Shown here: one piece after another, positions 1 to 42,066 of the stretch | Layout: every line of letters begins with the position of its first letter | How positions within the stretch are numbered: the first letter of the stretch is position 1 | Origin: Gammaproteobacteria bacterium | Lineage (GTDB): Bacteria > Pseudomonadota > Gammaproteobacteria > Pseudomonadales > Azotimanducaceae | DNA length: 42,066 bases | NCBI GenBank assembly: GCA_003248125.1 | Contig: QJXZ01000172.1 | Span: forward strand, 1-42,066 | Direction: 5' to 3' | The notes under the pieces: model-generated | The model's input: the letters and a program-made list of their open reading frames with translations, nothing else | The model's database searches: none | Told to the model about the DNA's origin: nothing | Made by a program: the position numbers and the translations under genes

Positions 1-153
1 GAGGGGATCCTCACTGATCCGGTCTATTCCGGAAAGGCTCTCGCCGGTCTGGCTTCGATGGTGCGCTCCGGCGATCTGCAGCCCCAAGGTGACGCGATCT
101 TCATACACACCGGTGGCACCAGCGTCCTTTCGGCCTACTCGGGAAGGATCTAG
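1..153 (+). CDS. D-cysteine desulfhydrase / ACC deaminase family, C-terminal end
   Basis: Open from the first base to a TAG at 151-153, giving 50 residues; the 5' part lies outside the window. The text contains DPVYSGKALAGL followed by IFIHTGGTSVLSAYSG, which matches the C-terminal end of the PLP-dependent D-cysteine desulfhydrase/ACC deaminase family (DPVYTGKAM...FIHTGG...). In that family the segment closes the PLP domain and the T-G-G loop lies near the cofactor phosphate. Family members release pyruvate, ammonia and H2S from D-cysteine, or deaminate ACC; the substrate cannot be judged from this fragment. About 100 bases without a clear signal separate it from the next gene. Confidence 0.8.
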   Translation, partial: EGILTDPVYSGKALAGLASMVRSGDLQPQGDAIFIHTGGTSVLSAYSGRI

Positions 154-254
154 CCGATCGGCGGTACCAAAAGTGTGACGGGTGTCATACATCGCGTGGA
201 CCATGGCGATGGCAAAATTGTGCGAACGTTGAATCTAGAACTGCCCGAGAAAAC

Positions 255-1709
255 GTGAAGCCTCTTGAGAAGACACTGGTCTGGCTCTTTCCGACCCTCC
301 ACCTGCAAGGCACTCCTTGGCTGCGCCTGTGGCTCGAACGCGAACGAACTGATTTCGTGCGAATAGCCAGGATTCTTTACCCGCTGATTTCAGTTGCATA
401 CCTGTTGCACTTCTTCCTCTTCGATCTTCCGATGAATCTCCAGCCAATCGAGCATTGGAGGTACTTCCGCACGTCAATGTCGGGACTAGCCTTCGCCACA
501 TTCCTCTTCTACTGTTCCAACAATTTCATTCAGTCACGTTGGTACAAACTGCCCGCAGCAATCATGGGTGCAGTAATCTGTCACTTCCAGGCACGGGTGC
601 TTGTCTGGTACGAAGAGTCTGTCTATTTCTACGCATTTGCGTTTGTTATCCTAGCAACGATCATGCTCCGAACAGGTGTCGCGATCGGGCTTGCCTATGC
701 AACAACGCTGTTTGCAGTCCAATGGTCGTCCTACATCGAGGTTGAGCTCGATGAGCCACTCTTGTATAGCGCAACGGTGATCTCATCGTTGTTCATTTTG
801 ATGGCAAGGTCGACCCAGGCAGCTGAAGTAAAGTACTTCAGTGCAGCCCAGGAAAACGTCGCAAACCAACGAAGGCTCATCGAGCTTAACATTGAGTTCA
901 CGAGTCGCCTCCGGGCATTTCTCCCAAGAGAGATTTCTCGACGCCTGTTCGGATATGTTGAGAATCAACATATGACGGTATTGCAGGCCATAGAGGAGGT
1001 CCTCCGGCCGCGCCATAAGGACATCGCTTGCCTATTTAGCGACATTAGAGGATTTACGAAGTCGACTCAGGGCACCTCAACGTACGTGGATGAAGGTGTG
1101 ATCCCCAATGTACGACGGTGCGCACAAGCCATTGAGGATCATGGCGGGATTCCGAGGAAGGTCGGCGATCTGATTTTTGCCTATTTTGATAGCTCGGACT
1201 TTCAAACAAACGTGCGTAGGTGTATGGCCGCCGCGGAAGCGCTCGTCGAGGCAAACATTTCATTCAATGAATTAAGTCACGACTCCGTGAAGATCCGTCG
1301 GAACGTGCTCGTAGCATCAGGAAGCGCAGTCGTAGGGAATCTCGGCGGGTTCGACTCTTCCATCGAGATCACTGCGCTTGGAAACCCAGTCAATCTTCTC
1401 AGCCGCCTAGATGAGCTAGTAAAGAGCCCCTCCGTTCGAAACCGCATCGATCCGCAAGACATCGTTTTGGATGAACGAACGGCGAAGACGCTCCGCGAGA
1501 TGCCAGACTTCAGCCGCAAACTGACGGAACTATCGCTCACGGAGATAGGCGCGGCGATTCGCGATTTTGAAACAATCCCTAGAATCTGGATCTACAGAGC
1601 GGACCGTGTCGACGATCCGGACACCACAAGAAACCGTACGGAAGGAGCCACTCTTGAATCCCTACGCTACGCTCGCGGACAGATACAAGCTCTACGCCCC
1701 GGACCCTGA
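255..1709 (+). CDS. Membrane-anchored class IIIb adenylate/guanylate cyclase
   Basis: 484 residues. The N-terminal ~190 residues carry about five to six hydrophobic helices (around 40-57, 75-90, 100-117, 124-158, 168-185), followed by a linker and a class III cyclase domain at ~255-450. Metal-binding Asp are visible in FSDIRGF (D263) and KVGD (D305). The transition-state pair is N380 and R384 in NPVNLLSRL. The base-selecting position holds Thr (T373 in EITALGN) where class IIIa enzymes have Asp, which is the class IIIb pattern. Expected product is cAMP, less likely cGMP. The GTG start at 255 has only a weak GAGAAA box upstream, so a later start is possible. Its 3' end overlaps the next gene by 56 bases, which ties it to the acyltransferase operon. 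The membrane part is not one I recognise. Confidence 0.88.
   Translation: MKPLEKTLVWLFPTLHLQGTPWLRLWLERERTDFVRIARILYPLISVAYLLHFFLFDLPMNLQPIEHWRYFRTSMSGLAFATFLFYCSNNFIQSRWYKLPAAIMGAVICHFQARVLVWYEESVYFYAFAFVILATIMLRTGVAIGLAYATTLFAVQWSSYIEVELDEPLLYSATVISSLFILMARSTQAAEVKYFSAAQENVANQRRLIELNIEFTSRLRAFLPREISRRLFGYVENQHMTVLQAIEEVLRPRHKDIACLFSDIRGFTKSTQGTSTYVDEGVIPNVRRCAQAIEDHGGIPRKVGDLIFAYFDSSDFQTNVRRCMAAAEALVEANISFNELSHDSVKIRRNVLVASGSAVVGNLGGFDSSIEITALGNPVNLLSRLDELVKSPSVRNRIDPQDIVLDERTAKTLREMPDFSRKLTELSLTEIGAAIRDFETIPRIWIYRADRVDDPDTTRNRTEGATLESLRYARGQIQALRPGP
1641..1656 (+). promoter_or_regulatory. Shine-Dalgarno deciding a TTG start for the PilZ-acyltransferase
   Basis: GAAGGAG at 1641-1647 sits six bases before TTG 1654-1656, inside the end of the cyclase gene. 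It is the best ribosome site near the N-terminus. The in-frame ATG further upstream at 1567 lies deep in the cyclase coding region and has no comparable site. Confidence 0.7.
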
Positions 1710-3147
1710 ACTCCATGGGTCGTACTACCCGGCAGACATCTACCCCGGAGAATCGATCTATACGACGATACGAAACGCACAGACCGGTGAGTTGCTGGAG
1801 GCGAACGCCCGAGCGTGGAGACTTAGTCCGCTAGGCTTGGAGGTTGTCACCAAACGCAGCCGAGAGGGTCTCGTAGGCGTTCCAATTGACGTTGAGATGA
1901 GGGTAGGTCGAGAGGCATTCCACGTTACCGGCATCATTGTCGCGTCACATGGCAGCCAGCACGGCGAACCCCTGCTAGGGATTCGACTTGTAGAACTCGA
2001 TGGTCACGCAACTTACGAGGGTCCCGATCGACGAGACGGAAGTCGATGGTTGTTCGGGGATCAATTCTGTCCCATTTGCGTCGCGGCTAATCCTGCTCGA
2101 TTCAACGACTTCGTGTACCTCCGCGTCAGGGATGTGAGTTCTCGAGGTATGCGGCTGACAACCAGCTTGAGGAACAAATTCCTTATCCAGGGTATGACGC
2201 TCAGATGTCTTGTGAGTCTTCCGCTAGTGGCCCAGCTTTCGCTGAACCTGACAATCAAAAACATCGAACTCGAAAACGATCCGGACAACCCACTTCTCGC
2301 AATCGGAGCCTCTTTCGACTCAGCATCCCAGTCGGATCTGCAGCTTTTGGGTCAATACATCGTCCAATTCGGACAAGGTGCACAGCTTGATGAACTGAGA
2401 GCGTATGGACTCGTGCCAAAGTCCGTCTCCTCGGCAGTTGAGTTCTCGTTCGCAAGGACTATTCACGAATACGAACAGGTTCTAAGACTGCGACACATCG
2501 CATACACACAGGCTGGCAAAGTCGGTACTTCTCTGACGCCCCAAGATATGGGCGAGACCTATGACACTCGATCGCGAATTGTAATTGCCAAGTATCACGG
2601 TAAGGTCATCGCATCTGCGGGTCTCGTATTCAATGAATACCACGACAAAATGGAAATCGAAGACAGTACCGTCTGGCCGTCGGGTCTTCCGCGACGCGAA
2701 GAGATGGTGGAAGTCATCAGAAACTGTACGCACCCTTCCTACCGCGGCAACGACTTGTTGATGGCGATGTTCAGGTTCATCGCCATCACCGTTCTCCAAG
2801 CGGGACGCAAATACGTAGTCATAGGCACCACACCCGACCTCGTGGCTCTCTACAGTCGGATCGGAATGCACGATGTGAACCTTGAATACAATCACGGAAA
2901 ACTAGGCGGTGCTTTGCATAAGGTAATGCTAGGCGATATCCCCAAAACTATGGCTGGCGTTGGGATCAGCCCCATCTATTGGAATGCCCTATGGGCCGAC
3001 ACGGCAACATACATGCACACGAACGAGCTCGTTTCACCAACGGGGCTGGACTTGATTCGAACGCGTGCGTATGGAATTCTGAGGCCACTCTCTCTTCTGC
3101 TCCAAGCGAGAATGCAGCGCACTCGAAGGCATCGCCAGAAGGCATAG
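1654..3147 (+). CDS. PilZ domain fused to a FeeM-like N-acyl amino acid synthase
   Basis: 497 residues from the TTG start. Residues ~25-115 look like a degenerate PilZ-like barrel (RLSPLGLEV at 56-64). Residues ~120-230 form a second PilZ domain with the complete c-di-GMP signature: RxxxR as R127-DGS-R131, then D/NxSxxG as D160-VSSR-G165, 28 residues apart. Residues ~262-450 resemble the FeeM/autoinducer-synthase branch of the GNAT fold: FSFARTIHEYEQVLRLRHIAY, a strand with VIASAGLVF, then ATY. FeeM enzymes transfer a long-chain acyl group from acyl-ACP to an amino acid. The inference is an acyltransferase gated by c-di-GMP. It overlaps the cyclase upstream and lies 8 bases before a methyltransferase, followed by an RND exporter. 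Amino-acid and acyl specificity cannot be read. No ACP gene is present, so the housekeeping ACP would have to serve. Confidence 0.8.
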   Translation: MNPYATLADRYKLYAPDPELHGSYYPADIYPGESIYTTIRNAQTGELLEANARAWRLSPLGLEVVTKRSREGLVGVPIDVEMRVGREAFHVTGIIVASHGSQHGEPLLGIRLVELDGHATYEGPDRRDGSRWLFGDQFCPICVAANPARFNDFVYLRVRDVSSRGMRLTTSLRNKFLIQGMTLRCLVSLPLVAQLSLNLTIKNIELENDPDNPLLAIGASFDSASQSDLQLLGQYIVQFGQGAQLDELRAYGLVPKSVSSAVEFSFARTIHEYEQVLRLRHIAYTQAGKVGTSLTPQDMGETYDTRSRIVIAKYHGKVIASAGLVFNEYHDKMEIEDSTVWPSGLPRREEMVEVIRNCTHPSYRGNDLLMAMFRFIAITVLQAGRKYVVIGTTPDLVALYSRIGMHDVNLEYNHGKLGGALHKVMLGDIPKTMAGVGISPIYWNALWADTATYMHTNELVSPTGLDLIRTRAYGILRPLSLLLQARMQRTRRHRQKA

Positions 3148-3155
3148 AAGGCGGG

Positions 3156-3920
3156 GTGAACTGGAACGAGTACGCTAAGTGTTACGACCTACTTTGTGAT
3201 CTGAGCCGAATAGGCAGGCTGAGTCTACCGAGCGACGCAAGCATCCTCGATTTAGGTGGCGGAACGGGCAATTTCCTTTGTCACGGATTGCCGGCGGAGC
3301 TTCACCGAGCGAACCTATCTCACCTTGACTTCAATGAAGGCATGCTCGGAGCGGCGAGAGAAAAATACAAAAAGGAGGGACTAAGCGTCGAGTTGCTTCA
3401 CGCCGACGCTACAAGATACGAGCTGCCGCCTAGTTCGTTCGATTGCATATTGAGCGTCAATTCGTTGTACGCCATGTCTAATCCGGTCAGCGTGCTGCAA
3501 AAGGTCTATTCGGCGCTTAGACCAGGCGGTCTTTTGTTTCTTGTGAATCTCGGTAGGATCCAGAATACTCTCGACTGGACGCTGTACTTGGTCGCGACAA
3601 ACCTGATCCGCCTCGGACCTAGGAGGGTGATCGAGCTGCTCCGAAATGAAGGATCCACAATTGCCAAGGCCAACAGAAGGATTGCGTGCGAACAGAGGCA
3701 TCATCGGTATTGGAAACACACTACCGCGGAAATCGGAGAGCAACTCACGCGGATAGGGTTTCGTGTTGACGAGCTACGCCCTTGCTACCGCGGCTACTCA
3801 GACTTGGCGATTTGTACGAAACCAGGACCAAGCGCACAGTGCCTAGGCTTACAGTCTACGCAACTATTGCTTTCACCTTTACGTTCATATTCGCATCCTC
3901 GCTCGGTCTATCGAGACTAA
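3156..3920 (+). CDS. Class I SAM-dependent methyltransferase
   Basis: 254 residues from GTG 3156, preceded by AGAAGG at 3146-3151; upstream in-frame starts lie inside the acyltransferase gene. The N-terminus NWNEYAKCYDLL is typical of small-molecule methyltransferases. Motif I is ILDLGGGTG (30-38), the acidic residue region is HLDFNEGML, and a later SFDCILSVNSLY strand matches motif II/post-motif. The C-terminal part (about 150-210) is basic and amphipathic, as in lipid or polyketide modifying members. Given its place between an acyltransferase and an exporter, the likely role is methylation of the acylated product, for example as an ester or N-methyl. The last 40 residues overlap the exporter gene and look like non-conserved tail (LQSTQLLLSPLRSYSHP). 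Confidence 0.85.
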   Translation: MNWNEYAKCYDLLCDLSRIGRLSLPSDASILDLGGGTGNFLCHGLPAELHRANLSHLDFNEGMLGAAREKYKKEGLSVELLHADATRYELPPSSFDCILSVNSLYAMSNPVSVLQKVYSALRPGGLLFLVNLGRIQNTLDWTLYLVATNLIRLGPRRVIELLRNEGSTIAKANRRIACEQRHHRYWKHTTAEIGEQLTRIGFRVDELRPCYRGYSDLAICTKPGPSAQCLGLQSTQLLLSPLRSYSHPRSVYRD

Positions 3921-6067
3921 GTTCCTCCGTTGATACCCGGGTGTATTTCTCGCCTTCGAACACCCGATTTCAAGCACTCAAGACTTTCGAGGCGAAGTTT
4001 TCTGAGACAAATACACTCGTAATCTTCCTCCGGAAGCCTGAATCCCTGGAGGTAAACGAATTCCTCCAGGTAGTTCGTGAACTCCACGAAGGGTCGCTGA
4101 CCCTTCCTCGACTCGTCCGATCGGATTCGATCGTGAACTACCCGCTCATTTTCGGCGACGAGACGGGGATCGGCGTCAAGGACTTCATCGACTATGCGTG
4201 CGACGAATCGGGATGTCCAAGGTATCTCGAGATACTCGACGAACCAGGCGTAGTTAGCCGCCTCGTGTCTAAGGACGCGACAGTTCTGGCAGTTGCCATG
4301 ACGTTCGTGGTTCCACTAGCAACGTCCAGCGTGATTTCAGAACTCACAGAATCTGCGCGAGCGCTTGCGGCCACGATCATCAAGCCTCACGGAATTGAAT
4401 ACGCAATCGTGGGTAGCATTTCCCAGATGGAAGCGTTTAGAGAAGCGTCCCGAAAGGAGACATACAAGCTAATTGCATTCGCGCTCCTGTTGGTCGGAAC
4501 CAGCCTTTCCTTCCTCTATCGCCAGCTGCTAACCCCAGCGACGATCATGGTCATCGGGATGATTGGTGCAACGGCCAGCGTAGCCTCACTGGGGATTGCC
4601 GGCGTTCCCCTCAATACCTCCACTACCGCCTCACCAATCATCGCGATGCTGTTAGTTGTGGCAACTGCGACTCACGTGTTCGCGTCATTCCACCGAAGTT
4701 CCGCAGTCAGCCCTGCAGACGAGTCCATGCGAAGCGCCCTACGAGAGAATCGCGCTCCGATTATTCTGACCACATTAACATCGTGCGCCGGTTTGGCTTC
4801 CCTAAACTACGCGGACGCGCCACCACTCGCGCAACTCGGAAATTCCGTCGTGGCGGGAACGATAGTGGGAGTCGTCGCGCTCTATGTCTTCGCTCCACTT
4901 GCGGCGAGGTTGCTTCCACGCAAAATGCATAGAGAGATCGTCGGTTGGGCAATCGATATCGGAGACAGAAAGAACTCACAAATTGCCCTCGTTCTCGCAT
5001 TTGCTTCTGTCATTGCTGCGATGGGCGTCTCAAGGATCAACATTGATGAAGATTTCGTTGAGTATTTTTCAGACGCCTACGAGTTTAGAAGGGGAGCGGA
5101 CTTCGCCGCCCGCTATATGGCTGGACCAAAGTCTCTGCAGATTGCCGTCAATACGAACCGCAATGGCGGAATCGAGTCTCAGGAGGCGATTCAGTTCTTG
5201 CACACGTTCGAGACTTGGCTGCGGGGCTTGAAGCCGGCCGCGAGTGTCTGGGGAATCGCAGACCCACTTTTCCGACTAAAGAACACGCTGACTTCTCGAC
5301 AAGAGAGCTTCGACGACGAACTGGTCGCTCAATCCCTGCTGACATACGAGCTGTCACTTGGCGAAGGACAGGACCTTCGCGAATATCTAAGCAGCGACCG
5401 CGCCTCGACGCGCGTCTCGGTGCTGCTTGGACCAAGCAGTTCAACGACAATCATGGAACTGGACGCGGTGATCAGACAGTGGTTTCTTGAGGAAGCCCCA
5501 TGCGGATACTCAGTTTCCGTTTCTGGAATCAATGTTCCGATTGCGTACATGGCAGTCGAGAATATCGGCTCCCTCGTCAAAGCTGTATCCCTTACAGTGG
5601 TGGGCATGACAATTGCCCTCGGGATCTTCTTCCGCTCATTTCCGATTTCGATGATCTCTCTTGTGGCAATTGGTTTACCAATCCTTATGGGCTTTGGGAT
5701 CTGGGGTTGGTTCATTGGTGACATTGGGCTCGCGGCATCAGTCGTACTCGCTATCACGATAGGAATCGTGATTGACGACGCAATTCACCTTACATACCGA
5801 TTTTCCCAGGCGACGAGGAGCGGTATGAGCACAAAAGCAGCAAGGCGCTACGCGCTATCAAATGCCGGAGTTGCAATCACACAAACATCCATTGCGCTAA
5901 GCCTGGGCTTTCTTGTGCTCACCTTCTCTGGATTTCGGGTCAACGAGGTCTTGGGAATGTGCACAGCAGGCGTTCTTATCTGCGCGTGGATCTTCGACTT
6001 CTTCCTTCTTCCCTCGGCCCTCGCAATTGCATCCCGCTTCTCGGAGGCACCACGTGCCGCCCTCTAG
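3782..6067 (+). CDS. MMPL/RND-superfamily exporter (COG1033-like)
   Basis: 761 residues with the two-fold RND layout: a first helix at ~25-45, a periplasmic loop to ~225, a block of about five helices to ~385, a helix at ~405-425, a second periplasmic loop to ~590, and a final helix block to ~750. GIVIDDAIHLTYRF (~660) is the conserved acidic transmembrane motif of the second half, needed for proton coupling in RND pumps. This protein type exports lipids or acylated molecules across the inner membrane in many bacteria. The start is uncertain: TTG 3782, TTG 3812 and GTG 3839 are all possible. The last has AGGA 12 bases upstream and gives 742 residues. The gene overlaps the methyltransferase and ends 2 bases from the convergent hydrolase stop. 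No periplasmic adaptor or outer membrane channel gene is seen. Confidence 0.88.
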   Translation: MLPRLLRLGDLYETRTKRTVPRLTVYATIAFTFTFIFASSLGLSRLSSSVDTRVYFSPSNTRFQALKTFEAKFSETNTLVIFLRKPESLEVNEFLQVVRELHEGSLTLPRLVRSDSIVNYPLIFGDETGIGVKDFIDYACDESGCPRYLEILDEPGVVSRLVSKDATVLAVAMTFVVPLATSSVISELTESARALAATIIKPHGIEYAIVGSISQMEAFREASRKETYKLIAFALLLVGTSLSFLYRQLLTPATIMVIGMIGATASVASLGIAGVPLNTSTTASPIIAMLLVVATATHVFASFHRSSAVSPADESMRSALRENRAPIILTTLTSCAGLASLNYADAPPLAQLGNSVVAGTIVGVVALYVFAPLAARLLPRKMHREIVGWAIDIGDRKNSQIALVLAFASVIAAMGVSRINIDEDFVEYFSDAYEFRRGADFAARYMAGPKSLQIAVNTNRNGGIESQEAIQFLHTFETWLRGLKPAASVWGIADPLFRLKNTLTSRQESFDDELVAQSLLTYELSLGEGQDLREYLSSDRASTRVSVLLGPSSSTTIMELDAVIRQWFLEEAPCGYSVSVSGINVPIAYMAVENIGSLVKAVSLTVVGMTIALGIFFRSFPISMISLVAIGLPILMGFGIWGWFIGDIGLAASVVLAITIGIVIDDAIHLTYRFSQATRSGMSTKAARRYALSNAGVAITQTSIALSLGFLVLTFSGFRVNEVLGMCTAGVLICAWIFDFFLLPSALAIASRFSEAPRAAL

Positions 6068-6069
6068 CA

Positions 6070-6915
6070 CTACTTCGTATGCAGTCTATAGACCTCACCA
6101 TCACGCACCACGTGCCCCGCCGTTGGGGCGGCGAAATGAGTGCCAATGATTAGAACCGGCCGGTCAGCATATCGCGACAAGAACCCCAAGCGCGTCTCCG
6201 CACTCTGGGCTTGATCCACGTCGGCAAGGGAACTCCAATCGGGGTGAGCGATCTGGCACGGATGGTGGATCATGTCGCCGGTGATCACCGCCTCCTCGCC
6301 ACGGGAAGTGATATGCACACTCACATGACCTGGAGTATGTCCCGGCGTCGCTTCTAGGCGCACTTCCGGCGTGACAAGATGATCCTCTGGCACTAGATCG
6401 GCCAGTCCGGCGTCGAAAATTGGCTGCACTGAGTCCTCGACCACCGGGCCATACGTTTGCGGTTCGCTGCGCCAGTGATCCCATTCCGCCCGTGCGAAGA
6501 GATAGCGGGCACTCCCGAAAGTGGGGATCCAACGACCATTCACAAGGCGTGTGTTCCAACCAACGTGATCGACATGCATGTGTGTACACAGCACTGTGTC
6601 TATCGAGTCCGCCGGGTAGCCGGCCGATTCTAGGTCCGAAAGGAATCGAGTCTGCATGCCATTCCACTTTGGATACGTCCGAGTCTTGTCGTTGCCAATG
6701 CACGTGTCGACGATGATCCGCCGGTCTTCCGATTCGACCACGAACGAATGGATGCTAAGCACCATTCTTCCTTGCTCATCGATGAACGGTGCGAGCCACG
6801 GCAGCTGTCGCAGACGATCCGGTGTCGCCTGAGGTAGAAGGTGAGGGCCGAGTGAGGCCGTTGTCAGCTCTACGAACTGCGAGATCCTGACGTTTCCGAT
6901 CTGCCATACGAGCAT
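6070..6915 (-). CDS. MBL-fold metallohydrolase
   Basis: 281 residues from ATG 6915, chosen because GGAGG precedes it by five bases; an upstream TTG at 6930 has no such site. The zinc signature is THMHVDHVGW (H112, H114, D116, H117), with further ligands H193 in PGHTPGH, D214 in TGDMIHH and H260 in GTHF. This full dinuclear set points to an active hydrolase of the lactonase/glyoxalase II-like branch, where some members open N-acyl homoserine lactones and others act on esters or lactones in catabolic pathways. It ends tail to tail with the exporter. It may belong with the catabolic genes to the right, or it may degrade a relative of the acyl product made by the left operon; the sequence alone does not decide. 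Confidence 0.85.
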   Translation of the reverse strand: MLVWQIGNVRISQFVELTTASLGPHLLPQATPDRLRQLPWLAPFIDEQGRMVLSIHSFVVESEDRRIIVDTCIGNDKTRTYPKWNGMQTRFLSDLESAGYPADSIDTVLCTHMHVDHVGWNTRLVNGRWIPTFGSARYLFARAEWDHWRSEPQTYGPVVEDSVQPIFDAGLADLVPEDHLVTPEVRLEATPGHTPGHVSVHITSRGEEAVITGDMIHHPCQIAHPDWSSLADVDQAQSAETRLGFLSRYADRPVLIIGTHFAAPTAGHVVRDGEVYRLHTK

Positions 6916-7052
6916 TGTGTCCTCCAGCAAGCGTCCTTTTCAGCATCGTAGATCCCAGCTCGGCTATGAACCAGTGTCGATTTGACCATCTAGCCGCTTC
7001 TCGTCGAAGATCTGCCAAAGGGCCCAAGATGAACGGGAAAAGAGGGGGACGA

Positions 7053-7835
7053 ATGCAATTCCGCGATGTCGAGGTCGTTCTAGACGGTCACGTTGCGACC
7101 GCCGAAATCCAGCGGCCACCGAATAACTTTTTCGATGTGGAGCTGATCAATTCCCTCGCCGATGCATTCGAGTCGCTCGATGCGAATCCGAGTTGCAGGG
7201 CGATCGTGCTATGCGCACAGGGCAAGCACTTTTGCGCAGGCGCGAACTTCGGCGACTCTCGACAGCAAGCCGAGCGTGCGGAGCGGCGCGCCGACTCGGG
7301 CAATCCTCTCTATACAGCGGCAGTTAGGCTATTTCGCACCAAAAAGCCGATCATCGCGGCGGTTCAAGGTGCAGCAGTCGGCGGTGGTTTCGGGCTTGCG
7401 GTAATGCCCGACTTCCGTGTCGTTTCTCCTGAAGCACGTTTTACGGCCAACTTCGTAAAGCTCGGATTTCATCCTGGGTTCGGCCTTTCTTACACTCTCC
7501 CACGATTGATCGGTCAGCAGCGTGCGAATCTCATGTTCATGACGGGCCGCAGAGTGGATGGAGAGACTGCATTCGACTGGGGTCTGGCCGATGTCCTTAC
7601 AGATGCATCCACGTTGCGTGCCGAAGCAAACAAACTCGCATCCGAAATTGCTGAGAATGCCCCTCTCGCCGTGATGTCGGTGAGAGCGACGCTACGTGCC
7701 GGGCTGGCCGACGCAGTAAAGGCGATGACTGATCACGAATTCGTCGAGCAGCATCGCTTGCAGCAGACCGAAGATCACCGCGAAGGGGTTCGAGCCGTTG
7801 CGGAGCGCCGGCCTGGGAATTTCAGAGGTCGATGA
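7053..7835 (+). CDS. Enoyl-CoA hydratase/isomerase (crotonase) family protein
   Basis: 260 residues from ATG 7053, which has GAGGGGG four bases upstream; the reading frame continues upstream but without a better start. Crotonase features: HFCAGANF and GAAVGGGFGLAV form the oxyanion hole and CoA pocket, followed by the LGFHPGFG turn. The segment where hydratases carry the first catalytic Glu (FxxPE) reads FTANFVKLG, so that Glu is replaced by Phe. The second Glu position, after the G-A/Q-x-x-A helix, reads NLMFMTG and also lacks Glu. The protein is therefore unlikely to be a standard hydratase; an isomerase, hydrolase, lyase or ring-opening role fits crotonases with other active sites. It is convergent with the transporter gene to the right. 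Confidence 0.85.
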   Translation: MQFRDVEVVLDGHVATAEIQRPPNNFFDVELINSLADAFESLDANPSCRAIVLCAQGKHFCAGANFGDSRQQAERAERRADSGNPLYTAAVRLFRTKKPIIAAVQGAAVGGGFGLAVMPDFRVVSPEARFTANFVKLGFHPGFGLSYTLPRLIGQQRANLMFMTGRRVDGETAFDWGLADVLTDASTLRAEANKLASEIAENAPLAVMSVRATLRAGLADAVKAMTDHEFVEQHRLQQTEDHREGVRAVAERRPGNFRGR

Positions 7836-7883
7836 GTTGCTACTGTAGCTGATTGCGCGAAGGTCCGACCAGGCAAGGTAAGG

Positions 7884-9299
7884 TCAATCGACTCGCTGCG
7901 CCTTACGCGCATCCAGCACTGATCGAATTCTGTCATGCTCGGCCCGGTCGAGCTTGAAACTAGAGAAGAGAAACGCACCGATCGAATAGCACACCAGCGG
8001 AAATATGCCATAGAGCGATACCATGGCGACCTGGGTCAACATCGTCTGCTCTTTGTTCGGCACGAATCCCGCAAGCTGCAGCGTAAAACCTGTCATCAAA
8101 AGCATGACACCGGAAGCACTCTTGTACACGAAATTCCAGGCAGCGAAGTACGAGCCTTCCTTTCTATCTCCGGTCGCGTACTCGTCGTAGTCGATAACGT
8201 CGCCTTGCACCGACGGGCCAATCGTGCCGCCGCAACCGGCAGCAAGACCAGCAAACATCGCAGCAACGAAAATCGTGATCACAGCTGCATTTTCATTGAG
8301 AAAAGGCAGCGAGAACATGACACCAAACGAAGCGCCGGTGAGCAGCATGGAGAAAATCCAAAGCCGGACCTTGCCCAGTCTGCGGGATAGCGGCAACCAA
8401 ATTGGCACCGAGACCGTCGACGGAATCATATAGGCGAGGATGATCAGAGGCGCGAGATCGATCCTACCGACCACGTACTGTGCTACGTAGAGCGTCAATG
8501 CCCCAATCGCAGCCGATCCGACGTTCTCGATGAACGTCACGATGATCAACAGTCGTGCATGGGGGTTGTGCCAAACATCGCGGAACGCGTGAAAAGGATT
8601 CTCGTTCACACGACCCTGCGAATTGGGGCGCTCGCGCAACCGCCACACGGCGACTGCTATGAGTATCGCCGTGATGCAGGCCGCAAACACCGCGATGCTC
8701 GACGCTGTCGACCGGGCAACCTCGGCGCCCTCCTTCTCCGCACCAATGAAGATCTGCATACTCACGAGCGCGACGATCGAGCCGCCCGTGAACGCGGCGT
8801 GCCGCAATCCGAACAATCGCGATCGCTCGTGATAGTCCGAAGTCAGCTCCGCGCCTAGCGAGAGATGAGGTATGTTGAAGAGTGTCATCGCCGAGTAGAA
8901 CCCGATGACACCGATCGCCACCCAGATCGCCAGACCCGAACCATGAAGTCCTTCGGGTGGCGAGAACAACATTGCGAACGTGCCGGCGAGCGGTACTACG
9001 CTAGCGGCCATCCAGAGTCGGCGCCTTCCGAGTCGGTGCTGTGTTCGATCACTGAGGTACCCAACCACCGGATCGGAAATCGCGTCCCATACTCGAGAGA
9101 CGCTGAAAATGACGCCCATGACCGCCGGCGCGATCAGTAAGACGTCCGTCGCGAACTTCATGACGTAGAGCGACAGGAGCAAGAACATATAGCCGGCACC
9201 GAGCCCGGGCGCGCCGTACGCGACCACCGTACTCCAACGGACACGGTCGGTTGGCATTAGACGGACAGCTGCACCGTTACCTTTGGGTGCGTCAGGCAT
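7884..9299 (-). CDS. GPH-type MFS transporter (MFS_2)
   Basis: 471 residues with about twelve hydrophobic helices. DAISDPVVGYLSDRTQHRLGRRR in the N-terminal third is the hallmark of the glycoside-pentoside-hexuronide:cation symporter family, which takes up sugars and, in many environmental bacteria, other small organic substrates. The ATG at 9299 overlaps the stop of the upstream SDR (9292-9294), so translation is probably coupled. A second possible ATG lies at 9257, just before PTDRVRW. It is the last gene of the leftward SDR-SDR-transporter operon, so it likely imports the substrate handled by the two dehydrogenases. Confidence 0.88.
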   Translation of the reverse strand: MPDAPKGNGAAVRLMPTDRVRWSTVVAYGAPGLGAGYMFLLLSLYVMKFATDVLLIAPAVMGVIFSVSRVWDAISDPVVGYLSDRTQHRLGRRRLWMAASVVPLAGTFAMLFSPPEGLHGSGLAIWVAIGVIGFYSAMTLFNIPHLSLGAELTSDYHERSRLFGLRHAAFTGGSIVALVSMQIFIGAEKEGAEVARSTASSIAVFAACITAILIAVAVWRLRERPNSQGRVNENPFHAFRDVWHNPHARLLIIVTFIENVGSAAIGALTLYVAQYVVGRIDLAPLIILAYMIPSTVSVPIWLPLSRRLGKVRLWIFSMLLTGASFGVMFSLPFLNENAAVITIFVAAMFAGLAAGCGGTIGPSVQGDVIDYDEYATGDRKEGSYFAAWNFVYKSASGVMLLMTGFTLQLAGFVPNKEQTMLTQVAMVSLYGIFPLVCYSIGAFLFSSFKLDRAEHDRIRSVLDARKAQRVD

Positions 9300-10071
9300 T
9301 CCTGATCGTCAGGCCACCGTCTACGGGCAGAGCGACGCCGGTGATGAAACTCGATGCCGGGAGCGCGAGCGAGAGTGTGCCGTGCGCCACTTCCTCCGGA
9401 TCTGCATATCGTTTAAGCGCGACACGACGCCGCGCGAACTCTTGCTTGGCGTCTTCCGGAATTCCCGCCGTCATACCCGTGCGGATGGGGCCCGGGCAAA
9501 TGCAATTCACAGTGATACCCTCAGCACCCAGCTCGACGGCAAGCGAACGAGTCAAGCCGATAACGGCATGTTTCGCCGCGGTATAGGGAGACCCATACTT
9601 CGTCGCGCCCAAGCCCTCGGTAGATGCGATGTTCACGATACGGCCGGCGTCGGACTTCCGCAGCCATGGGAGCGCGGCACGAATCGTCCTAGTGTGCGCC
9701 GTGATCAACACGTCGAGCGACTTCTGCCACGCACGCTCATAGTCATCGCTATCGATGGCAACAGGAATCGAGATGCCCGCGTTGTTCACCAAGATGTCGA
9801 TTGCTCCAAAGTGTGTGCCGATCTCGCCGATGACGCGCTCGATGGCGCTTCTGTCTGCTAGATCCACAGTCCATGCCCGCGCCTCGCAGCCGGCCGCCTC
9901 TATCTCTTCGACCACTGCATTCAATGGTTCGGCGTTGACATCGAGTGCGGCCACGCGCGCCCCTTCGTCAGCGAACAGCTGTGCAGTGGCCTTCCCCATG
10001 CCGCTCGCCGCGCCGGTAATGATCGCGATCCGCCCCTTGATGCTGCGCGACAGCTTACTGATTCTGGTCAT
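9292..10071 (-). CDS. Short-chain dehydrogenase/reductase (second of two)
   Basis: 259 residues from ATG 10071, with GAGGA seven bases upstream. Classical SDR: TGAASGMG cofactor loop near residue 19, VDLAD, NNAG, NIAST with the catalytic Ser, YTAAK with Tyr and Lys, and PGPIRTGM. An acidic residue after beta-2 (VAALDVNAE) indicates NAD(H) preference. It is the FabG/3-oxoacyl or cyclic alcohol dehydrogenase type. It starts 10 bases after the stop of the other SDR and overlaps the transporter by eight bases, so the three genes form one operon. Confidence 0.9.
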   Translation of the reverse strand: MTRISKLSRSIKGRIAIITGAASGMGKATAQLFADEGARVAALDVNAEPLNAVVEEIEAAGCEARAWTVDLADRSAIERVIGEIGTHFGAIDILVNNAGISIPVAIDSDDYERAWQKSLDVLITAHTRTIRAALPWLRKSDAGRIVNIASTEGLGATKYGSPYTAAKHAVIGLTRSLAVELGAEGITVNCICPGPIRTGMTAGIPEDAKQEFARRRVALKRYADPEEVAHGTLSLALPASSFITGVALPVDGGLTIRNA

Positions 10072-10081
10072 TTGAGGATCC

Positions 10082-10915
10082 TCAATCCTGTTCGACTTCG
10101 CCCGCCACTGCCGGGTCGTCAGGAAACAACATCCGCGAGAAAACGTCATAGTTCGGGCCCCGACGAAGATGGTGTCCGCCGTCGACCGAGAGATTCACGC
10201 CAGTGATCCAGCTCGACTCCGGGCCGCATAGAAAGCGAACCGCTGACGCGATGTCGTCGACCGTGCCAGCCCGACCGAGCGGCATACACGCCAAATAGTC
10301 GGCATAAACCTCCTCGGTCGCGAACAGCCCAGCCGCAATCTCCGTGTCGACCAAACCTGGCAGTACGCTGTTCACGCGAATACCCACGGCGCCGAGCTCG
10401 TCCGCGGCATTTTGAACCAGGTTGTCGATTGCAGCCTTGCTGGCGCAGTACGCGCTCATGAATCGGTGTGTGCGGGCACCGGCAATCGACGAAACAGCGC
10501 ACATGGCACCACCACCGGCCGCCGCAATTGCGCGGCCGGCATGTTTGAAAGTGTTCACTGTGCCGCGAAGATTGGTTCGGAGCACAGCATCCCACTGCTC
10601 GAGGTTCATGCTCATGAGGGGCGCTATGGTGCCAGCACCGGCGTTCGCAACCGCGATGGTCAGTGGAGCGTCTCGGGTGGCCTCCGCGATGCCGGCTGCT
10701 ACCGCCACTTCATCACCGACATCGCCTGCGAACGTGCGTACTTCCGCAGATTTTGACTTCACTTCTGCGACGAGCGCCGCCGCGCGCGCGAGTTTCTCCG
10801 CGTTTCTGCCGAACAGCGTCACATTCGCACCGTCTCGCGCCAACGCCTGCGCGGACGCAAGCCCAATCCCGCTACCGCCGCCGGTGACGAAGGCATTTTG
10901 GTCTCGAAGATTCAT
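10082..10915 (-). CDS. Short-chain dehydrogenase/reductase (first of two)
   Basis: 277 residues from ATG 10915, with GAAGGA seven bases upstream. SDR signature: TGGGSGIG (residues 11-18), ANAG, SSIAG, YCASK and PGLVDTEIA. LFGRNAEKL after beta-2 has Arg, suggesting NADP(H). A C-terminal extension, HHLRRGPNYDVFSRMLFPDD, is longer than the usual SDR end; such tails occur in some hydroxysteroid and alicyclic alcohol dehydrogenases. It is the first gene of the leftward operon. The 113 bases up to the divergent phosphotransferase start must hold its promoter, but I see no convincing -35/-10 pair. Confidence 0.9.
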   Translation of the reverse strand: MNLRDQNAFVTGGGSGIGLASAQALARDGANVTLFGRNAEKLARAAALVAEVKSKSAEVRTFAGDVGDEVAVAAGIAEATRDAPLTIAVANAGAGTIAPLMSMNLEQWDAVLRTNLRGTVNTFKHAGRAIAAAGGGAMCAVSSIAGARTHRFMSAYCASKAAIDNLVQNAADELGAVGIRVNSVLPGLVDTEIAAGLFATEEVYADYLACMPLGRAGTVDDIASAVRFLCGPESSWITGVNLSVDGGHHLRRGPNYDVFSRMLFPDDPAVAGEVEQD

Positions 10916-11028
10916 ACCACCGTCCTTCCCATGCACCGACTCTAAGTGACCCGCTTTGGCCATTGCAATGCTCACGCGGCTACCGAAAACTTGACGCCGA
11001 GGTTCGACCGACAAATTTGGAGTTGATC

Positions 11029-12078
11029 GTGACGCTCGCACGCAAACTCGAGGCCTACCTGCGCCGGCAATGGCCAGCGCTCAGCGGTTTCACCATCGAG
11101 GAGCTGCATCAGATCCCCGGCGGCGCATCCCGTGAAACCTATCGGTTCGTTGCACGATACACGGAAGCGGGTGCGGACCGGCGCAAGGGATACATCTTCC
11201 GTCGCGACCCGAGCTCGAGCCTGATCGATACTGAACGGAGCCACGAATTTCGAACATACCAGGCGGTTTTCGGTACTTCGGTGCCGGTGCCCGAACCATT
11301 GATCCTCGAGAACGCCCCCGGTGATCTCGAGCGACCATTCTCCGTCATGGCGGAAGTGCCGGACTGCCAGAGCGCAACTGCGAACTTCGCCGTGCCACCC
11401 TACAGCGAGATGCGGCGCCAAATCGGCGAACAGAAATGGAGCATTCTCGGCCGTCTCTCGGCCATCAGCCCGGCCGAACTCGGTGTAGACAGCTTCATGA
11501 CAGTCGTCGAACCGGCAGATTGCGCGCGTCACGAACTCGACTACTGGGCGGGTGTCATCGAACAAGACGCACTCCACCCCCAACCTATCGCCATGGCGGC
11601 CATACGCGAACTACGGCGGCGCTATCCGCCGCCCGCACAACGCCTCTGCCTCGTCCATGGGGACTATCGTTCCGGCAACTTTCTCTACGACGAGCATGGG
11701 GATATCAAAGCAGTGCTCGACTGGGAGATGGCGCACATCGGTGATCCACTGGAGGATCTCGCCTGGTCGCTCGACCCACTCTGGCCATGGCCCGACAAGA
11801 CGCTCGCCGGTGGACTAATGCCACGGCACGAGGCGATCACCATCTGGGAGCGCGCGAGCGGGCTACGCGTGGATCGCGAGGCTTTCCGCTGGTGGCAGAT
11901 CTTTGCTTCGTTGAAGGCACTTGCGATCTGGATCTCTTCCAGCGAGGACTTCGCCAACGGCCAGACCAAAGAACCAATTCTCGCAGTCGCGGGGTGGCTC
12001 ATGACGGATCGGCAAAACCGGATACTTGTCGATCGACTCTCGCCGGTGAGTCGGCACCGATATGCGGAGGCGTTGTGA
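11029..12078 (+). CDS. Aminoglycoside phosphotransferase-like (ACAD10/11-type) kinase
   Basis: 349 residues from GTG 11029, with GGAG six bases upstream. Kinase motifs: the catalytic loop LVHGDYRSGNFLY with Asp and Asn, and the metal-binding ALDWE-type segment AVLDWEMAHIGDP. The N-terminal lobe carries a glycine-containing loop (PGGASRETYRF) and a Lys/Arg-rich strand. This branch of the APH superfamily commonly neighbours acyl-CoA dehydrogenases and SDRs in catabolic clusters, and its members are thought to phosphorylate hydroxyacyl-CoA or alcohol intermediates rather than antibiotics. It overlaps the next gene through GTGA. Confidence 0.87.
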   Translation: MTLARKLEAYLRRQWPALSGFTIEELHQIPGGASRETYRFVARYTEAGADRRKGYIFRRDPSSSLIDTERSHEFRTYQAVFGTSVPVPEPLILENAPGDLERPFSVMAEVPDCQSATANFAVPPYSEMRRQIGEQKWSILGRLSAISPAELGVDSFMTVVEPADCARHELDYWAGVIEQDALHPQPIAMAAIRELRRRYPPPAQRLCLVHGDYRSGNFLYDEHGDIKAVLDWEMAHIGDPLEDLAWSLDPLWPWPDKTLAGGLMPRHEAITIWERASGLRVDREAFRWWQIFASLKALAIWISSSEDFANGQTKEPILAVAGWLMTDRQNRILVDRLSPVSRHRYAEAL

Positions 12079-12500
12079 TTCCAAAGGCGAAGACAGCGCT
12101 GCAAGACCTCGCCGGCAAGCTGATGATCGGCATCGCGGCCGAAACCAAGACCACCTATGCCGCGAGCAGCGTCGGCATGATCGGCATGCTACTGCAATGC
12201 CTGGCGAAGGAACTGGAGCGCGGCGTAGATACGCGCGTGTGCGATATCGAGGAGACCCGGGTGCTGCTCACGAATGCAACGTCAAATCTGCCGCAACGGC
12301 TCGCGATCGAGGTCGATAGGTTTCTGCAAACAAAGCCGGCAAGTCTGCTCCTGTCGGACGTGACGGCACTGCACGCACGCGCCTTAGAGCTCGTCACGCG
12401 GTTACACGAGCATGCAGAGGCCGCTGGTAATGAATCCCTCAATCGCGAAATCTGGTCCCTCTTGGAACGAATGGCAGATCGACACGCACTGGACTTCTAG
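12075..12500 (+). CDS. Small helical protein coupled to the phosphotransferase
   Basis: 141 residues from GTG 12075, preceded by GGAGG at four bases and overlapping the kinase stop codon (GTGA). Predicted almost entirely helical, with no signal peptide; the segment SSVGMIGMLLQCLAKELERG is the most hydrophobic. I do not recognise the family with confidence. Tight coupling to the APH-like kinase suggests a partner or accessory subunit. It meets the SnoaL-like gene tail to tail, overlapping by four bases. Longer in-frame reading upstream lies inside the kinase gene and is not credible. Confidence 0.75.
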   Translation: MIPKAKTALQDLAGKLMIGIAAETKTTYAASSVGMIGMLLQCLAKELERGVDTRVCDIEETRVLLTNATSNLPQRLAIEVDRFLQTKPASLLLSDVTALHARALELVTRLHEHAEAAGNESLNREIWSLLERMADRHALDF

Positions 12501-13009
12501 CGCAGGCGATAACTCGGGTCATCCGGCCATCGCAACCCGCGCGTCTTCAGTCCCGAGTAAAGACCGCCTTCCCAACGCGCAGTCGAAGGGCCGTTCTGAT
12601 TCCAATCCATGACATACACCCGCGCGGCGATTCGCCACTCGCCATCACGACGTTCGAAGCGATCGACGTAGCGACCGCCAACCACCATCTCCTGGTCGCC
12701 ATTCTCGCCAGCAACCAGATGGTAGGCCACGCAATAGGTTTCGACGTTGGCGCAGGTGCCGTCGAGATCGATCGTGACGTTGCTGATCTGATGCATCGTC
12801 TGCTTCATCTGCTTGAGTGCTGGAACGACGTACTCCGCGAATTGCCAAGCGTTGCCATTGAACGTACCGTGGTCGTCGGTCGCTTCAGGCCAATAGACCG
12901 ACTTCAGTAGCGTCATGTCGCAGCGATCGATACCGCGGCAGTAGCGCGCCAGAACCTCGCGTATGGCCTCGCGGTCTGCGAGCGTCTGTATGTCGGCGGC
13001 GACTTTCAT
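12497..13009 (-). CDS. SnoaL-like / NTF2-fold protein
   Basis: 170 residues from ATG 13009, with AAGGA six bases upstream. The pattern IQTLADREAIREVLARYCRGIDRCD at the start, then HGTFNG and a beta sheet with VGGRYVDRFERRDGEWRI, is that of the SnoaL_4 ring-hydroxylase-small-subunit/ketosteroid isomerase-like fold. Such proteins are frequent in steroid and aromatic catabolic clusters, where some are dehydratases or isomerases. The Tyr/Asp/His positions (YCRGIDRCD, NVTIDLDG) are compatible with an active pocket. It is the last gene before tRNA-Lys. Confidence 0.85.
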   Translation of the reverse strand: MKVAADIQTLADREAIREVLARYCRGIDRCDMTLLKSVYWPEATDDHGTFNGNAWQFAEYVVPALKQMKQTMHQISNVTIDLDGTCANVETYCVAYHLVAGENGDQEMVVGGRYVDRFERRDGEWRIAARVYVMDWNQNGPSTARWEGGLYSGLKTRGLRWPDDPSYRLR

Positions 13010-13018
13010 GGCGATTCC

Positions 13019-13046
13019 TTGTCTTTTCGAGTTCGGTACGTAAACT
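13019..13046 (+). promoter_or_regulatory. Probable promoter of tRNA-Lys
   Basis: TTGTCT (13019-13024) and TAAACT (13041-13046) are 16 bases apart and end 18 bases before the tRNA. Good position and a fair match to sigma-70, but only by eye. Confidence 0.45.
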
Positions 13047-13064
13047 ATGCGCCTCTTTGCGCCT

Positions 13065-13140
13065 GGGTCGTTAGCTCAGCTGGTAGAGCAGCGGACTTTT
13101 AATCCGTTGGTCCAGGGTTCGAATCCCTGACGACCCACCA
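13065..13140 (+). tRNA. tRNA-Lys (TTT anticodon)
   Basis: 76 bases forming a full cloverleaf: acceptor GGGTCGT/ACGACCC, D-arm with AGCTCAGCTGGTAGAGC, anticodon stem GCGGA/TCCGT with loop CTTTTAA (anticodon TTT at 13098-13100), and T-arm CAGGG TTCGAAT CCCTG. The CCA end is encoded at 13138-13140. Its 3' end points towards the accessory block, the usual arrangement when a tRNA gene serves as an integration site. Confidence 0.98.
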
Positions 13141-13157
13141 TCAGATCAACTACTTAG

Positions 13158-13499
13158 CAAAGCGGCGCCGCGTGGGTCTATCGCCAGTACCTCCGCGAGA
13201 CGAAGTTACTCGACGTCGAGGCGGCCGCTCGCGAGGCTCATCGAGGTTTGTGGAGTCTACCGGAGGGACAACGCATTCCACCGTGGAAATGGCGGCGCAA
13301 CGGAGGCAAGCCCCCTGTCTCCGAAGGCGACGGCTGTGACATCAAGAGGAACATCAACAACAAAGGCGTCCGCATCTACCACGTGCCGGGGCAACGCTAC
13401 TACCAAGCTACTCAGATCAACACATCAAAGGGCGAACGCTGGTTCTGCACGGAAGACGAGGCGCGTGCAGCGGGATGGCGGCGCGCTCGAACACCTTAG
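13158..13499 (+). pseudogene. Truncated thermonuclease (SNase-like), C-terminal part only
   Basis: An open frame runs from just after a TAG (13155-13157) to TAG 13497-13499. It begins SGAAWVYRQYL, the middle-to-late part of a staphylococcal nuclease-like domain, with ARE-AHRGLWSLPEGQRIPPWKWRR as its end. A small C-terminal module follows with CDIK, RIYHVPGQ and GERWFC, common behind secreted SNase domains. The signal peptide and the catalytic first half are missing, and there is no start codon until TTG 13248. The break lies about 20 bases after the tRNA-Lys CCA, so deletion or integration at the tRNA probably removed the front. Confidence 0.75.
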
Positions 13500-13503
13500 A
13501 AAC

Positions 13504-13590
13504 TGATGGCACTTTGCCAGCATTGCCTCATCTGACCACTCCCGTTCAAGAATGTCTGGCAACGAATCGAGAACCGCGCCATGCGCGCTG
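13504..13590 (+). repeat. Dispersed repeat copy R1
   Basis: TGATGGCACTTTGCCAGCAT starts 4 bases after the thermonuclease stop and continues with TGCCTCATC. The TGGCA/TGCCA hairpin is at 13507-13519. The right half is badly diverged; ATGCGCGCTGCCTC near 13580 may be what is left of it. It belongs to the same family as the copies at 15581, 21765, 23284, 24094 and 24396. Confidence 0.65.
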
Positions 13591-13660
13591 CCTCAAACGG
13601 ACTGTCGCCGTCGGTAATGTTTCGGGTTAGATTCCTCCCAACTGTTTATCGGAGGGGCTA

Positions 13661-14152
13661 ATGGACTTCATGACAACAGCCGAACTGTTGGGCAACGTTG
13701 GGGAGTTCTTCGGTGCAATTGCCGTTGTGATTACGCTCGTCTACCTGGCGGGACAGCTTCGTCAAAACACCACTGCGTTGCGATCGGCGAGTTATGAACA
13801 CTGGAATCAGGTATCAAGCTCGTTCACCGAGTTCTATGCGCGTTTTGCAGATAGCCTTACCGAGATGGAACGTCATTCCAGCCTCGACCAACTCTCACCG
13901 CAGGAGCAGAAACTGCTCCTCGCACTGGCCGTGAGGTGTCTCGATCAGGCGCAAACCGCGTTTCTTCAGCACAGAGCGGGCACACTGGATGACGACGTGT
14001 TCGAGTCTAGAATTCTTTCCTACATGAGCTTCGTTGCGCGTAACCCGTTGCTCGGGCAGCACTGGAAAAGCATATCGCGAAATTATCCAATCACTGCATT
14101 TCGAGACTACATCGAAGAACGCTTACCAGAACTAAGGTCGGTCGTGTCGTAG
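13661..14152 (+). CDS. One-helix membrane protein, family TM-1
   Basis: 163 residues; GGAGGGG lies three bases before ATG 13661. The N-terminus carries a single hydrophobic helix in the pattern GNVGEFFGAIAVVITLVYLAGQLR, followed by a helical cytosolic domain of about 120 residues with LTEMERH and WKSISRNYPITAF. The same plan recurs in the genes at 14354, 20919 and 23552: E-x-x-GA-x-AV-x-x-T-L-x-YLA-x-Q and a Trp/Phe-rich C-terminal half. Function unknown; I know of no catalytic motif. It is in the opposite orientation to its paralogues and follows repeat R1. Confidence 0.75.
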   Translation: MDFMTTAELLGNVGEFFGAIAVVITLVYLAGQLRQNTTALRSASYEHWNQVSSSFTEFYARFADSLTEMERHSSLDQLSPQEQKLLLALAVRCLDQAQTAFLQHRAGTLDDDVFESRILSYMSFVARNPLLGQHWKSISRNYPITAFRDYIEERLPELRSVVS

Positions 14153-14186
14153 CGCGCGCGTACGCCACACACGGACCGCTGTTCGC

Positions 14187-14294
14187 CGCGTCCTTCGTTG
14201 ATGGCCTGACCTGCAACGCCAGGTAGGCCAACGTCACAACCACCGCTGCTGCTCCTATGATTTCCCCGACTGCGCCTATCGCGTCCCAGTTCAT
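14187..14294 (-). pseudogene. N-terminal remnant of a TM-family gene
   Basis: Starting at ATG 14294, the first ~36 residues (MNWDAIGAVGEIIGAAAVVV then TLAYLALQV) match the N-terminus of the paralogue at 14860, and the ribosome site CGGAGGGGATGCGATG is identical. After ALQVRPSTKDAANSG the frame no longer resembles the family and runs into the end of the convergent gene at 14152. The body of the gene has been lost. Confidence 0.65.
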
Positions 14295-14400
14295 CGCATC
14301 CCCTCCGGTGTGGATGGGCAGAGCGTAGAACCGAATGCGACATCAGGGAACGATCAGGCAGCCTTTGCCAGCACGCTGTCCATGTAACGTATGGCGTCCG
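14285..14400. repeat. 116-base direct repeat, left copy
   Basis: Bases 14285-14400 and 14851-14966 align without gaps with ten differences (about 91 percent). The unit spans the first codons of one TM-family gene, its leader, and the last codons of the next gene upstream in transcription. It therefore marks a former tandem array of these genes. Confidence 0.85.
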
Positions 14401-14860
14401 GATGCGCTTTCGGCCCGTCCCTCAGGTATTGGTAGTACATGCCGGCTATTCCTGACCGACCGTAGCGATTAATGACGGAGATTTCGAACTGCATACGCTC
14501 GATGCCGCGCAGATCGTCGATGTTCGAGATGATCTGTACCGTATAGTCCCACCACGCAGATTGGTACTGGAACGCGACGGTCGCTTCCTCCTTCGTGAGA
14601 CCTGCCCGTTCGATCAGCATCGCAACAAACGGACTTGGGGCGACGCCCAGCGCTGCATTGCCCTTCAGCATGGCTTGGCTGACCCGTTCGTCGGTTCCAA
14701 ACAAAAATAGCTCGCGGACTGCCTCGCCCCGGCCTTGACTAAGCGCGCGCTGCCCTTCGCGCCTCGCATGTCCGACTTGCACCGCCAAGTAGACCAGCGT
14801 CACGACCACAGCAACCGCGCCCATAGTCTCCCCAATCGCCCCCAATGCTTCCCAGTTCAT
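14354..14860 (-). CDS. One-helix membrane protein, family TM-2
   Basis: 168 residues from ATG 14860, with CGGAGGGG upstream. The N-terminal helix (GAIGETMGAVAVVVTLVYLA) is followed by a helical domain ending HPDAIRYMDSVLAKAA. Full-length family member; see TM-1 for the shared plan. It lies between an N-terminal remnant downstream and a C-terminal remnant upstream, each joined through the 116-base repeat, so it is the survivor of a tandem set. Confidence 0.78.
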   Translation of the reverse strand: MNWEALGAIGETMGAVAVVVTLVYLAVQVGHARREGQRALSQGRGEAVRELFLFGTDERVSQAMLKGNAALGVAPSPFVAMLIERAGLTKEEATVAFQYQSAWWDYTVQIISNIDDLRGIERMQFEISVINRYGRSGIAGMYYQYLRDGPKAHPDAIRYMDSVLAKAA

Positions 14861-14966
14861 CGCATCCCCTCCGGTGTGGATGGACGAAGCGTAGAACCGA
14901 ATGCGACATCAGGGAATGGTCAGGCAGCCTCTGCCAGCACGCTGTCGATGTAGCGCACGGCGTCCG
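14851..14966. repeat. 116-base direct repeat, right copy
   Basis: Partner of 14285-14400, offset by 566 bases, which is the tandem repeat period. Contains the start of TM-2 and the stop end of a lost upstream copy. Confidence 0.85.
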
Positions 14967-14975
14967 TTTGCATAT
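14920..14975 (-). pseudogene. C-terminal remnant of a TM-family gene
   Basis: Reading leftward, TDAVRYIDSVLAEAA ends at TGA (14920-14922). It matches the C-terminus of TM-2 (PDAIRYMDSVLAKAA). The similarity stops at about 14975, where unrelated sequence leading into the SnoaL-like gene begins. Confidence 0.65.
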
Positions 14976-15028
14976 CAAGCCCCTCGCAGCCGATGCGGCC
15001 GCATCGATCGTCAGCCGTCGACTTCATG

Positions 15029-15409
15029 TTACGTGCCTGCGCGCTGAATCCGCCCAGTCTGCCATGCGAGAAGCTTCCATCGGCCCTCTTCGCAGCGGTC
15101 AACCTCTAGAAATCGATTCGACCCATCGATGCGATGGCCATTGAATTCAAAGATTAAATCCATCCTGCCAGTAAGAATGGCCAACTCTCCCTCAATGCGA
15201 ACGGCCTCTTCCGTTCGGTTGAACTCAAGCCATCGCATCCGACCACTTCGGAACGAGTCAATAAATTGACTCCTGGTCTGCACCGTGCCATTTGAGTGTG
15301 CATAGTGCGCGTCCTCGCAAATCATCTCGCGAAGTTCGTCGTAACGCCCCTCGACGATTGCCTTATACCGCTCAATCTGCTGGTCTAGCGGGCTCATCTC
15401 AGCGCACAT
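15029..15409 (-). CDS. DUF4440/SnoaL-like protein
   Basis: 126 residues from ATG 15409; ATG 15397 (MSPLDQQIERYK) is an equal candidate because neither has a strong ribosome site. LDQQIERYKAIVEGRYDELREMICEDAHYAHSNG, then TRSQFIDSFRSG and a sheet with EGELAILTGRMDLIFEFNG, is the NTF2-fold pattern of DUF4440 proteins. The His-Ser-Asn-Gly segment after the second helix is usual there. No catalytic role can be assigned. It stands alone in the repeat-rich block. Confidence 0.75.
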   Translation of the reverse strand: MCAEMSPLDQQIERYKAIVEGRYDELREMICEDAHYAHSNGTVQTRSQFIDSFRSGRMRWLEFNRTEEAVRIEGELAILTGRMDLIFEFNGHRIDGSNRFLEVDRCEEGRWKLLAWQTGRIQRAGT

Positions 15410-15524
15410 AATGGGTATTGGACAGAAGGCTTCCGTTTATCTCGGCCACTCACGTCTCCCAACGGGCCTCGACGTTCGACAGCAGGCTACCACGGCCAGC
15501 AGATTCCTCCGGCGGAGGGCCGGA

Positions 15525-15571
15525 GTTGGCCGAAAGCGGACGTCCGCGAACGCGCGGATGAACGTCCGCTT
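15525..15571. repeat. GGCCGAAAGCGG box and long palindrome
   Basis: GTTGGCCGAAAGCGGACGT at 15525-15543. AAGCGGACGT (15534-15543) pairs perfectly with ACGTCCGCTT (15562-15571), and CCGCG/CGCGG pairs inside the spacer, giving a two-part hairpin. The GGCCGAAAGCG box recurs just before repeat copies R3 (21747-21757) and R4 (23261-23271). Confidence 0.7.
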
Positions 15572-15580
15572 CTGCGTAGA

Positions 15581-15657
15581 TGATGGCAACTTGCCAGCAT
15601 TGCCTCATCGGATTGATGGAGGCACATTCCGACATGCGCGCTCGCCTGGGTGCGGGG
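15581..15657 (+). repeat. Dispersed repeat copy R2
   Basis: Full copy of 77 bases: TGATGGCAACTTGCCAGCAT at the left, GCGCTCGCCTGGGTGCGGGG at the right. The left hairpin is TGGCAA-C-TTGCCA. A second one forms from GCCTCATC and GATGGAGGC with one bulge. Confidence 0.85.
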
Positions 15658-15711
15658 AACCACCGACGGCTGCGGATCGGTTGGGACAGAGCCAGAGCAG
15701 CGACCACGCCT

Positions 15712-15729
15712 CCTGGTCGGAAGACCAGG
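15712..15729. other. Perfect 7-bp hairpin with GGAA loop
   Basis: CCTGGTC (15712-15718), GGAA, GACCAGG (15723-15729), 54 bases beyond the stop of the TIR-TPR gene. There is no T tract on either side, so a rho-independent terminator is not supported; it may stabilise the 3' end of that transcript. Confidence 0.4.
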
Positions 15730-15782
15730 CGGTGGAACGAATGAATCTGGCATGATTCGCGTGAGCTACACCGCAAAGGACT

Positions 15783-17930
15783 TCAGATAGACAGTTTGGC
15801 TAATTCGTATCTTTCCTCCGCGTCGCGAAGAAAGTGAGCGGTCGGTAGTTCATCTACGCATAGACTGAGCGATTCACCCTTTCGCGTAATGCAGGATTCC
15901 AATTCTGCAAGCGCCTCAATATGCGCCCCTAGCGATTGACATATCTCAGCTATGAGCAGGGTGCCGTACCAAGTGTTTACCTTTTCGCGCTGCTCCCTAG
16001 CGAGATCCAATGCATCTACGCCATTGCCCGCAAGCATCAACATGCGGGACAAAAGCATCTCAGCGTGGAGCCGATCCAGAGCCGATATCGATCTCTTGAG
16101 CTGCTGCACAATCACTTGAGCTTCGTCCAGCCTACTCGCGCGCAGGAGCGAGTCCGCGAGAATGAACAACGTATGCGTATCAGCAGACGCCAGCGTGTCT
16201 TCAAACGCGTGCCGGGAAGTTGTCTTTCCGCACCGTGCTGCCAGCCCGATCAAAGTTGCAACAAATCTGGCCCCAAAATTCGAGTCACGAACAAGATGTC
16301 TGTTGGCTTCCAGACGCGTGACAGCGGGCTCGAGGTCACCGCGATACGCATCAAGATCTGCGAGTCCAATCACGCTCACCAAATGCGCATCCGCTCCGAA
16401 ACTGCCTATCCGTTGGTAAACGGAAATCGCCTGCTCGAAATCACCGAGAGCGACATAGTCTAGCGCCAGCACAACGTAGGGTTGAAACGCGAACGTTGTG
16501 CCATTTGACAACATTGCTTCAAGCACGTCCGACGACGCCTTGAATTGATTGTTGTACATGAGAAACATTCCGTGGTTCAGCCTGTTCATGGTGTGGTTTG
16601 GGTAAATCTTCTGCGCTTGATCACTAAGATTTACGGCTTGGTTGAACTGACGCAGGCTAGCGTAGTCATTCGGGAGGTTGGCCAACGCCATCGGGTCGTA
16701 AGGGAAGATGCGAAGGAGTGCGTTCAGCTCCCGAATCGCCTGGTCGCTGTCATGCGTTAGGCTGCAATAAATCGCCTTAGCACGATGCCGTTCGCGGATA
16801 TCCATGCGCTCAATGCGACGAAAGGCTGCCTGGAAGTGAGACATGGCTTTATGACGATCACCCCTTAGGTTGTGTGATACAGCCAACCCAACGTGGGACA
16901 TTGCATATTCTGGGTCGTGCGATAGAGCTCTCATGAATTCGTGAATGGCTTGTTCTCCTCTACCGGCACGCTGCAACCGCACACCGTTCGCGTGCGCGGC
17001 TGCCGCTGGGAGCGACTCGGTGCTAATCACCTCCTCGTCAACAGCTTCAATGTCATCAGCGCCAAACGCGCGCACCATTAGACTCGTCACCGCACGCACC
17101 GCGCCTCGCGCAATCTCGGTCACGACCAAGTCAATAGGACCAAACTCAGAGATCACGGTATCGGACTGAACATCCATCAAAGTCAGTTTCAGCGTAGCGC
17201 TGTGTTCACCGCGCAATAGATGAGAACGCAGTACGAACCGGACATCTTCCTGCACGGCCCAGTCTCGTATGCGACCAGCCGCAAGACGTTCTATGTCAAA
17301 CCCTTCACCCGACAAGATCGATGAGCGTTCGTGCAGAACGATGCGCGGCAGCTTGCTTAAGCCAACCTCAATGAGCTGTTCCACGGCACCGCGTTCGAGC
17401 GGAGTCTCATCATCATTACCGAGATCAACGTCTGCATTGGCAACAACAATAGTTATGCCGCCATCGACCGCCACGCCACGCTCGGCCGAAACATCCATGA
17501 CCTGGCGTCCAACGCTTGACACCAAAGCGCGGAGGATTGCATTTCGCCTAGCTGACGTTGGCAACTTCGTTGCGTCAATGCCCTGCAGTCCGCCCAACGA
17601 GAGCTGCATTCCCGGTGCCATCGGTTGAAAATCAAGCGCGACGAGAACGATTGGCTTCCCCAAATCAACACCAAAGCTGATCTCATTGCGACAGTGGACG
17701 GATTGGCTGGAAGATACCGATCTATAAAATAGAATGCCGTCGGCGCGCCCAAGCACTTCTGCCAGTTCATCACGCCAGACACTTCCAACGGCGATGCCTT
17801 CGTCATACCACAAACGCACGCCTTGGCTGATCAGCCAGGCGATATCGCCGTGAACTAGAGAATCCTCATGTGAGTAGCACACGAACGCGTAGGGTTCATC
17901 GCCGCAGTACGCTGGGCTTGGTTGATCCAT
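15783..17930 (-). CDS. TIR - TolB-like - TPR protein
   Basis: 715 residues from ATG 17930, with GGAGGGG three bases upstream. Residues ~12-125 are a TIR domain: YAFVCYSHED (beta-A), VRLWYDEGIAVGSVWRDEL, ADGILFYRSVSSSQSV, then CRNEISFG with Glu83 at the position of the NAD-hydrolysing Glu of active TIR enzymes, and PIVLVALD. Residues ~155-290 resemble the TolB/FlgO-like module found in CadC-like and cyclase-TPR proteins (VRFVLRSHLLRGEHSATLKLTLMDVQSDTVIS). Residues ~310-700 are degenerate TPR repeats (for example GEQAIHEFMRALSHDPEYA). No signal peptide or transmembrane helix. It may be a sensor or scaffold with a TIR effector, in immunity or signalling. The single-gene context beside a recombinase fits a mobile defence gene but does not prove it. 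Confidence 0.85.
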   Translation of the reverse strand: MDQPSPAYCGDEPYAFVCYSHEDSLVHGDIAWLISQGVRLWYDEGIAVGSVWRDELAEVLGRADGILFYRSVSSSQSVHCRNEISFGVDLGKPIVLVALDFQPMAPGMQLSLGGLQGIDATKLPTSARRNAILRALVSSVGRQVMDVSAERGVAVDGGITIVVANADVDLGNDDETPLERGAVEQLIEVGLSKLPRIVLHERSSILSGEGFDIERLAAGRIRDWAVQEDVRFVLRSHLLRGEHSATLKLTLMDVQSDTVISEFGPIDLVVTEIARGAVRAVTSLMVRAFGADDIEAVDEEVISTESLPAAAAHANGVRLQRAGRGEQAIHEFMRALSHDPEYAMSHVGLAVSHNLRGDRHKAMSHFQAAFRRIERMDIRERHRAKAIYCSLTHDSDQAIRELNALLRIFPYDPMALANLPNDYASLRQFNQAVNLSDQAQKIYPNHTMNRLNHGMFLMYNNQFKASSDVLEAMLSNGTTFAFQPYVVLALDYVALGDFEQAISVYQRIGSFGADAHLVSVIGLADLDAYRGDLEPAVTRLEANRHLVRDSNFGARFVATLIGLAARCGKTTSRHAFEDTLASADTHTLFILADSLLRASRLDEAQVIVQQLKRSISALDRLHAEMLLSRMLMLAGNGVDALDLAREQREKVNTWYGTLLIAEICQSLGAHIEALAELESCITRKGESLSLCVDELPTAHFLRDAEERYELAKLSI

Positions 17931-18023
17931 CTGCCCCTCCTCACAGGACCAACACTAGATAGGAGTCACCTGTAGATGGCATCGTGCGACGAAACAATGT
18001 TGTTCGTCCATGTCGCCGAGGAC

Positions 18024-18581
18024 CTACACCTTCACTGCTTGCAGCCGCCGATACAAGGTGGACGGATCGACCTTCAGCAAGCGTGCTACCTCGTTCCTCG
18101 ACTTCCCTTGGTCGATTAGATCCTTAGCGTGCTCGACCTGAACTCGATCGAGCTTCCGAGGTCGCCACAAGTGCTGTCCGCGCTTCTCGGCTGCCTTCAT
18201 GCCCGCCTTTGTACGCTCCACGATGAGGTCGCGCTCGAACTCGGCTAATGCACCCATGACACGGAAGAACAACTTGCCGCCCGGTGAGGTCGTGTCGATG
18301 TTCTCCGAGATGTTGACGAATCCGATTCCCCGCTCCTTCAGGTCCGAGACCAGTTCGATCAGATGGCCAAGAGACCGGCCGAGCCGATCCAGCTTCCAAA
18401 CCACGAGCGAATCGCCTTGGGAGAGCGCCGCCAAGGCTTGCTTAAGCTTGGGTCGGTCTCTCTGGGACCCCGATACCCCCTGGTCCCGAAACACCTGCTC
18501 GCAGCCCGCTGCATCGAGCGCCCGAAGCTGCAAATCGAGGTTTTGATCCTGGGTGGAGACCCGAGCGTAGCGCACGTTCAT
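18024..18581 (-). CDS. Small serine recombinase (resolvase/invertase)
   Basis: 185 residues, the usual full length of Tn3-type resolvases and DNA invertases. The catalytic Ser is S9 in YARVSTQDQ. Arginines and Asp lie in FRDQGVSGSQRDRP and VVWKLDRLGRS, a long E-helix follows (GGKLFFRVMGALAEFERDLIVERT), and a C-terminal HTH reads SRNEVARLLKVDPSTLYRRLQ. All expected motifs are intact, so it should be active. No transposase or other mobilisation gene lies next to it. AGGG ten bases upstream of ATG 18581 is a weak ribosome site. Confidence 0.93.
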   Translation of the reverse strand: MNVRYARVSTQDQNLDLQLRALDAAGCEQVFRDQGVSGSQRDRPKLKQALAALSQGDSLVVWKLDRLGRSLGHLIELVSDLKERGIGFVNISENIDTTSPGGKLFFRVMGALAEFERDLIVERTKAGMKAAEKRGQHLWRPRKLDRVQVEHAKDLIDQGKSRNEVARLLKVDPSTLYRRLQAVKV

Positions 18582-18604
18582 AAGTCACTACCCTTTTGCA
18601 CGAT

Positions 18605-18631
18605 GCAACCATTTGATTCCTAACGGGTTGC
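18605..18631. other. Inverted repeat upstream of the recombinase (possible crossover subsite)
   Basis: GCAACC (18605-18610) and GGTTGC (18626-18631) lie 24-50 bases upstream of the recombinase start. A single inverted pair is what one res/gix subsite looks like, but only six bases match per arm and I find no further subsites. Confidence 0.25.
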
Positions 18632-18764
18632 GATGTCATACCGCGGGGAGAATCTGTCAACGGGAGTATTGCTCGACGGTTCTTGCTGATCGAGATGACC
18701 ACGAAGACGACCAGTCCGAAAGCGAGAAGCTAAATAAACGGCTCGCCAATCAGTTTCTCGAACG

Positions 18765-20780
18765 TCACGTACTTTTGGCACCCTGAGGATTTACCCAGAT
18801 CGGGGATGACCAGGCACGCTCCTGAATGACCACGGGAAGATCATCTCGTGGTGCCACACCCGCGCGAAGTGCATCCCAGGTCGACCACCGACAGGTTGGG
18901 TTTTCCAGGACACGAGCGTAGTAGAAGGCGGACTGTCTTTCGTCATACTCCGGATCGTGCCAAAGTGCCTTCAGCTCTGCGGCACCGCGGTCGGCTGAAA
19001 TAGAGCAATCGGACAGATTGACTTTGGCACCATTGTCCGGACAGCGATGGCTTGCTGCTTCGACCGTCAATCCGTCCGAACAAGCTACATCGAACACTCG
19101 CTCGTGCGTTTCACCATCCTCAAGCCAGCCCTTGATGATCTGCAAACGCTGCAGGGGCGCCGATCGCACATCACGCGCGGCCCAGATCACGAACGAAGGC
19201 ACCTCTTCTGCCCTCGACATCAGGTCTCCCCCCATCGACACACCCTGGCTATACGCGCGGGCGATGCCATTCGCTGTTTCCAGCATCGTGCTGTCGAGGC
19301 CATGTCCCGCAAAAAAGCGTACTCGTATCCGCGGGCCCGAGGTTGCGAACGTTTCCTTACGACGGAAGGCGTCATAAATGGATTCCCGCGTGTTCTCCTC
19401 AGCCCACACCGCCGCCAGGCCCGATGCGCCATAGACCGACGTGTTGCGGGACAGATAGCGCCTGCCATCCGACGCCACATAGAACGACGACGCATCTGCA
19501 TCGCTCAAACCGAGGGTTTTCCGGTCGTCGTCGCTGATCGGCACTGAACCACGAAGGGCGGCAGTCGAGTCGAGAAGACCCAGCTTCGCGAAGAAATTCG
19601 ATTCATCGTAAGAGCCCGCACCGGTATGCGTGTCGGAAGATCCGATAAAGCCATAGTGGAACGGATTACCCACCCCTTCCGCTTCCAGCAGCAATCCCTT
19701 TTTCATCGCATCACGAACATACCCACCTGCGGTCTCGGCAATTCTCAATCTGCCGCCGCCAGCTACGTACGGGTCGATCTCGAATCCAGCCCACTCATCG
19801 TTCATCGACAGAGCCGGGTGCGTTTCCGAGGTGCCTTTAACTTGCGTGATTTCAACCAGCGGTTCATTACGCGTGCGCTTTTCGTTGTGGGCCAATGTCA
19901 TCGGGTCGCCTGCCCAGGTCGCCAGTTCGAACATCTGTCCATTGGATTTGTTGGAATTGTGCGGGATCGCCAGGCTCTCAACGCCCTTTCCTCTCAGGTC
20001 GTCCATCCAGTTCCACAAGTCCTCTGGATCCTGTGACATGACTCGATTGAACGGTACTGCCGGCATGTTCGCGGTGCCGCGAAACACGACATTCCGGTGC
20101 ATGCTGCCGCCATCCGCTTTGTTCGGTGAGAACTCGTAGGCGGCGAAGGTCGTGAACTTTCCAGGCACGTAATGGCGGTCGGCAGCACGCACCTCATCCG
20201 ACCAGGTTGTGCGCATGATTTTGTCCACCTGCGCTCGAAGAGACTCAGAGACGGTCATGGCATCTGTAACCCGCCGTATGAAAGAACGGAAATCTCGCGT
20301 GGGAATGCTTTCCAGATTGAGGTTCTCCGAGGCATTCATGTTGTGGATCTCTTTCATGACCGGGAATTTGGAGATTTCCGTCGATGGATCGGCGCCGGCC
20401 CGAACCACCCCGAGATAGAGGCCATGATCAGTCACCGCACAAAAATCCAGCGGCTGGTCGAGTTTCACATCAAATCCACCGGGGTGTCTGATGGCCTCGC
20501 CTTTGGCGTATCGATAGGCGTCGTCAGGGGTCGCCAGCGTGCCGAACTGAAAGGCATCCAGCGAGTAGGTCGTGTGGACATGCAGGTCGCCAAAATAGGC
20601 ATAGCGTCCCCCCACCGCCACGGACACCTCAGAGACCGGTCGCGTCGGTGGTTGTGTGCGCACTCTCGACTCGGAGGCCATTTGCCTACCGGCAACTCGG
20701 TCGCCGTTAAAACAGCCGAAGACAGTTGCCGCCAGCGCAGCAATCAGGGTTGAACCCAACAGCGCTTTAAAGGTCTTCAT
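18765..20780 (-). CDS. DUF3604 lipoprotein (PHP-like fold)
   Basis: 671 residues from ATG 20780, with GGGGGA six bases upstream. An in-frame ATG eight codons earlier lies before that site. The N-terminus is a lipoprotein signal: MKTFKALLGS, a hydrophobic stretch, then lipobox VFGC with Cys23. The mature part opens with YFGDLHVHTTYSLDA, whose HxH (H67, H69) matches the metal-binding motif of PHP-type phosphoesterases. Later GSSDTHTG and AVTDHGLYLG supply further ligands. DUF3604 proteins are widespread in marine and soil gammaproteobacteria, and their substrate is unknown. The lipid anchor puts it in the periplasm or outer membrane. It may be a late passenger of the accessory block. Confidence 0.88.
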   Translation of the reverse strand: MKTFKALLGSTLIAALAATVFGCFNGDRVAGRQMASESRVRTQPPTRPVSEVSVAVGGRYAYFGDLHVHTTYSLDAFQFGTLATPDDAYRYAKGEAIRHPGGFDVKLDQPLDFCAVTDHGLYLGVVRAGADPSTEISKFPVMKEIHNMNASENLNLESIPTRDFRSFIRRVTDAMTVSESLRAQVDKIMRTTWSDEVRAADRHYVPGKFTTFAAYEFSPNKADGGSMHRNVVFRGTANMPAVPFNRVMSQDPEDLWNWMDDLRGKGVESLAIPHNSNKSNGQMFELATWAGDPMTLAHNEKRTRNEPLVEITQVKGTSETHPALSMNDEWAGFEIDPYVAGGGRLRIAETAGGYVRDAMKKGLLLEAEGVGNPFHYGFIGSSDTHTGAGSYDESNFFAKLGLLDSTAALRGSVPISDDDRKTLGLSDADASSFYVASDGRRYLSRNTSVYGASGLAAVWAEENTRESIYDAFRRKETFATSGPRIRVRFFAGHGLDSTMLETANGIARAYSQGVSMGGDLMSRAEEVPSFVIWAARDVRSAPLQRLQIIKGWLEDGETHERVFDVACSDGLTVEAASHRCPDNGAKVNLSDCSISADRGAAELKALWHDPEYDERQSAFYYARVLENPTCRWSTWDALRAGVAPRDDLPVVIQERAWSSPIWVNPQGAKST

Positions 20781-20918
20781 CGGATTCCCCCTTCGGCTAG
20801 ACAATCTGCAAACGAGTTGGCAACGCGCTCACTCGAAAATCTTGACTTCGGTTCCGCCAACAGGAAGCTCAAGCGTCATGTCGTCCTCCGCCCGCATCCG
20901 CTTCCAACCCTAATCGGG

Positions 20919-21371
20919 TTATCGGTGATCGATAGCTCTAAAGAAGTCGGAGTCCTTAAAGTCCGGGTAGTTATTGAACCAACGCTCGACGGGTTGGCGC
21001 ATGTTCGGCCATCGTCTCAACGCTACCTCTACGTCACTAACGGCCCCAGCAAACAGGGCATCGTCAATCAGACCCTGATTGAAGGCCAGTTGGGCGGTTA
21101 ACCAGGCGTTGCAGTACATATCGACATACGAATACAGCTGCTCAGCTTCCTCGACCGAAAGCTCATCCTTCTTGAGCAAGACCGTCCTGATTGTTGCATC
21201 CGTCGCGTACAGCTGGTTGCAAGCGTTGAACTGGGCCATAATTTCTCGTGTTGTTTCAAAGCGCGCCAACTTATTCGTCTGCCTTATTTGAGCAGCCAAG
21301 TAGAGTAGCGTCAGAAAAACGGCAACCGCACCCAGGATCTCGCCAACCGCCCCCGCTGCATTCCAGTCCAT
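20919..21371 (-). CDS. One-helix membrane protein, family TM-3
   Basis: 150 residues from ATG 21371, where GAGGTGA lies three bases upstream; a GTG one codon earlier is also possible. The N-terminal helix GAVGEILGAVAVFLTLLYLA is followed by AQIRQTNKLARFE and a helical domain ending RWPNMRQPVERWFNNYPDF. The layout and the last-third Trp-Phe pattern match the other family members. Repeat R7 lies directly upstream. Confidence 0.78.
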   Translation of the reverse strand: MDWNAAGAVGEILGAVAVFLTLLYLAAQIRQTNKLARFETTREIMAQFNACNQLYATDATIRTVLLKKDELSVEEAEQLYSYVDMYCNAWLTAQLAFNQGLIDDALFAGAVSDVEVALRRWPNMRQPVERWFNNYPDFKDSDFFRAIDHR

Positions 21372-21391
21372 CACTCACCTCGTGCTCCCCA

Positions 21392-21463
21392 CGCGAGGAT
21401 GGTAGCGCAGTCGACGACCGCCAAGAGTGTCGCGGCCGGTTGCGCGCTCGCATGGGTGCGGGG
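21392..21463 (+). repeat. Dispersed repeat copy R7 (diverged)
   Basis: The right half is clear: GGTTGCGCGCTCGCATGGGT then GCGGGG (21438-21463), nearly the same as in R4. The left half, starting GAGGATGGTAGCGCAGT, is only loosely similar. The copy ends at the first base of a broken TM-family gene. Confidence 0.6.
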
Positions 21464-21718
21464 CAATCAGCGGACTATCTCTACCAGGCGCGACTACTGG
21501 ATCGCGACTTGTGGGAAGCCGAAATGAATCGTGCGGCGGGAGTTCTGGCTATGCCAGGTGTGCGCGCATGGTGGGACGCTGGAGGCAAGACGCAGATTGC
21601 GCCGCGGTTCGCCGAGTTCTTGGAGTCACTTCAAACGAAGATAACGTACTGGAACTGGGAAGTTGGGCGCGGGTTCGTTGGAGGCGACAAATTGGCCTAC
21701 AGCTTACCCGAGGCGTAA
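21464..21718 (+). pseudogene. C-terminal half of a TM-family gene
   Basis: Frame SADYLYQARLLDRDLWEAEM then PGVRAWWDAGGK and FAEFLESL, stop at 21716-21718. This is the C-terminal half of a TM-family protein (helical, with the R-x-W-W-D/E motif seen in complete relatives). There is no start and no N-terminal helix; the open frame upstream reads through repeat R7 and is not family-like. The break coincides with the end of the repeat. Confidence 0.6.
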
Positions 21719-21744
21719 CGTCGCGCACTCCCAGGTGTCTGCTT

Positions 21745-21841
21745 CTGGCCGAAAGCGCACCTTATGATGGCAGTCTGCCAGCATCGCCTCACCGGATTGA
21801 GGGGCGCATATTCCAAGCCGCTTGCTTGCCTGGGTGCGGGG
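21745..21841 (+). repeat. Dispersed repeat copy R3 with upstream box
   Basis: CTGGCCGAAAGCG box (21745-21757), then the repeat at 21765-21841. Hairpin TGGCAG-T-CTGCCA (21768-21780) and CCTCA/TGAGG in the middle. It starts 46 bases after the remnant stop. The 212 bases from here to the next gene contain no gene I can support; they include AATGTCCGCTTTCGACG (near 21973), an inverted relative of the box. Confidence 0.85.
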
Positions 21842-22053
21842 AGCGATCCCGGTAACACCTCGCTGCGGCGAACGCTTACGAAGGCGAGCGCGCACCTCAA
21901 CCTGGGCGACGTTTGGGTCGCTATGACGCCCCTCGCCCAAGCATGCTCTCGACGTAGCAATCCGCGATCCCAATGTCCGCTTTCGACGCTTTCTTGCCTC
22001 TTCATATTCGAATAGGTTAGAGGTACTCGCTGGGGATTCTTAGGGGAGACACC

Positions 22054-23244
22054 ATGGGCAGCTATGTTGTCAATGCGATGACTTTGCTCTTGCTTTGCGT
22101 AGATTCGCACGCAAGTGATTCGGACTACCTCTTTGTGTGGGCTGCAGACGCAGACAAGAAAGATAGTGATTTCATCGCCGTGCTGGACGCGAATTCCGGG
22201 TCACGAGCGTATGGAACGGTGTTGGCGACTGTGGAGGTAGGTCTACCTGCTGGTGCGCACCACTCTGAGCACCAAATGCCACCTGGCGGACAACTCTTTG
22301 TAAACGGCTTTGAATCTGGTCATAGCTTCGTCGTGAATCTCCAAGAGCCACTTGCGCCAAAAGTAGAGGCTCACTTCACGGATGTGGGCGCGTTCAGCTA
22401 TCCCCACTCCTTTGAGCGGCTTCCCAATGGCAACGTCCTCGCGACCTTTCAAAATGCACGAGGAACACAAGATACCGTTGGTGGGGTTGTGGAGCTGAGT
22501 GCGAGAGGACAGCTGGTTCGTTCAGCTTCTGCTGAGGCCCCAGGGTACTCCGAAATCAGGCCATACAGCTTGACTGTTTTACCAGACTTCGATCGGGTCG
22601 TTTCGACGACCACTGATATGCGACTCAAGGCGAAAACCACGGACTCTGTACAGTTCTGGCGTGTTTCTGATCTACAGCTAATGTCCACAGTACGGCTCCC
22701 CGCTGGACCGCGTGGCGACGAAAACCAGTTGCCCGCAGAACCACGACTAATGACCGACGGTGAAACCCTCCTGGTGAACACCTTTATGTGTGGGCTCTAT
22801 CAGATCGACGGCTTTGCGTCCGATCGACCAGAGGCTAGACACCTCTATACGTTTGAAATGAACGACGAGGGCGACATGTGTGCCCTCCCGGTTACCGTAA
22901 ATCAATTCTGGGTGCAGACGGTCCCTTCCAGAAACGGTCTCGTGACTCTTGATATGAGCGAAACTCGAGTTCCCCGAGAAGTCGGCTATGTTTTTCTCGG
23001 CGCAGACGTGGTGCCCCACTGGATCTCGCTATCACCAGATGGCAAGAGAATCGTTGTTACCGGCTTCGGGGCTGCGCTCCATAGCGTCATTGTAGTCAAT
23101 CTTGATCCTGACAACGGTGGACTCGAGGTTGATCGGTCCTTCGGTGATGACGGCACGGTCGACTTCGGCCGAACGGATTGGCCGCATGGTTCCAGCGGAC
23201 CTGCGATACCACACGGTTCGGTGTTCTCCTTACCAGACCGTTAG
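22054..23244 (+). CDS. Secreted beta-propeller, selenium-binding-protein-like
   Basis: 396 residues from ATG 22054, with GGGGAG seven bases upstream. A short signal peptide (VVNAMTLLLLCVDSHAS) precedes the mature part. YLFVWAADADKKDSDFIAVLD, then AGAHHSEHQMP, GFESGHSFVVNL and FSYPHSFERLPNGNVLATFQ follow the pattern of the SBP56/methanethiol oxidase-like propeller, including the paired His (AHHSEH) and later PHSF and VPHWISLS that may bind a metal. A selenium-binding Cys is not evident. The role is uncertain: a periplasmic oxidase-like enzyme or a binding protein. Flanked by repeats R3 and R4, so it looks like a cassette passenger. Confidence 0.75.
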   Translation: MGSYVVNAMTLLLLCVDSHASDSDYLFVWAADADKKDSDFIAVLDANSGSRAYGTVLATVEVGLPAGAHHSEHQMPPGGQLFVNGFESGHSFVVNLQEPLAPKVEAHFTDVGAFSYPHSFERLPNGNVLATFQNARGTQDTVGGVVELSARGQLVRSASAEAPGYSEIRPYSLTVLPDFDRVVSTTTDMRLKAKTTDSVQFWRVSDLQLMSTVRLPAGPRGDENQLPAEPRLMTDGETLLVNTFMCGLYQIDGFASDRPEARHLYTFEMNDEGDMCALPVTVNQFWVQTVPSRNGLVTLDMSETRVPREVGYVFLGADVVPHWISLSPDGKRIVVTGFGAALHSVIVVNLDPDNGGLEVDRSFGDDGTVDFGRTDWPHGSSGPAIPHGSVFSLPDR

Positions 23245-23255
23245 GTGGATGTCGT

Positions 23256-23361
23256 GCGTTGGCCGAAAGCGGACCTCCGCAGATGATGGCAACTTGCCAG
23301 AACATTGCCCCTCTGGATTGATGAGCGCATATTTCGGTTGCGCGCTCGCCTGGGCGTAGGG
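23256..23361 (+). repeat. Dispersed repeat copy R4 with upstream box
   Basis: GCGTTGGCCGAAAGCGGACC (23256-23275), then the repeat at 23284-23361, which starts 39 bases after the propeller stop. The hairpin TGGCAA-C-TTGCCA is intact (23287-23299), and AGCGC...GCGCT forms a further stem near 23331-23347. Confidence 0.85.
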
Positions 23362-23367
23362 ATCACG

Positions 23368-23560
23368 ATGGAATAATCTGACTTCCTGACAACTGCCGCA
23401 GAGGTGGCCGTTGTGTTCATCGGATTTTCCGGTGTGGTCGCGATTTTCGCGGCGCAGCGGTCGGATGCTCCGCAGTGAAATGAGATCGGCGCGATCAGGG
23501 TGCGAATCCTCCTCTCCTACAGCAGTCTCGCGCTCTTTGGCTCGAACCGCGTCACCGGTC
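23368..23560 (+). pseudogene. Remnant of a second membrane protein family (VVFIGFSGVVAIF)
   Basis: Six bases after R4 an ATG opens a frame that hits TAA at once. It continues with FLTTAAEVAVVFIGFSGVVA, IFAAQRSDAPQ, a second stop, then in the same frame NEIGAIRVRILLSYSSLALF. The text matches the start of a known type of ~150-180-residue hypothetical membrane protein (AEVAVVFIGFSGVVAVF...RxRxLL). Two stops and the missing remainder make it a pseudogene, cut by the end of TM-4. Confidence 0.55.
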
Positions 23561-24049
23561 AGTCTGCGATTCTGCGTGCATCCGTGCCGTAGAGAGAACA
23601 TCGGAGTCCAGCCACTTGAGAAACTGGCTCGTAGCCAGCTGCCGATCGACCACGTTCTTCATCACATCGCGGCAGAACTCGGTGGCCGCATACAAGCGGA
23701 GTATGTTGCCGATCGGTGTTTCCAGATCGATCGCGGTTGCGCCGAGGTGACGTTGGAGCACGTGGCTCTCGCATACACGCAAATACGCGCTAAACCAAGA
23801 GCGGAGCCTGGTGCTTTGCAGTTCATTTAAGGTGTCACCTCTTCTGGCGGTATTGAGCGCCTCGGCTAAGGCTTCATCGGTGGCCACCGCCCCGGCGACG
23901 CGCTCCATCTCGGTGGATAGGTTGGTCAGTACCGCGGATTCCGTCGCCTTCGCGTTACTTCTGATCTGCAACGCAAGATACACCAACGTCACAATCACGC
24001 CGATGGCGCCGGCCATCTCTCCAACCGCTCCCACTGCCTCCCAGTTCAT
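23552..24049 (-). CDS. One-helix membrane protein, family TM-4
   Basis: 165 residues from ATG 24049. The leader CCGGAGGGGATGCG before the ATG is the same as in TM-2 and in the 14294 remnant. N-terminal helix GAVGEMAGAIGVIVTLVYLA, then LQIRSNAKATESAVLTNL and a helical domain ending FLKWLDSDVLSTARMH. Complete member of the family; function unknown. Confidence 0.78.
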   Translation of the reverse strand: MNWEAVGAVGEMAGAIGVIVTLVYLALQIRSNAKATESAVLTNLSTEMERVAGAVATDEALAEALNTARRGDTLNELQSTRLRSWFSAYLRVCESHVLQRHLGATAIDLETPIGNILRLYAATEFCRDVMKNVVDRQLATSQFLKWLDSDVLSTARMHAESQTDR

Positions 24050-24093
24050 CGCATCCCCTCCGGTGTTGCCTAGGAGAGGCTATCACCGCGGAG

Positions 24094-24168
24094 GATGGCA
24101 GTGTGCCAGCATTACCTCAACGGATTGACAGGCGCATAGTCCGACTGCGTGCCCGCCTGGGTGCTTGG
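24094..24168 (+). repeat. Dispersed repeat copy R5
   Basis: GATGGCAGTGTGCCAGCATT at the left with hairpin TGGCA-GTG-TGCCA (24096-24108). GGCGCATAGTCCGACTGCGT and GCCCGCCTGGGTGCTTGG complete it. It lies 45 bases upstream of TM-4. Confidence 0.8.
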
Positions 24169-24395
24169 CGACCAATCCTGGAAACACACGGCCATGGCCG
24201 ACGCTAAGGCTCGACTTCATGACCGTCAGTCACAACGACGGTGGCGCGAACGACAGTTAAGCCATGGTTGAGCGTCCCGCACCGCGTCGGATTTGGGAGC
24301 CGCAACAATGCCCTGTACATGTGCCTGAAAAGCGCCGCTTTCAGTACCGAGTCGCATGCGCGCGCGCGCACGGATGGTGGCCACTTCTGAAGAAA
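24169..24395. other. Spacer between R5 and R6, no gene
   Basis: 227 bases with no convincing frame; the longest, on the minus strand, has no recognisable motif. Together with R5 and R6 it makes most of a 533-base gene-free stretch (24050-24582). Nothing else seen apart from a run of alternating GC near 24358-24368. Confidence 0.55.
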
Positions 24396-24471
24396 TGATC
24401 CCAGTTTGCCAGCATTGCCTCACCAGATTGATGGGCGCATAGTCCAAACTTCGTGCTCGCCTGGGCGCGGG
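24396..24471 (+). repeat. Dispersed repeat copy R6
   Basis: TGATCCCAGTTTGCCAGCAT, then TGCCTCACCAGATTGATGGG and GCTCGCCTGGGCGCGGG. The left hairpin arm is mutated (TCCCA instead of TGGCA). It lies about 110 bases before the isochorismatase-like gene. Confidence 0.8.
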
Positions 24472-24582
24472 ACCATTCCAGGTGCGGCGAGATGCAAAGG
24501 TGGCAGCAGACCAAACAATTCGGGAACGTCTAGACGATGTGTCGTCACGAGAGAAGATGTCCCGAACCAGAGGGGGTGGCCG

Positions 24583-25266
24583 ATGCCGACGCGCCTACAG
24601 CAACTGAACCTGCCAGTTGGTACAGTCGAAGCGGCAAACGCTGCGCTGCTGATCATCGACATGCAGCGCTACTTTCTGCGCCCTGACTATCCGTTTGGGC
24701 GATTCATCTCTGGCATGACGCCAGAACGCTCGCAGTACTACTACCGGCGCGTCAACGATCTGGTGATACCCAACACACAGCGCCTGCTCGAAGCTTTCAG
24801 GTCCCATCGCGGGCAGGTCGTGTATACCGAATTCGGCTCAGCGCAAGAGGATGGGCGCGACATGGTGGGATGGGCGCGCCGACACAACGACACGGCGCGG
24901 AATACAGTGGGGAACGCGATTTACCCACCATTTGCCGACGACAGCTGCCGCATTGATGACAGCCTTGCGCCCCGGAAAGGTGAACTTATCGTGCAGAAAA
25001 CGACCAGCGGCCCACTGAACTCGACACGGCTCGATCAAACGTTGCGCGTGCTGGGCGTTCACACCGTCATCGTTACTGGCGTCGTCACCGATGTGTGTGT
25101 GGCGCAAACAACTCGGGAGTTCGGCGACCGCGACTTCGACGCCATCGTCGTCTCCGATGCATGCGCAACTTTCGACGATCAGACGCAGGAAACCACGCTC
25201 GCCACCATCGCCAACACCTTCGGCTTTGTCGCGAGCACCAACGAAATTCTCCAGATCTTCACCTAA
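24583..25266 (+). CDS. Isochorismatase-like cysteine hydrolase
   Basis: 227 residues from ATG 24583, with GAGGGGG upstream; the open frame upstream runs through repeat R6 and is not credible. The catalytic triad of the family is complete: D26 in LLIIDMQRYF, K139 in LIVQKTTSG and C172 in GVVTDVCVAQT, the last with the typical cis-peptide V-T context. Family members hydrolyse amides such as nicotinamide, ureidoglycolate-type or other carbamoyl compounds, or isochorismate; which one is not clear. Codon usage looks like the core genome. Confidence 0.9.
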   Translation: MPTRLQQLNLPVGTVEAANAALLIIDMQRYFLRPDYPFGRFISGMTPERSQYYYRRVNDLVIPNTQRLLEAFRSHRGQVVYTEFGSAQEDGRDMVGWARRHNDTARNTVGNAIYPPFADDSCRIDDSLAPRKGELIVQKTTSGPLNSTRLDQTLRVLGVHTVIVTGVVTDVCVAQTTREFGDRDFDAIVVSDACATFDDQTQETTLATIANTFGFVASTNEILQIFT

Positions 25267-25511
25267 TCGGTTGGCGGTTTTTGGCCGGAAGTGGTTGTCA
25301 CGGAGGCGATCGCGCTATTCAAAGGTGGACCACCGTTCAGAGATCGCGGCGATCTTGCCGGGATTCTCTCGCCCGCGCCGCAGTACGAGTAGCTCGGGCT
25401 TTTCGATACCGACAAAATAACTATTTCGAGAAATTCCTGTGTTGCTTGCGCAATGGGCGCATGAGAGGCCAATGGATCCATCCTCAATCCATCGGCCATC
25501 TTCGAAGCTGC

Positions 25512-25928
25512 CTAGTCAGGTGCCACATCAGACAGGTACTGATCGTCGCTTACCTTCTCGAGCCATTTCACCGGCGAGCCATCCATCCATTCCTGAATCG
25601 CGATGTGACTCATCCCGGTAGTATCGGTGGCGCCGTGCCAGTGTTTCTGTCCGCAGTCACAATGGACCACATCACCAGCTCGGATCTCCTTCTTGGGACC
25701 ATCCCAGCACTGCGTCCAACCGACGCCGGAAGTGACGACGAGATACTGCCCGAGCGGATGATGATGCCAAGCGGTTCGCGCACCGGGCTCGAAGGTTACT
25801 AATGCACCCGAGGTTCGGGCCGGTTCCTGTGGGCCAAACAACGGATCAATCCGGACATCGCCGGTGAAGTATTCACCCGGCCCTTTCGTAGAGGGGCGAG
25901 ACCCTACGCGAAATATCTCCATTGGCAT
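25512..25928 (-). CDS. Cupin-domain protein
   Basis: 138 residues from ATG 25928 (AGGGG eight bases before). A single cupin barrel with [20 protein letters not shown] (metal His) and [20 protein letters not shown] (second motif with His). The GxGxxQ and P-G-D turns match the small cupins annotated as carboxymuconolactone decarboxylase-associated or hydroxynitrile lyase-like. The metal site looks complete. The 245 bases between this stop and the isochorismatase stop contain no gene; TTTTTGGCCGGAAG near 25278 may be a decayed copy of the repeat-associated box. Confidence 0.88.
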
Positions 25929-26181
25929 GTTGTATACCCCTGTAGCGATCGCGCGGAATCGAACTATGGTGGAACAAGGACTGTCAGCCTAAGAGAGGTT
26001 AACAGCAACCGACCGTTGATTCGTCCGTTTTGGACCATACCAGTCTCGCGAAACGAAATTCACTACTGTCCGCTTCGTCCTTGAAGCCATCGTCCTGGTA
26101 CTGAGGATTCGGGCTTTGCGCGCGAATGCGGCGAACGACGACGACCTTGCGGATGCGGCTTCTACGGTAGATGACCAATAA

Positions 26182-26787
26182 ATGAGTCGCATTTGCTACA
26201 CTCGAGACCGTAGCTCGACCGGAAGCGCGGGCGACGTGTCGCGACCGCTCGAGTCCCGTGCTGGCGATCCTGCAACATTCGCTGCGGACCCAATCGCTCA
26301 GGAGACGGTCATCGAAGACGGCACCCGCACCGGCTATTTCTTCGGCACGACCTCGGGCGTAATCACGACCGCGGGTCTCATGACCGGGCTCTACGCGGGC
26401 ACCGCGTCACTAGTCGCCGTGCTCGGCGGCATTTTTGTCATCGCAGTGTCGGATGCACTCTCGGATGCGCTTGGAATCCACCTCGCACACGAGTCGGATC
26501 CAAATTCGACCAAACGCTCGATATGGCAAGCGACGCTCGCCACCTTCGTAGCCAAGCTGGTCGTCTCGAGTGTGTTCGCGGTCCCGTTGCTACTCTTCTC
26601 TCTTGCCACCGGCATCTACATCGCGCTTGGGATCGGCCTGCTCGTGCTGATCGTGCTCAGTATCCAACTCGCGGGCATCCAGCGCGTCGCCGCCCTGCCT
26701 GTCGTTCTCGAGCACGTCGGCATCGCAGTGCTCGTCGTTTTCGTCAGCCACTGGATCGGTGTGTGGGTTCGACTGACGTTCACTTGA
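26182..26787 (+). CDS. VIT1/CCC1-like membrane protein
   Basis: 201 residues as read from ATG 26182, which lacks a visible ribosome site; the conserved part starts near residue 48, so a downstream start is possible. GTTSGVITTAGLMTGLYAG, then SDALSDALGIHLAHES and three more hydrophobic helices follow the plan of vacuolar iron transporter-like (VIT/CCC1) proteins. The cytosolic metal-binding loop is short. It is probably a small divalent metal or unknown solute transporter of the inner membrane. The 253 bases upstream contain no other gene I can support. It is convergent with queC and the last gene of the accessory stretch. Confidence 0.7.
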   Translation: MSRICYTRDRSSTGSAGDVSRPLESRAGDPATFAADPIAQETVIEDGTRTGYFFGTTSGVITTAGLMTGLYAGTASLVAVLGGIFVIAVSDALSDALGIHLAHESDPNSTKRSIWQATLATFVAKLVVSSVFAVPLLLFSLATGIYIALGIGLLVLIVLSIQLAGIQRVAALPVVLEHVGIAVLVVFVSHWIGVWVRLTFT

Positions 26788-26808
26788 TTGGTGCGTTCAG
26801 GAAGCCGG

Positions 26809-27489
26809 TCACGTTCGATATCGCGTCGGGTCGTCCACGCCGGCCGCGGCGAACCCGGCAGCGCGGAGCCGACAACTATCGCAGAGACCGCACGCATGCC
26901 CCGCCGTGTCCGGTTGATAGCACGACACGGTGAGGGAATAGTCGACGCCCGCCTGTTGCCCGATGCGGATGATCTCCGCCTTGGCAAGTTCGATTAGCGG
27001 CGCATGAATCGTGAAGGGGTCACCGGTTACGCCCGCCTTGGTGCCGAGATTGGCAACCGACTGAAACGCCGCAATGAACTCGGGCCGACAATCCGGATAC
27101 CCCGAGTAGTCCACCGCGTTGACGCCGATGAATATGTCACGTGCCGGCAGGGTCTCCGCCCAACCGAGCGCGTACGATAGAAAGATCGTATTACGCGCAG
27201 GTACGTAGGTCACGGGAATGCCGGTACTCGGCGATTCCGGAATTGGGATCTGCGAATCCGTCAGTGCGGAGCCCCCGAACGCTGCAAGGTCGATGGTTAC
27301 GGTCCGATGTTCGACCGCGCCGAGCGAATGAGCGACCCGCTTTGCAGCATCAAGCTCGATCGCATGGCGCTGACCATACGCGAACGACAGAGCGTGACAC
27401 TGGTAGCCTTCACGCTTCGCGATCGCGAGTGTGGTCGCGGAATCGAGTCCGCCCGAAAGTAATACGATGGCACGTTTCGGCCCACTCAT
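26809..27489 (-). CDS. queC: 7-cyano-7-deazaguanine synthase
   Basis: 226 residues from ATG 27489, which overlaps the queE stop (ATGA). The PP-loop is [11 protein letters not shown] near residue 10. The C-terminal zinc site is visible as [21 protein letters not shown], with the four Cys expected. QueC converts 7-carboxy-7-deazaguanine to preQ0 with ATP and ammonia, in the queuosine tRNA modification pathway in the cytoplasm. The partner queE is directly upstream. Start candidates further upstream lie inside queE. Confidence 0.96.
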
Positions 27490-28151
27490 CGGCCCGGCTC
27501 GTCGCCCCAAAGCACCTTGTGCAACTGCACCTGCATTCGTGCCGGGATGCGGTCCTCGACGATCCAATCTGCCAAACGGCGCGGTGGCAGCTCGGTATGA
27601 CTCGGCGAGAACAGAACATCTGCGACCCGAGCGAACAGGTCATGATCGGCGCAAACTCGCAACGCCCATTCGTAGTCGTTTCGATCGCAAATCACGAACT
27701 TGACTTGATCGTGCGGCCGCAGCACTTCCAAATTGCGCCAGAGATTGCGTTCGCACTCACCCGACGCCGGAGTTTTCACGTCGACAACTCGCACGACACG
27801 CCCATCTACATCGGCGATGTCGAGCGCGCCACCGGTTTCGAGTGACACGCTGAATGCAGCGTCACAGAGTGCGCTCAGCAATTGAAGACATCCTGGTTGC
27901 GCCAAGGGTTCGCCGCCGGTCACGGTGACGTGCCCAACACCGTAACCGCGCACGGTCTCTACCACTCGATCGATCGATTCGAGCTTGCCGCCACTGAACG
28001 CATAGGCGGTATCGCAGTACTGACATCGCAGCGGGCAGCCCGTGAGACGCACGAACACGGTAGGCAACCCCACCGTGCTCGTCTCGCCCTGCAACGAGAG
28101 AAAGATTTCCGTGATGCGAAGCCGTATCGGCTCGCGTTCGATAGTCGCCAT
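27486..28151 (-). CDS. queE: 7-carboxy-7-deazaguanine synthase
   Basis: 221 residues. Radical SAM cluster motif CxxxCxxC is C39-PLR-C43-QY-C46. IFLSLQGET at the N-terminus and [12 protein letters not shown] (the GGE motif for SAM binding) are typical of QueE. It rearranges 6-carboxy-tetrahydropterin to CDG, the step before QueC. Directly downstream of cpoB (12-base gap) and overlapping queC by four bases. Confidence 0.96.
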
Positions 28152-28162
28152 GATCGGATCGG

Positions 28163-29101
28163 TCAGCGGATCTCGCTGGCGTAGCTCTGCGCGAGCCTGG
28201 CGGCAGGAGACGCCGGATACTCCGTGTGCGTACGCGTCAGGTACTCCAGCGCTTTGCGATTGTCGCCGAGCCGATGGTAGACGACACCCAGCTTGTACAG
28301 CGAATCCGGTACCTTGGCGTGCGAAGGATACGAGTTGACGACTTGCGCGAAGGACTGCCGCGCCTTCTCCAACTCGGCCTGTGGCAATGCCAGGTAGAGC
28401 TCACCGAGCCAATAGAACGAATTCGCCGCGTACTCGCCGTTCGGGTAGTCGACCAACAGCTGATTGAAGGCGTTGATTGCTTCCTGGAACCGCTTGTCGC
28501 GCGTGAGATTGAAGGCTCGTGTATACGCATCGCGCTCACCTGCAGTCGACGTACCCTGCGAAACTGGCGCTGCGCTCTCGCCGGAAGAAGGCTCGGTCGA
28601 TACCCCCATAGCCGAAGCGGAGCCGGCCGATGGCGCCACACCCTGCGTGGTGAGCGCAGCGACGCGTCGGTCGAGATCGAGATACTGCTCCTTCTGTTCG
28701 CGCTGCAATCGTTCGATCAAGTGCCGCTGCTCCTCCACCAGACCACGCAACTCGCCGACTTCGGTCTGCAAGGTTTGCAGCTGGTAGAAGAGCTCGCTGG
28801 TCGGCGCGCGATCGGACTGCAGTTGGCTGCCGCCGCTGGTGCTCGGATACGGTGTGGCGGCTTGGGCCGCGACCGGGTACGGCTGCGCATCACTGCTCGC
28901 GGGATATGCGGTGGCCGCATCGTTTGTCGGATACGCGCGCGCCTCCGATGCGGAACGCGAAGGCGCGCCGCGCGTGCTGGCGCCGGGCACAGAGCCTTCG
29001 GACTCGACAACGGGGACGGCCGCGGACGCGCCATGAACGAGCAGGATGCCCGCCCACGCAACGCCCGCAAGGGCCGTCCGCTTAGCGATACTGCAATTCA
29101 C
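28163..29101 (-). CDS. cpoB: Cell division coordinator / Tol-Pal system protein
   Basis: 312 residues using GTG 29101; GTG 29104 and GTG 29131 are alternatives, the last overlapping pal by 50 bases. Signal peptide to about residue 28 ([18 protein letters not shown]). A low-complexity Pro/Tyr/Ser/Ala segment (residues ~45-100 with repeated AYP/PYP) leads to a coiled coil at ~103-145 ([20 protein letters not shown]). Three TPR units follow from ~195 ([20 protein letters not shown]). CpoB/YbgF sits in the periplasm, trimerises through the coiled coil and links Tol-Pal to PBP1B. Last gene of the Tol-Pal cluster, right before queE. Confidence 0.93.
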
Positions 29102-29624
29102 CACGGCGGTTCTTCGCCCAAGCGGCCTCACTGTGCCCCGGGTCCACCGGTCGCTCTTCGCCGTAGCTCACCGTGTCCACTTGCGACCGGCGCACACCCG
29201 ACGACACGAGAAACGTACGGATGGAATCCGCGCGGCGCTCGCCGAGCGCAAGGTTGTACTCACGCGTGCCCCGCTCGTCACAGTGCCCTTCGATGACTAC
29301 GCGCCGATCGGGATTGGAACGCAAGAAGGCGGCATGCAACTCCAAAAGCGCGATCGACTCAGCCCGCAAGACGGCCTTGTCGTAGTCGAAATAGAAAATA
29401 CGGCCGAGTGGCTGTCCGGTGTTCGGATTGACCGGATTGCCCGCCGCATCGATTTGCCTAGAGACGTCCGACTCGGGCGCCGCCGACGGCAGCGTCACAG
29501 CGGCCGTGTCCTCGGCCGGCAGCGGTTCGGGCGCCGGCTCTCGCTTCGCCGCGCTCGAGCAACCGGCCAACACAAGGGCCATCAAAACGATTGCCAGACT
29601 GTGGCTGGACCAAGGATTGCGCAT
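29082..29624 (-). CDS. pal: Peptidoglycan-associated lipoprotein
   Basis: 180 residues from ATG 29624, with AGGAGA six bases upstream. Lipobox LVLAGC with Cys22, then a flexible Pro/Glu/Ala linker and an OmpA-like domain (~72-178): [41 protein letters not shown] with the Asp and Arg that contact meso-DAP, and VSYGEERP. It anchors the outer membrane to peptidoglycan and binds TolB. Confidence 0.96.
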
Positions 29625-29707
29625 CGTACTCTCCTGATTGAGCCATCATCGGCTCGTTGTGATTCTTCGGATTCGGTTCGGGTGGCATCAGCCTGTAAGA
29701 GCCAGCA

Positions 29708-31006
29708 TCAGCCGGCCGGCGGCCGTAGGTAGGGAGACCAATCGGGTTCGCGCACGTCTCCGGCCGACGACGGCAATCGGTACTTGACCCGTCCATCGAT
29801 CGAAACGACGGCGAGTATACCGCGGCCGCGGTCTTGCGTCGCATAGATGAGCATGGTGCCGTTGGGTGCAACGGAGGGTGACTCGTCGAGTGAGGTCTCA
29901 GTCAAGATCATCATACGATCCCGTTCCGTGTCGAGCAGAGCAATGTGGAAGATGCCATTGCGGCGGTGCACGAATACGATGTGCTTGCCGTCGGGCAACA
30001 TTCGCGCCCGCGCGTTGTAGTCGCCCTCGAAAGTGACGCGCTCAGTGAGTCCGGTCGCGAGTTCCACTTTGTAGATTTGCGGCTTACCACCACGGTCAGA
30101 GGTGAAAACGAGCGATCGGCCATCGGCGGTCCAACTCGGTTCAGTATCGATCGCATGGTGGCGCGTCACCCTGATCAAGGCGCGAGTCGCCAGATCCATC
30201 GTGTAGATCTCTGGGTTGCCGTCACGCGACAGCACGAGCGCGAGCCGTCGGCCATCGGGCGAGAAGACCGGCGCGCTGTTGAGCCCCGGAAAGTCGGTGA
30301 GCAGCGTGCGCTGCGCAGTCGCAATCTCCTGCATGAAGATGGCCGGCTTGCCCTTCTCGAATGATACGTACGCGACGCGCTTGGCATCCGGCGACCAAGA
30401 CACCGACAGAATCGGCTCCCGGCTTTCCAACAACGTTCGCGCACGCGCACCGTCCACATCGGCCATCTCGAGCTTGAAGCGCGCAGACGCGGTGCCAAGA
30501 TCGGTTGCCAGGACGTAGACGATTTTGGTGGAGAAGGCACCTGGAATTCCGGTGATTTTCTCGTACACGCCGTCAGACACCATGTGCGCCATGTCGCGCA
30601 CCGAATTGCGATCGCCCCTCAATCGCTCGGATGTGAGCTGACGCTCGTTCAACACGTCGTAAAGGTAGTAATTGATGGCAATCTTGCCGTCGAAATCGAC
30701 CTCGGCGCGGCCGATTACCAAATAGTCGACACCGAGAATGCGCCAATCGCGGAAGAAGACCTCGTTTGGCTGGCTGGGTAAGCTCAGCATGTTCTCGGCA
30801 CCGAGCGGCGCAAACTGACCGCTACGCGCCAAATCGAACGAAATGACGCCGGCTGGGTTCTCGATTCCGGCGACACCGCCACCACCGAACGGCACGATGG
30901 CGATCTTCTTTGGATTGTCGTAGCCACGATCGATCTCGATCGTGACCTCCGCCACGGCGAACGGCGACATGAACAGAGTCGTCAACAACCAGGCTCGGTA
31001 CTTCAA
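29708..31006 (-). CDS. tolB: Tol-Pal system beta-propeller protein
   Basis: 432 residues from TTG 31006, which overlaps the tolA stop (TTGA); GGGGA lies eight bases before. The N-terminal signal peptide (KYRAWLLTTLFMSPFAVA) is followed by the TolB N-domain (VTIEIDRGYDNPKKIAIVPFGG) and a six-bladed PD40/WD-like propeller with repeats such as SWSPDAKRVAYVSFEKGKP and PVFSPDGRRLALVLSRDGNP. It is periplasmic and binds Pal and TolA. Confidence 0.95.
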   Translation of the reverse strand: MKYRAWLLTTLFMSPFAVAEVTIEIDRGYDNPKKIAIVPFGGGGVAGIENPAGVISFDLARSGQFAPLGAENMLSLPSQPNEVFFRDWRILGVDYLVIGRAEVDFDGKIAINYYLYDVLNERQLTSERLRGDRNSVRDMAHMVSDGVYEKITGIPGAFSTKIVYVLATDLGTASARFKLEMADVDGARARTLLESREPILSVSWSPDAKRVAYVSFEKGKPAIFMQEIATAQRTLLTDFPGLNSAPVFSPDGRRLALVLSRDGNPEIYTMDLATRALIRVTRHHAIDTEPSWTADGRSLVFTSDRGGKPQIYKVELATGLTERVTFEGDYNARARMLPDGKHIVFVHRRNGIFHIALLDTERDRMMILTETSLDESPSVAPNGTMLIYATQDRGRGILAVVSIDGRVKYRLPSSAGDVREPDWSPYLRPPAG

Positions 31007-31707
31007 CGCAGTAAATCCCCGGGTTTGAACATCAGATTGAATCGTCGGAATTGAGCTTCGAACAATGCCGGTTCCTTGGGCACGTCGAATTTGCCGGCTT
31101 TGCGCACTGCCTGCATGGCCGACCGGTCGAATGCCTCGTTGCCGCTACCTTTGACCACGGTCACCGACACGACGTCTCCCGTCGGCACTAGTTCCACCAC
31201 CAGGTGGGCTTCCATGTCGTTGCGGGCGCTCGGCGGTCGCGACCAATTGGCGACCACGAGCGAATAGATGCCTTGAATGAACGACATGGCCGCTTGTTCG
31301 TCCTCGTCGTCCGACATCGCCTCGGATTCACGCAGTAGCGCATCGGCAAATGCGGTATCACTCAGGCGCTCGAGCGCAGCCGCGCGGCGCGCGGCCTCCT
31401 CCGCTCGTCTTTGCGCCTCGCGATCGGGCTTCGGCGTTTCCGTCTTCTTCGCCACGGGCTTGGGTTCCGGCTTCTTCGGCGGCGGTTTGACTTCCGGCTT
31501 GGCCTGCGGCGGCGCTGGTTGCGGCTTCGGCGGAGCAGGTTTCGCCTTCGGCTGCATGACCAACAGCTCGGCTTTCACGATGCGCGGTTTGATCACCCGC
31601 TCGGAGGTCGTGTCCGGCGCCCAGTTCGCCCACAGCGCGGCGCCAACGACGACGTGGACGAGAACGGCCAGAACAAATGGGACGATGTAGCTGCGTAGCG
31701 GCGACAC
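31003..31707 (-). CDS. tolA: Tol-Pal system inner membrane protein
   Basis: 234 residues from GTG 31707; the frame is open further up but overlaps tolR. There is one TM helix near residues 8-28 (IVPFVLAVLVHVVVGAALW), a Pro/Lys-rich then charged Ala/Arg helical domain (PPKKPEPKPVAKKTE), and a C-terminal TonB-like domain with AHLVVELVPTGDVVSVTVVK and FDRSAMQAVRKAGKF. It transmits proton-motive-force energy from TolQR to TolB/Pal. The helical domain is short compared with the ~420 residues of E. coli TolA, as in many other gammaproteobacteria. Confidence 0.94.
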   Translation of the reverse strand: MSPLRSYIVPFVLAVLVHVVVGAALWANWAPDTTSERVIKPRIVKAELLVMQPKAKPAPPKPQPAPPQAKPEVKPPPKKPEPKPVAKKTETPKPDREAQRRAEEAARRAAALERLSDTAFADALLRESEAMSDDEDEQAAMSFIQGIYSLVVANWSRPPSARNDMEAHLVVELVPTGDVVSVTVVKGSGNEAFDRSAMQAVRKAGKFDVPKEPALFEAQFRRFNLMFKPGDLLR

Positions 31708-31717
31708 GATCGCAAGT

Positions 31718-32167
31718 TTAGGACGGCAACGGTGGCGGATCGGTGATGAGGCCCACGCTCTCCGCACCAGCCTTCTGCAATACGGTCATCACGCGTACCA
31801 CGTCGCCATAGTCGAGCCGGTGATCGGCCCGCACATAGACCGGCACATCGGGCCGCGCACGCAAGATCTTGCCGGCCTGCTCCTCCAAGGAAAAGATCGT
31901 CACCCGAGTACCTTCGTCATCAGCCTTGCGGATTCCCAGGTTGAGGAACAATGCGCCGTCGTCGCGCATGGTAATGACGAGCGGATCCTCCTGGTTCTCG
32001 CCGATCGGCTCCGATGGCGCCTTCGGTAGATCGACCAGCACACCCTGCGTGAGAATGGGTGCAGTCACCATGAATATGACCAACAGCACCAACATCACGT
32101 CGATATAGGGTACGACGTTGATCTCGGACATTGGGCGACGGCGGGTGGGCTTGGTGCGACTACTCAT
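31718..32167 (-). CDS. tolR: Tol-Pal system proton-channel subunit
   Basis: 149 residues; ATG 32167 overlaps the tolQ stop (ATGA). A short cytoplasmic N-terminus (RTKPTRRRPMSEINVVPYID) leads to a TM helix containing the essential Asp (YIDVMLVLLVIFMV), then the periplasmic ExbD/TolR domain. With TolQ it forms the proton-driven motor. Confidence 0.95.
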   Translation of the reverse strand: MSSRTKPTRRRPMSEINVVPYIDVMLVLLVIFMVTAPILTQGVLVDLPKAPSEPIGENQEDPLVITMRDDGALFLNLGIRKADDEGTRVTIFSLEEQAGKILRARPDVPVYVRADHRLDYGDVVRVMTVLQKAGAESVGLITDPPPLPS

Positions 32168-32841
32168 TTCTTGGTGTGCGCGACGCGATAGAGAATGCTC
32201 GTGAACTCGTCATTGAACGTCTCATAGTGGGTCATGATGGTTTCGACCCGCGCCGAAAAGCGGTTGTAACCAATCACTGCGGGGATCGCGGCAAACAGGC
32301 CCATTGCGGTGGCGATCAGCGCCTCCGAGATGCCGGGTGCGACCGACGCAAGCGTCGCCTGGGTCATGTTGGCCAGACTTCTGAACGAGTTCATGATGCC
32401 CCACACGGTGCCAAACAGCCCGACGTATGGGCTCGTCGAGCCGACCGTTGCGAGAAATGGCAAGTGCTGCTCGAGTTGCTCTTCCTCGCGCGTCAACGCA
32501 ACGCGTGTCGCTCGTTGTACGCCCTGCATCACGGCTTCGGCATCCGCACCTTGCTCCGAGAGCCGTGTGTACTCCTTGAAGCCCGCGACGAACAGCGTTT
32601 CCATGCCGGAAAGCTCGTGGTCCGCGGCATTCAGCTCGTTGTAGAGCTGTCGCAAATCGATGCCGGACCAGAAATAGTCCTCGAACTCGTCGATCGCCTT
32701 TTGCACGCCGTTCAGGGCGAAGAAGCGCTGAAAGATCATCACCCACGAGGCAGTCGAGGCGAGCACGAGCAACACCAAGACGACCTGCACGAGGATGCTC
32801 GCATTCATCACGAGCGCGAAGATGGACAGCGGTTCGGTCAA
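32164..32841 (-). CDS. tolQ: Tol-Pal system motor subunit
   Basis: 225 residues from TTG 32841, which has GAAGGAG seven bases upstream. Three TM helices: ~10-32, ~132-155 (PYVGLFGTVWGIMNSF) and ~170-192 (ALIATAMGLFAAIPAVIGYN), the layout of the ExbB/TolQ/MotA family. It starts 23 bases after the end of ruvB; ybgC, which often lies here, is absent. Confidence 0.95.
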   Translation of the reverse strand: MTEPLSIFALVMNASILVQVVLVLLVLASTASWVMIFQRFFALNGVQKAIDEFEDYFWSGIDLRQLYNELNAADHELSGMETLFVAGFKEYTRLSEQGADAEAVMQGVQRATRVALTREEEQLEQHLPFLATVGSTSPYVGLFGTVWGIMNSFRSLANMTQATLASVAPGISEALIATAMGLFAAIPAVIGYNRFSARVETIMTHYETFNDEFTSILYRVAHTKK

Positions 32842-32864
32842 GCGCGTGCTCCTTCCATTGGAGG

Positions 32865-33908
32865 CTAGTTGGAATCGAGATCGAAGCGCGCCTGCGGTGA
32901 GTCCGCCGTGCGCCTCAACCCGAAGTGTGCGTACGTTCGATCCGTCACCACGCGCCCGCGGGGCGTGCGCATCATGAATCCCTGCTGGATGAGAAACGGC
33001 TCGACGACGTCCTCGATGGTGTCTCGCTCCTCGCTGATCGCCGCCGCCAACGAGTCGATGCCGACGGGTCCGCCGGCAAACTTCTCGACGATGGCCAACA
33101 AGAGCCGTCGATCCATCGAATCGAAACCCTCGGCATCGACGCTCAACATATCGAGCGCGCGGTCGGCGGCTTCGCGCGTCACACGGCCATCACCCTTCAC
33201 TTCCGCATAGTCCCTGACGCGCCGCAACAATCGATTGGCGATGCGTGGCGTGCCGCGTGAACGCCGGGCGATCTCTGCGGCGCCTTCCCCTGCTATTTCT
33301 ATGCCGAGCTTTGCTGCAGAGCGGAGCACGATCTGCGCAAGCTCATCGATCGAATAGAATTCCAAGCGCTGCACGATGCCAAAGCGATCGCGAAGCGGTG
33401 AAGTGAGCAGACCGGCCCGCGTCGTGGCGCCTACCAGCGTGAAGGGAGGCAGATCGAGCTTGATCGAGCGTGCGGCCGGGCCCTCGCCAATGACGATGTC
33501 GATCTGAAAGTCCTCCATCGCGGGATACAGGATTTCCTCGACGACGGGGCTCAATCGATGGATCTCGTCGACGAACAGTACATCGCCCGGTTCCAAATTC
33601 GTGAGCAGCGCGGCGAGGTCGCCCGCTCGCTCGAGCACTGGGCCCGACGTCGATTTCAAGGCTACGCTCATCTCCTTCGCGATGATGTGCGCGAGCGTTG
33701 TCTTGCCGAGCCCGGGTGGACCGAAGATGAGCGTGTGATCGAGCGATTCGCCCCGACGCCGTGCCGCCTCGATGAAGATGGACATTTGCTCCTTGACCGT
33801 GCTTTGACCGATGTATCCGGCCAACGTGGTTGGCCGCAGGGCGCGATCGAGCGCGACCTCATCGCCCTGCTCATCGGCGGCAAGCAGCCGATCCGGTCTA
33901 ATGCTCAT
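32865..33908 (-). CDS. ruvB: Holliday junction branch migration ATPase
   Basis: 347 residues. Walker [11 protein letters not shown], Walker [12 protein letters not shown], sensor 1 [18 protein letters not shown], the Arg finger region and a C-terminal winged helix ([16 protein letters not shown]). Overlaps the ruvA stop by four bases. It pumps DNA through the RuvA-bound junction. Confidence 0.98.
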
Positions 33909-34510
33909 GCGTCTTGTGACGCCATACGTTTGAGCGCGGCCCTCACCACTTCCTCCGTCGATCGACCGTTCTCGAACGCTCCGTCCACCGCCCGGCTCGC
34001 TTCGGTGGGCTTGTAGCCAAGCGCAATCAGCGCCCGCTCCGCTTCCTCGACCACGCGCACACTGGAATCGTTTCGCGACGCAGCCGCCGGTACGGACAGG
34101 CCGACCATGCGATCGATGCGATCTCTGAGCTCTACCACCAGCCGCTCCGCCGTCTTGCGGCCGACGCCGGGCAGCTTGGTCAGCCTTGCTACGTTGCCGT
34201 CACGAACGGCACGCACGAACTCGATCGTGTCGATGCCGGACAACAGCGTAAGTGCGAGTCTGGGGCCAATGCCAGCGACCTTGATCAACGACCTAAAGAG
34301 ATCGCGCTCGGCGAGACTGCCGAAACCAAAGAGCGTATGGGCATCTTCACGAATGACCAAATGCGTGAATACTGCCACGCTGGCACCCATAGCCGGCATG
34401 ACCGACCGGGCCGCAGTAGTGAGTTCGATCTCGTAGCCGACGCCCGCAACGTCGACCACGATCATCGCGTCGTCCCTGGCAACGAGCGTTCCTTTGATGC
34501 GTCCGATCAT
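33905..34510 (-). CDS. ruvA: Holliday junction DNA-binding protein
   Basis: 201 residues. An N-terminal OB barrel ([21 protein letters not shown]) is followed by two helix-hairpin-helix motifs ([38 protein letters not shown]) and a C-terminal domain III ([21 protein letters not shown]) that contacts RuvB. Four-base overlaps with ruvC and ruvB. Confidence 0.98.
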
Positions 34511-35022
34511 CGCGACCCATGCATCCGCAGACGACTAAATGCCTGCGGGCGCTGAGTATTGATGTGGCAGATGGCGATGGCAAGCGCATCGGCGGCGTCG
34601 TTGGCTGGTGCCGATTCCAGGCCCAGTAACACCCGTACCATGTGCTGCACCTGGGCCTTGCTCGCGCCGCCCGTGCCCGTCACCGCCTGTTTGACGCGAC
34701 GCGCGGCATATTCCGAAACGGATAGTCCGGCCCGTGCAACCGCCGCCAGTGCCGCTCCCCGTGCCTGACCGAGCTTCAGCGCAGAGTTTGGATTGCGCGA
34801 TAAAAACACCTGCTCGATGGCGACATGATCGGGCGCGTGTGTGGAGATCAGCGTGCTGATGCCGTCGAAGATCTCACCGAGCCGTTCCGTTGCACCGCCG
34901 TCGAGAGTACGAATGCAACCGCTTGCCAGATAGACGAGCTCGCCTTGGCGAACCTCGACGAAGCCGTAACCGGTGACGCGCGAACCCGGATCGATACCGA
35001 GGATCCGGCGGGCGCCCGTCAA
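34507..35022 (-). CDS. ruvC: Crossover junction endodeoxyribonuclease
   Basis: 171 residues from TTG 35022, overlapping the yebC stop (TTGA). The four acidic catalytic residues are visible: D in [14 protein letters not shown] in [20 protein letters not shown], and the [12 protein letters not shown] pair near the C-terminus. It cuts Holliday junctions in the RuvABC resolvasome. Confidence 0.97.
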
Positions 35023-35744
35023 TTCACCAGATCCGCGTTGGTGTAGACGGCCTGCACGTCATCCAATTCCTCGAGCGCATCGATGAGCTTGGCGACCGTT
35101 TCCGCCGTCTCGCCGTCGCACGCTTGATAGGTTGCGGGTACCATCGTCACTTCGGCGGCGGCTGGCTCGAGACCGGCCGCCCGTAGCGCATCCATGACGA
35201 CTGCAAACGACTCCGGTGCAGTCACCACCGTCAGCGAGCCATCGTCTTCGCTCTCGATGTCTTCCGCCCCTACCTCCAGCGCAACTTCCATGATGCGGTC
35301 TTCGTCCTTTGCATGCGCGAAGCTCAGCAGCCCGCGCTTGGTGAAGAGGTAAGCGACCGAGCCGTCGGTGCCCAACGTGCCACCGTGCTTGCTGAACGCA
35401 TGGCGTACCTCGGCGACGGTTCGCTTGCGGTTGTCGCTCATGGCTTCGATCATCACGGCGACTCCGCCGGGTGCGTAGCCCTCGTAAGTGAGGTCCTCGA
35501 CGTTGGCGCCATCCTGACCGCCGGCACCGCGCGCAATCGCCCGTTCGATGGTGTCCTTCGGCATGTTTGCCGCAAGCGCCTTGTCCACTGCGAGCCGCAA
35601 CCGCGGGTTATCCTCCACGATACCACCGCCCATTCGCGCAGAGACCGTGATCTCACGTATGAGCTTGGTATAGAGCTTGCCGCGTTTCTTGTCTTGGGCC
35701 GCCTTGCGGTGCTTGATGTTGGCCCATTTCGAATGCCCCGCCAC
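35019..35744 (-). CDS. yebC: YebC/PmpR-family regulator
   Basis: 241 residues from GTG 35744, with GAGGAG five bases upstream. [20 protein letters not shown] at the N-terminus is the family hallmark. [22 protein letters not shown] and the C-terminal alpha/beta domain are complete. Family members act as transcription regulators or relieve ribosome stalling at poly-proline. Located between aspS and ruvC, a common order. Confidence 0.96.
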
Positions 35745-35753
35745 ACCAACTCC

Positions 35754-37505
35754 TCAGCGCAACCGGATGTGCAGTTCCCTCAGCTGATGCTCGTCGACCG
35801 GGCTCGGCGCTGCGGTGAGCGGGCACGCAGCAGTCTGCGTCTTCGGAAACGCGATGACGTCACGAATCGCGTTGGCGCCGACCATGAGCATCACCAAACG
35901 ATCGACGCCGAGCGCTATGCCACCATGCGGCGGACAACCATACTTCAGCGCGTCGAGCAGAAATCCGAACTTGATTTGTGCCTCTTGGCCGAGACTCAGG
36001 GCATCGAATAGGGCCTGCTGCATCTCGGCCGAGTGAATACGAATTGAACCGCCGCCGAGCTCGTAGCCGTTCAAGACCACGTCGTACGCCCTCGCGCGCG
36101 CGCCAAACGGGTCGTCGCGTAGCGCCTCGACGCTACACGCCGGACTGGTAAATGGGTGATGCATCGGCTCTAGTCGACCTTCACGGCCACGCTCGAACAG
36201 CGGCCAGTCGACGACCCAGAGCGGTGCCCAGCCGCTGCCGACCAGGCCTAGATCCGCCGCGACCTGGTTGCGCAGTGCGCCCATCGCATCGTTCACCACC
36301 GCGCCATTATCGGCGCCGAAGAACACGACATCAGCGGACTGCGCGCCCGTTCGCTCGAGCACCTCGGCCACAACGGTTTCAGGCAGAAACTTGAGAATAG
36401 GCGACTGCAGGCCCGCAACGCCTGCAGCTCGATCGTTGACCTTGATGTATGCCAGTCCTTTCGCACCGTAGCGCGCCACGAAGCCGGCATAGTCGTCGAG
36501 TTCCTTGCGCGACAGCTTGGCGGCGCCGGGCACGCGCAGCGCCACGACGCGGCCCGCGGGGTCGTTCGCCGGCGTGCTGAAGACCTTGAACTCGACATTT
36601 CGCATGAGGTCCGCGACATCGGTGAGCTCGAGCGGGTTGCGGAGGTCCGGCTTGTCGCTCCCGAAGCGGCGCATCACCTCGTCATAGCCCATGACCGGGA
36701 AATCACCGAGCGACACGTTCAACACCGAGCGAAACAACGACTTCAACATACCCTCGACCAACGCCATCACGTCGGCTTCCGTCACGAACGACGCTTCGAT
36801 GTCGATCTGCGTGAACTCTGGCTGGCGGTCGGCGCGTAGATCCTCATCGCGAAAGCAACGAGCAATCTGGTAGTAGCGGTCCATGCCCGCCATCATCAAC
36901 AGCTGCTTGAAGAGCTGCGGCGATTGCGGCAGCGCAAAGAAGTGGCCTGCGTGCGTGCGGCTCGGCACCAAGTAGTCGCGCGCACCCTCCGGCGTTGCAC
37001 GCGTGAGAATCGGCGTTTCGAACTCGCAGTAGCCCTGCTCCTCGAGGTACCGGCGCACGGCCGAGACGATACGAGAGCGCATCATCAGGCGGTGCTGCAT
37101 CTCGGGCCGGCGTAGATCGAGGTAGCGGTATTTGAGTCGCACGTCCTCGCCCGCATCCGAGTACTCATCGAGCTGGAAGGGCGGCGTTGCCGAGACGTTC
37201 AATATTTCGAGGGTCTTGCCGAGTACCTCGATCTCGCCAGTCTTCATCTCGGGATTGACCGTACCGGCCGGACGCGGCCGCACTCGGCCCGTGACTGCGA
37301 GCACGTACTCGTTGCGCACTCGATCGGCGGTGGCAAAGCTCTCTACGGTGTCGGGGTCGTACACAACTTGAACGATGCCGGTGCGGTCGCGTACATCGAG
37401 AAAGATCACGCCACCGTGATCACGGCGGCGATGTACCCAGCCGACGAGCTGTACTTCGCTACCCACATGCGATGCATCGAGATCGCCGCAGTAATGACTG
37501 CGCAT
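35754..37505 (-). CDS. aspS: Aspartyl-tRNA synthetase
   Basis: 583 residues, bacterial type with an N-terminal anticodon-binding OB domain ([20 protein letters not shown]), class II motif 2 ([20 protein letters not shown]), a GAD insertion (~290-410) and motif 3 ([15 protein letters not shown]). His30 in RRRDHGG corresponds to H31 of the non-discriminating enzyme of Pseudomonas aeruginosa, so this AspRS may also charge tRNA-Asn, which would then be amidated by GatCAB. First gene of the aspS-yebC-ruvCAB run. Confidence 0.97.
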
Positions 37506-37598
37506 TGAAATCTACCTTGGTCGTTCGGATGCCTGGCGCACTGGCATGGCCGCTGCCGCGCGGCGCGCAGCGTACCACACCTTAGGTGTGGCGGAGCC

Positions 37599-37925
37599 TC
37601 AGTCGGCTGCCGCTGCGCCCTTGGCCTTGCTGGTTTCTTTGCCGGCTTTTGCAGGCTTTTCGGCATCAGCCTTCTTGGCGGTGGCGCCGGCTTCGCCATC
37701 CTTGGCCGGTGCTTTTTCGTCGCCGGCGACGTTTTTCTTGCCGCCCGATTTGAAATCGGTCTCGTACCAACCGCCACCCTTCAGCCTAAACGCTGCGCGC
37801 GAAACCAGTTTTTTCAGTGCCAGTCGATTGCACTCCGGGCACCGCTTGAGCGGCGCATCGCTGATCTTCTGAATCGTCTCGAACTGGTGTTCGCACTTCT
37901 GACACTGATATTCGTAGATCGGCAT
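37599..37925 (-). CDS. FmdB-type zinc ribbon protein
   Basis: 108 residues from ATG 37925 (MPIYEYQC, the invariant family start). The zinc ribbon has C8, C11, C29 and C32. After GGGWYETDFKSGG the rest (~65-108) is a low-complexity Lys/Ala/Glu/Gly tail. FmdB-like proteins often precede aspS in proteobacteria and may be regulatory; the function is not settled. A 93-base gap separates it from aspS. Confidence 0.92.
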   Translation of the reverse strand: MPIYEYQCQKCEHQFETIQKISDAPLKRCPECNRLALKKLVSRAAFRLKGGGWYETDFKSGGKKNVAGDEKAPAKDGEAGATAKKADAEKPAKAGKETSKAKGAAAAD

Positions 37926-38020
37926 CGTCTGTCTCGGCTTGCGGTTCTCGAGCCACCTTTTCGCGCTCGAGCTTCGTTTCGGGGCGGCAAGGATACCGAA
38001 AGAACAATGCGAAAACACTG

Positions 38021-38043
38021 AAAAAACCAAGGCGAACGCCTTG
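38021..38043 (-). terminator. Possible leftward terminator
   Basis: Read on the minus strand: CAAGGC GTTC GCCTTG followed by GTTTTTT. It lies between the fmdB start and the HU promoter, so it could stop antisense transcription from the right. Short stem, moderate support. Confidence 0.4.
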
Positions 38044-38069
38044 CGGGTGATTATGCGATGCAGTATAAA
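38041..38069 (+). promoter_or_regulatory. Sigma-70 promoter of the HU-like gene
   Basis: TTGCGG (38041-38046) and TATAAA (38064-38069) with a 17-base spacer. The expected transcription start is near 38076, which leaves a leader of about 115 bases before the ATG. Confidence 0.6.
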
Positions 38070-38190
38070 GCGCGCTCATTGGGGAACCGATGAACGCTGT
38101 TGTTTCAGGGACCTCATGCGATGGGGAACGGCAATCCATGTAAGCGGTCTCGGCTTGCCACCCTGATCTCAATCAGCAAAGGGAAATCGA

Positions 38191-38664
38191 ATGGCCCGTA
38201 AAAAAGCTCCTGCGAAGAGAAAGTCTCCCGCCAAGAAGAAGAAGGCACCTGCCAAGCGCAAGGCTGCCAAGAAAAAAGCCCCAGCGAAGAAAAAGGCCGC
38301 CGCCCGCAAAGCGAAAGCCAAGCGTTCTGCGCCCAAGAAAGCTGCCAAGGGGGCAATCACGAAGAAGTTGACCAAGAGCGGCATCTTGAACGAGCTGGCT
38401 GGTGGTACCGGCTTGACTCGCAAACAGGTGGGCTCGGTCCTCGACGAGCTGGAGTCTCTCATTGGACGCCACATCTCGAAGCGTGGCGTCGGCGAGTTCA
38501 CGTTACCGGGTTTGCTGAAGGTTCGCGCCGTGAAACGCCCTGCCACCAAGAAGCGGATGGGTCGCAATCCAGCGACCGGCGAAGAGATCGTCATTGCGGC
38601 GAAGCCGGCGTCGATCCGCGTCCGCGTATCCGCGCTCAAGCGGCTGAAGTCGATGGTCGGCTGA
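38191..38664 (+). CDS. HU-like DNA-binding protein with a histone H1-like N-terminal tail
   Basis: 157 residues from ATG 38191, with AAGGGA six bases upstream. Residues 1-55 are an extended tail of [13 protein letters not shown]-type repeats, almost only Lys, Ala, Pro and Arg. Residues ~56-157 are an HU fold: [20 protein letters not shown], then [14 protein letters not shown] and the DNA-binding arm [12 protein letters not shown]. Tailed HU proteins compact DNA and appear in several bacterial lineages, with the tail at either end. It has its own promoter and a strong terminator, so it should be a single-gene transcript. The tail may undergo acetylation; this is a general inference. Confidence 0.93.
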
Positions 38665-38686
38665 TCGCAGTCGATCATTTCGAACG

Positions 38687-38715
38687 AAGGGCCGACGCAA
38701 TCGGCCCTTTTTTTT
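38687..38715 (+). terminator. Rho-independent terminator of the HU-like gene
   Basis: AAGGGCCGA (38687-38695), loop CGCAA, TCGGCCCTT (38701-38709), within a run of eight T (38708-38715). Perfect nine-pair stem, 22 bases after the stop codon. Confidence 0.95.
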
Positions 38716-38767
38716 GCCGGACGCGTTTCCCCTTAGAATTCGTTGCAAACGGAGAGGACTCAAGCCG

Positions 38768-40480
38768 ATGCGAGCCAGCGCGCTTCTGATCCCCACGCTC
38801 AAGGAAACACCAGCGGATGCCGAGATTTCGAGCCACCGGCTGATGCTCCGCGCGGGACTCATCCGACGGGTTGCCGCAGGCATGTACACCTGGTTGCCAG
38901 TCGGTCTACGCGTGCTGCGCAAGGTCGAGACCATCATCCGGCAGGAACTCGATCGCAGTGGTGCCCAAGAGGTGTTGATGCCGTTCGTGCAGCCAGCGGA
39001 GCTATGGCTAGAATCCAAGCGTTGGGACCAAATGGGACCCGACATGTTGCGTCTGAAAGACAGGCATGAACGCGACTTTTGTCTGGGACCCACTCATGAG
39101 GAAGTGATCACGGATCTGGTCCGTCGTGAGATCAAGAGCTACAAGCAACTACCCTGCAACCTCTACCAGATCAACCTGAAGTTTCGCGACGAGATACGCC
39201 CCCGATTCGGCGTCATGCGCGCCCGCGAATTCTTGATGAAGGATGGCTACTCGTTCCACACGGACCAAACGTCTTTCGAAGCCACCTACGGCGAGATGCA
39301 TGATTGTTATGGCCGCATCCTGACCCGCATTGGTCTCGAGTTCCGCGCCGTGCTCGCCGATACCGGCAATATCGGTGGCAGCACATCGCACGAGTTCCAG
39401 GTCTTGGCGCGCTCCGGCGAGGATCGCATTGCCTTCAGCGACGGGAGCGACTACGCGGCCAACGTCGAGGAAGCCGAGGCGCTCGCCCCCCGCGACACAC
39501 GGCCAGCAGCGAACGAGCCGTTGACGAAAGTGCCGACGCCAGGCAAGCACACGATCGACGACGTCGCTGCATTCCTCGACGTGTCCCCAATGCGCACCCT
39601 CAAGACCCTGGTGGTCACCGGCGATTCGGGGCCAGTCGCCCTGGTGCTTCGCGGCGACCACGAACTCAACGAGGTAAAGGCACGGAAGCTGCCAGGCGTT
39701 CGAGCACCACTGACCTTCGCAAGTGAAGCCGTGATCCGCGCGGCGATCGACTGTAGCCCGGGATCGATCGGCCCTGTTGGTTTGTCGTTGCCTACCTTCG
39801 TCGATCGTAGTGCGGCCGTGGTCGCCGATTTCGTGTGTGGTGCGAATGAGGACGGATTCCACTACACAGGCGCCAATTGGCTTCGCGATGCCCCGCTCGA
39901 CGCGGCCCACGTCGTCGACCTGCGCAACGTCGTCGACGGCGATCCGTCACCCGATGGCCGAGGCCAACTGGCCATCACACGCGGCATCGAGGTGGGCCAC
40001 ATCTTTCAGCTCGGCCGCAAGTACAGCGACACCATGGGTGCCACGGTATTGGACAGCGACGGCTCGACACGGGCGCTGATCATGGGGTGCTACGGCATGG
40101 GTGTCACCCGCCTGGTTGGTGCCATCATCGAGCAATGCCACGACCAAGACGGCATCGTCTGGCCGACGGCCGTCGCGCCATTCGGCGTACATGTCCTTGG
40201 ACTCAACTACACGAGATCCGAGGAGGTTCGCCAAGCCGCCGATCGTATTGCCACCGCGCTCGAGTCCGCCGGCTACGAGGTGCTGCTCGACGACCGTGAC
40301 GAACGGCCAGGCGTGAAGTTCGCGGATGCCGATTTGCTAGGCATCCCCCACCGTATCGTGGTCGGTGACCGGAATCTCAAAACCGGTCAGGTGGAGTACC
40401 GGACGCGCGCCGACCCTGCTAGCCTGCTCATCGACATCGATCGCGTGGCCGAGCACATCGCTGCCGCCGTCCAAGGATGA
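38768..40480 (+). CDS. proS: Prolyl-tRNA synthetase
   Basis: 570 residues from ATG 38768; the frame runs 18 codons further up into the terminator region and is not credible. GGAGAGGA lies ten bases upstream. Bacterial type: class II motif 1 and 2 ([38 protein letters not shown]), an inserted editing (YbaK-like) domain at ~220-400, motif 3 ([17 protein letters not shown]) and the C-terminal anticodon-binding domain ([21 protein letters not shown]). The stop overlaps the start of the next gene (ATGA). Confidence 0.97.
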
Positions 40481-41121
40481 CTCAACGCGTCATGCTGTAC
40501 TTTGTCCTGCTGGTCTTTGCGCCCAGCGGGCTCTTGGCATCCACCGCCGAGCCGGATCCGGCACTGATCGATCTGCTCGCCCGCAGCATGGCCGCCGAAA
40601 CCGATCAGACCGATCACTTCGATGCGCAAGTATGGCTCATGTCTTCGACGCCGAAGGTAGTGCGCTACGTGAGCGACGAGGACGAACGCACCTTGCTTCT
40701 CCAGGACGTCTACCGCGAAGCGGCACGTCACGATCTCGATCCGGACCTGATCCTGTCCGTAATTCAGATCGAAAGTGCCTTCGATCGCTTCGCCGTATCT
40801 GTCGCCGGCGCGCAAGGCCTCATGCAGGTCATGCCGTTCTGGCGCACCGAGATCGGCCGGCCGCAGGACAATCTCACGAACGTCAGCACGAACATCAAAT
40901 ACGGTTCGGCAATCCTCGCCCATTACTTGAACGTGTCACGGGGGGATTTGGTCGATGCGCTCGCGCGCTACAACGGCAGCCGTGGCAAGCTCAACTATCC
41001 GGAACTGGTGATTCGCGCGTATCGCGGCACCTGGCAGACGCTCTCGAACGACGCGCTGCCCGGGCTCACCAACGGTTGCCGAAGCTACGGCCTAGCCGCC
41101 TGTGGTCCCCTCGGGCGCTGA
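40477..41121 (+). CDS. Lytic transglycosylase (SLT domain)
   Basis: 214 residues, with a signal peptide to about residue 21 ([17 protein letters not shown]). The SLT domain shows the catalytic Glu in [14 protein letters not shown] (E99), then [12 protein letters not shown], the pattern of family 1 lytic transglycosylases, and the late [13 protein letters not shown] and [10 protein letters not shown] motifs. It cleaves the MurNAc-GlcNAc bond in the periplasm. Coupled to proS through a four-base overlap. Its last 30 bases overlap the convergent thioredoxin gene. Confidence 0.93.
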
Positions 41122-41556
41122 CCACGCCTTCGCGATCGTCTCGATGGTCTGAGGGCCGACCAATGTCACCGCGAGTGTACCGTCGGGTGCTATTACGACC
41201 GTGGTCGGCAACACGGTTGGCAGCGGATATTCGTAATGCAGCCGCGGTGCGCCGACCACGACCGGAAATTCGATTCCCATTCGCGCTATCAGCGCCCGCA
41301 ACGGCTCGCCTTCCAAACCATCGAAATTGACGCCGACGACGACAGCCGGGATGGCCTCACGGGCCGCATGCAACCGGTTCAATTCCGGAATCTCGTGGCG
41401 ACATGGCGCACACCATTCGGCCCAGTAGTTGATCACGACCCATCTACCCTGCCAATCGTCGTAGCTGCCGGCAACGCCGTCGGCCATTAGGAATTGGGGC
41501 GGTTCGGCACAAGCCCCGAGGACCACGACGGTCGCCAGCGCGGCCGCACGGATCAC
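41092..41556 (-). CDS. TlpA-like thioredoxin-fold lipoprotein
   Basis: 154 residues. Lipobox VVLGAC with Cys16, then YWAEWCAPCRHEIPELN with the redox pair C49-x-x-C52. The cis-Pro segment is PTVLPTTVVIAPDG. This TlpA/ResA-like type keeps periplasmic thiols reduced. ATG 41556 overlaps the stop of the YihY-like gene, so the two are co-transcribed. Confidence 0.92.
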   Translation of the reverse strand: MIRAAALATVVVLGACAEPPQFLMADGVAGSYDDWQGRWVVINYWAEWCAPCRHEIPELNRLHAAREAIPAVVVGVNFDGLEGEPLRALIARMGIEFPVVVGAPRLHYEYPLPTVLPTTVVIAPDGTLAVTLVGPQTIETIAKAWSAPEGTTGG

Positions 41557-42066
41557 GATGGCGCGACCGCCAGTAGCGAATCGAGGTCGGCGCCGAGCGT
41601 ATCGGCGTTTGCGGCGGCAAAGGCCTTGAGCGGCGCAAGCACCCTTGGCAGATCGTCGATCCGTTCGAGCGCCGCCGACTCGACACCGTCCGGCAGCCGC
41701 AGGTACAGATCGAGCAATGTAACGCCTCGCAGGTCCCGCGCCAGCATCAGCCCTCCATCATCGGCGTGAGCGATGAGATCCATGGCGTTGAGCACCCGGA
41801 AAATTCGTTCCTGGTCGGAAAAACGCATCACCACCCGGGTTTTGAGCTCCGCTTCGGTGACCGTGCGGCCCGCTTGATACGCGGCCCTCAGCATTTCGAG
41901 CACGCGCACGCATAGCACGAGTAGTGGCTCCTGCCGCGGATCGAGCGGATCGCGCGGCAGCGACAACGTTCGTACCAAGATCGCACCCGACAGTACCAGT
42001 ACCCACACGAGATAGAGCCAGGCGAGGAAAAGAGGTACCGCCGCGAACGTGCCGTAGATGAGTTCC
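41553..42066 (-). CDS. YihY/UPF0761-type membrane protein, C-terminal part
   Basis: Open from the window end to a TGA at 41553-41555. ELIYGTFAAVPLFLAWLYLV then VWVLVLSGAILVRTLSL is the last part of the six-helix YihY (formerly ribonuclease BN-like) domain. A C-terminal extension of about 130 residues follows, with a winged-helix-like fold (AYQAGRTVTEAELKTRV) and DLLAVAPS at the end. The N-terminal helices lie outside the window. Function of the family is not settled. Confidence 0.88.
   Translation of the reverse strand, partial: ELIYGTFAAVPLFLAWLYLVWVLVLSGAILVRTLSLPRDPLDPRQEPLLVLCVRVLEMLRAAYQAGRTVTEAELKTRVVMRFSDQERIFRVLNAMDLIAHADDGGLMLARDLRGVTLLDLYLRLPDGVESAALERIDDLPRVLAPLKAFAAANADTLGADLDSLLAVAPS

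Follow-up and report, generated by a model that had tools for sequence, protein, structure and literature searches.

Gene content of the locus

The window, the whole 42,066-nucleotide stretch of contig QJXZ01000172.1 that we analysed (assembly GCA_003248125.1, family Azotimanducaceae), begins with the end of a truncated gene and continues with four genes and their associated features:

1-153, forward strand: C-terminal end of a flanking D-cysteine-desulfhydrase-family gene, truncated by the contig end
174-189, forward strand: CRP/Vfr-type operator-like site, TGTGA-cgggtg-TCATA, 65 bp 5′ of the cyclase start
255-1709, forward strand: cyclase gene, GTG start
about 318-818 and about 1002-1604, forward strand: six transmembrane helices and catalytic domain of a class III adenylyl/guanylyl cyclase, assigned from a profile, a model and conserved residues
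1640-1647, forward strand: ribosome-binding site GGAAGGAG of the synthase gene
1654-3147, forward strand: synthase gene (PilZ-PilZ-NAS, where NAS is N-acyl amino acid synthase), TTG start, in a reading frame open from 1567
about 1717-2322, forward strand: tandem PilZ-like region
about 2434-2997, forward strand: FeeM-type NAS domain, assigned by Pfam and fold
2710-2712, forward strand: codon of the catalytic-glutamate candidate E353, conserved in the alignment
3156-3920, forward strand: class I SAM-dependent methyltransferase gene, GTG start; a longer reading frame from 2979 overlaps the synthase
3782-6067, forward strand: MMPL/HAE3-type RND exporter gene, TTG start, with alternative starts at 3812 or 3839

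The original prediction of four overlapping or adjacent genes on this strand between 255 and 6067 was confirmed. Cyclase and synthase overlap by 56 bp, 8 bp separate the synthase from the methyltransferase, and the methyltransferase and exporter overlap. The ribosome-binding site of the synthase was read from the sequence within the end of the cyclase gene, six bases 5′ of the TTG. Over 48 aa, the flanking gene shares 46% identity (E 1e-10) with the gene immediately 5′ of a related operon, L033.

The PilZ-FeeM synthase

Pfam was run on the longest open reading frames, so that the methyltransferase was scanned as 2979-3920. The synthase matched FeeM (PF21926) with E 1.8e-8 and 34.8 bits against a cut-off of 27 (37.9 bits in a second scan), and PilZ (PF07238) with 22.4 bits, just below the cut-off of 22.5. 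In a structural model of the protein (pLDDT 85.2), FeeM (2g0b_H) aligned over 166 residues with Z 18.5 and rmsd 2.3, and Foldseek gave 2g0b a TM-score of 0.73 by target length. Acyl-homoserine lactone (AHL) synthases ranked after FeeM, with LasI at Z 16.7. These matches place the acyltransferase in the FeeM/autoinducer-synthase group, as had been proposed. Fold alone cannot separate FeeM from a GNAT acetyltransferase, because 5jph scored Z 18.6. FeeM was absent from the sequence-profile matches to the PDB at E ≤1 and was seen by Pfam and fold only. The host genome holds two further, weaker FeeM matches.

The candidate catalytic residue E353 is invariant in all twenty-one aligned synthases (the alignment omits L031, whose synthase gene is split). 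It falls about one residue from Glu95, as counted along the superposed range and not by residue-by-residue superposition. An arginine at column 323 is present in nineteen of the twenty-one and missing from the synthases of the window and of L021.

Proteins that bind c-di-GMP through PilZ domains carry the motifs RxxxR and [D/N]xSxxG. The second PilZ domain of the window synthase is canonical (R127xxxR131 and D160xSxxG165), and both motifs are intact in nineteen of the twenty-one synthases, this one included; the L039 and L041 synthases lack both. The suggestion that c-di-GMP controls the operon gains support from this conservation. The first Foldseek match to the whole synthase model was MrkH with c-di-GMP (1e-8, TM-score 0.41 by target, rmsd 14). 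MrkH is a protein with two PilZ domains.

The six-helix cyclase

The longest-ORF Pfam scan gave no cyclase-family match to the window cyclase. Guanylate_cyc (PF00211) reached E 0.13 and 12.3 bits, below its cut-off of 21.9, and the other five of the six cyclase family members scanned were unlisted at E ≤10, where HMMER filters drop most weak matches. A profile built from twenty-two members nevertheless matched the solved cyclases 1wc1 (6e-13) and CyaB (8e-13). The AlphaFold model (pLDDT 86.6) has helices at residues 22-57, 65-87, 99-118, 125-138, 142-162 and 167-222, and a connecting helix leads into the catalytic domain. That domain matched CyaC (1wc5_D) with Z 20.9 and rmsd 2.1 over 181 aligned residues. 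Class III cyclases use two metal-binding aspartates, a base-selecting lysine and threonine or aspartate, and a transition-state asparagine and arginine. D263, K302, D305, T373, N380 and R384 are each invariant in all twenty-two cyclases, and we take these residues to be that metal-binding, base-selecting and transition-state set.

Mammalian adenylyl cyclase 9 (AC9; 9u3u) matched the model over cyclase residues 20-450, through the membrane domain, with Z 19.2 and rmsd 4.7 over 391 aligned residues. This resemblance, as predicted by the model, is new here. Among the fifty matches listed, only two, both to AC9, covered the membrane part lengthwise; full-length Rv1625c (7yzk) was a weak Foldseek match (TM-score 0.33). 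Cyclase residues D57, W68, R72 and Q112 are also invariant. For conservation, the outer, periplasmic-side halves of the membrane domain score higher, but only at P = 0.08, and the membrane domain co-diverges with the synthase at r 0.77 (versus its own catalytic domain, 0.53), uncorrected for species history; we did not count either pattern towards a receptor role. With four other class III cyclase matches in the host genome, the operon cyclase is not the host's only possible source of cAMP.

Methyltransferase and exporter

The methyltransferase matched Methyltransf_25 (8e-18) and is 33-40% identical to the methyltransferases of four related operons. Its closest solved structures are phosphoethanolamine N-methyltransferases, so homology does not itself indicate a methyl ester. 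The exporter matched MMPL (PF03176) in two stretches (8e-22, 78 bits) and the HAE3 model TIGR00921 (3e-29, 101.6 bits, below the cut-off of 351.9), and is 31-32% identical to the exporters of three related operons.

Recurrence of the gene set

A GTDB-wide scan found twenty-one relatives of the cyclase. A synthase lies in the same gene string in all twenty-one and directly adjoins the cyclase in twenty. A methyltransferase is present at seventeen loci, an exporter at twelve (RND matches under 300 bits, at L036 and L040, were excluded) and all four genes at eleven. One locus, L025, runs into a contig end, which bears on the absences of exporter (9/21) and methyltransferase (4/21). Within the window's family, the cyclase is carried by 20 of 206 genomes, in eight of thirty-seven genera. 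The synthase is on the cyclase's contig in nineteen of these twenty, and in the other (G461) the cyclase itself is cut by the contig end. The family genomes largely overlap with the GTDB loci, and five of the twenty-one loci are on the same contigs as loci L012-L016, so that the counts are not independent. A search with a single synthase sequence against genome contigs, and another against plasmids, gave no match. An inositol-monophosphatase-like gene, judged by eye, lies within the flanks of thirteen of the twenty-one loci.

The four families thus recur as a conserved neighbourhood, and neither outcome named beforehand as refuting the proposal (no co-occurrence, or an acyltransferase outside the FeeM/autoinducer-synthase group) was observed. 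The proposal of a four-gene pathway held for its core, a constant cyclase and synthase, but exporter and methyltransferase are not obligatory, and the absences at nine and four loci mean that export and methylation are not universal steps. Four loci examined have a distant NAS but no cyclase; an RND gene adjoins the NAS in two of them (L051 and L052) and not in L018 or L053.

A six-transmembrane (6TM) histidine kinase is found in the flanks of twelve of the twenty-one loci, with a kinase fragment at a contig end in the genome of L028; the kinases of L024, L033 and L041 and the second of L037 were judged different by length and start. Among the 206 family genomes, twenty carry the cyclase, thirty the kinase and fifteen both (Fisher P = 7e-11, uncorrected for relatedness). 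Fifteen genomes have the kinase without the cyclase, one of them with a NAS, and the best kinase match of the window's genome (L050) lies next to a response regulator on a different contig. For these two reasons we rejected the kinase as a fixed fifth part and treat it as an associate. A homologous receptor domain shared by cyclase and kinase was likewise rejected: profile comparisons of their membrane domains gave P = 0.41 and 0.11, and unrelated membrane proteins gave 0.12-0.86, leaving no significant sequence relation.

CRP-type sites upstream of the operons

The site at 174-189 has one mismatch to TGTGA-N6-TCACA and is the sole match in the window at no more than one mismatch. The chance expectation for the whole window is 1.34, and the site taken alone is no more than chance would give. 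Upstream of the twenty-one other operons, the motif occurs with at most one mismatch in six and at most two in twelve, compared with three and five of eighty-four intergenic controls. One of the three controls is the divergent L035 kinase, which shares the operon's upstream region. A looser control of 302 ORF starts gave 1.7% and 6.3% at these two mismatch limits. Of 5,120 palindromes, none occurs upstream of these twenty-one operons more often than the CRP-type motif; the window was excluded from this test because its site had been spotted by eye, and the test is optimistic because the loci are related. Nine of the twenty-one lack a site at two mismatches or fewer.

The host encodes a CRP/Vfr-like protein, and a search of its genome gave ten GGDEF matches. 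The conserved CRP-type site 5′ of the cyclase, together with this host protein, is new here as a sequence pattern, and it lends support to the predicted cAMP control.

Proposed function and alternatives

This gene set of an uncultured bacterium and its relatives appears to make a molecule from a fatty acid and an amino acid, often methylated and exported. We think it probable that the operon is a module dedicated to an acyl-amino-acid signal or surface lipid, with a c-di-GMP-gated synthase and cAMP/CRP feedback. The FeeM-type enzyme would acylate an amino acid with a fatty acyl group whose donor is probably acyl-ACP, and the tandem PilZ region would let c-di-GMP gate this synthesis. The methyltransferase would then cap this molecule, a carboxyl methyl ester being the simplest outcome, for export by the MMPL/RND protein. 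The six-helix cyclase, the synthase's constant partner, would make cAMP on a membrane or periplasmic cue, in our view the product lipid or the acyl precursor from which it is made. Acting through a CRP/Vfr-type regulator at the site 5′ of the cyclase, cAMP could close a feedback loop on the operon, whichever its sign. In such an operon, cAMP and c-di-GMP would converge on a single biosynthetic step.

A narrower reading is more doubtful, though possible: an N-acyl amino acid, perhaps as its ester, is made by an AHL-synthase-like enzyme, is exported by an RND pump and has the six-helix cyclase as its dedicated receptor in a cAMP/CRP loop, with synthesis gated by c-di-GMP. Methylation, export and a signalling role of the product are inferred. 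At its boldest, this reading makes the receptor a class III adenylyl cyclase, neither a LuxR protein nor a histidine kinase, and the gene set, with a cyclase reading a membrane signal, might amount to a novel type of lipid-based cell signalling loop. If so, the loop would be the natural equivalent of the CqsS-cyclase chimera built in the laboratory (PMC4821796) and would encode side by side a ligand-receptor pair for an adenylyl cyclase membrane domain. In all full-length relatives recovered, the gene of the six-helix cyclase sits beside that of the lipid-making enzyme, which means that a likely ligand and its receptor can be produced jointly in Escherichia coli.

Somewhat easier to accept, if still short of our preferred view, is a surface-lipid or biosurfactant pathway that does not sense its own product. 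The product would be an exported surfactant, antimicrobial or membrane-modifying lipid, and the cyclase would only set expression via CRP in response to an unrelated cue such as membrane state or free fatty acids. The MMPL kind of the exporter agrees with this, as does the RND gene beside the NAS at two of the four cyclase-less loci examined. So do the reports that surfactants and antibiotics are among the known products of NAS enzymes (PMC4897644) and that plain C18:1 fatty acids elicit a response from Rv1625c (PMC12505454). Such a pathway leaves unexplained why this cyclase subfamily was not found without the synthase (21/21 loci; 19/20 family genomes, the twentieth truncated by a contig end).

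Unlikely, in our view, is the remodelling of an envelope lipid by the operon, with the GNAT domain passing its acyl group not to a free amino acid but to a protein, a lipid head group or an acceptor resembling a homoserine lactone. The tie between 5jph and FeeM, the profile's failure to find FeeM in the PDB and the phosphoethanolamine substrates of the nearest solved methyltransferases would fit such an acceptor. On the other side, FeeM is a named Pfam family, matched above its cut-off, and NAS-PilZ fusions make N-acyltyrosine (PMC4897644).

The preferred reading, a dedicated acyl-amino-acid module, also had to be weighed against different ancestry, which had been suggested from A-rich codons. 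The codon remark itself holds broadly: AGA, AGG and ATA account for 2.5-5.1% of the codons of the operon's four genes and for 0.5-2.7% in twelve other, hand-picked window genes, with the exporter gene (2.5%) inside the range of the others. Operon GC is also low in twenty of twenty-one relatives (the exception is L024) and correlates with host GC (r 0.83), which leaves the hint of different ancestry unsupported, and we rejected recent horizontal transfer as the cause of the A-rich codons because the low GC is common to homologous operons and follows the host. A recently acquired island of accidental gene content, which the lower GC and commoner A-rich codons relative to most of the window might suggest, is very improbable, being already contradicted by this GC pattern, by the recurrent chromosomal neighbourhood with its inositol-monophosphatase-like gene and by the upstream gene shared with L033.

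Comparison with known systems

A full-text literature search for the gene combination, whose coverage lay outside subscription papers and preprints, had no paper on this operon among the matches listed.

The operon bears on the question of which cues are sensed by the six-helix membrane domains of class III cyclases. Their function is a "blind spot" in the title of a 2025 review (PMC12414865), and recent work points to lipids: this membrane-domain type is reported as a fatty-acid sensor (PMC11606603, PMC12505454), mammalian adenylyl cyclases are acted on by fatty acids and anandamide (PMC11606603), and Rv1625c is inhibited by fatty acids via its membrane domain (PMC12505454). The window cyclase shares with these enzymes a six-helix membrane domain, a long helix and a class III catalytic domain (PMC11606603, PMC12505454). 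It differs in the strong divergence of its catalytic domain (Pfam E 0.13) and in being tied to a lipid-making gene set, a candidate natural source of ligand. CqsS and LqsS are also six-helix receptors of lipophilic signals (PMC4821796); here the synthase's constant partner is a cyclase, and the 6TM histidine kinase is a recurrent neighbour (12/21).

Nas343 and Nas354 are two-domain NAS-PilZ synthases of N-acyltyrosine, for which a regulatory role of c-di-GMP was proposed (Thies et al. 2016, PMC4897644). They have an N-terminal NAS and a single C-terminal PilZ domain, and their genes are presumed to lie outside a biosynthetic operon. The window synthase has its NAS after two PilZ-like domains, and its operon also encodes a cyclase, a methyltransferase and an exporter.

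The putative stieleriacine cluster of Stieleria maiorica likewise combines NAS genes with a methyltransferase and putative transporters (PMC7293339). It differs in having four NAS genes, a putative tyrosine C-methyltransferase and a desaturase, and the part of its description available mentions neither a cyclase nor a PilZ domain. In Mycobacterium tuberculosis, the tyz cluster acyltransferase, which makes acyl-Tyz lipids, has, as modelled, its closest matches in FeeM and an AHL synthase, and is encoded near an mmpL gene (PMC10404671); TyzB and TyzC are unlike the window enzymes, and a cyclase and a PilZ domain again go unmentioned in the available description. The N-acyl alanine methyl esters (NAMEs) of Roseovarius, a different organism, whose candidate synthase genes were not found according to that paper, represent the simplest product class of a NAS with a methyltransferase (PMC11580390).

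NasP, a cAMP-activated N-acyl amino acid synthase (Clardy and Brady 2007, cited in PMC4897644), resembles the window operon in tying cAMP to N-acyl amino acid synthesis. NasP is activated by cAMP directly; here the synthase bears PilZ domains, the cyclase is a separate gene and the CRP-type site suggests transcriptional control.

Organization and recurrence of the operon

The source genome comprises 4.24 Mb in 383 contigs, and the window is one entire contig of 42,066 bases. The four rightward genes of the original prediction (cyclase, PilZ-FeeM, methyltransferase, MMPL/RND) are present on the + strand. The features are as follows:

174-189: putative CRP-type site TGTGACGGGTGTCATA, one mismatch to TGTGA-N6-TCACA
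255-6067, + strand: membrane cyclase, PilZ-FeeM protein (the candidate N-acyl amino acid synthase, PilZ-NAS), SAM methyltransferase and MMPL/RND transporter
6070-6930, - strand: metallo-beta-lactamase-fold hydrolase, convergent to the operon, 2 bp past the RND stop

For the synthase, TTG 1654 is the most likely start codon; it lies within the cyclase gene and is preceded by GGAAGGAG (1640-1647).

A cyclase alignment, used to scan the species genomes of GTDB, identified twenty-one loci, with recorded labels of Pseudomonadales/Pseudomonadaceae/Gammaproteobacteria (eighteen), Bdellovibrio-type bacteria (two), and ‘Alphaproteobacteria’ (one). PilZ-NAS is found in all twenty-one, directly downstream of the cyclase in twenty and after the RND gene in L037. 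Seventeen loci have the methyltransferase (some 7.6 kb away in L021), twelve have an RND scoring >300 bits, and eleven have all four genes; one locus, L025, stops at a contig end. These counts bear out the predicted conserved neighbourhood of the four families, with cyclase and synthase as its core and methyltransferase and exporter as frequent extras. Gene order in the window is cyclase-NAS-MT-RND (MT, methyltransferase), compared with cyclase-NAS-RND-MT in the eleven four-gene relatives.

Within the window's family, the cyclase occurs in 20 of 206 genomes (8 of 37 genera). In nineteen of these genomes cyclase and NAS share a contig; NAS was not found in the twentieth, G461, whose contig breaks off within the cyclase. 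A sample of the order yielded three cyclase-bearing genomes among 390 (the window's own and two already among the twenty-one loci), all of which also carry NAS. A further eight genomes of the order lack the cyclase and contain no more than a distant NAS relative. Four distant cyclase-free NAS loci were examined, and an RND gene adjoins NAS in two (L051, L052) and is lacking in L018 and L053. The synthase protein was present in 8 of 58 genomes (including the window's own), though two of these matches (L010, L011) were weak, with no cyclase in the stretch examined.

Several loci differ in content. At L051 (8982-13132) and L052 (5968-10068), the PilZ-like NAS and MMPL/RND genes are followed by genes resembling a TetR regulator and a P450 by eye, and neither locus has a counterpart of the operon's cyclase or methyltransferase. 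In the two Bdellovibrio-labelled loci, a hydrophobic protein of ~190 aa (L023, 12938-13525; L024, 12920-13492) follows cyclase-NAS in place of the RND and methyltransferase. The L031 synthase gene (11400-12958) is broken into two overlapping reading frames, through either a frameshift or a mistake in assembly.

Parts of this gene set are already known. PMC4897644 describes a NAS-PilZ fusion in the reverse domain order (PilZ precedes NAS in the window synthase) and cites activation of NasP by cAMP; PMC7293339 reports a putative cluster of NAS genes, methyltransferase, and transporters. Neither this operon nor a NAS-tied cyclase is described among the full-text literature matches listed.

Protein families and structural models

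Pfam FeeM matches the synthase at 34.8 bits (cut-off 27), placing the acyltransferase domain within the FeeM group as predicted, and Pfam PilZ falls 0.1 bit below its cut-off. The structural model (pLDDT 85.2) matches both FeeM and c-di-GMP-bound MrkH (1e-8), the latter with a TM of 0.41 by target and rmsd of 14, so the two domains are differently positioned in the model. By fold, FeeM (Z 18.5, rmsd 2.3 across 166 residues) and LasI (Z 16.7) rank below a GNAT acetyltransferase (Z 18.6); thus, fold alone leaves the substrate unfixed. The candidate catalytic glutamate, E353, is invariant (21/21). The PilZ motifs RxxxR and [DN]xSxxG occur in 19/21, both being absent from L039 and L041, and column 323, Arg in 19/21, is occupied by Gly in the window synthase and by Ala in that of L021.

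The cyclase had no Pfam or NCBIfam match at E 0.1 (PF00211 reached only 0.13). A profile of twenty-two cyclases (the window's and its relatives) searched against solved structures recovered the adenylate cyclases CyaC (1wc1, 6e-13) and CyaB (8e-13). Residues D263, D305, K302, T373, N380, and R384, presumably the class III catalytic set, are invariant in 22/22. The AlphaFold model (pLDDT 86.6, pTM 0.62) shows six helices in the membrane together with a long connecting one, and its top-listed Foldseek match is adenylyl cyclase 9 (7pde_A; 447 columns, TM 0.60 by query, rmsd 5.8). A second structural comparison gave human AC9 (9u3u; Z 19.2, rmsd 4.7, 391 aligned, model residues 20-450), though it barely tests the membrane part because most rows span the catalytic part only.

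Pfam confirms the methyltransferase and MMPL genes. The methyltransferase is class I, with phosphoethanolamine methyltransferases as its closest solved relatives (3.6e-18); the RND protein has two MMPL stretches and matches portions of MmpL4/5 and AcrB-type pumps. The best NCBIfam matches of the convergent hydrolase are quorum-quenching lactonases, far under cut-offs (AidB 2.8e-20, YtnP 3.7e-18), and it was not found in the five of twenty-one operon loci searched.

Ancestry

Codon usage had suggested a different ancestry, and GC content is indeed lower in the operon (53.3 per cent) than in the remainder of the window (59.6 per cent). This reading did not hold up: cyclase and NAS fall below their flanks in twenty of the twenty-one relatives (mean -5.4 points), and operon GC tracks host GC (r 0.83, n = 22). 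At its left edge, the window encodes the end of a gene (D-cysteine desulfhydrase/D-cysteate sulfo-lyase family) that also precedes the operon in L033, with 46 per cent identity over 48 aa. The low-GC pattern and this upstream gene favour a resident operon over a recently acquired one. The low GC might, for example, stem from weak codon selection.

Regulation and proposed mechanism

Taken alone, the CRP-type match at 174-189 is no more than chance, so the other twenty-one loci were tested. Within 250 bp upstream of the cyclase, six have the motif with ≤1 mismatch and twelve with ≤2. No other palindrome of the 5,120 compared (1,024 five-mers, each at five spacings) surpassed it on either count, the next best reaching three loci at ≤1 mismatch. 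Intergenic controls gave 3/84 and 5/84 (Fisher P = 0.002 and 6e-7, values that are optimistic because the loci are related). One host protein combines a cNMP-binding domain with the helix GCSREMVGRVL, which we take to be CRP/Vfr-like; the genome also has ten GGDEF matches and four further class III cyclase matches.

The comparisons show a recurring operon whose candidate residues for synthase, PilZ, and cyclase function are intact and whose CRP-type sites are conserved. Judging from the families, the synthase would join acyl-ACP and an amino acid into an N-acyl amino acid, as PMC4897644 reports for NAS-PilZ enzymes making N-acyltyrosine. This step may be gated by c-di-GMP, the methyltransferase would methylate the product, the RND protein would export it, and cAMP-CRP could feed back on the operon.

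Most speculatively, the cyclase may sense the operon's product. This is supported by the constant cyclase-synthase pairing, by the predicted six-helix AC9-like membrane domain, and by published precedents: fatty acids are reported to inhibit Rv1625c via its membrane domain (PMC12505454), fatty acids and anandamide to act on the membrane domains of mammalian ACs (PMC11606603), and a cyclase to have been put under the control of the CqsS receptor (PMC4821796). The rival view, in which the cyclase responds to plain fatty acids or to some different cue, explains the observations almost equally well.

Relatives of the six-helix membrane histidine kinase that often neighbours the operon were found elsewhere. 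In two cyclase-free genomes (L055, 8308-13705; L056, 6046-11379), such kinases precede a gene resembling a response regulator and point away from an MMPL/RND gene on their other side, an arrangement that looks like a further regulatory module for lipid export. In the window's own genome, a kinase of this type and a response regulator share a separate contig of 5.3 kb (L050, 1389-3702); in a tree, this kinase is sister to some of the operon-linked ones.
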